From the IMG/VR virus record IMGVR_UViG_3300008450_000088, positions 1 through 43,662 of that record: a stretch of 43,662 nucleotides of DNA, one strand, 5' to 3'. The translations under genes and the position numbers were made by a program. Below the pieces are notes generated by a model that was given only the letters and a program-made list of their open reading frames with translations, did not search any database and was not told the DNA's origin. Positions 1 to 43,662 of the stretch are shown here, one piece after another (the stretch's first letter is position 1; each line of letters starts with the position of its first letter). Origin of the DNA: a virus.

Positions 1-6
1 TATTAA

Positions 7-14
7 TATAAATA
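7..14 (+). promoter_or_regulatory. Possible late promoter box TATAAATA
   Basis: The octamer TATAAATA, identical to the T4 late promoter box, lies nine bases before the ATG at 23, preceded by TATTAA. The window starts only six bases upstream, so the rest of the motif cannot be checked. In such AT-rich DNA one octamer is weak evidence. Confidence 0.35.
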
Positions 15-22
15 AAAAAAAG

Positions 23-196
23 ATGAGAAATAAAGATTTATTTCAACAGAAGTTGGAACGCTTTGAAGGAGAAGTTAAAAAAATGGGGTACTATATACAT
101 AGAAATGAAAAAGATATTGCTTATGCTAAGGTAGAAGAACTATTAGAAAAGATAAGTGATATGCAAACATTACTAAATACAGAACACCAAGACTAA
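23..196 (+). CDS. Small hypothetical protein, 57 aa
   Basis: A complete short ORF (MRNKDLFQQKLERFEGEVKK at the N-terminus) whose TAA stop overlaps the ATG of the HD-domain gene by one base, so translation is probably coupled. The product is highly charged and predicted to be mostly helical, perhaps a small coiled coil. There is no membrane segment or Cys/His motif. A possible late box lies just upstream. I do not recognise the family. Other small T4-like transcription accessory proteins, such as the gp33 co-activator, are of comparable size, but nothing in the sequence identifies it as one. Confidence 0.6.
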   Translation: MRNKDLFQQKLERFEGEVKKMGYYIHRNEKDIAYAKVEELLEKISDMQTLLNTEHQD

Positions 197-933
197 TGAA
201 TCTTTCGGCAGAACAAATACAAAAGAATTGGGATAAGCATCTAAAAATAGTAGATACTTTTATCACCGGAGATCGTAAAGAGAAGTTAAAAGCTCTTTAT
301 GAATCTTTGGCAGAAGAAATGATACTTGCTCCTGCTTCGGGTAAACCTTCTTTTCATAATGCCTTCCCTGGAGGGTATATTGATCATATCAACCGTGTTG
401 TTCATTGTGCTTTAAAATCTAAAGAACTTTGGCAAACCATGGGAGCTAATATAGATTTTACTGATGAGGAATTGGTATTTGCTGCTCTTAATCATGATTT
501 AGGTAAAATAGGGTTTAAAGGAAAGCCTAATTATTTACCTCAAACAGATGCCTGGAGAAGGGATAAATTAGGAGAGGAATATATTCACAATAAGGATTTG
601 TCCTTTATGCTTATTCAAGATCGCTCCCTTTTCATTCTTCAGCAAAATGGTATAGCTATGAATGAGAAAGAATATTTAGCTATAAAATTACATGATGGAT
701 TATATGATGATGTAAATAAACCATACTATATATCCTTTAATCCAGATTCTAAATTTAGAACAAATTTGGTATATATTTTACATCAAGCAGATTTTCTAGC
801 CTCTAAAATAGAGTACGATGCATGGAAAGCTTCAGGAGGAACTACTATACCAAAAGTAGAAAAGACAGTTTCCTCTACAGGTAAAAAAGTAAATGGATCT
901 ATAGGATTATTAAATACATTAAAAGAAATATAA
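196..933 (+). CDS. HD-domain phosphohydrolase
   Basis: A 245-aa protein with the signature of HD metal-dependent phosphohydrolases: H64 in GGYIDHINRV, the HD doublet H100-D101 in ALNHDLGKIG, and a later conserved-looking LHDGLYDD near residue 167. Such enzymes hydrolyse phosphoesters of nucleotides or cyclic nucleotides with bound divalent metals; the substrate cannot be inferred. The protein is cytosolic, with no signal peptide or membrane segment. It overlaps the preceding small ORF by one base and is separated from the next gene by one base. Its place beside the late sigma factor suggests a nucleotide-metabolism or signalling role, but that is inference. Confidence 0.8.
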   Translation: MNLSAEQIQKNWDKHLKIVDTFITGDRKEKLKALYESLAEEMILAPASGKPSFHNAFPGGYIDHINRVVHCALKSKELWQTMGANIDFTDEELVFAALNHDLGKIGFKGKPNYLPQTDAWRRDKLGEEYIHNKDLSFMLIQDRSLFILQQNGIAMNEKEYLAIKLHDGLYDDVNKPYYISFNPDSKFRTNLVYILHQADFLASKIEYDAWKASGGTTIPKVEKTVSSTGKKVNGSIGLLNTLKEI

Positions 934-934
934 A

Positions 935-1228
935 ATGGAAATAGTTATTGTAATTTTATCTGTTTTATTAGTTACAAGTCTTTATGTGATTTGGAACTTA
1001 AATAAAAAGGTTATTAGACAGGAAGATATCATCGAATCGCAAGTTGAATATCTTAGAAAGGTTTCGTATCTTATTGTAGAATCAAAATTATATGTAGAAC
1101 AATTAGACGAGAGAGGTATTTTAAGGTCTGATGACGAAATCGGAACGTTTTTTAACTTTATGAAAGAAATTCAAGATACTATCAATGCCTTCCGTCTTCC
1201 GGAAGATTATGGCAAAAACACAAAATAG
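935..1228 (+). CDS. Small membrane-anchored protein, 97 aa
   Basis: The N-terminus (residues 2-22, MEIVIVILSVLLVTSLYVIW) is a clear single transmembrane segment. It is followed by a charged helical region rich in Glu, Lys and Arg that probably lies in the cytoplasm and may be a coiled coil. The gene starts one base after the HD-domain gene. Its last 20 bases overlap the preferred start of the sigma factor gene, so the three genes look like one operon. I do not recognise the family. A role at the host inner membrane is all the sequence supports. Confidence 0.65.
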   Translation: MEIVIVILSVLLVTSLYVIWNLNKKVIRQEDIIESQVEYLRKVSYLIVESKLYVEQLDERGILRSDDEIGTFFNFMKEIQDTINAFRLPEDYGKNTK

Positions 1229-1904
1229 TAATAATTACTTTACACAAGAAACAGAGGATGCTATTGTTAGATACAATACAACCTCTGACCCTGTTTTAAG
1301 AAATAAGATATTTACAGGAGAGATTTACTACCCTCTTTATAAATTAACAGAAAATATTATACATACATTTAAGTTCTACTATACAGATGTGAATGATATA
1401 GAGGATTTAAAATTAGAGGTAATATCGATGTTAGTGGAAGAAAAACTTCATAGATTTAATCCCTCAGTAGGAGCAAAAGCTTATTCCTATTTTGGAACCA
1501 TTATAAAAAGATGGTTAATCAATTATAATAATAAGAATTATAAAAAACTAAAACAGGTAGGATCTTTTGAAGAAATGGAAGAATCCTATGAAGTGGATTT
1601 AGAAGATCAGGAAGGAAAATTAATTTCTCTTGCAAAAATTGTAGATACTTTTGTAGAAATGAGCTATAAAAATCTAGAAGAAATCTTTCCAAAACAACAA
1701 GAACAGGAAGTAGCTGACGCTATTTTAATATTATTTAAAACTCGATACGATTTAGAAATCTTTAAGAAAAAAGCACTTTACATTTATATTAGAGAAATGA
1801 CAGATTGTGAAACCCCTGTATTAACAAAAGTCATTAATAGATTAAAGGAAGAGTTTTATAATATTTTAATAAAATATCAAGATGCAGGGTATACTATACA
1901 ATAA
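1209..1904 (+). CDS. gp55: Late-transcription sigma factor, T4 gp55-like
   Basis: A 231-aa protein resembling the minimal sigma factor of T4-like phages. After an acidic helical N-terminal half it has FNPSVGAKAYSYFGTIIKRW (about residues 83-102) followed by a basic Asn/Lys stretch. This matches region 2 of gp55-type sigma factors, where F-x-x-x-x-A-x-x-Y-x-x-x-I-x-R is typical; that region binds RNA polymerase and the late box. I place the start at 1209, just after CCGGAAGATT. An in-frame ATG at 1185 would add eight residues and has a poorer context. T4 gp55 has 185 aa, so this one is somewhat longer. The CTATTTATWAATA motifs listed below are its likely targets. Confidence 0.72.
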   Translation: MAKTQNSNNYFTQETEDAIVRYNTTSDPVLRNKIFTGEIYYPLYKLTENIIHTFKFYYTDVNDIEDLKLEVISMLVEEKLHRFNPSVGAKAYSYFGTIIKRWLINYNNKNYKKLKQVGSFEEMEESYEVDLEDQEGKLISLAKIVDTFVEMSYKNLEEIFPKQQEQEVADAILILFKTRYDLEIFKKKALYIYIREMTDCETPVLTKVINRLKEEFYNILIKYQDAGYTIQ

Positions 1905-1916
1905 ATATACTCCTGA

Positions 1917-1929
1917 TATTTATAAAATA
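1917..1929 (+). promoter_or_regulatory. Candidate late promoter for the baseplate operon
   Basis: TATTTATAAAATA, eight bases upstream of the ATG at 1938. It belongs to the recurrent family (core TATTTATWAA) seen before several late transcription units here. It lies in the only gap between the sigma gene and the gp5 cluster. The leader after it is A-rich with no Shine-Dalgarno sequence. Confidence 0.55.
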
Positions 1930-1937
1930 AACAAACT

Positions 1938-2285
1938 ATGGCATTAGATACTACAATTTTTGGTAAGAAAACAGTTTCAGATGTATTAAAAGAGATTTAT
2001 GATAACTCTAGAAATAAAGAGAAACAAATTAATGCTCTTATTGGAGAACTAAAACCTTTAGTAGAAAACATAGGGGATGCAACTCTTGTTGTTCCTATGA
2101 TAAAAGAATACTTAGAAGTAGGAGTTAAGAATGATGAACACTTAATAAAAATGCTTGCAATAGTTCAGAGAATGGAAGGCGGAAATAAAGGAGGAGAATC
2201 TGATTTCTTTAATCCTGAAGAACTCGCTAAACTAATGGAGCAAAGTGAGGAAATAGGAAAAACTTTAAATAAAGAAGAAGAGTAA
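1938..2285 (+). CDS. Conserved hypothetical protein before gp5, 115 aa
   Basis: A small acidic, mostly helical protein beginning MALDTTIFGKKTVSDVLKEI and ending in a Glu/Lys-rich tail. It has no membrane segment and no cysteines. It is the first gene of the late baseplate operon, directly after a candidate late promoter, and its stop overlaps the gp5 start (TAATG). This position suggests a baseplate assembly factor or minor structural protein. I cannot assign it to a T4 gene; gp53 or a baseplate chaperone are possibilities by position only. Confidence 0.65.
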   Translation: MALDTTIFGKKTVSDVLKEIYDNSRNKEKQINALIGELKPLVENIGDATLVVPMIKEYLEVGVKNDEHLIKMLAIVQRMEGGNKGGESDFFNPEELAKLMEQSEEIGKTLNKEEE

Positions 2286-3439
2286 TGGCTGGAAACTATT
2301 TCTTAGGTAACGTAGTAAGTAGTACCACTCGTAATAGTACATCTACACCTTCCAATAAACCCTCTACAGTTTATGGAAGAGTTCTTGATGTAGTGTTAGA
2401 TGATAGTAAAATCTTATACGATGCTCAAGGAAGTAAACTCCCTATAGGAGCTATCATCTACCAAGATATAAACACACCAGCTAATCCGACAGGCATTATC
2501 GCCTCTGCTCTACCCTCTACAAACAGTATAAAACAGTTTCCATTAGTCAATGAAATAGTAATTATACAAACAGGACCTACACCAGATTTTCAAGAAAATA
2601 CAAGTGAGGTATTAAATTACTACTCTTCAGTGTTAAATATCTGGGGATCTCCACATCATAACGCTCTACCTACACAAGGGGTAGATTTTCAATTCCCTAT
2701 AGGACAAGGAATTCCTGAATTAAAAGATATAAACCCTTTATTTCCATTCCCAGGGGATGTTTTAATAGAAGGAAGACAAGGACAATCAGTTAGAATAGGA
2801 GGATATTCAACAAAAGAAAATACTATTACAAATAATGGTAACAATGGACAGCCGTTTATTATCATAAGTAACGGTCAAATTAAAACCACTAACGGAATAG
2901 ATTATATCGTAGAAAATATAAATGATGATTTTAATTCCCTATATTTTCTTTCAAACCATAAAATACCATTAAAATCAGCAAATACCAAAAGAAAATCTTA
3001 CAGTACAGTTCCAAAAGCACCTGATCAGTATCAAGGAAATCAAGTAGTACTCAATGGAGGAAGACTGTACCTAAATGCAAAAGAAGAAAGTGCTTTTATT
3101 TCTGCAAAAGAATCTATAGGATTAAATGCAAACACTGTAAATATAGACGCAACTGATTATTACTGTGTAGATGCAAAAAAAATCTACTTAGGAGAAAAAG
3201 CGAGAACAGCTACAGCAAGTGTTCAACAACCAGCAGTATTAGGAAAACAATTAGAGAACTGGCTAAGTGCATTACTTGATACTTTATCATCTGTAGCAGA
3301 TGCAATGTCTACAGCTTCAGCTGTTGGAGCAGGACCAGTTACTCAATTAAATGCAACTGGACCAGCGTTAAAAGCAACAGTACAGTCTTTAAAGACACAA
3401 TTCAAGGTATTTCAATCTAAAAAAGTATTTACAGAGTAA
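2285..3439 (+). CDS. gp5: Baseplate central spike/hub protein, gp5-like without lysozyme
   Basis: A 384-aa protein with the layout of the gp5/VgrG spike family. An N-terminal OB-fold-like region (residues about 25-110) is followed by GDVLIEGRQGQSVRIGG near residue 155, typical of these spikes, and then a Gly/Asn-rich segment with short alternating strands (about residues 255-300, GGRLYLNAKEESAFISAKES) that fits the triple-stranded beta-helix needle. T4 gp5 has 575 aa with a lysozyme domain between the OB fold and the helix; no such domain fits here. The C-terminus is helical. Neighbours gp25 and gp6 support the call. It should form a trimer at the centre of the baseplate. Confidence 0.8.
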   Translation: MAGNYFLGNVVSSTTRNSTSTPSNKPSTVYGRVLDVVLDDSKILYDAQGSKLPIGAIIYQDINTPANPTGIIASALPSTNSIKQFPLVNEIVIIQTGPTPDFQENTSEVLNYYSSVLNIWGSPHHNALPTQGVDFQFPIGQGIPELKDINPLFPFPGDVLIEGRQGQSVRIGGYSTKENTITNNGNNGQPFIIISNGQIKTTNGIDYIVENINDDFNSLYFLSNHKIPLKSANTKRKSYSTVPKAPDQYQGNQVVLNGGRLYLNAKEESAFISAKESIGLNANTVNIDATDYYCVDAKKIYLGEKARTATASVQQPAVLGKQLENWLSALLDTLSSVADAMSTASAVGAGPVTQLNATGPALKATVQSLKTQFKVFQSKKVFTE

Positions 3440-4215
3440 TGGCAAGGATACCGCAAATATCGGGAATTATCGCAAGACAGGTAGGGTCTATCCAAGGAAA
3501 ACTAACAGCTCAAATACAGGGTAGGGTATTAGAAATACTTAGTAAATTTACAAGCCAGTGTCCAACCGGACCTGAAATTCAAAAAATAATTGCCCAAAGA
3601 AATAATCTATTAAATATTATAAACAGTTTTGAAAGTAGAATAAATACACTAAGGTCAACAGCTAATAGATTTAACGGAGTAATCACCACTACTCGTACAG
3701 CAATTCAAGTAATAAAAAATATACCTGTACCGACAGCAATAATTCCACCTGGAGGAGGAATAGGTATACCTATAAGAATATTAACAACATATAGCGATAC
3801 CTTAATTCGTTTAAATAAGTTTTTAGACGCTTTAGAAGCAGATAGGGAAGGAGTCTTGGGAATTATTAATTCTGCATCAAGTACCTTAGCAACATTGAAA
3901 CAAAGATTAAACGCAATTGATTTAGCAATACAGGAATGTAGTAAAGACTCCCCAGATCTTACAAATATTCTAGCACAAGCACAACCTAAAGAAAATACAG
4001 GTTCCGAAGGAACTCCTGATGCAAATTATGAATATAAGGGATACAAATTAGAAATTATACAAGATCCAAACTCACCTCAAATAGCTCCTAGACGTTATGC
4101 AATCGCAATAGATAGGAGAGGGATAGTAGTACTAAGAGGGGAACCTTCTTTTAGTTCTTCAATAGAAGTATTACTAGAAGAAATTAAATTTAGAATAGAT
4201 AATCAATTACCATAA
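3439..4215 (+). CDS. Putative baseplate/tail structural protein, 258 aa
   Basis: The gene overlaps gp5 (TAATG), so it belongs to the hub operon. Residues 1-185 are long helices with heptad-like spacing interrupted by a Pro/Gly hinge (VPTAIIPPGGGIGIPI, about residues 97-112). The C-terminal 60 residues form a compact domain starting YKGYKLEI that looks like a beta-rich cap (RRYAIAIDRRGIVVLRGEPS). Two cysteines (in SQCPTG and QECSKD) may pair. The layout suits an elongated baseplate or hub component. I do not recognise a named T4 counterpart. Confidence 0.65.
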   Translation: MARIPQISGIIARQVGSIQGKLTAQIQGRVLEILSKFTSQCPTGPEIQKIIAQRNNLLNIINSFESRINTLRSTANRFNGVITTTRTAIQVIKNIPVPTAIIPPGGGIGIPIRILTTYSDTLIRLNKFLDALEADREGVLGIINSASSTLATLKQRLNAIDLAIQECSKDSPDLTNILAQAQPKENTGSEGTPDANYEYKGYKLEIIQDPNSPQIAPRRYAIAIDRRGIVVLRGEPSFSSSIEVLLEEIKFRIDNQLP

Positions 4216-4219
4216 CATA

Positions 4220-4232
4220 ACTATTTATTAAT
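4220..4232 (+). promoter_or_regulatory. Candidate late promoter
   Basis: ACTATTTATTAAT ends directly before the ATG at 4233, in a 17-base gap between two genes. It is one of the best matches to the repeated motif. If the start point is a few bases downstream, the mRNA would be almost leaderless. Confidence 0.5.
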
Positions 4233-4652
4233 ATGAAGGTAGAACTTTTTAAAAAATTGATAAAAGAAGCAGTAAGAGAAGTAGTTCGAGAAGAACTATC
4301 TGGACTTATTTCCGAAAATTCTACACAAAGTAAACCTGCTGCACCAACTGTACAGCATGTTACCAAGTACGAAGAATTTAAACCTACTGTTGCAAAACCT
4401 ACAAAAACAGGAGATCCTATAATGGATTTACTTAACGAAACAAGAGCTACTATGACACAGGAGACTTATAGAGAATTAGTAAGTGCAACTTCTGATATGG
4501 TTCAAGCACCGGGATTAGGAATGAACCCTGTAGAGAATTTTCAAACAGGACCTGCTCCGGGATTAGATTTAAGTACTTTAGATTTTGTTAAAAATGCAGG
4601 AGCTATTTTTAAGGCATCGGTAGAAAAAGATAAAGCAAGATTCGGAGGATAA
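4233..4652 (+). CDS. Small protein with capsid-targeting-like leader, 139 aa
   Basis: The protein starts with an amphipathic helix, MKVELFKKLIKEAVREVVRE, leading to LISE (E28). This is the same leader type seen on many accessory and head-region proteins here and ends in an (L/I)-x-E site of the kind cut by gp21 proteases. The rest is low in complexity and rich in Ala, Pro, Thr and Met, without recognisable domains. It sits between two baseplate genes and overlaps the gp25 start by one base. It may be an internal head protein encoded away from the head genes, or the helix may serve assembly of the baseplate. Confidence 0.6.
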   Translation: MKVELFKKLIKEAVREVVREELSGLISENSTQSKPAAPTVQHVTKYEEFKPTVAKPTKTGDPIMDLLNETRATMTQETYRELVSATSDMVQAPGLGMNPVENFQTGPAPGLDLSTLDFVKNAGAIFKASVEKDKARFGG

Positions 4653-5062
4653 TGGCATTTCAAGTACAACAGATAAACCCTTTAGATCTTCAACCAAGTG
4701 TAGGAGTCGGAGTAGGACTACCTTTCTCATCAGATCAGGTATTTACAACTACTTATACAACAAGAGATGCAATAAAAGCAAATCTTATAAATTATTTCTT
4801 AACAGAAGAGGGAGAGAGGTTTCTTAACCCAGAAATAGGTGCAGGATTAAGACAATTTATTTTTGGACAAAATACAGAAGATACTTCTGAAAGTGTTAAA
4901 GAAGTTGTACGAGCAGGAATTGCTAGATGGTTTCCAAATATAACAATAAATAAAATAGTTGCACAACCATCACCAGATACAAATACGTTTACATTATACA
5001 TAAGCTATAGTATAAACATGACAAATATACAGGATGAATTGTTAATAAATTTTGAACAATAA
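4652..5062 (+). CDS. gp25: Baseplate wedge subunit gp25-like
   Basis: A 136-aa protein of the GPW/gp25 family. The key segment is in the N-terminal half: an Ala/Asn-rich helix followed by LTEEGERFLNPEIGAGLRQF, where E-x-G-E-R and the Gly-rich turn are family hallmarks, then FIFGQ and later WFPNITI. The length is close to that of T4 gp25 (132 aa). In T4 this protein bridges wedge and sheath and starts sheath polymerisation. It is coupled by TAATG to both neighbours, and gp6 follows directly, the usual order in T4-like phages. Confidence 0.88.
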   Translation: MAFQVQQINPLDLQPSVGVGVGLPFSSDQVFTTTYTTRDAIKANLINYFLTEEGERFLNPEIGAGLRQFIFGQNTEDTSESVKEVVRAGIARWFPNITINKIVAQPSPDTNTFTLYISYSINMTNIQDELLINFEQ

Positions 5063-6861
5063 TGGCTCAAGATAGAGATATAAAATATACAGGAAGGGAT
5101 TTTACAGATTTAAGATCTGAGTTAATTGAATATGCAAAAAATTATTTCCCAAACACTTACAACGACTTTACCCCTACCTCTCCAGGTATGATGTTTATAG
5201 AAATGGCAGCATATGTAGGAGATATTTTATCTTTCTACCAAGATATGCAACTTCAAGAAACATACTTACAGTATGCAAAAGATCCTGTAAATTTGTTTAA
5301 TCTTGCATATATGATGGGGTATCGTCCTAAAATAACCACAGCAGCTGAAGCTACTATAGAGGTATCACAAGTAGTTGGAGCAGTAGCAGGTCAACCAGAT
5401 TGGACAGAAGCTTTACAAATAGGAGCAGGAATTCAACTTAGCTCAACAACCTCAGGTCAAACAAAATTCTATATAGATACACCAATTGATTTTACCTTTT
5501 CAAGTTCATATGATACTACAGATGTTACTGTTGAATCTATAAGTGGAACATCTCCTGATCAATTTAGATTAACAAAAACAAGAAAAGCATATTCTGGAGA
5601 AGTAAAAACAATTACTCAACAAATTACAACTGCAGAAAAATTCAAAACAGTTGTAATTGATGATATAAGTATAATAGGAATTTTATCGATAAAAGATAGT
5701 AATAACAATACATGGTATGAAGTACCGTTTTTAGGTCAAGATACAGTTTTTGTAGATGATGATAATAACTCATCAGACAGTAGCTTAGTTCCTTATAATT
5801 TAGTATTGCAGAAAGTTCCTAGAAGATTTACTACAAGACTTACAGCAACAGGACAATTACAGATACAGTTTGGAGCAGGAATCACAGGACAAAGTGATGA
5901 AGTATTGACACCAGATCCTACTAATGTAGGATTAGGAACATCCCAAGGAATCTCTAGAATCGATTATGCATATGATCCTAGTAACTTCCTATATACTCAA
6001 ACATACGGATTAGCTCCTTCTAACACAACTTTGACAATTAACTACTTAGTAGGAGGAGGTGTAACTGCTAATGTACCTGCAAACACTATTACAAACCTAA
6101 TTAGCACAGTAGTTGATCCAACAAATTCACTAACATTTAATAACCCAGAAGCAGCATCAGGAGGAAAAGACGGAGATACAGTAGAGGAATTGAGACAGAA
6201 TTCTTTAAGAGCATTTAATGAACAAGGAAGAGCAGTTACTTTACAGGACTATACAGTTCGTGCTTTATCCTTACCGTCTAGGTATGGATCAATAGGAAAA
6301 GTATACATTACTCAAGACCAGTTAACGAATCCTAATTCAACAACAGATAGTATTGTAGACAGTAATCCACTCTCCTTATCATTGTACGCTTTAGCATACG
6401 ATATTAATAAAAATTTAATACAAACTTCACCTACTCTAAAAGATAACTTAAAAAAGTATTTAGCAGAGTACATGACATTAACAGATGCAATTAATATAAA
6501 AGATGCTTTTGTTGTAAATATAGAGGTACAATATGATATTATAACTAAACCTAATTTCTTAGGAAGAGATGTTCTACTTCAGTGTAATACCTTATTACAG
6601 GATTATTTTGATATTAGAAAATGGAATATAAACCAGCCTATAGATATGTCAAGTATATACACATTACTTGATCAAGTACCGGGAGTACAAACAGTCCAAA
6701 AAGTACAAATAAATAACCTATCAGGAGGAAATTACTCACAATATGCATATGATATAAACGGAGCTACTAGAAATAATGTAGTATATCCTTCTTATGATCC
6801 TATGATTTTCGAAGTAAAATTTCCAACAACAGATATTAAAGGAAGAATAACAACATTATAA
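5062..6861 (+). CDS. gp6: Baseplate wedge subunit gp6 (gpJ-like)
   Basis: A 599-aa baseplate J/gp6 family protein. The N-terminal part has the typical RDFTDLRSELIEYAKNYFP and TPTSPGMMFIEMAAYVGD, then a long beta-rich middle. The C-terminal half carries the J-type core, including GGKDGDTVEELRQN, RAVTLQDYTVRALSLP and the late VPGVQTVQKVQI. T4 gp6 has 660 aa. In the baseplate it forms the inner ring that joins wedges and controls the contraction switch. It follows gp25 with a TAATG overlap. Confidence 0.9.
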   Translation: MAQDRDIKYTGRDFTDLRSELIEYAKNYFPNTYNDFTPTSPGMMFIEMAAYVGDILSFYQDMQLQETYLQYAKDPVNLFNLAYMMGYRPKITTAAEATIEVSQVVGAVAGQPDWTEALQIGAGIQLSSTTSGQTKFYIDTPIDFTFSSSYDTTDVTVESISGTSPDQFRLTKTRKAYSGEVKTITQQITTAEKFKTVVIDDISIIGILSIKDSNNNTWYEVPFLGQDTVFVDDDNNSSDSSLVPYNLVLQKVPRRFTTRLTATGQLQIQFGAGITGQSDEVLTPDPTNVGLGTSQGISRIDYAYDPSNFLYTQTYGLAPSNTTLTINYLVGGGVTANVPANTITNLISTVVDPTNSLTFNNPEAASGGKDGDTVEELRQNSLRAFNEQGRAVTLQDYTVRALSLPSRYGSIGKVYITQDQLTNPNSTTDSIVDSNPLSLSLYALAYDINKNLIQTSPTLKDNLKKYLAEYMTLTDAINIKDAFVVNIEVQYDIITKPNFLGRDVLLQCNTLLQDYFDIRKWNINQPIDMSSIYTLLDQVPGVQTVQKVQINNLSGGNYSQYAYDINGATRNNVVYPSYDPMIFEVKFPTTDIKGRITTL

Positions 6862-6862
6862 T

Positions 6863-7984
6863 ATGGCAGTATATAGAATATTTCCCGAAAAAGATACATT
6901 TATTTTCAGTGAAGCTCCTACAGGTAATGCAGGATTAGATGAAATATTGGAAGTAGGAGGATACTACGACATTACAGGAACAGGTGAAGCAAGCCGTATT
7001 CTTGTACAGTTTAGTTCCACTGAAATTGCAGATGTTGTTAATAATAAAATAGGAAGTGATAATTATAGTGCATCTCTAGGATTATATCTTGCTGATGCTT
7101 ACCAAATACCGGTAAATACTATACTTTATTCATACCCGGTTTACTCTTCTATAGCAGGAGGATGGGATAACGGTACAGGAAAGTATGGAGATATTCCTAC
7201 AAATACATCAGGAGTTTCTTGGACTTATCAAAAATCAGGATTAGGAACACCTTGGTTAGCTGCAGGATATCCAGCAGGTGTAACAGCATCCTTTACATTA
7301 TCAAAACAAGGAGGAGGAAACTGGTATACAAGCTCAGGAGCAACCGGTCTAGAATTTACCCAGTCAAACCCTATGAATTCTACCTATGATATTGATATAA
7401 ATGTAACACCAGCTGTAAAGCTTTGGAAAGCAGGTACAATCAATAATAACGGGTTTATACTAAAACTCTCAGATGCTTTAGAGTTTAATACAACTTCCTC
7501 TATAAGACTTAAATATTTTGGTGCAGACACAAATACAATCTACCCTCCTTATTTAGACTTTAAATGGGATGACAGTGTATACAATACAGGAAGTCTTTCT
7601 ATTCTTTCAAATAATATCTCAACTATTAATATTACAAATAATACAGGACGGTATGTAAATTCTGGAAAACAGAGATTTAGAGTTTCTGCAAAACCAAAAT
7701 ATCCAGTTAGAACATTTACAACTTCTTCGATCTATACAACCAACTACGCTCTTCCTTCAGGATCATATTGGGGAATAAGAGATGAAAATACAGAAGAGAT
7801 GATTGTGGATTTTGATACTAAATTTACAAAAATAAGCTGTGATGGTCAAGGAGGGTATTTTGATATCTATATGGATGGCTTGCAACCGGAGAGATATTAT
7901 CGTATATTAATTCAAACAACTCTTGATGGAAGTACAACAGTGATTGATAATCAAAATATTTTTAAAGTTGTAAGAAATGGCTAA
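6863..7984 (+). CDS. Baseplate/tail structural protein, DNRLRE-like fold
   Basis: A 373-aa beta-rich protein starting one base after gp6. The N-terminus (YRIFPEKDTFIF, then a Gly/Asn-rich turn and ILEVGGYYD) resembles the DNRLRE-type beta-sandwich found in some surface and phage structural proteins. About residues 270-370 resemble a fibronectin/Ig-like sandwich. Its place between gp6 and the gp7-like protein suggests a wedge or peripheral baseplate component, comparable by position to gp8-gp11 in T4. There are no catalytic motifs. The fold assignment is from memory and moderate at best. Confidence 0.65.
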   Translation: MAVYRIFPEKDTFIFSEAPTGNAGLDEILEVGGYYDITGTGEASRILVQFSSTEIADVVNNKIGSDNYSASLGLYLADAYQIPVNTILYSYPVYSSIAGGWDNGTGKYGDIPTNTSGVSWTYQKSGLGTPWLAAGYPAGVTASFTLSKQGGGNWYTSSGATGLEFTQSNPMNSTYDIDINVTPAVKLWKAGTINNNGFILKLSDALEFNTTSSIRLKYFGADTNTIYPPYLDFKWDDSVYNTGSLSILSNNISTINITNNTGRYVNSGKQRFRVSAKPKYPVRTFTTSSIYTTNYALPSGSYWGIRDENTEEMIVDFDTKFTKISCDGQGGYFDIYMDGLQPERYYRILIQTTLDGSTTVIDNQNIFKVVRNG

Positions 7985-8315
7985 TAATGTACAAATACAG
8001 AAAACTGTCTACAATACTTCAGAATTTAACAAAGTAATAGATAGATCTTTTTCTACATTTACACAACCCATACCAGAGGAAGATACAGATACTGTAGAGG
8101 AATTTTTTAGACTTTATGAGAAATTATATTTTGTAATCCCTCCAACAGGGGAAACAGATTCACATGAATATTTAATTAGGAAAAGCTCTGAATTAGTAGA
8201 TTTTGATAAAAATACAGAAGATATTCAACCTCTTTTAGATGAAATTGCACAATTAAGAGAACAATTATTACAAGCAAATCAACAGATTTTAGATTTAGAA
8301 ACAGCTAATCAATAA
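7977..8315 (+). CDS. Small baseplate-associated protein, 112 aa
   Basis: The start overlaps the previous gene by eight bases and the stop overlaps the next start by one, placing it firmly inside the wedge operon. The N-terminal two thirds are mixed and acidic (FTQPIPEEDTDTVEEFFRLY). The last 35 residues form a likely coiled coil (IAQLREQLLQANQQILDLET). It may be an adaptor or oligomerisation partner of one of the large proteins beside it. No T4 counterpart is recognised. Confidence 0.65.
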   Translation: MANNVQIQKTVYNTSEFNKVIDRSFSTFTQPIPEEDTDTVEEFFRLYEKLYFVIPPTGETDSHEYLIRKSSELVDFDKNTEDIQPLLDEIAQLREQLLQANQQILDLETANQ

Positions 8316-11300
8316 TGGCAAATATTACATATAATATTAATCAAGACACCCCTGAAAGTATACCTACTGTAGAAACGTTCTCACAACAGGATAATACATT
8401 AGTAAGCTCTTTTCAGATTAACCAACTATTTGATAGTACGAAAAATACTGTTGAATTACATATTTACAATCTTGCAGGAGAATTACAACAAAGTGTTTAC
8501 AATTATACTAACTATAAAGAACTAGGGAACGCTCAATCAGCAGGTAAAGAAGGAGCTTCAATATTAACAATTGATATAGTAGAGGATATAGAATTATATG
8601 AATATGATGCAGGAGGAGTTAAACTATTCTATAACTTTATAAACAATTTATTCTCAGAAGATAAAACATCCCCACAATTTTTTATTGATTCGATATCAAC
8701 AGATAGAACAGAATTAAAATTAAACACTTTAGAAAGAAGTCCTGAACAATTAATTGACTATGTAAATAGTATAAAAGATAGGTTACAGAATCGATCTTAT
8801 TTTGACGAATTTAGATTAAATTTTGGACTTAATTTACTTATTATAGGATTAAATATTGATATTCTTCAAGAGAATGGGAATACTTTTGTAGTAGTCAAAT
8901 TATATGAACCTCTACCAGAAGATATTGAAGAAAGAACTACTTTATCGATTGTAGAACTAATTAGCGATAGCGTAGTATATGAAGTACAGAGTATTATAGA
9001 AGTAGAACCAGAAACACCTACAGTATTAAGAGCTCCTAATTTTGATCTAGATGTTACAGATGAAAGTATAATACCTACAGGATATTATAACTACGATACT
9101 TTATTTAGCCTACCTATATCTAACACTACTAACGAACTATATTCTATAGTAAACAGCAAAGGAGTACAACTTAGTATAGATCATACGGATTATAGTAATT
9201 TTGTCCATTTCTCTTCAGCACAAGAAAGATTATTGAATTTTAAATATAAGTTAGACCTAATACAATCGTATACAGGACAAATAAACTCTATTAATACAAT
9301 AACAACTTCTTCTTTAGGAACAACAGGAAGTATAACGTATTATGAAAATTTAATAAAAGGAATTGTAAATAATTTCGATCATTACGAAAGCTTTTTATAT
9401 TACGAATCAAGTAGTTATAGTTGGCCAAAAACAAACAGTACAAAGCCATATAACAACGATATATCATCAGCAACAGGTTCATGGTTTACTTCACAACTAA
9501 ATATAGCTGCTACCTACGATGTAACCAATACTAATATACTTATAAACAGTGTACCTACTTATCTAAGAGACGATACATCTAATATAAACTATATTACTTT
9601 TATCCATATGATTGGTCAACATTTTGACAATATGTGGATATATGCAAAAGGAGTATCAGATAAGTATAATGCTGATAATAGACTTGATTTCGGTATTTCA
9701 AAAGACTTAGTAGCAGAGGTATTAAAGAATTTTGGAGTAAAATTATATACTTCAAATAAATCAATAGAAGACTTATTTTCAACTTTTATAGGACAGGGTT
9801 ACCAATCTGGAAGCGAGGTAGTAAACACTTATGTAACAGGATCAGTAACAGGATCAAACACTCCTATTCAACCTTCCTCTTTAGATAATTACCAAAGGGA
9901 AATTTATAAGAGAATATACCACAATCTACCTTTACTTTTAAAATCAAAAGGAACTGAAAGAGGATTAAGAGCATTAATTAACTGCTTTGGAATCCCTTCA
10001 GATATTTTAGATATAAAAGTATATGGAGGAAGAAATGTAGAGGAAAATCCTTTCTACGGAGATTATAGATACTACACAAGTTCTTTAGATAAAGTACGAT
10101 TGGATAATACAGGAAGTATTGTATCAGGAAGTACCCTTTCACAGTACACTTCTATTATTAAAAGAGATGCTAAATATACAGATGATTTACATCCAATTGA
10201 AGTAGGATTTTCACCAACAGATAATGTAGATAACTATATTGTTTCAAAATCACTTTCAACAGGTTTATCATCTTTTAATATTGATGATTATATAGGAGAT
10301 CCAAGAAATCTTTACTTAGATAAATACTATGCTCTTACTCCATCAGGAAGCGTATCAGGAGGTCTTCAAGCATTAACCGACCAACTTATGAGCGGATCAG
10401 ATGCTTATAATGTACAGGATTTTGTAAGACTGATTAAATTCTTTGATAATACTATCTTCAAGATGGTTAAGGATTTTATACCTGCAAGATCTGTAGCAGA
10501 TACAGGTATAATTATTAAACCGCATTTACTTCAAAGAAATAAAGCTAAATCAGTACAAGCTGAAGTAGAGCAACCAATCTACACAGGTTCTATAGACACA
10601 GCATTTATAACAGGAAGTGATGGTAGAAGTTTTGGAGGAAGAGATACATATACAACATCCTATAATACAACGGTACAAACTCCTTTAGGAAGAGCTTTAA
10701 GAACGTATCATGGACAAGAACAGGCAAAATATGATGGAGAATTTTTTGGTACAGGACTTGTAATAACAACAGGAGAACTGAATATAGATAACCCTTTTAA
10801 AACAGATAACTTATTTCCGGAAACACTATACATTACCTTAATACAGGATTTCCCATCTAATATATGTAAGATTTCCACACCACTTACTGCAATAAATGTT
10901 ACTTCAAACCCAAGAAACATAGCAGGAGATTTCACATCACTAGGACTATCAGGAATAACATTTACATCAGCATCAGTAGACATCACCTCTCAAGCTACAG
11001 CTTTTACTTTCCCAAGTTTAAACTACCAGCAGCATTTAATATCTGCTTCGCAAAGTATAAGCGGATGTTCAGGATCTATAACATATACAACAGCATACTG
11101 TGATATAGTAACAACAGGAAGTATACCCTACGCTATATTCTCAGGATCAGGAACACCTTACAACTTAACAGCATGGTTTAGTACAGGTTCAAACACAAAT
11201 ACATCGTTTACAGCATCTTGGAGTACAAATGTAGTAGGAATAACTACACCGACAGGTTATATATTTACACAACCAACTGGATCAGTAACTATAACAAGAA

Positions 11301-11617
11301 GGGATAATATAATAGCAGAATGTTCACAAAGTATTTCTATAAACATTATAGAATCTCCATATGAATGTCAGTATTTGGATTATATAGTAACAAAAGCAAT
11401 ACCAGATCTTGAATTACCACCGCAGGAAACAGTAATTACGTATATACCTTGTAACGGAGGAATAGGAGGAGAAGAGGTTACCACATTCCTTTACCAGTTA
11501 AGTTATACAAACGACGAAACACATTCATTCGATACGTGTATAGTATCCGGAAGTTTAACAAAAACAGGCTGGTTTGCAACTCCTTACTATTCTGCAAGCG
11601 GAATATGTACAATTTAG
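8315..11617 (+). CDS. Large baseplate wedge protein, gp7-like candidate
   Basis: A 1100-aa protein, the largest in the window; T4 gp7 has 1032 aa and also follows gp6. The N-terminal 240 residues are mixed alpha/beta. The middle (about 530-580) holds YKRIYHNLPLLLKSKGTERG and LRALINCFGIPSDILDI, similar to the K-G-T...R-x-L...G-I-P pattern of wedge proteins related to P2 gpI and gp7. A second core motif is MVKDFIPARSVADTGIIIKP near 720. The last 250 residues are Ser/Thr/Gly-rich, with several cysteines and Ig-like strand patterns, possibly surface-exposed. The gp7 label rests on position, size and the gpI-like motif. Confidence 0.6.
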   Translation: MANITYNINQDTPESIPTVETFSQQDNTLVSSFQINQLFDSTKNTVELHIYNLAGELQQSVYNYTNYKELGNAQSAGKEGASILTIDIVEDIELYEYDAGGVKLFYNFINNLFSEDKTSPQFFIDSISTDRTELKLNTLERSPEQLIDYVNSIKDRLQNRSYFDEFRLNFGLNLLIIGLNIDILQENGNTFVVVKLYEPLPEDIEERTTLSIVELISDSVVYEVQSIIEVEPETPTVLRAPNFDLDVTDESIIPTGYYNYDTLFSLPISNTTNELYSIVNSKGVQLSIDHTDYSNFVHFSSAQERLLNFKYKLDLIQSYTGQINSINTITTSSLGTTGSITYYENLIKGIVNNFDHYESFLYYESSSYSWPKTNSTKPYNNDISSATGSWFTSQLNIAATYDVTNTNILINSVPTYLRDDTSNINYITFIHMIGQHFDNMWIYAKGVSDKYNADNRLDFGISKDLVAEVLKNFGVKLYTSNKSIEDLFSTFIGQGYQSGSEVVNTYVTGSVTGSNTPIQPSSLDNYQREIYKRIYHNLPLLLKSKGTERGLRALINCFGIPSDILDIKVYGGRNVEENPFYGDYRYYTSSLDKVRLDNTGSIVSGSTLSQYTSIIKRDAKYTDDLHPIEVGFSPTDNVDNYIVSKSLSTGLSSFNIDDYIGDPRNLYLDKYYALTPSGSVSGGLQALTDQLMSGSDAYNVQDFVRLIKFFDNTIFKMVKDFIPARSVADTGIIIKPHLLQRNKAKSVQAEVEQPIYTGSIDTAFITGSDGRSFGGRDTYTTSYNTTVQTPLGRALRTYHGQEQAKYDGEFFGTGLVITTGELNIDNPFKTDNLFPETLYITLIQDFPSNICKISTPLTAINVTSNPRNIAGDFTSLGLSGITFTSASVDITSQATAFTFPSLNYQQHLISASQSISGCSGSITYTTAYCDIVTTGSIPYAIFSGSGTPYNLTAWFSTGSNTNTSFTASWSTNVVGITTPTGYIFTQPTGSVTITRRDNIIAECSQSISINIIESPYECQYLDYIVTKAIPDLELPPQETVITYIPCNGGIGGEEVTTFLYQLSYTNDETHSFDTCIVSGSLTKTGWFATPYYSASGICTI

Positions 11618-11629
11618 ATTTAAAATAAT

Positions 11630-12802
11630 ATGACATTAGCAGAATTCAAATTTTTACTACAACCGGGAAACACTTTAGATTCTGTAGACAGAGATGTAAA
11701 TATCTCCTATACAGGATCTAAGATAGAGGCTATTGCAGTTAGAATAACAGGAGAAAACCTAATACAGCTACAACAGGCAAATACAATTATATTAAAAGCT
11801 CCTGAATCAGGAAGTGTTTTAAATATTTCTTTGGAAAGTACTCAAGTACCTATTAGGACAGTAAATAGGGAGCGAGTTGGTAACTATTACCTGTATAGTA
11901 TTATTGAACAAAGTCAACAACCAATAATGACAATCCCTCCTACTCCTTCAGGAATTCTTCCATCAGAGGAGTATTTTACGGATGTTATAATACTTCCTTC
12001 AATAGAAGGAGGAGTATTTGAAGGAAGTGACTATGATGTATTATTAAATAATAGTATGAATAACCGTCTATCTACATATTTACAGATATCAGATAGAGCT
12101 GAAAGATCAGGAGGTACTACAAACCCTATAAATCTACCAAGTATATTAATAGATAACGCCACTTTAGCAAGCGTACAAGATAGTAATTATTCAGATACTG
12201 GTTGGGTAAATGGAAGATACGATGGAACACCTACAACAAAACTTACATTTGGTAATGTAGATCCTGCAGTAACAGGTAAATCATTTCAAGGAAGTTCCTA
12301 CTCGTTAGATATTTCAGATAGTATTATTTCAAACCAAGCTGAAGCAGATAGAGTATATGAAACATTACTACATACAAGTAACACAGATTATCCAGAATAC
12401 TCAGTTAGAGTTATTAGTTACACGATAGGTGCACCTGTATCTGCAACGCAAACCACACTAGGAATGTCAGGATCATTAACTGCAGGAGACCCTAGAATAG
12501 CACCAGGAGATTTATTAACAATTTTTGGATCTCTAGAAATACTAAAAGTAGTTTCAATAATAAAAGTACCGAGTGGTATGGGTAGTAGATATCAGTTAGA
12601 GGTAATTAGAGGATGGAATGATACTCAAGCAGTAGACTACTTTGGAAGTATAAATCCAAGAGTTACAACACCTGTTCAAATTTTTGAAGTAAATAGAAGT
12701 AGGTTAACAAATGTTAATAAGAGTAAAATTTACATTAAAGATAACGAAACAATACTTTTTGTAGATGACTTAGGTCAAGTTGTTTCTTCAAGTTTAGCAT
12801 AA
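11630..12802 (+). CDS. Tail/baseplate structural protein, 390 aa
   Basis: An unrecognised protein of mixed beta composition, starting 12 bases after the wedge protein. It has a Ser/Asn/Thr-rich, low-cysteine composition typical of virion proteins and no catalytic motif. About residues 215-330 (YSLDISDSIISNQAEADRVY, then PGDLLTIFGSLEILKVVSI) look like a compact beta domain. The C-terminus ends with short strands (YIKDNETILFVDDLGQVVSS). It is the last gene of the unit that starts at 1938 or 4233, before a 59-base gap with a promoter motif. A role as an outer wedge or fibre-attachment protein is possible. Confidence 0.6.
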   Translation: MTLAEFKFLLQPGNTLDSVDRDVNISYTGSKIEAIAVRITGENLIQLQQANTIILKAPESGSVLNISLESTQVPIRTVNRERVGNYYLYSIIEQSQQPIMTIPPTPSGILPSEEYFTDVIILPSIEGGVFEGSDYDVLLNNSMNNRLSTYLQISDRAERSGGTTNPINLPSILIDNATLASVQDSNYSDTGWVNGRYDGTPTTKLTFGNVDPAVTGKSFQGSSYSLDISDSIISNQAEADRVYETLLHTSNTDYPEYSVRVISYTIGAPVSATQTTLGMSGSLTAGDPRIAPGDLLTIFGSLEILKVVSIIKVPSGMGSRYQLEVIRGWNDTQAVDYFGSINPRVTTPVQIFEVNRSRLTNVNKSKIYIKDNETILFVDDLGQVVSSSLA

Positions 12803-12836
12803 ATTTATAAGTTGTAATTGAAATAATAAAACCATA

Positions 12837-12848
12837 TATTTATTAATA
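12837..12848 (+). promoter_or_regulatory. Candidate late promoter for the fibre operon
   Basis: TATTTATTAATA, 13 bases before the ATG at 12862 and in the only sizeable gap of the tail module. It is a strong match to the repeated motif. The leader AAACATATTCAA has no Shine-Dalgarno sequence. Confidence 0.6.
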
Positions 12849-12861
12849 AAAACATATTCAA

Positions 12862-13521
12862 ATGGGGTATTTAAGTAATACGGTCGTAACAGTAGATGCG
12901 ATTTTGACGAAAAAAGGTAGAGAGTTACTTGCAAGAGGAGACGGATCTTTTAAAATTACACAATTTGCGGTAGCAGATGATGAAATAGATTATACATTAT
13001 ATAATCCAAATCACCCATCTGGATCTGCTTTTTACGGTGAAGCTATTGAAGCTATGCCTTTATTAGAAGCATTTCCTGATGAGAATCAGATTATGAAATA
13101 CAAGTTAACAACTCTTCCTAGAGGTACAGCAAGATTACCAATTCTTGATTTAGGATTCTCTGCAATTAGGCTAAAACAAGGAGCATCTCTTGCTATTACT
13201 CCTCAAACATTAAATTATTTAGGATCCTCTCAAACATTTGAATCTGCAGGATATGTAGCAACAATTGCTGATGCAAGAGTTTTAAATACATTTAACGGAG
13301 TAGGAATCAACACACCAGATGCAGCAGCATTAAATTCAACTACAACTTTAGGAACAAATGTTTCTAAAACAGTAATCGGAACTTCAATTAACTTAACTGC
13401 AACAACAGTAAATACTTTATTTGGAACAAATACAGAACTGCAAACAACCATTACAGTAATTGGTAGGGATTCAGGAGCTAGAGTAACAATACCTGTAACT
13501 ATTATAAAAGTAAATCAATAA
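12862..13521 (+). CDS. Conserved phage structural protein, 219 aa
   Basis: The first 45 residues are the most distinctive part: TVVTVDAILTKKGRELLARG, then DGSFKITQFAVADDEIDY. I recall this pattern from T4-like phages of marine and Bacteroidota hosts, where it is annotated only as a structural or hypothetical protein. The K-K-G-R-E-L-L block looks like a conserved helix, followed by a beta-rich region and a Thr/Ala-rich C-terminus (about 140-219) resembling a small Ig-like domain. It is the first gene after a candidate late promoter and precedes the adhesin genes, so I suggest a tail or fibre-associated structural role. Confidence 0.65.
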   Translation: MGYLSNTVVTVDAILTKKGRELLARGDGSFKITQFAVADDEIDYTLYNPNHPSGSAFYGEAIEAMPLLEAFPDENQIMKYKLTTLPRGTARLPILDLGFSAIRLKQGASLAITPQTLNYLGSSQTFESAGYVATIADARVLNTFNGVGINTPDAAALNSTTTLGTNVSKTVIGTSINLTATTVNTLFGTNTELQTTITVIGRDSGARVTIPVTIIKVNQ

Positions 13522-13527
13522 TAAGAT

Positions 13528-14529
13528 ATGTCATTTAAAAGATTAGACCCAGAAGATATAACCATAAGTGCTGAATCAATAGTGGCACCAGCTTGGACAG
13601 GTCAACAAAGTACGTTAACTACTTTCTTTACTAGCTCGCAAGTAGACCTAACATCAGGATTATACTATTATGATATCTACCAAACAGGTTCTTCTTTAAC
13701 AGGAGCTGAAGTTCAATTTTCAATTGCATATGGAAATACCAATGGAAGTGGTTCTGCATTTATAACAGACGGAGTGATAGGAAAATCTCCATCTTCTATA
13801 ACATATGGACAATACAGAACACTTATTAACGGAGATGAAAATACAGACTTTACCTTTGGTAACATTACACCAGACTCTGTATTTATAATAACAGTTGATA
13901 GATCGAGATATAAAGAAAAACTTCTTCCAGGAAGCTTTAACATTACTCTTACATCAGGAAGTAATACTTTAAAACTTACTGATAATAGTGCAACTACTAC
14001 AACGATTTCATATACAGATTCAGGAAGAGTGTATGATATAGTAAGCGGATCAAATGGAACTCCATACTTAGGAACAGGATTTCATCCAACCTCTGGATCT
14101 TATGGAAAATTTTTACCAGATGTAGGAATTATAGTATTTAACGGGTTAGCTTTAAAAAACAACTCAGTATACGGACTAAACTTAAATGTAAGTGAAAGTT
14201 ATAATGCAGATGGTAATAATTTAGAAACATTCTATAATGCAGTTACAGCAGGAGGAAACTTTACTCTTCGTTCAGAAGAGACAGTAACTTCAAATTACAT
14301 ATTTGTACGAGTGAGAAATGGAGAGTTAAACTACTCTACAAATCCTTCAAATATAACAGGTTCAGGAGATCTTTTATGGAATGTAATGGTTAACAGTCCT
14401 CAATCGTATATGACAACGGTAGGATTATATAATGATAATAACGATCTTCTAGGTGTTGCTAAACTGTCAAGACCTTTATTAAAAGATTTTACAAAAGAAG
14501 CCTTATTAAGAATCAAGCTTGACTATTAA
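13528..14529 (+). CDS. Tail fibre-associated protein, paralogue A (333 aa)
   Basis: A beta-rich, Gly/Ser/Thr-rich protein whose C-terminus carries TTVGLYNDNNDLLGVAK, then a short L-x-R-P segment and a final basic strand. The following gene ends with the same arrangement (TTVGLYNDSNELIAVGK). Both also open with a D-x-x-I-S-...-W pattern near residues 10-25. The two therefore look like ancient paralogues that may form a hetero-oligomeric ring or collar for fibre attachment. There is no catalytic motif. The gene is six bases from its upstream neighbour and three from its downstream one. Confidence 0.65.
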   Translation: MSFKRLDPEDITISAESIVAPAWTGQQSTLTTFFTSSQVDLTSGLYYYDIYQTGSSLTGAEVQFSIAYGNTNGSGSAFITDGVIGKSPSSITYGQYRTLINGDENTDFTFGNITPDSVFIITVDRSRYKEKLLPGSFNITLTSGSNTLKLTDNSATTTTISYTDSGRVYDIVSGSNGTPYLGTGFHPTSGSYGKFLPDVGIIVFNGLALKNNSVYGLNLNVSESYNADGNNLETFYNAVTAGGNFTLRSEETVTSNYIFVRVRNGELNYSTNPSNITGSGDLLWNVMVNSPQSYMTTVGLYNDNNDLLGVAKLSRPLLKDFTKEALLRIKLDY

Positions 14530-14532
14530 TGA

Positions 14533-15474
14533 ATGGGTGCTTACAAAAAATTAAACAAACAAGATGCCTATATATCTACCTATACTGCTCATAAATCTTG
14601 GGCAGTTTCTGGTAGTCAATTTGGTAGTTACGGAATTCAAGTAATACCATACACCGACGGTGTTTACCTTAATAGCTTACAACAACTATATTACCCAACA
14701 AAAATATCAGGAAGTATAGTAGCAAGTTCCTTTGATTATTATTATCAATCAACTTTATATAATTCACAATCAAGAGAACTAACCACAGGTTCTTTTATAA
14801 TATCAATACCAAGAAGCCTAACAGGAACTAATCTACAGCCAGGAGTAGGATTAAACCTCTACATACCAGATGTTCAACAAATTAGATACGTAAGTCAATC
14901 ATACTGGGGGGACGATTATGTAAATGATCCAACTATATTTAATACAGTTGTAGACCTTGAATTAGATGATGATGGAGAAGGGAATCTGTACATAAGTGGA
15001 AGTAGTCCTAGAAATTATATAGGGGATATAATATATCCTCATGGAATGATAATTATTACAAATCCTGAATATGCACTTCTATTACAACAGGCATGGGCAG
15101 GTGAAAACCCAGAAATAATACCAAGTACTAGAAATAATTTAGTATTATCATGGAAATCAAGTCAACCGATATATACACATAATTACCATTGTAAAATAAG
15201 AGATTTTGAATATAATTATACATATAATCCTACCGTAGTAAGCAGCTCAGTGGGAACAGTATATGATAATAGTGATGAAATATACTCAACATCAGGTAGT
15301 ATAAATAAAGGGGATTTAACAAGTAATATAACAGGAAGTTCCTTTAGACCATACATAACAACAGTGGGGTTGTATAATGATTCAAATGAATTAATTGCAG
15401 TAGGAAAGGTAAATAGACCTGTACCAAAAACACAGGATACAGAAATGACAATAATTGTTAAAATAGATATATAA
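14533..15474 (+). CDS. Tail fibre-associated protein, paralogue B (313 aa)
   Basis: Paralogue of the preceding gene: the C-terminal segment YITTVGLYNDSNELIAVGKV matches its partner closely, while the middle differs in length and composition. Tyr/Asn/Ser-rich beta strands dominate, as in virion surface proteins. It ends one base before the adhesin gene, so it probably contributes to fibre attachment. I chose the ATG at 14533 (MGAYKKLNKQDAYIST); an ATG at 14529 is in another frame. The product is not assigned to a T4 gene. Confidence 0.65.
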   Translation: MGAYKKLNKQDAYISTYTAHKSWAVSGSQFGSYGIQVIPYTDGVYLNSLQQLYYPTKISGSIVASSFDYYYQSTLYNSQSRELTTGSFIISIPRSLTGTNLQPGVGLNLYIPDVQQIRYVSQSYWGDDYVNDPTIFNTVVDLELDDDGEGNLYISGSSPRNYIGDIIYPHGMIIITNPEYALLLQQAWAGENPEIIPSTRNNLVLSWKSSQPIYTHNYHCKIRDFEYNYTYNPTVVSSSVGTVYDNSDEIYSTSGSINKGDLTSNITGSSFRPYITTVGLYNDSNELIAVGKVNRPVPKTQDTEMTIIVKIDI

Positions 15475-15475
15475 C

Positions 15476-17380
15476 ATGGCAATAATATTAAGAGCAGATA
15501 CCGGATCGGCATTATCACACAATCAGGTAGATACAAATTTTACCTCATTCTTCTACTCATCATCGATAAGTGGAAATACACTGACTTTATTTAAAACAGG
15601 ATCAGGAGCATTAAGCATAGCTGTAGAAAGTTCTTCAATATCACTACCAGGTGGAACTGTTTGGACAGCATCAGCTGCTGATATAAGCAGAAACAGTGAT
15701 GTAACAATAACTGGATCATTTAAACAAGGATCTGCAGGATTAGTATCTACAGGATTGAATTCACATGCTGAGGGATTAAGTACTCAAGCAATAGGATGGC
15801 ATTCTCATGCTGAAGGAAGACAAACACAAGCAAGAAACTCTGGATCTCATGCTGAAGGATACCAGACTATAGCGACAGGCTCTTATTCACATGCCGAGGG
15901 TTTAAGTTCACAAGCTAGAGGTCAATATTCTCATGCAGAAGGAAATACCACAATAGCGACAGGAGCTCAATCACATGCAGAAGGAATTAATACTCAAGCA
16001 ATAGGAGATAGTTCACATGCTGAGGGAAGTAACACAGTAGCAACAGGAAATAACTCACATGCCGAAGGAGGTAGTACAACAGCAGTAGGTATAGGCTCAC
16101 ATGCCGAAGGAGGTAGTACAACAGCATCAGGAACATATTCACATGCCGAAGGAAATAATACAACAGCAACAGGAGAGTATTCACACGCTGAAGGAGAGGG
16201 TACAGACTCAATAGGAGATTATTCACATGCAGAAGGAGAAAAAACTCAAGCATTAGGAACTTTTTCACACGCAGAAGGAAACTCCACACAAGCAATAGGA
16301 TCCTACTCACATGCAGAAGGACAGCAAACCCAAGCAATAGGAGATTATTCACATGCAGAAGGAGACAGTACTATAGCATCAGGATCTTATTCACATGCAG
16401 AAGGACAAATTACTATTGCTCAAGGATCTTATTCTCATGCTGAAGGATATGATACTCAAGCAATAGGAGATTACTCACATGCCGAAGGAGATACTACCAC
16501 AGCATCAGGACTAGGTTCACATGCTGAAGGAAACAGTACTCAAGCAATAGGAGATTTATCACATGCTGAAGGAGATGGTGCTCAAGCAATAGGAGATTAT
16601 TCACATGCCGAAGGATTTAATTCCGTAGCACGAGGAACTTTCTCACATGCAGAAGGATTTGAAGCAGTATCATCAGGATCTTACTCACATGCAGAAGGGT
16701 ATGGAACTATATCTAGAGGAGAAGCATCTCATACAGAAGGATACTACACAGTAGCATCAGGATCATACCAACATGTACAAGGTCAGTATAATATATCTTC
16801 CTCAGCACAATCAGCTTTTATTATAGGAAATGGTACTTCAAATTCTAATAGAAGTAACTTAGTATTTGCATCAGGTTCTACTTTCCAAGTAACAGGATCT
16901 TTAAATGTAACAGGAAGTTTTAGACTTAACGGTAATACTCAATTTAATCACGGTATGTTCTTCCATACAGCCAGTATCTCTATAGCAAATGGAACATCAG
17001 GTTCTGCACTATTTTCAACAACAACAATTTCAAATGGAGTAACAATAACAAGCGGATCTAGAATTACAATAGCAAACCCAGGATATTATAATATTCAATT
17101 CTCAGCACAACTTGCTCAAGGAGCAGGAACAGCAAATCACAATATATGGTTTAAAAAGAACGGAAGCAATGTAGCAAACAGCAACTCAAGAAAAACATTA
17201 TTAAATAATACAAATCAAATAATGACAGTTGATATTATAGATCAGATAAGCAATCCAGGAGATTACTATGAAATAGCACACCAAAGTGATGCAGCTAACT
17301 CGACACTAGAATACATAGCAGCATCAGGAAATATACCAGAAACACCGGCAATAATAGTAACAGTACAACAGGTAAGTTAA
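15476..17380 (+). CDS. Receptor-binding tail fibre/adhesin with SHAEG repeats
   Basis: A 634-aa protein in three parts. Residues 1-95 form a mixed N-terminal head that probably binds the tail. Residues 96-445 are 25 consecutive 14-residue repeats of the form SHAEGxxTxAxGxx, like the YadA-type head of trimeric adhesins, which folds as a left-handed beta-roll trimer. After a short neck (FIIGNGTSN), about residues 495-634 resemble a C1q/TNF-like jelly roll (PGYYNIQFSAQLAQG, IWFKKNGSNVANSN), a common receptor-binding tip. The His, Ala, Glu and Gly positions are nearly invariant, while the variable positions are Thr/Ser/Gln/Asn-rich. The protein probably determines host attachment. Gain or loss of repeats could change fibre length. 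Confidence 0.82.
   Translation: MAIILRADTGSALSHNQVDTNFTSFFYSSSISGNTLTLFKTGSGALSIAVESSSISLPGGTVWTASAADISRNSDVTITGSFKQGSAGLVSTGLNSHAEGLSTQAIGWHSHAEGRQTQARNSGSHAEGYQTIATGSYSHAEGLSSQARGQYSHAEGNTTIATGAQSHAEGINTQAIGDSSHAEGSNTVATGNNSHAEGGSTTAVGIGSHAEGGSTTASGTYSHAEGNNTTATGEYSHAEGEGTDSIGDYSHAEGEKTQALGTFSHAEGNSTQAIGSYSHAEGQQTQAIGDYSHAEGDSTIASGSYSHAEGQITIAQGSYSHAEGYDTQAIGDYSHAEGDTTTASGLGSHAEGNSTQAIGDLSHAEGDGAQAIGDYSHAEGFNSVARGTFSHAEGFEAVSSGSYSHAEGYGTISRGEASHTEGYYTVASGSYQHVQGQYNISSSAQSAFIIGNGTSNSNRSNLVFASGSTFQVTGSLNVTGSFRLNGNTQFNHGMFFHTASISIANGTSGSALFSTTTISNGVTITSGSRITIANPGYYNIQFSAQLAQGAGTANHNIWFKKNGSNVANSNSRKTLLNNTNQIMTVDIIDQISNPGDYYEIAHQSDAANSTLEYIAASGNIPETPAIIVTVQQVS
15761..16810 (+). repeat. 25 tandem 42-bp coding repeats (14-aa SHAEG units)
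   Basis: Exactly 25 in-frame 42-base units: 23 begin with SHAEG, unit 24 with SHTEG and unit 25 is degenerate (QHVQG). Several units share long near-identical stretches such as CAAGCAATAGGAGATTATTC, which suggests recent copying or recombination between units. The array ends precisely where the FIIGNG neck begins. Confidence 0.92.
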
Positions 17381-17391
17381 TACTTTAAAAA

Positions 17392-17829
17392 ATGTGGTTA
17401 TATCAAAATAAAGAAATTAAAGAATTATCAGATATGCCCGAAGACATCTTCGGGTTTATCTATGAAGTAACACATCTACCAACCGGTAGAAAATACTTAG
17501 GAAAGAAACAACTTATTTCTGTTACAAAAAAAGCCTTAGGAAAAAAAGAACTGGCTTTAATAACAGATAAAAGAGCTAGTAAGAAGAAAATAGTAAAGAA
17601 AGAATCTGATTGGAAAACCTATTATGGATCACATTCAGAAATAAAAAGTCTGATAAAAGAAGGAAAACAGTCGGAATTCTCAAGAGAAATTCTTATCTTT
17701 ACACCAAACAAAAAGCTACATACTTATTATGAAAATAAGTTTCTATTTATTAAAGAAGTAATAGAACCAAATTCCAACTATATTAACGATAATATAGAAG
17801 GAAGATATTTTAGAAAAGATTTCTTATGA
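17392..17829 (+). CDS. GIY-YIG-like endonuclease protein
   Basis: A 145-aa protein with FGFIYEVTHLPTGRKYLGKK at residues about 22-41. The G-F-I-Y and Y-L-G-K-K blocks correspond to the GIY and YIG strands of GIY-YIG nucleases. Further on are DWKTYYGSHSEI and a late HTYYENKFLF containing the Glu that would complete the site. Stand-alone proteins of this type are frequent in T4-like phages and are often labelled Seg-like homing endonucleases. The gene follows the adhesin by 11 bases and overlaps the next by ATGA. A perfect 7-bp hairpin lies inside its 5' end. Its activity and target are unknown. Confidence 0.7.
   Translation: MWLYQNKEIKELSDMPEDIFGFIYEVTHLPTGRKYLGKKQLISVTKKALGKKELALITDKRASKKKIVKKESDWKTYYGSHSEIKSLIKEGKQSEFSREILIFTPNKKLHTYYENKFLFIKEVIEPNSNYINDNIEGRYFRKDFL
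17437..17454 (+). other. Terminator-like hairpin inside the GIY-YIG gene
   Basis: CCCGAAG-ACAT-CTTCGGG is a perfect 7-bp stem with a 4-base loop, followed by TTT only. It lies 45 bases into the coding region, just after the long adhesin gene. It could attenuate or protect the tail mRNA 3' end, but the short T run makes efficient termination doubtful. Confidence 0.4.
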
Positions 17830-18827
17830 TAAAATTACAAGAAGTAGTAGGATTACCAACCCTCCAATACCATTTAGATAATAATCTAACGCTATCTGAA
17901 TGTGTCTACCGTTATTCCTCTGAATCATTTATACAATTATTTGCTGAAGCAAGACAGGCTTTAAGAGACGGTAAAATTGTATTAAGTGAAGAGGATGTAC
18001 TTCTATTAGAAAGTACAGATATTGGAGAGTATGGAATGTATGAAGGACAAAAAGTACCTTTAGATCTTCCAATGGAGTATGAAAATCCTTATCAACCAAT
18101 ATTAGAAGATATTGCGATTTACGGAACTACTTATGAAGCGGTAAACATAGACGATTCATATACAGATATACAAGTGGAAGGTGATCAAACTGTAACTACC
18201 TACACCTTTACAGATAAGCATGGAATAAAGAGGCAGTTAAGGTATTTTAAAGGAGGAAGTGTAAAGCTTCTATGGTTCGATAAAAAAATAAACAAATGGA
18301 CAACCGATAGGCCATCAAGTAAATACGAAGACCAGAAAGTAATGAATACTTTCGGAAAGATCTTGGTAAAGGTGATTTTACCAAAATTTAATACCTTTAC
18401 CTTTAAAGCAGAAGATGAAATCAGATACAGGTTATTTAGAGCTCTAATACTTAGTAACTTAAATCAAGATGAATATACTTTGGACTTTGATGATGAAACA
18501 AAAGAGATTGTAGTTGACAAGATTGATAACCTTGATGAAGCAGAATACAGAGGTAAAGATGTTCCTTTAAACAAACCAAAAAGAGGTGGATCTAAAAAAT
18601 TCTACGTTTATACTAAAAATAAGAAAGGAAATGTAGTAAAAGTATCTTTTGGAGGTACAACAGGATTAAATGTTAAAATAGATGAACCAGGAGCAAGAGC
18701 TTCTTTTGCTGCCCGTCATCAATGTGATAAGAAAAAAGATAAAACAAAACCAGGATACTGGGCTTGTAATATCGGAAGATATTGGAAATCACTTGGAGGA
18801 AGTAGAAACTTTAGCGGGTATTGGTAA
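17826..18827 (+). CDS. Hypothetical phage protein with conserved basic C-terminal domain
   Basis: A 333-aa protein. The first 120 residues are acidic (IKLQEVVGLPTLQYHLDNN at the start). The last 90 residues form a distinct domain that I recall from many T4-like marine phages: DVPLNKPKRGGSKKFYVYTK, then GNVVKVSFGGTTGLNVKI, and a Cys-containing end with AARHQCDKKKDKTKPGYWAC. Two cysteines and several Arg/Lys/Trp residues suggest nucleic-acid or metal contact. The same C-terminal domain family occurs joined to different N-termini in other phages. The function is unknown. It overlaps its upstream neighbour by ATGA. Confidence 0.68.
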   Translation: MIKLQEVVGLPTLQYHLDNNLTLSECVYRYSSESFIQLFAEARQALRDGKIVLSEEDVLLLESTDIGEYGMYEGQKVPLDLPMEYENPYQPILEDIAIYGTTYEAVNIDDSYTDIQVEGDQTVTTYTFTDKHGIKRQLRYFKGGSVKLLWFDKKINKWTTDRPSSKYEDQKVMNTFGKILVKVILPKFNTFTFKAEDEIRYRLFRALILSNLNQDEYTLDFDDETKEIVVDKIDNLDEAEYRGKDVPLNKPKRGGSKKFYVYTKNKKGNVVKVSFGGTTGLNVKIDEPGARASFAARHQCDKKKDKTKPGYWACNIGRYWKSLGGSRNFSGYW

Positions 18828-18828
18828 T

Positions 18829-19086
18829 ATGAGACCTTACAAACAGTTACAGACACAGGAATATATTTACAGAAAATTTACCCAAAACATTCCAGAAGAA
18901 GAACTGGTATGGCATAGAGATCAGAACGATAGAGAGGTAGAAATTCTAGAACCAACAGACTGGATGTTTCAATTTGATAATGAATTACCTCAGACTCTAA
19001 AAGGAAAAGTATTCATACCAAAAGAGACATATCACAGACTAATAAAAGGAACAGGATATTTAAACATAAGAATAAAAGAATACTAA
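18829..19086 (+). CDS. Small cupin-like protein, 85 aa
   Basis: I take the ATG at 18829 (MRPYKQLQTQEY), directly after the upstream stop; a longer in-frame reading from 18682 would overlap that gene by 146 bases. The product has a cupin-like arrangement. A strand with WHRDQNDREVEIL is followed by WMFQFDNELP, a Gly turn, VFIPKETYHRLIKGTG and a final strand NIRIKEY. His residues in WHRD and YHR are plausible metal ligands. A single-domain cupin of this size could bind a small ligand or metal. The role in the phage is unknown. Confidence 0.68.
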   Translation: MRPYKQLQTQEYIYRKFTQNIPEEELVWHRDQNDREVEILEPTDWMFQFDNELPQTLKGKVFIPKETYHRLIKGTGYLNIRIKEY

Positions 19087-19181
19087 TGGTACAGAAAATA
19101 ATTGCAGGTATTATTGTTATAGGAGCATTTATAGTAGTAGCAAATACGATACTATTTATTATTAAGGATAAAGAAAAGTAA
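19086..19181 (+). CDS. 31-aa membrane micro-protein
   Basis: The ATG overlaps the preceding stop (TAATG). The product, starting MVQKIIAGIIVIGAFIVVAN, is a single hydrophobic helix with a short Lys/Asp/Glu tail and ends one base before the next gene. The coupling at both ends and the clean transmembrane pattern argue for a real gene. It could be a small inner-membrane peptide such as a holin-like or inhibitor peptide, but its length alone cannot show this. Confidence 0.55.
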   Translation: MVQKIIAGIIVIGAFIVVANTILFIIKDKEK

Positions 19182-19182
19182 G

Positions 19183-19629
19183 ATGAAAAGATCACAATTA
19201 GTAGAAATAATAAGAGAAATAGTAGGAGGATACGAACCAGATGGAAAAGGAAATCTTGTACGACATAATGATAAATTTGATAGTGCCAAACTAAGTGATA
19301 TATTAAAAGGAATTGTAGATAGAGATAGTCAAGAAGAGCAAGAAGGTGAAGATCCAATCTACGAAGGAGAAAACCGTATAAATGTCTGGTCAAAACATCC
19401 ATACATAAAAGATTTGTTAAATGCAATGATCAACAAGGACGGTACAGTATATTTACAGGTATACGGAACAAAAGGAGGATTACCAATCAAACAAACAGCA
19501 GTAATACCAATTGAAGACTTTACACCAGAATACGTAGAAAAACAAGTATCAGACAAATACACTATTGATACTGAATTCAGAAAAGGAATCCAGCAGTTTG
19601 TAGATTCTGTACAAAATATAAATGCTTAG
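19183..19629 (+). CDS. Protein with capsid-targeting-like leader, 148 aa
   Basis: It begins MKRSQLVEIIREIVGGYEPD, a clear member of the recurrent leader family (M-K-x-S-x-I/L-x-x-I-I-x-E), with an I-R-E site at E12. The rest is an unrecognised alpha/beta domain with YEGENRINVWSKHPYIKDLL and a predicted two-strand unit VYLQVYGTKGGLPIKQTAVI. A TATTTATTATTA motif (19153-19164) inside the upstream micro-gene could act as a late promoter. The 3' end overlaps the kinase-like gene by eight bases. I infer packaged internal cargo of unknown activity. Confidence 0.62.
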   Translation: MKRSQLVEIIREIVGGYEPDGKGNLVRHNDKFDSAKLSDILKGIVDRDSQEEQEGEDPIYEGENRINVWSKHPYIKDLLNAMINKDGTVYLQVYGTKGGLPIKQTAVIPIEDFTPEYVEKQVSDKYTIDTEFRKGIQQFVDSVQNINA

Positions 19630-20050
19630 TATTTTATCTATATTAAAAGAAGTTATTACTCCTTCCCAGGAATACATGGAAAGGGTAAATGATATTATTG
19701 ACCAAGGAGGAGAGTTCTTAGGATCTGGAGATTACGGTTCAGTATACTTGGTAGGAGATGTTGTTAAAAAAGTAACTTCTGATGAAGTAGAAATTGAACA
19801 TGCTGAGATATTAAAAGGCAAAAAAACAAAATACTTTGTTCCTATTCTAGATGTAGAAGTTGTTAATCCAAAACTGGCAATAATAACAATGCCAAATATG
19901 GAACCTTTTACTGGAGAAATTCCTGAAGAATTTATAGAACAATTAGAACAAGAAGCACAACAATTAGGAATCGATCCTGAAGAATTAGACATAAGACCTG
20001 ATAATTTTATGAAAGATCAATTAGGTAATTTAAAAATGACAGACGTATAA
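19622..20050 (+). CDS. Minimal protein kinase-like protein, 142 aa
   Basis: In order: a leader helix MLSILSILKE (L-K-E at E10); a Gly-rich loop LGSGDYGSVYLV (G34, G36, G39, V41); a candidate VAIK lysine in VVKKV (K49/K50); a candidate helix-C glutamate in VEIEHAEIL; a hinge-like IITMPNME (residues 88-93); a catalytic loop DIRPDN (D123, N128); and LKMTDV with D141, which aligns with the Asp of the DFG motif, one residue before the end. The whole C-lobe beyond DFG is missing, and the usual HR before the catalytic Asp is EL. It could be an active mini-kinase, a nucleotide-binding pseudokinase or an inhibitor of a host kinase. It overlaps both neighbours. Confidence 0.65.
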   Translation: MLSILSILKEVITPSQEYMERVNDIIDQGGEFLGSGDYGSVYLVGDVVKKVTSDEVEIEHAEILKGKKTKYFVPILDVEVVNPKLAIITMPNMEPFTGEIPEEFIEQLEQEAQQLGIDPEELDIRPDNFMKDQLGNLKMTDV

Positions 20051-20169
20051 TGGCAAGAGGTAAACACAGTTCCCCGCAAAGAACTAAGACAAATAAGAGA
20101 AGAAAGTCAGTCTTAAAGACTATAACGTTAATAAAAAATAACGAATCTGTTCTTAAGAACTTAAAATAA
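20050..20169 (+). CDS. Small basic protein, 39 aa
   Basis: The ATG overlaps the kinase-like stop (TAATG). The product (MARGKHSSPQRTKTNKRRKS, then a short hydrophobic helix and more Lys) is strongly basic, suiting DNA or RNA binding or charge neutralisation inside a capsid. It is the last gene before a strong terminator. I do not recognise the family. The case rests on coupling and composition. Confidence 0.5.
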   Translation: MARGKHSSPQRTKTNKRRKSVLKTITLIKNNESVLKNLK

Positions 20170-20175
20170 TAAAAG

Positions 20176-20202
20176 AAAGGCTTGCTTATGTGAGCCTTTT
20201 TT
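20176..20202 (+). terminator. Strong intrinsic terminator
   Basis: AAAGGCTTGC-TTAT-GTGAGCCTTT forms a 10-bp stem (two G-T pairs) with a tetraloop, followed by three more T. It closes the unit 17392-20169 and lies before the primase gene. An ATG at 20190 inside the stem is not a credible start. Confidence 0.85.
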
Positions 20203-20231
20203 CATATATTATAGTTATTAATTGTTTTGTA

Positions 20232-21155
20232 ATGACAGAGAATCTAATCATATTAGGTTATTTAGAAAATATTTTAGGAAAATCCCACAAAAGAGCTAGG
20301 GAGAACTATGCCTTTACCTGCCCTAAATGCAACCACAGAAAACCTAAACTAGAAATAAACCTTCATACCAGTGAAAAAGGAGAAAATCCTTTTGAATGTT
20401 GGGTGTGCGGTTTTAAAGGAAGGACTATAAAATCATTACTAAAACAACTCTCCGTACCTGCCGAACAAGCTATAGAGATTTTAAAATATGTACGCAAAGG
20501 AGAAGAAACAGGATATGCTATAGCGAAAACAGTAGAACTACCGAAAGAATACCAATCACTTTATAATGCATCTACTGTATCTGTTATAGCAAATAAAGTA
20601 AAAAAATATTTGTATGAGAGGGGACTTACCGACTATGATTTTGTTAAATATAATATTGGATACACAACAAGTGGAGAGTATGGAGGAAGAGTCATTATCC
20701 CAAGTTATTCTGAGTCCAATAGCCTCAACTATTTTATTGGTAGAACTTACGAGGGAAGCTATTTCAAATATAAGAACCCGGAAACTTCCAAAGACATAAT
20801 ATTTTTTGAAAATCTTATAAATTGGAGTCAACCAATAACATTATGTGAAGGTGTTTTCGATGCAATGGCTATTAAAAGAAATGCAATTCCAATCCTAGGA
20901 AAAGGATTATCAAAAACATTAATAAAGAAAATACTTTCCAGCGATCTTGAAGATATCTATATTGCTTTAGATAAAGACGCTTTTAAAAAAGCATTACAAT
21001 ACACAGAACAATTTTTAAACATGGGTAAAAGAGTATATTTGATTGATATGCAAGACAAAGATCCAAGTGAAATGGGCTTTGAGAAATTCACCCACCATGT
21101 ACAACAGGCTGAAGAAATGGACTTAGGAAAGCTTCTTCGCTATAAACTATCATAA
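20232..21155 (+). CDS. gp61: DNA primase, DnaG/gp61-type
   Basis: A 307-aa primase. An N-terminal zinc site is formed by C30-P-K-C33 and C56-W-V-C59. The TOPRIM core follows: E206 in LCEGVFDAMAIK and D247/D249 in YIALDKDAFKKAL. T4 gp61 has 342 aa. The enzyme would make RNA primers for the lagging strand together with the phage helicase, which is not in this window. The start at 20232 (MTENLIILGYLENI) is preferred because the in-frame ATG at 20190 lies in a terminator. The leader lacks a Shine-Dalgarno sequence. A replication gene among late-looking genes, right after a terminator, suggests its own earlier promoter, which I could not identify. Confidence 0.85.
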   Translation: MTENLIILGYLENILGKSHKRARENYAFTCPKCNHRKPKLEINLHTSEKGENPFECWVCGFKGRTIKSLLKQLSVPAEQAIEILKYVRKGEETGYAIAKTVELPKEYQSLYNASTVSVIANKVKKYLYERGLTDYDFVKYNIGYTTSGEYGGRVIIPSYSESNSLNYFIGRTYEGSYFKYKNPETSKDIIFFENLINWSQPITLCEGVFDAMAIKRNAIPILGKGLSKTLIKKILSSDLEDIYIALDKDAFKKALQYTEQFLNMGKRVYLIDMQDKDPSEMGFEKFTHHVQQAEEMDLGKLLRYKLS

Positions 21156-21156
21156 C

Positions 21157-21939
21157 ATGATAAACAAAGGAACAAACATCTTAACAGAAAATGCTAAGAA
21201 AAGGTTATCGTTCAACCCTGAACTAAAACAGATTAACTTTTTAGATAGAAGGGTCTATCAAAGAGCAGAAGGAGTATTCTATCCATCCGTGACAACAATC
21301 CTACAATACATGCCAAAGGCTAAATTCTTTGAGACTTGGATAAAAGATGTAGGACATAATGCAGATATCATTATGAGAAAAGCAGGGGATGAGGGTACTC
21401 AAACCCATAATGCAATTGAGGATTTGTTATTAGGAAACGAAGTAACATGGATGGATGATTTTGGTAATGCCCGGTACAATGAATTGGTATGGGGGATGAT
21501 TGTTAAATTCAAACAATTCTGGGATATGGCAAAACCGGAATTAATTTCAACAGAAGAATTTACATTCTCAGATACACATAAATATGCAGGAACAGCCGAT
21601 TTAGTTGTTAAAATAAACGGAGAGGTTTGGTTAATCGATATTAAGACTTCTAACAGTTTACATAAATCATATGATCTCCAGCTTGCAGCCTATGCTCAAT
21701 CTCTATTTGAACAAAAAGGAATTAAAATCGAAAGAACAGGTATTCTTTGGTTGAAATCTACTAGAAGATCTGAGAGTAAAAAGAAGGATGAATTCTTTGC
21801 TAGAGGATGGGAATTAAAACCTATAGATGAAATGGAAAAGAATTTTGAATTATTTAAAATGATTTATAGATTATATGAATTAGAGAATCCAACAACAGAA
21901 CCGGTTTACTATTCATATCCAACAACTATCAAACTTTAA
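21157..21939 (+). CDS. PD-(D/E)XK nuclease, RecB/Cas4-like
   Basis: A 260-aa protein with the core of RecB-family nucleases: D148 in YAGTADLVV, then D161-I-K163 in VWLIDIKTS, and the QLAAYAQSLF helix with the typical Q-x-x-x-Y. An upstream Gly/His segment (GTQTHNAIEDLL) fits the N-terminal conserved histidine of this group. No cysteine cluster of the Cas4/AddB type is visible. It starts one base after the primase gene, so it probably acts in replication or recombination, as an exonuclease. There is no leader helix. Length and motif order fit other phage exonucleases of this class. Confidence 0.8.
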   Translation: MINKGTNILTENAKKRLSFNPELKQINFLDRRVYQRAEGVFYPSVTTILQYMPKAKFFETWIKDVGHNADIIMRKAGDEGTQTHNAIEDLLLGNEVTWMDDFGNARYNELVWGMIVKFKQFWDMAKPELISTEEFTFSDTHKYAGTADLVVKINGEVWLIDIKTSNSLHKSYDLQLAAYAQSLFEQKGIKIERTGILWLKSTRRSESKKKDEFFARGWELKPIDEMEKNFELFKMIYRLYELENPTTEPVYYSYPTTIKL

Positions 21940-21981
21940 TACTATTTATTTAATATAATCGTTGGATATTCAAAAGAATAT
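21915..21981 (+). repeat. Inverted repeats around the intergenic promoter
   Basis: ATATCCAAC (21915-21923, in the end of the nuclease gene) is the exact reverse complement of GTTGGATAT (21961-21969). The second arm overlaps a small perfect hairpin ATATTC-AAAA-GAATAT (21966-21981). The late-like promoter motif lies in the loop between the 9-base arms. It might be an operator or an mRNA 3' structure; chance is possible in AT-rich DNA. Confidence 0.35.
21943..21955 (+). promoter_or_regulatory. Candidate late promoter
   Basis: TATTTATTTAATA preceded by AC, in the 72-base gap before the nucleotidyltransferase gene at 22012. The match to the repeated motif is good. The leader would be about 50 bases and has no Shine-Dalgarno sequence. 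Confidence 0.5.
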
Positions 21982-22011
21982 TCATATATTTAGGTACATT
22001 AAATAAATAAC

Positions 22012-22920
22012 ATGGGAGGAAACGTATTTGGAACCACAGCTTCTATAAAGAAAGAAAATATAAAACCAACTCTACTAGAATTCTTTAGACAATTCAAACA
22101 AGTATTTCCTAAAGCAGAACCATTCTTCAGAGAGATGAAGACTTTAGGATCTGTTGGGAAAAAAGATGTGTCTGGAGATATTGATTTAGCATTATCTGAT
22201 AAATCTTTCGATAATGTAGAAGACTGGGGATTGGATAGAGATCATATCATGAAATTATTTGAAGCATTTAGAAAGAGAGCAAGAACCTCAACAGATGATC
22301 AAATAATGAAAAGAGCAGTTCTTGTTGCAATAGCTGAAAAGATAGACAGTTCAAATACAAGTATTGCAGTAGATGTGAAAGGAGCAGGATCAGGAGCATT
22401 ATTCTTATCCTTTCCGCAATTTGATACCGAAGGAAATCAATTAGAGGATAATGTACAGATTGATATAAACGTAGGAGATGTTGATTGGCTAGAATTTGCA
22501 TATTATTCAAATACTTATTCAGGGAATGTAAAAGGATTGCATAGAACACAGCTTCTTGTCTCTTTATTCTCAAATAAAGGATATACCTTCTCTCATAATT
22601 ATGGAGTAAAATCTAGAGAAAGTCAAGAAATTGTAGCAAATAACCCTCAACAAGCAATAGATGTTTTAAATAAAGAATACGGATTGAATCTTGATAAAGA
22701 AACTGTAGCAGATTATTTTAAATTAATGGAAGCTTTAGAGGGAGGATTATCCCCTGAAGACCTAAACAGAGTATATGATATCTATTTGAAAATATTAGAT
22801 TCAACCCGAGCAGATATTCCAGAAGATCTACAATCATATTGGATAGAAAATCAAGACAGATTAGGATTAAAAGGAAAATTCCTACCAGATAATTCAAATT
22901 TAATTAAATACCAAAAATAA
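22012..22920 (+). CDS. Pol beta-type nucleotidyltransferase
   Basis: A 302-aa protein with the minimal nucleotidyltransferase signature: GSVGKKDVSGDIDLALSD, that is G-S followed by D-x-D, near residues 45-62, and a third carboxylate in VQIDINVGD near residue 147. Such enzymes transfer nucleotides to proteins, RNA or small molecules; the target is unknown. The C-terminal part is helical and lacks known RNA-binding motifs. The next gene starts with a related domain, so the two are probably ancient paralogues working together, and the genes overlap by TAATG. There is no leader helix of the MKxS type. Confidence 0.72.
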   Translation: MGGNVFGTTASIKKENIKPTLLEFFRQFKQVFPKAEPFFREMKTLGSVGKKDVSGDIDLALSDKSFDNVEDWGLDRDHIMKLFEAFRKRARTSTDDQIMKRAVLVAIAEKIDSSNTSIAVDVKGAGSGALFLSFPQFDTEGNQLEDNVQIDINVGDVDWLEFAYYSNTYSGNVKGLHRTQLLVSLFSNKGYTFSHNYGVKSRESQEIVANNPQQAIDVLNKEYGLNLDKETVADYFKLMEALEGGLSPEDLNRVYDIYLKILDSTRADIPEDLQSYWIENQDRLGLKGKFLPDNSNLIKYQK

Positions 22921-24563
22921 TGTCAGGAGTAGCAGGAGGAAATAGGATATTAAAACAGGATGTACAAGCCACGTTCAATAAATATATAGACCAGGTATTA
23001 AGCACTATCCCTGGATTTAAAAAAGCTTCTTTATCAGGATCTGTTAAAGCAGGTTCAAAAGCTGATTTCGGAGACCTAGACATTATTACATGGTTTGAAG
23101 GAGATGATAAAAAAGAAGTAAAACAAAGAATAATTGATGCAATATCAAAGCTTCCAAATAATATAATTGTTCCTTTCAAATCAGAAAAATATACAGGAAG
23201 AAGATATTATAATTCAGGAGAATTAATCTCAGTTCTATTCCCGATTGAAGGAAAGACAGATGAATATATTCAAGTGGATAATATTATTGCTTTAACAGAA
23301 GAGGAATCTGTATTTAAAGGGTCTTTCTTGGATCTACCAGCGGAAAAACAAGGACTATTAATAGGACTTGTAAAAGTAATTCTTCTTGAAGAGAACCCAG
23401 AAGACGTATTCAGGAGAATGGGAATCTCAGGATTACCAAAGCTAGGAAAAGGTGAAGAATATGAATTCAATCTATCATCTATAAAACTGTCTTTAAGAAA
23501 AGTAAAACTTGAGAATTTTAAAGAAGTAGCAAGAGAAGAAGTATGGTCAACAACAAATTGGGGTACTATTAAAATCTTATTTAAAGGATTTAATATTGAC
23601 GGATCTTTTGAAGACCTGTTAGATGATATTGCAAGAAAATTAACAAATGCTAGATCTAAAAACAGAGTAGCAGGTATATTCAAATCAATGGTATCTGTTA
23701 AATCAGGAGAAGTAGGAACAGCTAAAGGAAAAGGTAAAGAAGATGCACTTGAAAAAGTAGCACAAACACTTTCAGAAGCTTTGGGTGAACAATCAATAAC
23801 TGTTGCATTATACGCCGGAGGATTTAAACCACCCCACAAAGCACATTATGAAAATGCCAGACTATTATCTCAAAATGCAGATAAATTAATCATATTTATT
23901 GGACCAAAGATACGAGAAGGAGTAAGAATTACAGCAGAGCAATCAAAAGCTATTTGGGAAATATATTCTAAATATTTAGCAACTCCTGTTGAGATTGTAA
24001 TAAGTCAAATTACTCCTATCAAAGATATTTACGATTGGATAGATGAGAATCAACCAGAAGTAGATAAAATCATAACAGGTACAATGGCTGATGAAAAAGG
24101 AAAATTTGCAAGTATTGTAAAAAATAAAGACAAATATCCAAAAGTAGAATTAAAAGACTTACCTGTAATTGTTGCAAAAGAGGATGATAAATTCTCAGCA
24201 ACTGAGATAAGAAAATCAAAAGACTATATGACATCAGGTAAATGGATTCCATCAGTTGTCTCAAAACAAGACAAAGAAGATATTATTAATATTGTAACAC
24301 CTGAAGAAGAACCTTCCATAGAAGATAAAATGGCAGATACAATTGATGAAGTATTTGCAAGTTTCTTTCCAAAAGATGAACAAGTAAAGTCAACAGATGA
24401 GGTACATAATAGAAGGATGTTTTTTGAACAACATATACAAAATAGTAACAGCTATATAAGTAAGGGTGAGTTTGAAAAACCAGTAAGTTTTAAAGAGTTT
24501 ATTGAGACAGGAAAACAAAGAGGAACAATCCCGCAGAATTGGGAACCTCCTTATAATTGGTAA
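22920..24563 (+). CDS. Nucleotidyltransferase fused to NMN-adenylyltransferase-like domain
   Basis: A 547-aa two-domain protein. Residues about 35-135 carry GSVKAGSKADFGDLDIITWF (G-S...D-x-D) and a later IQVDN carboxylate, as in the preceding protein. Residues about 293-470 form a HIGH-type cytidylyltransferase fold. ALYAGGFKPPHKAHYE supplies the H-x-x-H motif of NadM/NadR-like enzymes, and FSATEIRKS matches their C-terminal S-T-x-I-R motif. The second domain would join NMN or a similar compound to ATP, making NAD or an adenylylated product. The pairing suggests adenylate transfer or NAD rebuilding during infection, possibly against NAD-depleting defences. Its last 40 residues are unassigned. 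Confidence 0.72.
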   Translation: MSGVAGGNRILKQDVQATFNKYIDQVLSTIPGFKKASLSGSVKAGSKADFGDLDIITWFEGDDKKEVKQRIIDAISKLPNNIIVPFKSEKYTGRRYYNSGELISVLFPIEGKTDEYIQVDNIIALTEEESVFKGSFLDLPAEKQGLLIGLVKVILLEENPEDVFRRMGISGLPKLGKGEEYEFNLSSIKLSLRKVKLENFKEVAREEVWSTTNWGTIKILFKGFNIDGSFEDLLDDIARKLTNARSKNRVAGIFKSMVSVKSGEVGTAKGKGKEDALEKVAQTLSEALGEQSITVALYAGGFKPPHKAHYENARLLSQNADKLIIFIGPKIREGVRITAEQSKAIWEIYSKYLATPVEIVISQITPIKDIYDWIDENQPEVDKIITGTMADEKGKFASIVKNKDKYPKVELKDLPVIVAKEDDKFSATEIRKSKDYMTSGKWIPSVVSKQDKEDIINIVTPEEEPSIEDKMADTIDEVFASFFPKDEQVKSTDEVHNRRMFFEQHIQNSNSYISKGEFEKPVSFKEFIETGKQRGTIPQNWEPPYNW

Positions 24564-24564
24564 T

Positions 24565-26070
24565 ATGAAAGACATACAAAACATAGATAGTGAATTAGTA
24601 AATATAGATCCAAAAAGCCAGGATCAACAGGAGTTAAAAAAAGCACACTCTGTATACGATTGGTATTATACTAATTATATTGAGTCATGTAAGGATTCTT
24701 TTACGAAAAACTTCGTAAAGAATACTTTTCAAGAACAACTAAATCTATACCTGGATGGAGAGATAGATACTGCTACTTTTATAAGAAGGATTTTGTTAAT
24801 AATCAAATCAGCAAATATCAACCTATATGGGAATAATCTAATAGAAGGAGCATCAGGAACACCGATTGCTGCATCATCAGCAATATCTTCAGAAGATAGA
24901 GCAGATCTTGTTAATCTGTATCAAGATCTAAGAAAAAGCATTGATACTCATAGATTCAATATCGATTTCCAACAGGATAGAATCTATATAACAAGGGTAA
25001 TGGATTCTCAAATAGGATGGGATTATACACCATACCAGGAAACAATTCCGGAGAATACTAAAGAAAAATTTAACTATACTCCATATATTGCTTCAATACT
25101 GGAGTATATGATAGATCAAGGGAAAAATATATTACCTCTTCCGGAAATAAAAATAAAAGAAGATGAACAAGAAGCTTCAAATTTCTTTGGAAAAACAGCA
25201 TACTATAATCCAAATGAAAAAGAAGTAGTATTATACACTCTAGGAAGACATCCTAAAGATGTTTGCAGATCTTTTACCCATGAAATGATTCATCACATTC
25301 AGAATCTAGAAGGAAGACTGAGAGGAATCGGAACAAGCAATACTAATGAAGATGATTATCTTAGAGAAATAGAAAAAGAAGCTTACCTGGAAGGGAATAT
25401 GTGCTTTAGAAATTGGGAAGATGGTTTAAAAAATAGAGAGGTTATGGCAGAAGGGAGATATGATAAAATAAGTAACCAAGCATCGTCTGACTTATTTAGA
25501 GGTTGGAAAGAAGCCTTTGATGCAGGAGAAAAGAGTATAGGATTTGAAGAATCTTATTCAAATGGAGATGTAGAGTTTGATGTAGAAGGAACTCTAGTAC
25601 TTGCACCCGGTACAGGTAAAATGGAAGTTTTAGACAGTACAGGAGCAGGGTTTGACGAAGATGGAGATTTTATTATAGCAAATATAGCCATTGATCCAGA
25701 ATTACTACCAGAGTTTTGGGAAGAAATCTCAATGACTTTAAAAGACCTTTTTAGACATGAAATTGAACACCTTACTCATAATAGAGGAGGTTTATCTTCG
25801 AACCCTGCAAAAACAATGCAAGGAGATTTAGCAAGAAGAGATAGAATGAGAGCAGGAGAATTATCTTTTGTAAATTATTTTAAGTTAAAAAAAGAAGTAG
25901 ATGCAAATCTTCAAGGAATGTTATTTAGAGCTAAGAAGGAGAGAAGACCATTTGCAGATGTTGTGAATGATTATTTAGATGCTCAAGATATTACACCAAA
26001 AGAAAAGCAAGAAATATTAAAAATATGGCGTAAAAGAATGCCGGCATTAGGAATAAGACAATCACTATAA
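24565..26070 (+). CDS. Protein with two HExxH zincin-like metalloprotease domains
   Basis: A 501-aa protein. I prefer the ATG at 24565, right after the upstream stop; an in-frame ATG at 24502 would overlap by 62 bases. Domain one has SFTHEMIHHIQ (H239, E240, H243) and, 29 residues on, EIEKEAYLEGN, where E272 and A273 give a plausible third ligand. Domain two has LFRHEIEHLTH (H398, E399, H402) and KKEVDANLQG with E444, so it shows the same H-E-x-x-H ... E pattern. Two intact zincin signatures in one chain are unusual. I recall the two parts as separate proteins in other T4-like phages, so this may be a fusion. Targets are unknown. No signal peptide is seen. Confidence 0.7.
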   Translation: MKDIQNIDSELVNIDPKSQDQQELKKAHSVYDWYYTNYIESCKDSFTKNFVKNTFQEQLNLYLDGEIDTATFIRRILLIIKSANINLYGNNLIEGASGTPIAASSAISSEDRADLVNLYQDLRKSIDTHRFNIDFQQDRIYITRVMDSQIGWDYTPYQETIPENTKEKFNYTPYIASILEYMIDQGKNILPLPEIKIKEDEQEASNFFGKTAYYNPNEKEVVLYTLGRHPKDVCRSFTHEMIHHIQNLEGRLRGIGTSNTNEDDYLREIEKEAYLEGNMCFRNWEDGLKNREVMAEGRYDKISNQASSDLFRGWKEAFDAGEKSIGFEESYSNGDVEFDVEGTLVLAPGTGKMEVLDSTGAGFDEDGDFIIANIAIDPELLPEFWEEISMTLKDLFRHEIEHLTHNRGGLSSNPAKTMQGDLARRDRMRAGELSFVNYFKLKKEVDANLQGMLFRAKKERRPFADVVNDYLDAQDITPKEKQEILKIWRKRMPALGIRQSL

Positions 26071-26082
26071 AATAAAAAGGTT

Positions 26083-26670
26083 ATGGGAAATTTAGTAGAT
26101 TTATTACTGACAGAAGAAGACTTTAATCCTCCCTATCAGATATACTGCGATATGGATGGAGTATTAACAGATTTCGAAAAGAGATTTGTTGAGATGTTAA
26201 GAAAGGAAGGACCGAAATACTATTCAAAAGAAGTTATAAATCAAGTAACAAGACCTAAACACTTCGAAAAATTAGAAGGAGAAACAGAGTTTTGGAACTT
26301 TATAGACAATCACTTAGGATTAGAATTCTGGTCAGAAATGGATTGGATGCCAAATGGGAGACAGTTATGGTCTTTTATACAGCCGTATAGTCCAATCATA
26401 CTTACATCTCCTTCTAGACAAAACACCTCAAGACTTGGTAAAAGAATGTGGATAAAAGAACATCTAGTACCTGCCCCTCCTGTAGAATTTAGATTTGGAG
26501 AGGCTAAGTCGGATTTTGCAAATGAAAAAGCTATATTAATAGACGATAAACCTTCCAATTTATCTGCATTTGCAGGTAAAGGAGGAATAGCATTGGAGGT
26601 AAAAGACGGAGAAATACAATCAGTTATAAATAAATTAAAAGAACTTGGTTATGGGCGAGAGCTTACTTAA
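26083..26670 (+). CDS. HAD-family 5'(3')-nucleotidase-like phosphatase
   Basis: A 195-aa HAD enzyme. The nucleophile motif is YCDMDGVLTDF (D23, D25). Motif II lies in IILTSPSRQ, Lys/Arg candidates follow (RLGKRMWIKEHL), and motif IV is AILIDDKPSNLSAFAGKGG. The order fits deoxyribonucleotidases and related phosphatases, which hydrolyse nucleoside monophosphates. The N-terminus GNLVDLLLTEED, before the catalytic Asp, ends in an L-T-E site and resembles the leader family. Nucleotide salvage during genome replication is the simplest role. The 3' end overlaps the next gene. Confidence 0.8.
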   Translation: MGNLVDLLLTEEDFNPPYQIYCDMDGVLTDFEKRFVEMLRKEGPKYYSKEVINQVTRPKHFEKLEGETEFWNFIDNHLGLEFWSEMDWMPNGRQLWSFIQPYSPIILTSPSRQNTSRLGKRMWIKEHLVPAPPVEFRFGEAKSDFANEKAILIDDKPSNLSAFAGKGGIALEVKDGEIQSVINKLKELGYGRELT

Positions 26671-27232
26671 GAAAGAATTCAAATCAAAAGACGTAAATAG
26701 AGCAAGAAACCTAATTACAAAAGACTTCTCAGGAAAAACCGTAGACGGAATAGGGTATGAAAAGAAATACCAGCATTATAAAGAAGGAGATGTTTGGGAG
26801 GAGAATGGTAGACAATGGACTATTAAAAATGGTATAAAACAAAATGTTACAAAACTGGATGCTGCTAAAAAAGCATTACAAATACCATTAACATGTCCTA
26901 AATGTGGAGGTTCTATGAAGCATCATCTTGCTCAAAAGATGTATAAGATTCATGGTTTCTGTTTTGATCCCTGTACTGTAGAATATGAAGCAGAATTAAG
27001 GAAAGCAGGATTATATAACAGTTATGAAAAAGCTATGATGCAAGGAAGCTTAAGATCTTTCCTAAGAGATATAGAAGCATTTATATTAGAGCAAATAAGT
27101 ACAGTAGATACCTTTGTAACAGAACAAGGAGATATAGAGGATTGGTCCAATAACAAAACCCAAGTAAATAATAAGCTCTCAGAAGACTTACAAGAGTTTT
27201 TAAAACACGCTAGAAGACATTTAGAAGATTGA
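26651..27232 (+). CDS. Zinc-ribbon protein, 193 aa
   Basis: I start at the ATG at 26651 (MGESLLKKEFKSKDVNRARN); a TTG six bases upstream is less likely. Four cysteines form a probable zinc site, C82-P-K-C85 and C104-x3-C108, separated by a basic His-rich segment (KHHLAQKMYKIHGF). The N-terminus carries GYEKKYQHYKEGDVWEENGR, a short motif I recall next to this zinc site in other T4-like phages. The C-terminus is helical and acidic. DNA or protein binding is plausible. It overlaps the phosphatase gene by 20 bases. Confidence 0.7.
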   Translation: MGESLLKKEFKSKDVNRARNLITKDFSGKTVDGIGYEKKYQHYKEGDVWEENGRQWTIKNGIKQNVTKLDAAKKALQIPLTCPKCGGSMKHHLAQKMYKIHGFCFDPCTVEYEAELRKAGLYNSYEKAMMQGSLRSFLRDIEAFILEQISTVDTFVTEQGDIEDWSNNKTQVNNKLSEDLQEFLKHARRHLED

Positions 27233-27235
27233 TGA

Positions 27236-27247
27236 TATTTATCTTAA
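27236..27247 (+). promoter_or_regulatory. Weak candidate late promoter
   Basis: TATTTATCTTAA, 12 bases before the ATG at 27260. It shares the TATTTAT core with the repeated motif but diverges after it, so it is a marginal match. Confidence 0.3.
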
Positions 27248-27259
27248 AAGGTAATTATC

Positions 27260-27403
27260 ATGGCAAAAGTAAAAGCATCTTCTACAGTTACAAAAGTAGA
27301 AAAACCTAAAGTATCAAGACCAGGTGTTCACGCTAAAAGTAAAACATCTAAATTGAAATCTTCTAAGAATTACAGGAAATTATATCGTGGACAAGGAAAA
27401 TAA
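27260..27403 (+). CDS. Small basic protein, 47 aa
   Basis: A short ORF with 27 bases of leader, starting MAKVKASSTVTKVEKPKVSR and continuing with PGVHAKSKTSKLKSSKNYRK. It is Lys/Ser/Thr-rich with almost no acidic residues. The R-P-G-V-H-A-K and N-Y-R-K-x-Y-R-G-Q-G blocks resemble small proteins I recall from marine T4-like phages. Nucleic-acid binding or head-core charge neutralisation is plausible. It overlaps the next gene, which starts with GTG at 27387, by 17 bases. Confidence 0.6.
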   Translation: MAKVKASSTVTKVEKPKVSRPGVHAKSKTSKLKSSKNYRKLYRGQGK

Positions 27404-27878
27404 AAAAATACCTTCCGATGTAAAAGCTTTTATGAGAGAACTTATAAGAGAGATATTATCTGAAAAGAAAGCAGATAGATGTCTCCGTATTGCCAGACAG
27501 AAATACGATAAACCCTCAGCCTATAGATCAGGAGCAATTGTAAGATGTAGAAAAGGAGATATCTGGAAAGATATAAAAGAAGCAGATGATCCTCAAGCAG
27601 GTAAAGCTGCTCCCTATGGATCTGGATATGCTAAAGTAAAACAAGCAATACAGGAATTATTACAAGAAGACGAAACTCTTCATAAATGGTTTTCAAGAAA
27701 AGGAGCAAAAGGAAAATCCAAAGGATGGGTTGACTGTAACGCACCTGACGGAAAAGGAGGATATAAATCCTGCGGAAGACAAGAAGGAGAAAAAAGATCA
27801 AAATACCCAGCATGCAGACCAACACCATCTCAATGTAAAACAAAAGGAAAAGGAAAAACTTGGGGTAAAACAAAATAA
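27387..27878 (+). CDS. Cys-rich basic protein with leader helix (DUF5872-like C-terminus)
   Basis: A 163-aa protein starting with GTG. Residues about 10-26 form a leader helix, DVKAFMRELIREILSE, ending in an L-S-E site (E26), so the mature chain would begin KKADRCL. Two basic Cys-containing modules follow. The first (RCLRIARQKYDKPSAYRSGA, IVRCRKGDIWK) and the second (KGWVDCNAPDGKGGYKSCGR, KRSKYPACRPTPSQCKTKG) are both recurrent in T4-like phages; the second is the DUF5872 type. The Lys/Gly-rich tail suggests DNA binding. It is a good candidate for an internal capsid protein trimmed by gp21. Confidence 0.7.
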   Translation: MDKENKKIPSDVKAFMRELIREILSEKKADRCLRIARQKYDKPSAYRSGAIVRCRKGDIWKDIKEADDPQAGKAAPYGSGYAKVKQAIQELLQEDETLHKWFSRKGAKGKSKGWVDCNAPDGKGGYKSCGRQEGEKRSKYPACRPTPSQCKTKGKGKTWGKTK

Positions 27879-27880
27879 AT

Positions 27881-28303
27881 ATGAAACTACTACAACTACT
27901 ATCAGAGGCAGAAGCAAAATGTCCTAAACCAACTCAAGATATACAGCTTAATTTAGAAAATAGACAAAAAGCTATTGAAAACCAAGGATACGGTCCTATG
28001 AATCCAAATTTACCTAACAATAAATTCTGGAATAAAAAAGCTGAAATGTGGCAATTGGATGATGTAGAAGAAGCAAAACAATCTTTATGTGGAAATTGTG
28101 CTGCTTTTGATATAACGAAAAAGACACTAGACTGTATAGCTAAAGGAATAGGAACAGATCAAGGATCGGAAGATCCATATGACGTAATCAATGCAGGTAA
28201 ATTAGGATACTGCAGATTTTTAAAGTTCAAATGTGCAGCAGGTAGAACTTGTGATGCTTGGGTTGTAGGAGGACCTATAACAGATAAGAGTGAAGATAAG
28301 TAA
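27881..28303 (+). CDS. Cys-rich protein with short leader, 140 aa
   Basis: It begins MKLLQLLSEAEAKCPKPTQD. The first nine residues are a leader with L-S-E at E9, and cleavage there would expose AEAKCPKP. The mature part contains an Asn/Pro-rich segment (YGPMNPNLPNNKFWNKKAEM) and seven cysteines, including LCGNCAAFD, YCRFLKFKC and RTCDAW. The spacing suggests a metal centre (Fe-S or Zn) or disulfides. I recall the same family from other T4-like phages without a known function. It is two bases from its upstream neighbour and overlaps the next gene by 14. Confidence 0.68.
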   Translation: MKLLQLLSEAEAKCPKPTQDIQLNLENRQKAIENQGYGPMNPNLPNNKFWNKKAEMWQLDDVEEAKQSLCGNCAAFDITKKTLDCIAKGIGTDQGSEDPYDVINAGKLGYCRFLKFKCAAGRTCDAWVVGGPITDKSEDK

Positions 28304-28778
28304 AATACGCGATTGGTTTACTCATATACAAACACCAAAACAAGAATTAGGTGGAATGCCAATTTGCCCATTTGCAAAAGCGGCAATAATGAATAAACAA
28401 TTTATAATCGAACAATGCTCATTGGAAGATATAGATGAGAAAGTAAATGAATGCGATATACAGAAATATAAAGTATGTATATTCTATTTACCAACATACA
28501 AAGAGTATATAGTAGAGGAATTAGAACAAAAAACAAAACAACTAACAGATAAGTACCGTAAAGACGATAAAGTAATTCTAGATAACGATCCAAGAAACCC
28601 TTTTATCATTCAAGGAGTAACAACAACATTTGATGAATGTTATTTATGGATAGTACAATCATTAGAGGATTTAACACAAAAATCAAACATATTAAAAACA
28701 ACAGATTATTATAAGTATTGGACCAAAGATCAGATAGATGAAGTTGTAACATGGAGAACTATAAATAACCCTCAGTAG
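28290..28778 (+). CDS. Hypothetical protein with GGMPICPFAKAA motif, 162 aa
   Basis: It starts with GTG at 28290 inside the end of the preceding gene. The conserved-looking part is LGGMPICPFAKAA near residues 20-32, followed by helices with two further cysteines (IEQCSLED, NECDIQ) and a core KYKVCIFYLPTYKEY. The C-terminus is helical with Trp and Tyr. The Cys pattern fits the other Cys-rich proteins of this cluster, so a shared metal or redox role is possible. I cannot name the family with confidence. Confidence 0.6.
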   Translation: MKISKIRDWFTHIQTPKQELGGMPICPFAKAAIMNKQFIIEQCSLEDIDEKVNECDIQKYKVCIFYLPTYKEYIVEELEQKTKQLTDKYRKDDKVILDNDPRNPFIIQGVTTTFDECYLWIVQSLEDLTQKSNILKTTDYYKYWTKDQIDEVVTWRTINNPQ

Positions 28779-28782
28779 TATT

Positions 28783-29211
28783 ATGAAAAAAAGTCAGATA
28801 AAAAAAATAATTAAAGAAGTACTGGATGCTTCCACACAAGCTCCTAATAAAGTACCAGGAGGACTTGCACAATATGCTACTATTGGAGATCTAGCTCAAA
28901 TGCATAAACTTCCAATTAACCAAATCATAAAACAAATAATTAAAGGAGTTAAGGTAGAATCTGAGCATACAACAGATTTAGATATTGCTATGGAAATAGC
29001 TTTTGATCATGTTTATGAAAATCCAACTTATTATGATGATTTAGGAAAACTTGAAGAAGGAGAACACGATCCTGTACAGCCAGGTATTTTAAAAAAAAGG
29101 TTAGGAAAGCTTTCATGTACGAAAGTAAGACAGGAGAGAAGTAAGCTAGAGGATAAAGGAACTCATTATGCAAAAGCATTACAGAGATACTTAAATTACC
29201 ACTGTCAGTAA
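28783..29211 (+). CDS. DUF5661-like protein with leader helix, 142 aa
   Basis: The N-terminus MKKSQIKKIIKEVLDASTQA is a textbook member of the leader family, with I-K-E at E12. Residues about 42-85 contain KVESEHTTDLDIAMEIAFDH and YENPTYYDDL, the pattern I associate with DUF5661. The last 40 residues (LKKRLGKLSCTKVRQERSKL, then HYAKALQRYLNYHC) form a third basic module with two cysteines that I recall from many marine T4-like phages. The three-module layout suggests domain shuffling. The molecular function is unknown. It starts four bases after its neighbour's stop. Confidence 0.7.
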   Translation: MKKSQIKKIIKEVLDASTQAPNKVPGGLAQYATIGDLAQMHKLPINQIIKQIIKGVKVESEHTTDLDIAMEIAFDHVYENPTYYDDLGKLEEGEHDPVQPGILKKRLGKLSCTKVRQERSKLEDKGTHYAKALQRYLNYHCQ

Positions 29212-29221
29212 AAAATCTTAC

Positions 29222-29235
29222 TATTTATTTGTATA
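29222..29235 (+). promoter_or_regulatory. Candidate late promoter
   Basis: TATTTATTTGTATA preceded by TTAC, in the 60-base gap before the gene at 29272. A small perfect inverted repeat TATCT-TT-AGATA (29252-29263) lies between it and the start codon. No Shine-Dalgarno sequence. Confidence 0.5.
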
Positions 29236-29271
29236 TATGAACATAATTACCTATCTTTAGATAATCACAAT

Positions 29272-31485
29272 ATGAAAAAATTAATGAAATTAGTAGAAGA
29301 GAAAACAGCTTTTATACAGACAACAAAAGGTGAAAAAAAAGCAATGGACTACACCTCTGATCAAGAGTTAATATCCTTAAAAAACAACCAAGATATTAAA
29401 TCAATTGAAACCGGAGACGGTAAGAAGATTAAAGAGCAGGTAGGAAGAAAATATACCTCTGAAGAATCAGCAGCTGTAGGAAAAGAAGTAGCAAAATCTT
29501 TAGTAAAAATATTAAGAGCTCAAGGAAATGAAATAAAAAATATTAAATTAACAGGAGTAGGAGTTAATAAATTTAATATACATGTTGAATACGGACAAGA
29601 TAAAGGTCAAGACACCTTTAGATTTACTTTAAATCCAGAAACAAAAGCAATTCATTTAGACTTAAATAACGAAGATCTAGAATTAGTAGACTTTATTGTT
29701 ACTCAAGGAAATGAAGTATCTCTACCAACACCGGAACTAGAAGATAAATTATCTGATGCAATGGTGAAATACGTATCTGGACCATCTGATGAAGAGTATG
29801 ATGATATGGCAGCAATGCAAACACCAGTAGATCCTTCCCAGTTAAATAAGTATATAGCAGAGGAGTTTAAGATAGGAGATAAGGTACAATTAGACGATGA
29901 CGGTAAAGTAAGAACTTATACTATTACTAAACCAGGTATGAGAAAAGGGAACGAAAGAGTTAAAGAAGAAGAGTTTTACCTTACCTCTCCAGGAACAATA
30001 GGCTTTGATGCAACTGCAGACTGGATTAGAAAGAATCAAATTAATAAAAATATAGCAGAAGGAGATATTAATGATCCTATAGCTGTAAAGTTAAGAGCAG
30101 CTAAAGCAGCGAAACAACAACAAGACTTAGCTAAAACTCAAAAACCAGTAAAGGACAATTCAGCTAAGATTAGAGCATTAGAGAAAGGGAGAGAAAGAAT
30201 AATGTTCGACATGGAACAGGAAGCTGAACCAGAAGGAGGTCCAATTGCTGATAAGTACGGAGCAATGTTGAATAGGATTGATAAAGCCATAAACAAATTA
30301 AAAGGATATGGTGAATGGGGTCCAGAAAAGGATGTAAATATATCTCAAGCTGAAATTGAAAGAAGAGCTAAGATGATAGAAAAGGGAATAAATGAAGATG
30401 ACCACTTACAGCCAGACGATGAATCATCAATGGCAAAAGCACAGCTAAGATCTATTCAATCAAATGCAAGTAAATTGATGAACCTATTAGGAGATGATGA
30501 TCAATTAGATGCATGGGTTCAAGCTAAATTGACAAAAGCAGAAGATTATCTAGACTCAGCAGCAGGATATACAGAATCGGAAAAAGCTAGAGATCAAGCA
30601 CCTGTTACAATTGCAGTAGCATTAGATGAAAAGAAAGCTACATATTGCGGAAGATGTGGACATACTCACGTTAAAGGAACACCTTGCCCAAGACCTTTTA
30701 AAGAAGGAGTAGTAGATGAAAAACTAACTTCTAAATCTAAACCGGAAACATATATTAAAGATTTTCAAAAATCAGATACTCCTCAATTCAAAGGAAAGTC
30801 TAAAGAGAAGAAAAGACAAATGGCCATTGCAGCTTACATGGCTAATAAAAATGAAGGAGCCAAGCCAGATTATTTAGATCTTGATAAAGACGGAAATAAG
30901 ACAGAGCCAATGAAAAAAGCAGCTCAAGATAAAAAAGCAATCAAAGAATCAATCTCTAAAAAAGATTTAAAAAATATAATACTAGAAGCATATGTAGAGG
31001 TATTAAGAGAAGCTGAAATACCGGCTTTAAAGACATCTACTCAAGAAATCTTAGGAAAATTTCCAACAGTAAAGAAAACATTAGTATCCTTATTTACAAA
31101 CGAATATGATGAATTCATAGAAGATGTAAAATGGACAGTTCCAAAACCATCCACTTTTAAAGTTGTTTTAAAAAATGGACAATCTCTTGATTTAAAATGG
31201 ACAGGAAAAGGTTTTGATGCAACTATAGAAGGAAAACAGTATTTCTTAAATAACGTATCAGAATACCAACAAGCCTTAGATGCATTAGGACGAATCATGC
31301 AAGATGGTCCAATTTCTCAAGGTGAGGAACCAGGAGGAGAAGACTTTACAGCAGAACCAGCACCCGGAGGTGGTGGTGGTGGAGAATTTCCAGGAGGAGA
31401 AGCAGGAGGAGCCGAAGAAGCACCAGCTGAACCTGGAGCTGAAGAATTTGGAGGACCGGAAGCAGAAACACCAGAAGCATTATAA
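29272..31485 (+). CDS. Mosaic multi-domain protein, probable head-core polyprotein (737 aa)
   Basis: Modules in order: a short leader ([10 protein letters not shown]); an alpha/beta domain to about 180; [20 protein letters not shown] near 195; a helical block with [19 protein letters not shown] and [20 protein letters not shown] (388-435), which I recall from head-core-like phage proteins; a Cys pair unit [19 protein letters not shown] (about 458); an acidic turn [11 protein letters not shown] (about 538) like a Ca-binding loop; a leader-type helix [18 protein letters not shown] in mid-protein (about 562-580); an alpha/beta unit; and a Gly/Glu/Pro tail (696-737). Many (L/I/V)-x-E sites lie at module borders. 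I infer a polyprotein cut by gp21. Confidence 0.6.
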
Positions 31486-31493
31486 AATAAGTT

Positions 31494-32471
31494 ATGAGCG
31501 TAATAAGCAAAATAGTTACAGAATGGGCCTTCCGTTGTAAGAAAGGATACCCAGATATGAATAATCCTGACGATATGAAAATCCTTAGAGAGATTTATTC
31601 TGAGTATGGAATTGTTATGGAGGAGGAGGAAGGGTCGAAAGATCAAACAGTTGATGAATTAACCAATCAAGACATACAAGCACTTAAGGATGCTTTTGAA
31701 AAAATAAAAGAACCGTATTCTAAATACTTATCTATCTTTAATTACTTTGACCCTAACTCATTAGGAACTATATCAGAAGTTCTATTAACAAAGTTATTAA
31801 ATAAAGTAGAAGGAATAGAAGCAGAGCATGTAGGAGGTGGTCAAGGTTTAGCAGATATTATAGTAAATGGGCACCACGTATCGTTGAAAACAACAGCGAA
31901 AGGTAAACCTATAGGATTAGGCTTAGATCAACTTAATACTACTTTTGCAGATTCTATAAAGATAGTTGAACCACTAACTAAGTTGTATAAGGAAGATTCT
32001 TCATTAGAAAATTTAACAATCAATCAACTTAAAGAAAGAATACCGGAAGATACATATAAAACTATCTACAACAGGTTAGATGCTATTGCAAAAAAGCTTT
32101 CTGGAGAACATAACAAAGAGTTTTTTGTTTGGGTAGAGAAAATATATACAGGAAAACTCCTTACAGGAATAATAATACATACAGTTAAGTATGATTATAG
32201 TCAAGTAATGAGAACTTTCTTAAATAGTAAACTTGTAGTAACAGGAAAAGCCTGGGGGATAAAAGATGAAAAAGGTAAGCAACTAGTCAGACCTGATCTA
32301 TCAGGAAAATTATTAAACATAACACCGGAATTCGTCTACAGTAGTTCACAAGATAGTAGAATACCTGTAGATTTAGCAGTATCAATAAAACATAGTAAAG
32401 AAGAAATAGAGAAAGAAGTTTCTAATAAATTTTTTACCTCACTAGATACAATATATTCAGAACTTTTTTAA
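31494..32471 (+). CDS. Possible PD-(D/E)XK-like protein with leader, 325 aa
   Basis: The N-terminus MSVISKIVTEWAFRCKKGYP matches a module I recall from other phage proteins and has a V-T-E site at E10. Further on, VEGIEAEHVGGGQGLADIIV followed by VSLKTTAKGK (about residues 105-140) has the E...D...x-L-K spacing of restriction endonuclease-like folds, with D in GLADII and K in SLKT. The rest is mixed helical and strand without known motifs. It could be a nuclease carried in the head to act on host DNA, or a structural protein that kept the fold. It precedes a promoter-bearing gap. Confidence 0.5.
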   Translation: MSVISKIVTEWAFRCKKGYPDMNNPDDMKILREIYSEYGIVMEEEEGSKDQTVDELTNQDIQALKDAFEKIKEPYSKYLSIFNYFDPNSLGTISEVLLTKLLNKVEGIEAEHVGGGQGLADIIVNGHHVSLKTTAKGKPIGLGLDQLNTTFADSIKIVEPLTKLYKEDSSLENLTINQLKERIPEDTYKTIYNRLDAIAKKLSGEHNKEFFVWVEKIYTGKLLTGIIIHTVKYDYSQVMRTFLNSKLVVTGKAWGIKDEKGKQLVRPDLSGKLLNITPEFVYSSSQDSRIPVDLAVSIKHSKEEIEKEVSNKFFTSLDTIYSELF

Positions 32472-32484
32472 CCAATTAATAAAC

Positions 32485-32496
32485 TATTTATAAACA
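32485..32496 (+). promoter_or_regulatory. Candidate late promoter
   Basis: TATTTATAAACA preceded by AAC, 13 bases before the ATG at 32510. The leader AAAATAAACCACA has no Shine-Dalgarno sequence. A good match to the repeated motif. Confidence 0.55.
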
Positions 32497-32509
32497 AAAA
32501 TAAACCACA

Positions 32510-33283
32510 ATGGCAGATAATTTTAATTTAAGATCATTCTTAACAGAGAATAAACTTACAAAAAACGCAAAGCTTCTTAAAGAGGAAGTTTCTTTAAACG
32601 GAAAACCAGTAAACACTCGTTCAATCGAAATCGACGGAATAGATACAAACGACTACCCAGATTTTGTAGATGCATATATTACTTATGCTGAGTATGAGGA
32701 TGGTACTCCATTAACAGATGAAGAATTAATGAGCTTGGAAGATGAGAATTATGGATTAACAGGGGAATTAATTTTCGATAGACAACTTTATTTACAAGAG
32801 AGAAAAGAAAGAGATATTGAAGAAGAAGTAATGGAATCAAAACAATCTCCAAGAGAAAAATACCTAACTCGTTTAGTAGAAAATGCTTTAGGAATAGCCG
32901 AAGAAGAGCATCCTTTTGGAACAAATAAATTAACAGGAGAACCTCTTCCAGACCCAGCATCACAAGCTGTAACAGAAGAAGAAATGGTTAAAGAAAAGCC
33001 ACTTCCAAAATACGAGAACATTGAAAAATTAATGCAGGAAATCGAACATGGAACAAACGAAGCAGCATATAAACATAAGATGATGAAAATGAAAGAAGTT
33101 GCTGAGATGTTAGAAGCTAGAGTAAGTTCTTTAGAAGAAGGAGAAGGAGCAGAGTTTGTTGATGCTAAAAAAGTAAAACAAATGAAGAAAGATGTCATGA
33201 CTCTTAGAAAACAAGCTGAGAAACTTGAAAAAGAGTATGATAAAAAATTCGGAGAAAAGAAATCTAAAAAAGAACAGGAATAA
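32510..33283 (+). CDS. Head-core-like protein with NFNLxxFLxENKLT leader, 257 aa
   Basis: It begins NFNLRSFLTENKLTKNAK after MAD, then LLKEE. The protein at 40195 opens with the closely similar SFNLKKFLVENKLTSNSK and ILSE, although the two proteins are otherwise unrelated. Sites L-T-E (E13) and L-K-E (E25) fit gp21 cleavage. The middle is acidic (LTDEELMSLEDENYGLTGEL), and the C-terminal 100 residues are a Lys/Glu-rich coiled coil. The composition resembles T4 head-core proteins. It lies where gp16 (small terminase) would precede gp17, but nothing here resembles gp16. A terminator follows. Confidence 0.65.
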   Translation: MADNFNLRSFLTENKLTKNAKLLKEEVSLNGKPVNTRSIEIDGIDTNDYPDFVDAYITYAEYEDGTPLTDEELMSLEDENYGLTGELIFDRQLYLQERKERDIEEEVMESKQSPREKYLTRLVENALGIAEEEHPFGTNKLTGEPLPDPASQAVTEEEMVKEKPLPKYENIEKLMQEIEHGTNEAAYKHKMMKMKEVAEMLEARVSSLEEGEGAEFVDAKKVKQMKKDVMTLRKQAEKLEKEYDKKFGEKKSKKEQE

Positions 33284-33303
33284 TTTAAAAGATATTCAAC
33301 AAG

Positions 33304-33330
33304 CCCACCCCAAAGAAGGTGGGTTTTTTT
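33304..33330 (+). terminator. Intrinsic terminator
   Basis: CCCACC-CCAAAGAA-GGTGGG followed by seven T: a 6-bp GC-rich stem closing the unit that ends at 33283. The stem is identical to the one at 41011. Confidence 0.85.
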
Positions 33331-33338
33331 ATCTATAC

Positions 33339-33351
33339 TATTTATTATATA
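33339..33351 (+). promoter_or_regulatory. Candidate late promoter for the terminase gene
   Basis: TATTTATTATATA preceded by TAC, nine bases after the terminator and about 12 before the terminase ATG. It matches the core of the repeated motif. Confidence 0.55.
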
Positions 33352-33363
33352 TAATTATATAAT

Positions 33364-34938
33364 ATGAGTCAACCAGACGTTAAACAAATAATAGCTCAAG
33401 AGTATATAAAGTGTGCAAAAGATCCTGCATACTTTATGAAGAAGTACTGTAATATACAGCATCCAACAAGAGGAAGAATCTTATTTAATCTATATCCATT
33501 TCAGGAAGGAGTATTAAGACTTTTTAGAGATAGCCAAAACATTATCACATTAAAATCCAGACAGCTCGGTATATCGACTCTAGCCTCAGGATATGCATTA
33601 TGGTTAATGCTTTTTCACAAAGATAAAAACGTACTTGCTCTTGCAACCACACAAGCAACAGCTCGTAACCTGGTTTCTAAAACGATTTTCATGTATGAGA
33701 ATCTACCAAAATGGTTACAATTGCCTTCCACTGAAAAGAATAAATTATCTTTAAGATTAAAAAACGGTTCTAGAATTACTGCTAAATCTTCTAATTCAGA
33801 TGCTGCTCGTTCGGAAGCAGTATCGCTTTTATTAATTGATGAGGCAGCTTTCATTGATAATATCGAAGAAACATTTACTGCAGCACAACAAACCCTAGCC
33901 ACCGGAGGTCAGTGTATGGCACTATCCACACCAAATGGTATTGGTAACTGGTTCCATAAAACATGGGAAAAGGCTGAAGCAGGAGAGAATTCATTTGTAC
34001 CGGTAAGACTTCCTTGGACTGTTCACCCGGAAAGAGATCAATCCTGGAGAGATAAACAAGATGCAGATCTTGGACCTAGAATGGCATCTCAGGAATGTGA
34101 TTGTGACTTCCTATCATCTGGAGATTCTGTAATAGAACCAGAGATCTTATCATTCTATGAAGAAACATATATTACAGATCCTGTAGAAAAAAGAGGAGTA
34201 GATGGGAATTTATGGGTATGGGAATCACCTGACTATCAAAAATCCTATATGGTTGTTGCCGATGTCGCTAGAGGAGATTCTACTGACTACTCCGGTTTCC
34301 ATGTCTTTGATATAGAAAATGCATCTCAAGTGGCAGAGTATAAAGGAAAGCTATCACCAAAAGACTTTGGGAATGTACTAGTAGGAATAGCCTCAGAATA
34401 CAATGATGCATTACTTGTAGTAGAGAATGCTAATATTGGATGGGCAACTATTGAACAAATACTTGAAAGAGAATATAAAAATCTATACTATTCATCAAGA
34501 TCGGAGACTGAAACAGTTGAATCATATATGGCTAAATTCGAAAGAGATAAATTAGTACCGGGATTCACCATGTCTCTTCGTACCAGACCTCTTGTAATAG
34601 CTAAAATGACCGAATACATACGAGAGAAATCAGTTATAGTTAAATCCAAGAGACTTATATCAGAATTAAGGGTATTCATATGGAAAAATGGAAAAGCACA
34701 AGCACAGGTTGGATACAATGATGACTTGGTAATGTCTTTTGCAACAGGATTATATGTAAGAGATACTGCAGTACGGCTAAGACAACAGGGTATGGATTTA
34801 GCAAGAGCTACTCTTTCTTCTTTTACAAATCTTAATCAAAGAAATACTGCTGTTTATAACGTTGCTTCTATGCAGAATAATCCTTATCTTATGAAGACAT
34901 CTAATGGTGATGAGGATCTTTCATGGCTAATAAGATAA
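33364..34938 (+). CDS. gp17: Terminase large subunit gp17
   Basis: A 524-aa packaging ATPase-nuclease. The ATPase part has a Walker A-like SRQLGIST (residues 65-72) after TLK, typical of T4-like large terminases, and Walker B LLLIDEAAF (D159, E160). The nuclease part has VVADVARGDSTDYSGFHVFD (D300 candidate), VVENANIGW and YNDDLVMSFATGLY (D453/D454) as metal ligands. T4 gp17 has 610 aa. The enzyme docks on the portal, cuts concatemeric DNA and pumps it into the prohead. It stands alone between two promoter motifs. Tail sheath and tube genes, which follow gp17 in T4, are absent here. Confidence 0.95.
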   Translation: MSQPDVKQIIAQEYIKCAKDPAYFMKKYCNIQHPTRGRILFNLYPFQEGVLRLFRDSQNIITLKSRQLGISTLASGYALWLMLFHKDKNVLALATTQATARNLVSKTIFMYENLPKWLQLPSTEKNKLSLRLKNGSRITAKSSNSDAARSEAVSLLLIDEAAFIDNIEETFTAAQQTLATGGQCMALSTPNGIGNWFHKTWEKAEAGENSFVPVRLPWTVHPERDQSWRDKQDADLGPRMASQECDCDFLSSGDSVIEPEILSFYEETYITDPVEKRGVDGNLWVWESPDYQKSYMVVADVARGDSTDYSGFHVFDIENASQVAEYKGKLSPKDFGNVLVGIASEYNDALLVVENANIGWATIEQILEREYKNLYYSSRSETETVESYMAKFERDKLVPGFTMSLRTRPLVIAKMTEYIREKSVIVKSKRLISELRVFIWKNGKAQAQVGYNDDLVMSFATGLYVRDTAVRLRQQGMDLARATLSSFTNLNQRNTAVYNVASMQNNPYLMKTSNGDEDLSWLIR

Positions 34939-34943
34939 GTTAC

Positions 34944-34955
34944 TATTTATAAATA
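34944..34955 (+). promoter_or_regulatory. Candidate late promoter with exact T4 late box
   Basis: TATTTATAAATA preceded by AC. Its last eight bases (34948-34955) are TATAAATA, the T4 late promoter box. It lies 13 bases before the portal ATG at 34969. This is the best single match in the window. Confidence 0.65.
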
Positions 34956-34968
34956 AAACATTTTTAAA

Positions 34969-36831
34969 ATGGCAGATACAAATCTATTTTCTTCCTTAAA
35001 AAGACTATTTGCAACAGACGTTGTAATCAGGAATGTAGGAGGAGATGAATTAAAGATTGCTGATGTTAATCAAATACAGACTACAGGGAAGTACCAAACC
35101 AATGCCCTTCTGGATAGATTCTCACGTCTTTATATTTACAATAATAAAAATATATTTAATCCAAATCTTAACTACCAGACGTTAAGAATTCAATTATACT
35201 CTGATTACGAAGCAATGGATACAGATCCGCTTATTGCTTCAACCCTAGACATATTAGCAGATGAATCTACTCTAAAGAATGATATGGGGGAGGTTCTTTC
35301 TATTAAATCCTCAGATGAGAATATTCAAAGAGTATTATACAATCTATATTACGATGTATTAAATATTGAATTTAATCTTTGGTCATGGATTAGAAATATG
35401 TGTAAATACGGAGACTTCTTCTTAAAATTAGAAATCTCAGAACAATTTGGAGTATATAATGTAATTCCTTACACAGTTTATAATATAGTTAGATATGAAG
35501 GAACAGATCCTGAAAATCCAACTAAAGTAATGTTTACAATTGATCCAGACGGATTAGCATCTTCAGCAGATCCAAATTATATTCCAAAATCAAATAAATC
35601 AGTTATCACTCTTGATAATTACGAAGTAGCTCACTTCAGACTAATATCAGATATAAATTACCTACCATACGGAAGATCTTATATTGAACCAGCTAGAAAA
35701 ATCTACAAACAATTAACTTTAATGGAGGATGCGATGTTGATTCATAGAATCATGAGAGCTCCTGAGAAGAGAATGTTTTATGTAAATGTAGGATCTATTC
35801 CACCGAATGAGGTAGAGCAGTTCATGCAAAAAACAATTAACAGTATTAAGAAAACTCCTTATGTAGATCAACAAACAGGGGAATACAACTTGAGATTCAA
35901 TATGATGAATATGATGGAGGATTTCTATCTTCCAGTAAGAGGAGGCGATACTTCAACTCGTATTGAAACAACTAAAGGATTAGACTACGATGGTACAAAT
36001 GATATTGAGTACTTAAGAGATAAAATGTTTGCTGCATTAAAAGTACCAAAAGCTTATTTCGGATTCGAAAAAGATTTAACAGGAAAAGCCACTTTAGCAG
36101 CAGAAGATATTCGTTTTGCTAGAACAGTTGAAAGACTTCAAAAAATTGTAGAAAGCGAATTAACAAAAATTGGATTGGTGCATTTATATGCTCAAGGATT
36201 TAAAGGAGAATCTTTAACCAATTTTGAGATTAAATTAACAAATCCTTCTATTATATTTGAACAAGAAAAAGTAGCTCTATTAAAAGAAAAAATAGATCTA
36301 GCTCGTCAAATGAAAGAAACTAAATTATTCTCATCAGATTATATCTATGATAATATCTTTAATTTATCTGAAGATCAGTATAATGAAATGAGAGATTTAG
36401 TAAGAGAGGATGCAAAAAGAGACTTTAGAATATCTCAGATAGAGAATGAAGGAAATGATCCAGTAGCAACAGGTCAATCTTATGGAACACCTCACGATCT
36501 TGCTTCTATGTATGGAAGAGAAAGAGGAGAGGTTCCTGCAGGGTATGATGAAAGAGATCCTAGACCGGAAGGAAGACCTAGAGAGAAAGTCTCAATAATA
36601 GGAACACAGGCAGATCCAGTTGGTGGAAGAGATAGATTAGGAGTAAAAGGTATGAAAGGCGGATATCCAAGCGATAATGAAAATGTTAAGGAAGGAAGAT
36701 CTACAGCAGAATCTGTCTTATTTAAAAATAAAGATATGTTTGCTTCTAAAAAGAAACTTATTTTCGAAAAACAACAAGAACAGGAATCAGATTTACTAAA
36801 CGAAGATAATATAAAAGATTTAGATAAATAA
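34969..36831 (+). CDS. gp20: Portal protein gp20
   Basis: A 620-aa portal of the T4 type (T4 gp20 has 524 aa). Typical blocks are YSDYEAMDTDPLIASTLDIL near residue 85, LWSWIRNMCKYGDFFLKLEI near 140, LPYGRSYIEPARKIYKQLTL with MRAPEKRMFYVNVG near 225-275, and VPKAYFGFEKDLTGKATLAA near 360. The C-terminal 120 residues are a polar, Gly/Arg/Asp-rich tail longer than in T4. It forms the dodecameric ring at the unique vertex and starts prohead assembly. The tail contains (L/I)-x-E-like sites, so C-terminal trimming by gp21 is possible but unproven. Confidence 0.93.
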   Translation: MADTNLFSSLKRLFATDVVIRNVGGDELKIADVNQIQTTGKYQTNALLDRFSRLYIYNNKNIFNPNLNYQTLRIQLYSDYEAMDTDPLIASTLDILADESTLKNDMGEVLSIKSSDENIQRVLYNLYYDVLNIEFNLWSWIRNMCKYGDFFLKLEISEQFGVYNVIPYTVYNIVRYEGTDPENPTKVMFTIDPDGLASSADPNYIPKSNKSVITLDNYEVAHFRLISDINYLPYGRSYIEPARKIYKQLTLMEDAMLIHRIMRAPEKRMFYVNVGSIPPNEVEQFMQKTINSIKKTPYVDQQTGEYNLRFNMMNMMEDFYLPVRGGDTSTRIETTKGLDYDGTNDIEYLRDKMFAALKVPKAYFGFEKDLTGKATLAAEDIRFARTVERLQKIVESELTKIGLVHLYAQGFKGESLTNFEIKLTNPSIIFEQEKVALLKEKIDLARQMKETKLFSSDYIYDNIFNLSEDQYNEMRDLVREDAKRDFRISQIENEGNDPVATGQSYGTPHDLASMYGRERGEVPAGYDERDPRPEGRPREKVSIIGTQADPVGGRDRLGVKGMKGGYPSDNENVKEGRSTAESVLFKNKDMFASKKKLIFEKQQEQESDLLNEDNIKDLDK

Positions 36832-36835
36832 TACC

Positions 36836-36846
36836 TATTTATAACA
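36836..36846 (+). promoter_or_regulatory. Candidate late promoter
   Basis: TATTTATAACA preceded by ACC, 14 bases before the GTG start at 36861, in a 29-base gap. A moderate match to the repeated motif. Confidence 0.45.
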
Positions 36847-36860
36847 AAGATACTATAACT

Positions 36861-37715
36861 GTGAAAATAAAACACTCAAAATACAAAAATACAGGACTAA
36901 TATTTGAACTACTAGTAAAACAAGTAGCAGCAGATACATTATCGAGAAAAGATTCACCAGCAGTAAAAATTATTAAAAAATTCTATACAGGGAATACATC
37001 TCTTGTTAAAGAATTTAAACTGTATGATTTTGTAATAAAAAACAAAGGGGTAGGATCTAGAAAAGCAGAAACGATTCTATCAACTATTATAGAGATTTCT
37101 AGAAAGCTGGATACAGTTTCTTTAAAGAAACAGAAATACGAATTAATAAAAGAGTTAAAAGAGCAGTACAATTTAGAAGAATTCTTCTCTATAAAAGTAG
37201 ATAATTATAAACCTCTTGCAGCTCTTTACTGTTTACTAGAAGCTCAAAATACAGCAGACTTACTTGACCCGAATATATTTGTAGACAATAAAACAACTCT
37301 ACTTGAGCATTTAACTCAAAATTCACAATCACAGGGAAAAGTAAAAGATGCCTTGATTGAAGAGTATTCTAAGTATGATAAGGATTTAAGGCTATTAACT
37401 TATAAAATTCTTTTAGAAAAATTCAACAACCAATACGCAGAACTACTTCCAGAACAAAAAAACATTCTGAAAGAATTTATAACATCAGTTAACTCTACAA
37501 CTAGGTTAAGAAATATAGTAAATGAGGAGATGGAGAAATTAAATTCTCAAATTACTAAATTTAAAGGAAAAGTTACAGACGATATTGTTAAAATTAAATT
37601 AGAAGAAATTCAAAAAAGTATTACACCTATTAAAAATACACAAAAAGTAGATGATAGCCATTTAGTAAACCTAATGCAATACTACGAATTGGTAAATGAA
37701 TTAAAAAACCTATGA
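36861..37715 (+). CDS. Helical protein between portal and protease, 284 aa
   Basis: It starts with GTG at 36861 (product MKIKHSKYKNTGLIFELLVK). The protein is almost entirely helical and Lys/Glu/Leu-rich, with no cysteine motif and no catalytic site. The N-terminal block K-Y-x-N-T-G-x-I-F-E-L-L looks conserved. In T4 the head-core genes 67 and 68 lie between gp20 and gp21, so a prohead-core or portal-linked role is the best positional guess; it is larger than gp67 (80 aa) and gp68 (141 aa). It overlaps the next gene by ATGA. Confidence 0.65.
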   Translation: MKIKHSKYKNTGLIFELLVKQVAADTLSRKDSPAVKIIKKFYTGNTSLVKEFKLYDFVIKNKGVGSRKAETILSTIIEISRKLDTVSLKKQKYELIKELKEQYNLEEFFSIKVDNYKPLAALYCLLEAQNTADLLDPNIFVDNKTTLLEHLTQNSQSQGKVKDALIEEYSKYDKDLRLLTYKILLEKFNNQYAELLPEQKNILKEFITSVNSTTRLRNIVNEEMEKLNSQITKFKGKVTDDIVKIKLEEIQKSITPIKNTQKVDDSHLVNLMQYYELVNELKNL

Positions 37716-37954
37716 AAAGATCAGAGATTGTAAAGCTTGTACAAGAAGTCCTATCAGAAATGTCTACAACAGGAACAGGAGCTTCTTTCTCACCAGGAGC
37801 AGGAGCACAATATGCTACTCCTTATGCTTTTTCAAAAGGAACAGGAAAAAATAAAGCTACTAAATATCTTGAAAAATTAGGATATAAAACAGTTAAAAGA
37901 CCAAAAAGACCTTCACATACAAAAATGTTTGATTACTTAGACGAAAATAAATAA
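37712..37954 (+). CDS. Small head protein with leader and capsid-like maturation site
   Basis: An 80-aa protein. Residues 1-16 are the leader MKRSEIVKLVQEVLSE. What follows, (M)STTGTGASFSPGAGAQYA, matches the stretch after the predicted cleavage site of the major capsid protein (LVSE, then A and STTGTGASFSAGQGEQWA). Cleavage after E16 would give a 64-residue basic mature protein (YLEKLGYKTVKRPKRPSHTK). The ATGA overlap with the upstream stop supports the start at 37712 rather than M17. I infer that gp21 trims both proteins and that this one sits inside or on the head. It is the strongest internal evidence for the leader model. Confidence 0.75.
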   Translation: MKRSEIVKLVQEVLSEMSTTGTGASFSPGAGAQYATPYAFSKGTGKNKATKYLEKLGYKTVKRPKRPSHTKMFDYLDENK

Positions 37955-37955
37955 T

Positions 37956-39614
37956 ATGAGAACTTTACAAGAAAAATATAACGCAATTCAAGAGGGAAAA
38001 TTCTCCAAAGATCAATTCCTAGTAGAAGCTAGAATGCAACAACCACAATTAGTAACTCGTTATAACGGATATAATGATGCTGTTAAAATTCTTAAGAATA
38101 GAGGAATGATTGTAGAAGTATCTGCTGAGGAGAGTTTTGCAGATTATTCTAACGATGCTCTTACTGATATGATTTCTAACCTATCAAGATATGAAGGTAA
38201 TGAAAATGAAATAGCAAGAATTAAATCAGAATTAGAAAGACGTAGGGGAACTGTTAAAGAAGCTGGAGGTCATGCATCTATAAATAACTTATCTAAATTT
38301 CACGGAATTACAGGAGATAAATTACCTGAGGATAAGGAAGGATTAGAAAAAGCTTTAAAAGCTGCTGAAAAAGGTGGTAATAAACGAACAGCTCAGGAAA
38401 TAAGAATAGCGTTAAAAAAATTAAACGAAGCTCGACTTACTAAAAAGAATTTAGCAGATTATAGATACAAGCCAACCAACGATATGGACAACTATCCATA
38501 TGAACAAATACTAAGAGGTTTAAGAGTTGAATTGGAAACAATGGGTATTCAAGGAACTCCAACTGCTGAAGAATATAAAAAAGCATTGACTAAAGTTCTT
38601 AAGAATTTAGAAAAAGACGAAATCTTCTATACAAATCAATTAGCAGGAAATAATAAGAAAGTTGATCTTCATGATAAAATGGTAGACGCTACAGCAAAAA
38701 ATACTGTAGACACTTTCAATGGAATGAAGAAAATAAAAGACTTAAAAGAAAATGTTTCCTCATTAAAGAATCTTCCAGACGGAAAATATTTTGCAATAGA
38801 CGGAGATTGGGAAGAAGAGTATAAAGGACATAACGGACTATTTTTTACACTAAGAGGACATAATCTTATTGATTCAGACGGAGAGAACTTCCAAACATCT
38901 CCTGAAGAGTTTCTATCTCAATTCACACCAGATGAAATATTAAAAGTAGAAGATATAGCAGAAACTACTTTGAAAGAAGGTATTAAAAACCTTATCAAAA
39001 AGGTATTAACGGAGAATGAAGAGGATATTTATGAAATGCAAGGACCAAAATCAGATCAAGAATATAAAAGTGAATTAGCAGATTATTTAGAAGATAATCA
39101 AATCTACGGGTACGTAGATATGATACACGATATCATGACAGGGCCAGATGAAGAAGAGAATAGTGCTTCACTAGCAGATTTTTTAGACGATCATCAAATA
39201 TACGGATATAGTAGAGCAATTGAAAGAATCTATGCAGACTATCCATACGATCAACACTGGATGAATCAACCAGATGAAGACGAAGCAGATGATATTTCGC
39301 ATCCAAGAGGCTACGAAGAAGCTAGTGATGAAGAAAGTTTTGAAGACTTGTACGAAGCAGAAGATAAGGAAGCAGATAAAGACATGGTTCGTAAATTAAT
39401 GGCAATGTACGAAACTGAACCTTCTAAATTTGAAAGATTACATAAACAAACAGAAACACAAGCAAACACTACTCAGGATATTGCATTTAGACGTATACTA
39501 AGTCTAATGAATAGAGCAAAAGCAGGAGCTTTACAAAGTTTAGCCAATCAAGATAGATTTGAAGCTGATAGAGAAGGGATGTATGAATCAGTATCATTAA
39601 AAGACTTATTATAA
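37956..39614 (+). CDS. Mosaic head-core-like protein, 552 aa
   Basis: It begins MRTLQEKYNAIQEGKFSKDQ, then FLVEARMQQPQLVTRYNGY, an N-terminal module I recall from head-region proteins of marine T4-like phages. Next come acidic and Lys-rich helices, a beta unit near 285-320 (LPDGKYFAIDGDWEEEYKGH), a leader-type helix GIKNLIKKVLTENEED in mid-protein (about 342-357), and two copies of L-A-D-(Y/F)-L-(E/D)-D-(N/H)-Q-I-Y-G-Y (about 374 and 404). Very acidic overall. (L/V)-x-E sites mark module borders. It probably forms part of the prohead core and is processed by gp21, whose gene starts at its stop codon. Confidence 0.62.
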   Translation: MRTLQEKYNAIQEGKFSKDQFLVEARMQQPQLVTRYNGYNDAVKILKNRGMIVEVSAEESFADYSNDALTDMISNLSRYEGNENEIARIKSELERRRGTVKEAGGHASINNLSKFHGITGDKLPEDKEGLEKALKAAEKGGNKRTAQEIRIALKKLNEARLTKKNLADYRYKPTNDMDNYPYEQILRGLRVELETMGIQGTPTAEEYKKALTKVLKNLEKDEIFYTNQLAGNNKKVDLHDKMVDATAKNTVDTFNGMKKIKDLKENVSSLKNLPDGKYFAIDGDWEEEYKGHNGLFFTLRGHNLIDSDGENFQTSPEEFLSQFTPDEILKVEDIAETTLKEGIKNLIKKVLTENEEDIYEMQGPKSDQEYKSELADYLEDNQIYGYVDMIHDIMTGPDEEENSASLADFLDDHQIYGYSRAIERIYADYPYDQHWMNQPDEDEADDISHPRGYEEASDEESFEDLYEAEDKEADKDMVRKLMAMYETEPSKFERLHKQTETQANTTQDIAFRRILSLMNRAKAGALQSLANQDRFEADREGMYESVSLKDLL

Positions 39615-40195
39615 TGAACAATCCACTATTAATAAACGTAACTCCTTTTAAAGGACTTCTTACCGAATCAAAAGCTAAACCGGGTGTTTTTGAAGTAACA
39701 GGTCTTATGCAGAGAGCAGGAGCAAAGAACCAAAACGGAAGAATCTATAAAAGAGAAATCCTTGAAGAAGAGGTAAAAAATTATATAGAAAATTTCGTTA
39801 AAGTAGGAAATGCATACGGAGAATTAGATCATCCAGAATCAGCAGTAGTATCTTTAAAAAACGCTTCACACGTTGTAAAAGAACTGTGGTGGGATGGAGA
39901 TGATTTAATGGGTAAAGTAGAATTACTAAATACACCTTCAGGGAATATCGTTAAAGAAATCTTAAAAGGAGGACATACAATTGGAATCTCTTCAAGAGGA
40001 ACAGGATCAGTAACACAGACAAATGAAGGAACTCTAATGGTTCAACCAGACTTTGAATTAGTATGCTGGGATTTCGTTTCAAATCCTTCTACACATGGAG
40101 CTTTTATGAATCCAATTTCACTAAATGAAGGAAAACAAGTAGTAGGAAAATATGATAAATTAGATACAATCATTAATAACATATTAAGAGCATAA
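39614..40195 (+). CDS. gp21: Prohead core protease gp21
   Basis: A 193-aa serine protease of the T4 gp21 type (T4 gp21 has 212 aa). Key blocks are GLMQRAGAKNQNGRIYKREI; YGELDHPESAVV with the catalytic His (H73); and GGHTIGISSRGTGSV with the catalytic Ser (S126 or S127). VCWDFVSNPSTHGAFM follows, as in homologues. In T4 it sits in the prohead core, cuts scaffold, core and capsid proteins after Glu in (L/I)-x-E, and then digests itself. The N-terminus here contains LLTES, itself such a site. The gene is coupled to both neighbours by TAATG. Confidence 0.92.
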   Translation: MNNPLLINVTPFKGLLTESKAKPGVFEVTGLMQRAGAKNQNGRIYKREILEEEVKNYIENFVKVGNAYGELDHPESAVVSLKNASHVVKELWWDGDDLMGKVELLNTPSGNIVKEILKGGHTIGISSRGTGSVTQTNEGTLMVQPDFELVCWDFVSNPSTHGAFMNPISLNEGKQVVGKYDKLDTIINNILRA

Positions 40196-40680
40196 TGGAA
40201 AGCTTTAATTTAAAAAAATTCTTAGTAGAAAATAAATTAACTAGTAATTCAAAGATACTAAGTGAAGTTACTTATAATAACTTTACTCCACCTGTTTTAG
40301 ATGATATAAATCAAGTAAATGAAGACTTCTTTAAAAAACTAATGCCAAGAACAGCTCAAACAACAGATGAGGCAATGGAACGTATTTGGGATTTTGAAGG
40401 AGGTACTATGTTCATTCATTTCCAGTATTTTGATGTTAAACCTCATGGAAATTCTCCTGATAGACCTACTTATAGAATACATAATTCTCAATATTGGCTA
40501 AATGATTACCAACTGATGATGCAAGGTAAAAAAGGACAAAACGTTAATGTAACTTTATTATCAATAAAAGATATCACAGATCCAGAAAATATAGAAGATT
40601 TAGGAGCAATTTTTGTTGATACAAAAGTATATTTAGATGAACAACCACGAGTATTTGAAATATTAAATAGACAATCATAA
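40195..40680 (+). CDS. Head-region protein with NFNLxxFLxENKLT-type leader, 161 aa
   Basis: It opens with SFNLKKFLVENKLTSNSK after ME, then ILSEVTYNN, so the leader could be cut after L-S-E at E24. The same leader, diverged in DNA, heads the unrelated protein at 32510. The mature part is alpha/beta with FEGGTMFIHFQYFDVKPHGN and a terminal strand AIFVDTKVYLDEQPR; the fold is not recognised. Its place directly after gp21 and before gp22 suggests an internal or core protein of the head. Coupled to gp21 by TAATG. Confidence 0.68.
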   Translation: MESFNLKKFLVENKLTSNSKILSEVTYNNFTPPVLDDINQVNEDFFKKLMPRTAQTTDEAMERIWDFEGGTMFIHFQYFDVKPHGNSPDRPTYRIHNSQYWLNDYQLMMQGKKGQNVNVTLLSIKDITDPENIEDLGAIFVDTKVYLDEQPRVFEILNRQS

Positions 40681-40690
40681 TAAGAGCATA

Positions 40691-40996
40691 ATGAAAAACA
40701 ATTTTGACATACATAAATGGCAAGCAAAGTTCTTAAAAGAAGACAACTCGAAAAACATAGTAGAAGGTAAGATCGCAATTAGAACATATAAAGGAGGACC
40801 TAAAGATTCAATTGGATATGTAGATACAGCGTTAATAGATCAACTAGTAGGACAAATAGGTCCACATATAGGGTATTCTGATTGGCAAGATAAGGTACAA
40901 CTATCAAAACAAGACTACGAACAAATTATTGAAAAGATAGCTAAACACTTAACAGGTCATGGACCTTTACAGAGTGATAGAGTAGAGTTTATATAG
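40691..40996 (+). CDS. Small head-region protein with leader, 101 aa
   Basis: The N-terminus MKNNFDIHKWQAKFLKEDNS is another leader variant (N-F-D-I-H-K-W-Q-A-K-F-L), with L-K-E at E17. The mature part contains IAIRTYKGGPKDSIGYVDTA and a helical C-terminus with HLTGHGPLQSD; no fold is recognised. The upstream gap repeats TAAGAGCATAATG, which also precedes the start at 40195 (GAGCATAATGG). A terminator follows, so it ends the protease operon. Inferred to be internal or core protein. Confidence 0.65.
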   Translation: MKNNFDIHKWQAKFLKEDNSKNIVEGKIAIRTYKGGPKDSIGYVDTALIDQLVGQIGPHIGYSDWQDKVQLSKQDYEQIIEKIAKHLTGHGPLQSDRVEFI

Positions 40997-41010
40997 TACA
41001 AAAACAAACA

Positions 41011-41035
41011 CCCACCCCAAAAAGGTGGGTTTTTT
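41011..41035 (+). terminator. Intrinsic terminator before gp22
   Basis: CCCACC-CCAAAAA-GGTGGG followed by six T. The stem is identical to the terminator at 33304. It separates the protease operon from the scaffold/capsid unit. Confidence 0.87.
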
Positions 41036-41055
41036 AGTTTTTGGAAAACTGGGTG

Positions 41056-41066
41056 TATTTATATAT
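41056..41066 (+). promoter_or_regulatory. Candidate late promoter for scaffold and capsid genes
   Basis: TATTTATATAT, about 20 bases after the terminator and 95 before the gp22 start. The core matches the repeated motif but the 3' half is weaker. No better candidate exists before gp22 or gp23, so it may drive both. Confidence 0.4.
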
Positions 41067-41070
41067 GAAT

Positions 41071-41141
41071 ATATCGTTACATATACGATATCAACTACAC
41101 GTAAAATTACTATTACGCTTCAAAATACTACAATAAGCGTA
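41071..41141 (+). other. Structured 5' leader of the scaffold/capsid mRNA
   Basis: The 126-base gap before gp22 holds two perfect 7-bp inverted repeats: ATATCGT-TACATAT-ACGATAT (41071-41091) and TACGCTT with AAGCGTA (41114-41120 and 41135-41141, 14-base loop). Another small hairpin, AGTTTT-TGG-AAAACT (41036-41050), follows the terminator. No other leader here is as long. It may stabilise the mRNA or regulate translation of the most abundant head proteins. No ORF in it is credible. Confidence 0.5.
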
Positions 41142-41161
41142 CGACAAACAAAAAACAAATT

Positions 41162-42331
41162 ATGTCAAATCAAGATTTATTTAAGCAAGCTATTGCTGAA
41201 GCTAAAACTATTCGTGAAGCTGCAATTGCCAATGCTAAAGAAGCTTTAGAAGAATCATTGACACCTCATTTAAAAGACATGCTTGCTGCAAAACTTCAAG
41301 AAATGGAAGAAGCAGAAGATGAAATGATGAATGAAGAAGATATGATCAACAATCCAGAAGGTTCAACTGCACACGGAAACGTAGCAGAAGCTGAAGAGGA
41401 GGAAGAAGCTGAAGAAGCAGAAGGCGAAGAAGAAGAAGCTGAAGAAGAAGACATAGACGTAAAAGATATGTCTGTGGAAGAATTAAAAGATCTTATCCGT
41501 GATATCGTTGCCCAAGAAGTTGGAGACGAAGAAGGAGAAGAAGAGTTACCAGGAGAGGACGAAGGCAAAATCGGAGCTGATGATATGCAAGGAGTAGATG
41601 GTGAAGAGGAAATCGACATCAACGAAATCTTAGCAGAATTAGCAGAGATGGACAAAGAAGACACTATGGAAGAAGGTTTAGATAGCTGGATTGATAAAAT
41701 CTCTGCTAAGTTACAAAAAGCTGGAAAAGAAAGTAATATTGTACAAGCTATTGAAAAAATGGTAAGTAAATATGAAACTGAGAAGCATTCTGGAGCTCAT
41801 AAACTTGAAGAAGAGTTAGAAGAAGGTTTAGATAGCTGGATTGATAAAATCTCTGCTAAGTTAAAAAAAGCTGGAGAAGAAAGTGCTCTTGGAAAAGCTG
41901 TTAACAAAGCGATAGAGTCATTACCAGAAACTGAAAAACATTCAGGAGCTCACAAAATAAGTGAAGAATCTAAAGAATTAGAAGAAGCTTTAGCAACAAT
42001 TGGACAGTTAAGAACTCAACTTCAAGAAGTTAATTTATTAAATGCTAAATTACTTTATGTAAATAAAGTTTTCAAAGCAAATAATTTAACAGAAGGTCAA
42101 AAAGTAAATGTTGTAGCTGCATTTGATAAAGCAGAAACAGTTAAAGAGGTTAAATTAGTTTACGAAACAGTTTCTAAAAATGTAGTATCAAAACCAGTTG
42201 CAATTAAAGAGCATAAATCATTTGCTTCTAAAGCAGCAGGTACTGCAACAGTAGCAGGTAAAAAAGAGGTAATCTCTGAGGTAAATGAACAAGTAGCTAG
42301 ATGGCAAAAGTTAGCAGGAATTATCAAATAA
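41162..42331 (+). CDS. gp22: Prohead scaffold protein gp22-like
   Basis: A 389-aa, strongly acidic, Glu-rich helical protein directly before the capsid gene, as in T4 (gp22 has 269 aa). The N-terminus MSNQDLFKQAIAEAKTIREA carries I-A-E and I-R-E sites. A Glu/Asp-rich block spans about 50-165. A duplicated 50-residue unit (EGLDSWIDKISAKL ... ETEKHSGAHK) follows. The C-terminal 120 residues, ending NEQVARWQKLAGIIK, resemble the conserved gp22 end that binds the capsid shell. It would be degraded by gp21 to make room for DNA. It lies 30 bases before gp23. Confidence 0.85.
   Translation: MSNQDLFKQAIAEAKTIREAAIANAKEALEESLTPHLKDMLAAKLQEMEEAEDEMMNEEDMINNPEGSTAHGNVAEAEEEEEAEEAEGEEEEAEEEDIDVKDMSVEELKDLIRDIVAQEVGDEEGEEELPGEDEGKIGADDMQGVDGEEEIDINEILAELAEMDKEDTMEEGLDSWIDKISAKLQKAGKESNIVQAIEKMVSKYETEKHSGAHKLEEELEEGLDSWIDKISAKLKKAGEESALGKAVNKAIESLPETEKHSGAHKISEESKELEEALATIGQLRTQLQEVNLLNAKLLYVNKVFKANNLTEGQKVNVVAAFDKAETVKEVKLVYETVSKNVVSKPVAIKEHKSFASKAAGTATVAGKKEVISEVNEQVARWQKLAGIIK
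41671..41970 (+). repeat. Tandem 150-bp duplication inside gp22
   Basis: Unit one starts at 41671 and unit two at 41821. The first 43 bases are identical, the first 64 differ at two positions, and divergence rises towards the end (CTGAGAAGCATTCTGGAGCT versus CTGAAAAACATTCAGGAGCT). Each encodes a 50-residue E-G-L-D-S-W-I-D-K-I-S-A-K-L unit. Confidence 0.9.
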
Positions 42332-42361
42332 TACAAATTAAACAATTTTAATTAAACAACA

Positions 42362-43662
42362 ATGCAATTAAATCAATTATTAGAGAGCTCAAACAACTAT
42401 AAGACTTTACAAGCAGATGCTGCTCGTTTAGCAGGTAAATGGAGCAAATCAGGTTTATTAGAAGGTATTTCTAATGAAATCGAGAAAAACAACATGGCTA
42501 TGATTCTTGAGAATCAAGCAAAACAATTAGTATCTGAAGCTTCAACTACAGGAACAGGAGCATCATTCTCAGCTGGACAAGGTGAGCAATGGGCAGGAGT
42601 AGCTTTACCATTAGTACGTAAAGTATTTGCTCAAATCGCTGCTAAAGATTTCGTTTCTGTACAGCCAATGAATTTACCATCAGGTCTTGTATTCTATTTA
42701 GATTTTAAATACGGTACAAGCACTGTAGGATTTAATGCAGGAGATAACATGTACGGTAATGTATCTACTGCAGGAGACAAAATCGGAATTGATGAAGAAG
42801 TATCAGGAGGTTTATATGGTGCTGGTAGATTTGGTTACTCAATCAACTCTGCATCATCAGCAGTATTATCAGGACAAGCAACAGGTTCTGCAACTTCTGC
42901 TTCTATCGCTTATCAAGATGGAGAATTACCTACAAACTATAGAACAGTTACAGTAGCTACTTCTTCTTTATCAGGATTAGATATAGAAGGTATTAGAGCA
43001 TTTAGATTATACTCAGCATCGATAGATATTACTTCTAACCCAGAATTAACAGTACAAACAGGAGGGAATGTAGTATTCGTAGTTAAATTAAATTCTGCAG
43101 GTGGAACTTATGTACCAACAATCGCATCAGGTACTTTTGATGCAACTGTAAAATACCAAAAACAACCAGCTGATAACTCAAGAGGTGATTTCGAAGATAC
43201 TACAGGTACTTTAAAAATACCAGAAATCAACGTAACATTAGCTTCTGAGGCAATTGTTGCTAAAACAAGAAAATTAAAAGCTCAATGGACTCCAGAGTTC
43301 GCTCAAGACTTAAACGCTTATCATTCAATTGATGCTGAAGCAGAATTAACATCATTACTATCAGAGTACATCTCTATGGAGATTGACTTAGAATTATTAG
43401 ATATGTTAATCCAAGATGCAGCTACAACTGAAAGATGGTCAGCTAAGAATAATAGAATTTGGGACGGTAATACATGGGTAAGTAACACATCTGATTTCTA
43501 TAATACTCAAGGACAATGGTTCCAAACTTTAGGAACTAAAGTTCAAAAAGTATCTAACAAAATTCACCAAAAAACTTTAAGAGGTGGAGCTAACTTCTTA
43601 GTATGTTCTCCTTCTGTAGCTACAATCTTAGAATCAATTCCAGGATATGCAGCAGATACAAA
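42362..43662 (+). CDS. gp23: Major capsid protein gp23 (3' end beyond window)
   Basis: Starts at 42362 (MQLNQLLESSNNYKTLQADA) and runs off the right edge after about 433 codons; T4 gp23 has 521 aa. The diagnostic block is KTRKLKAQWTPEFAQDLNAY, then AEAELTSLLSEYISMEIDLE (around residues 305-345). The predicted gp21 cut lies after E59 in QLVSE, followed by ASTTGTGASFSAGQGEQWAG; T4 gp23 is cut after E65, so the position fits. The mature start is shared with the 80-aa protein at 37712. The leader ATTAAACAACA lacks a Shine-Dalgarno sequence and no own promoter motif is visible, so it is probably transcribed with gp22. Confidence 0.95.
   Translation, partial: MQLNQLLESSNNYKTLQADAARLAGKWSKSGLLEGISNEIEKNNMAMILENQAKQLVSEASTTGTGASFSAGQGEQWAGVALPLVRKVFAQIAAKDFVSVQPMNLPSGLVFYLDFKYGTSTVGFNAGDNMYGNVSTAGDKIGIDEEVSGGLYGAGRFGYSINSASSAVLSGQATGSATSASIAYQDGELPTNYRTVTVATSSLSGLDIEGIRAFRLYSASIDITSNPELTVQTGGNVVFVVKLNSAGGTYVPTIASGTFDATVKYQKQPADNSRGDFEDTTGTLKIPEINVTLASEAIVAKTRKLKAQWTPEFAQDLNAYHSIDAEAELTSLLSEYISMEIDLELLDMLIQDAATTERWSAKNNRIWDGNTWVSNTSDFYNTQGQWFQTLGTKVQKVSNKIHQKTLRGGANFLVCSPSVATILESIPGYAADT

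Follow-up and report, generated by a model that had tools for sequence, protein, structure and literature searches.

A small head-operon protein of a T4-like phage carries a segment that resembles, and varies together with, the mature N-terminus of the major capsid protein gp23

Why does an 80-aa protein encoded between the portal and protease genes of a T4-like phage carry, directly after its leader, a stretch resembling the site at which the major capsid protein of the same phage is expected to be cut? The question is raised by the window analysed here, the complete 43,662-base IMG/VR record of a T4-like phage; the operon features given with coordinates below lie on the + strand. The order of the head operon is terminase, portal, a 284-aa protein, the small gene, a 552-aa protein, gp21, a 161-aa protein, a 101-aa protein, a gp22-like protein and gp23. 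The portal gp20 (34969..36831; Pfam Portal_T4, E=1e-72) anchors the operon upstream. It is followed by a conserved 284-aa protein (36861..37715), homologues of which occupy the same slot in Flavobacterium phage immuto and Microcystis phage Mel-JY01. The small gene (37712-37954, from the ORF translation) has its ATG overlapping the stop codon of the 284-aa gene (ATGA). The 552-aa protein (37956..39614) separates the small gene from the gp21-type prohead protease (39614..40195; Pfam Peptidase_S77, E=6e-35; phrog_207), which presumably cuts both the small protein and gp23. The acidic gp22-like scaffold protein (41162..42331) was recognised by position and composition, with no confident family match in Pfam. 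The gp23 gene extends from 42362 to the window end (Pfam Gp23, E=3.9e-52) and includes the propeptide (residues 1-59, 42362..42538), which ends with E59 at P1, a residue invariant in 26 homologues, the mature N-terminal segment ASTTGTGASFSAGQGEQWA (42539..42595) and the body (42596..43660), the gene running past the end of the window.

The segment shared by the small protein and gp23

Residues 17-35 of the small protein and residues 60-78 of gp23 are identical at 14 of 19 positions, and each stretch is immediately preceded by a Glu in a gp21-type context. The gp23 junction reads ...NQAKQLVSE|ASTTGTGASFSAGQGEQWAGVALP, where E is residue 59; in the alignment, QEVLSE|MSTTGTGASFSPGAGAQYA of the small protein stands against KQLVSE|ASTTGTGASFSAGQGEQWA of gp23. 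The local alignment of QEVLSEMSTTGTGASFSPGAGAQYA and KQLVSEASTTGTGASFSAGQGEQWA has a score of 82, which was reached by none of 2000 whole-sequence shuffles (maximum 59) and none of 5000 local-composition shuffles (maximum 65), and chance or composition is thereby ruled out as the source of the match. The second-best ORF of the window scores 36 against the gp23 junction. A search of the window with this junction found gp23 and the small ORF alone (E=4e-7), and no third ORF carrying the segment was found in the first 80 IMG/VR loci, immuto and the window. The segment of the small protein (37760..37816) is regarded as a copy of the gp23 mature N-terminus on the basis of the alignment, the shuffles and the co-variation described below. 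The same codon is used at 8 of the 14 identical residues, so the segment is not a recent DNA copy.

The initial annotation had pointed to this match across the cut site in two otherwise different proteins of one head operon, and the observation holds: the ORF translates exactly as quoted, with an identity far above chance. Searches of the small-protein family against Pfam, PHROG and PDB gave no match, except for weak PHROG matches to the C-terminal extension of one relative (L001), and the capsid domain PF07068 was not found in the small protein by the same searches.

In T4-like phages, the cut gp23 tail, known as the N-fist, locks the capsomers together. A HMMER comparison of the window gp23 with mature T4 gp23 placed the segment within the first ~26 mature residues, in the region of the T4 N-fist, and the small protein thus imitates the gp23 N-fist. 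The T4 N-fist comprises gp23 residues 66-91, contacts four subunits and passes from the inside to the outside when the head expands; in five gp23 subunits, those whose fist faces the portal, it is disordered (PMC9958956, PMC7136217).

The segment is followed by a basic C-terminal part, TPYAFSKGTGKNKATKYLEKLGYKTVKRPKRPSHTKMFDYLDENK and the stop codon (37817..37954), which is conserved in the family alignment (A1). The mature 64-mer has a pI of 9.9 and a charge of about +7. The AF2 model of the small protein consists of a leader helix, predicted for residues 3-19, and a disordered remainder (pLDDT 62), which includes most of the C-terminal part; a Foldseek search with this model found no fold match. 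The AF2 model of gp23 is poor (pLDDT 44). In L001, L004, L006, L009, L022 and L031, a second C-terminal unit of the TPxAF...LG type is located beyond the point where the window protein ends with YLDE.

Relatives of the small protein are encoded by 318 IMG/VR stretches, and tblastn found the gene, with the same neighbours, in four Flavobacterium phage immuto records. The slot between the portal and gp21 is kept in immuto and in more than 100 contigs. Several scans yielded 137 loci with both the small gene and gp23, and seven further loci carry variants, so that the small gene is present in 144/144 of the loci having gp23 and enough upstream sequence; these are loci rather than genomes, with some contigs represented twice, and the small gene itself served to retrieve part of the set, the loci retrieved via gp23 being the unbiased part. 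In Mel-JY01 a distant relative is encoded directly upstream of gp21, and another lies close to the head genes of the uncultured phage LR756508; both retain the leader, the Glu and the motif TGNVxGYxTPxAF.

The leader and the presumed cut site

The leader MKRSEIVKLVQEVLSE (37712..37759), with E16 at its end as the P1 residue, is probably a capsid-targeting propeptide: it is short and terminates at an (L/I)xE site, LSE at residues 14-16. It is conserved as protein among homologues in the family alignment, and its codons show a dN/dS of about 0.23 (74 distinct leaders), which means purifying selection. Glu directly precedes the segment in 79/79 full small-protein leaders, where the parser had allowed Glu or Asp, and in every gp23, and E16 is invariant in the 31-row family alignment. 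At P3, 68 of the 79 small-protein leaders have Leu; in gp23 this position is Val or Ile. A start of translation at M17, considered in the initial annotation, is ruled out by the variability of residue 17, which is L, I, T, Q or V in many homologues and Met in part of the family, and by the selection acting on the leader; the ATGA overlap also speaks for the upstream start.

It is known that gp21 removes short N-terminal propeptides and cuts after Glu (PMC9026906, PMC5694885), and the leader and its Glu fit these habits. In the small protein, the cut would fall after E16. The resemblance to gp23 taken alone would be no proof of cleavage, for which a leader under selection that ends in an invariant Glu is the better evidence. 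In the immuto small protein, MSTTGAVGGYLTK would be the start of the putative cleaved form, and MKKSQIVKAVQEVLEE is the stretch that would be absent from mature heads if cleavage occurs.

Many other ORFs of the window, at 4233, 19183, 27387, 27881, 28783, 29272, 36861, 40195 and 40691, also begin with a short helical leader in which (L/I)xE comes early, which suggests that the proteins targeted to the core and processed by gp21 may be more numerous. In the DUF5661 protein (28783-29211), the leader MKKSQIKKIIKEVLD is followed by ASTQAPNKVPGGLAQYAT, which bears a faint likeness to the small-protein junction.

The small protein shares individual traits with several classes of head proteins. Like gp23 and gp24 (PF07068), it has the arrangement of propeptide, Glu and mature tail, with first mature residues rich in S/T/N/G, but it lacks the HK97 fold and comprises 64 residues when mature. 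T4 gp67 and gp68 are small acidic prohead core proteins encoded between gp20 and gp21 and degraded by gp21; the small gene occupies the same genomic slot, but its product is basic, and in this it also differs from Syn19_118, an acidic protein in the gp67/gp68 slot of a cyanophage. The cement proteins Soc and Hoc bind to the outside of the expanded capsid. One Gp23-family (PF07068) ORF each was found in L081, L170, L003 and L101, and these phages seem to have no separate vertex protein; KIT03 has two such ORFs (gp23 and gp24). Since a single Gp23-family ORF, and no gp24, was found in immuto, Mel-JY01 and two other long relatives, a role related to gp24 only is unlikely.

Co-variation of the two junctions and its possible causes

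The gp23 junction is hypervariable between the invariant E59 and E76/W78 (L003 numbering). Distances between small-protein junctions correlate with distances between gp23 junctions, with a raw Mantel r of 0.66 and, when gp21, gp23-body and small-core distances are controlled for, a partial r of 0.634 (p=0.0002; n=78 loci with distinct junction pairs and gp21), in tests of a kind that can be liberal. The best value among 87 control windows of 18 residues from gp21, the gp23 body and the small core was 0.19, and among 258 windows of gp22, the 552-aa and 284-aa proteins and gp20 it was 0.34 (345 control windows overall). Permutation of partners among close relatives gave p=0.005 and 0.0003 for two clade sizes and 0.15 in the tightest clades.

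Many of the junctions include an insert, which reads FxPGxGxxY in the small protein and FxAGxGxxW in gp23; 49 pairs have it in both proteins, 27 lack it altogether and 4 have it in one protein alone. On the gp21+gp23-body tree, the insert changes 12 times per protein and the joint state changes 14 times. The association was reached by 0/16,548 simulations of independent evolution on this tree, and a Pagel-type test favoured the dependent model (LR 34.4, p=6e-7), the insert pattern having been defined after viewing the sequences and the trees being quick ones. A tree of gp21 only, the gene that sits between the two, gives a similar change count; with gp21-only or gp23-body-only trees the well-supported pairs were too few for significance, the average never being opposite. 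Recombination within the head operon could inflate the concordance.

Among the insert-bearing pairs alone the correlation is still present (r 0.30, p=0.0003); their P2' residues (small protein/gp23) are N/N in 24 pairs, S/S in 23 and G/S in 1, although P2' changes just three times on the tree. The likeness is vivid in L163, where ANTTQVGGSGFNAGGGETYA stands against ANGTQSGGSGFTAGAGETWA. In the insert-free subset no significant co-variation was found (r 0.18, p=0.12); in insert-free relatives such as immuto and L081, the likeness to their own gp23 amounts to little more than S/T-T-G, and genome-wide searches with the Mel-JY01-type gp23 junction found gp23 alone in Mel-JY01, immuto and LR756508. 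Taken together, the partial r of 0.63 and the tree-based tests bear out the expectation of the initial annotation that the segment follows the gp23 junction of each genome; L225, L226, L017, L032 and L277 are exceptions. The fraction of identical residues sharing codons is 0.40 within a genome and 0.386 +/- 0.019 between genomes; codon identity is thus not raised within genomes, which makes protein-level selection the likelier cause of the match.

The joint change of both tails suggests that they may hold on to one and the same component of the shell. The reading to which we give somewhat better than even chances is that the small protein is targeted to the head and processed by gp21, and that the tail so exposed would use the partner or groove of the gp23 N-fist. 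A small structural head protein would be made as a precursor, and the 16-residue leader would bring it into the prohead core, where gp21 would cut after E16 and create an N-terminus mimicking the one made on gp23 at E59. The mimic segment would then engage whatever the gp23 tail binds, the simplest candidate being the groove of an adjacent gp23 in which the T4 N-fist docks, and once docked it would hold the short basic tail at the shell. It may act at positions where a gp23 tail lacks a proper neighbour, such as the portal surroundings, or else anywhere in the lattice. All these steps are inferred, from core targeting and cleavage to docking, the place in the shell and what the basic tail does.

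Co-variation establishes a functional link and leaves the partner unspecified, and the two tails may bind, before or after cleavage, a common partner outside the gp23 lattice, such as a protein of the core or the portal vertex or an accessory protein on the outside. The next-best co-varying window, a variable stretch of the portal (DPRPEGRP, r 0.34), fits this explanation, but the T4 N-fist contacts gp23 itself (PMC9958956) and the remaining windows of the operon co-vary weakly; a partner of this kind appears unlikely, though it is the strongest competitor of docking on gp23.

It is improbable that the segment is an extended recognition site of gp21, read on the prime side and co-varying because each genome has one gp21. 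Such a site would agree with the fact that both segments begin right after the presumed cut and with the N/N or S/S identity at P2' in 47/48 insert-bearing pairs. The match, however, runs at least 18 residues beyond the cut, no third ORF in the 80 IMG/VR loci, immuto and the window carries the segment though other head leaders end in LxE, and the internal protein of KIT03 has the same leader type and does without it. The gp21 windows, moreover, show a partial r of <=0.19 with either junction. The recognition role is disfavoured by these leader proteins without the segment and by the absence of co-variation in gp21.

We rate equally low the possibility that the small protein is an ordinary T4-like internal protein that is targeted, cut, packed with DNA and ejected, its likeness to gp23 being incidental or an aid in loading. 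Those T4 internal proteins that bear a capsid-targeting sequence (IPI-III, Alt) are likewise small and basic, with a short N-terminal propeptide and an (L/I)xE-type end, and other basic leader-like proteins are said to occur in related phages (PMC9026906). They have, however, no known gp23-like segment, the leader of the window protein is not the T4 sequence, and T4 internal proteins are poorly conserved (PMC9026906), whereas the small gene is found in all 144 loci; the co-varying segment would also be left unexplained. Copying of the segment between the genes by duplication or gene conversion, with retention without function, is highly improbable: the genes lie a few kb apart and the matching segments are of low complexity and rich in S/T/G, but the codon choice does not support recent conversion, the insert was gained or lost jointly and repeatedly, and the design recurs in Straboviridae and cyanophages.

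Similar designs in other T4-like phages

When the T4-type phage KIT03 (L309) was searched with its own N-fist, the matches were gp23 and the product of gene 61.1 (KIT03_35; AP018932.1 17704-17868). This protein reads MKTYKEFIKE|DMVAGDSGGNPENISTGTTSGAVVNKGPEQIPKKKKEESKEKEE and scores 80 against gp23 (0/3000 shuffles), the junction pair being MKTYKEFIKE|DMVAGDSGGNPENISTGTTSGAVVNKGPEQIPKKKK and, in gp23, FLTE|AEIGGDHGYNATNIAAGQTSGAVTQIGP. Its leader coincides with the internal-head-protein leader MKTYQEFITE at 8/10 positions and, judging by this match, is a genuine capsid-targeting leader. Both gp23 and a 61.1-type protein were found in 13/13 Straboviridae genomes tested (L309 and L311-L322), which is a biased frequency because the genomes were picked from tblastn matches to 61.1; the matched-pair test on the 13 genomes gave p=0.09. 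In several Straboviridae the N-fist copy makes up the C-terminal portion of a longer protein; the majority of the tails are Lys-rich. The Straboviridae 61.1 proteins are often annotated as hypothetical or as 'major capsid protein', and in the open-access literature, to which the search was confined, gp61.1 is a conserved hypothetical protein and no more.

The 61.1-type proteins (KIT03_35, JSE Gp61.1) and the window protein have in common a part ending in Glu, a copy of their own gp23 N-fist right after this Glu and, usually in the former, a Lys-rich tail. In contrast to the small gene, gene 61.1 adjoins the primase gene outside the head operon, its fist copy is of the T4 type and its tail is unrelated; mature KIT03 61.1 is net acidic, with a pI of 5.0 compared with 9.9 for the window protein. 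The window protein shows neither homology to 61.1 outside the fist copy nor the gene 61 neighbourhood, and its tblastn matches include no Straboviridae record.

In cyanophage Syn19, a 185-aa protein annotated as 'major head protein' (Syn19_180; L310 705-1262) starts with TMMTAGTGGFSGSAPATGPNAGFDPIIKFRKKLKKTK, compared with TLQTTGYTGASTATGPVAGFDPVLISL in gp23 (score 75, 0/3000 shuffles), and the 174-aa Syn9_190 (L352 483-1007) bears the same annotation. In both, the N-terminus copies the mature gp23 N-terminus, the only part taken from gp23, and a basic stretch comes after it, as in the window protein; they differ from the latter in their longer unrelated C-terminal part and in their location away from the gp20-gp23 operon, and Syn19_180 has no targeting leader. 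The first part of Syn19_180 has matches in 318 phage records of cyanophages or marine phages, some of which are gp23 genes. In RM378, no gp23 N-fist copy was found. Since the tails of the three groups look unrelated, it seems that the design recurs and not the protein.

We tentatively propose, as a possibility with rather less than an even chance, that the window family, the Straboviridae 61.1 proteins and the Syn19_180-type proteins may form a so far unrecognised class of N-fist mimics. Such proteins would be separate polypeptides that display the mature gp23 tail of their own phage, coevolve with this tail, fill the N-fist grooves of the shell that gp23 neighbours cannot fill, for example at the portal, and anchor tails that are mostly basic. 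If this is true, head maturation would gain a new component, a second N-fist-bearing protein that tracks the changes of gp23 across genomes and recurs in three phage groups, and T4 gene 61.1 would acquire a testable role.

Two further features of the window were observed. The proteins encoded at 32510-33283 and 40195-40680 are otherwise different and have the common N-terminus FNL(R/K)xFLxENKLTxNxKxLxE, and the 634-aa protein encoded at 15476-17380 consists mostly of SHAEG repeats and is probably of the fibre type.
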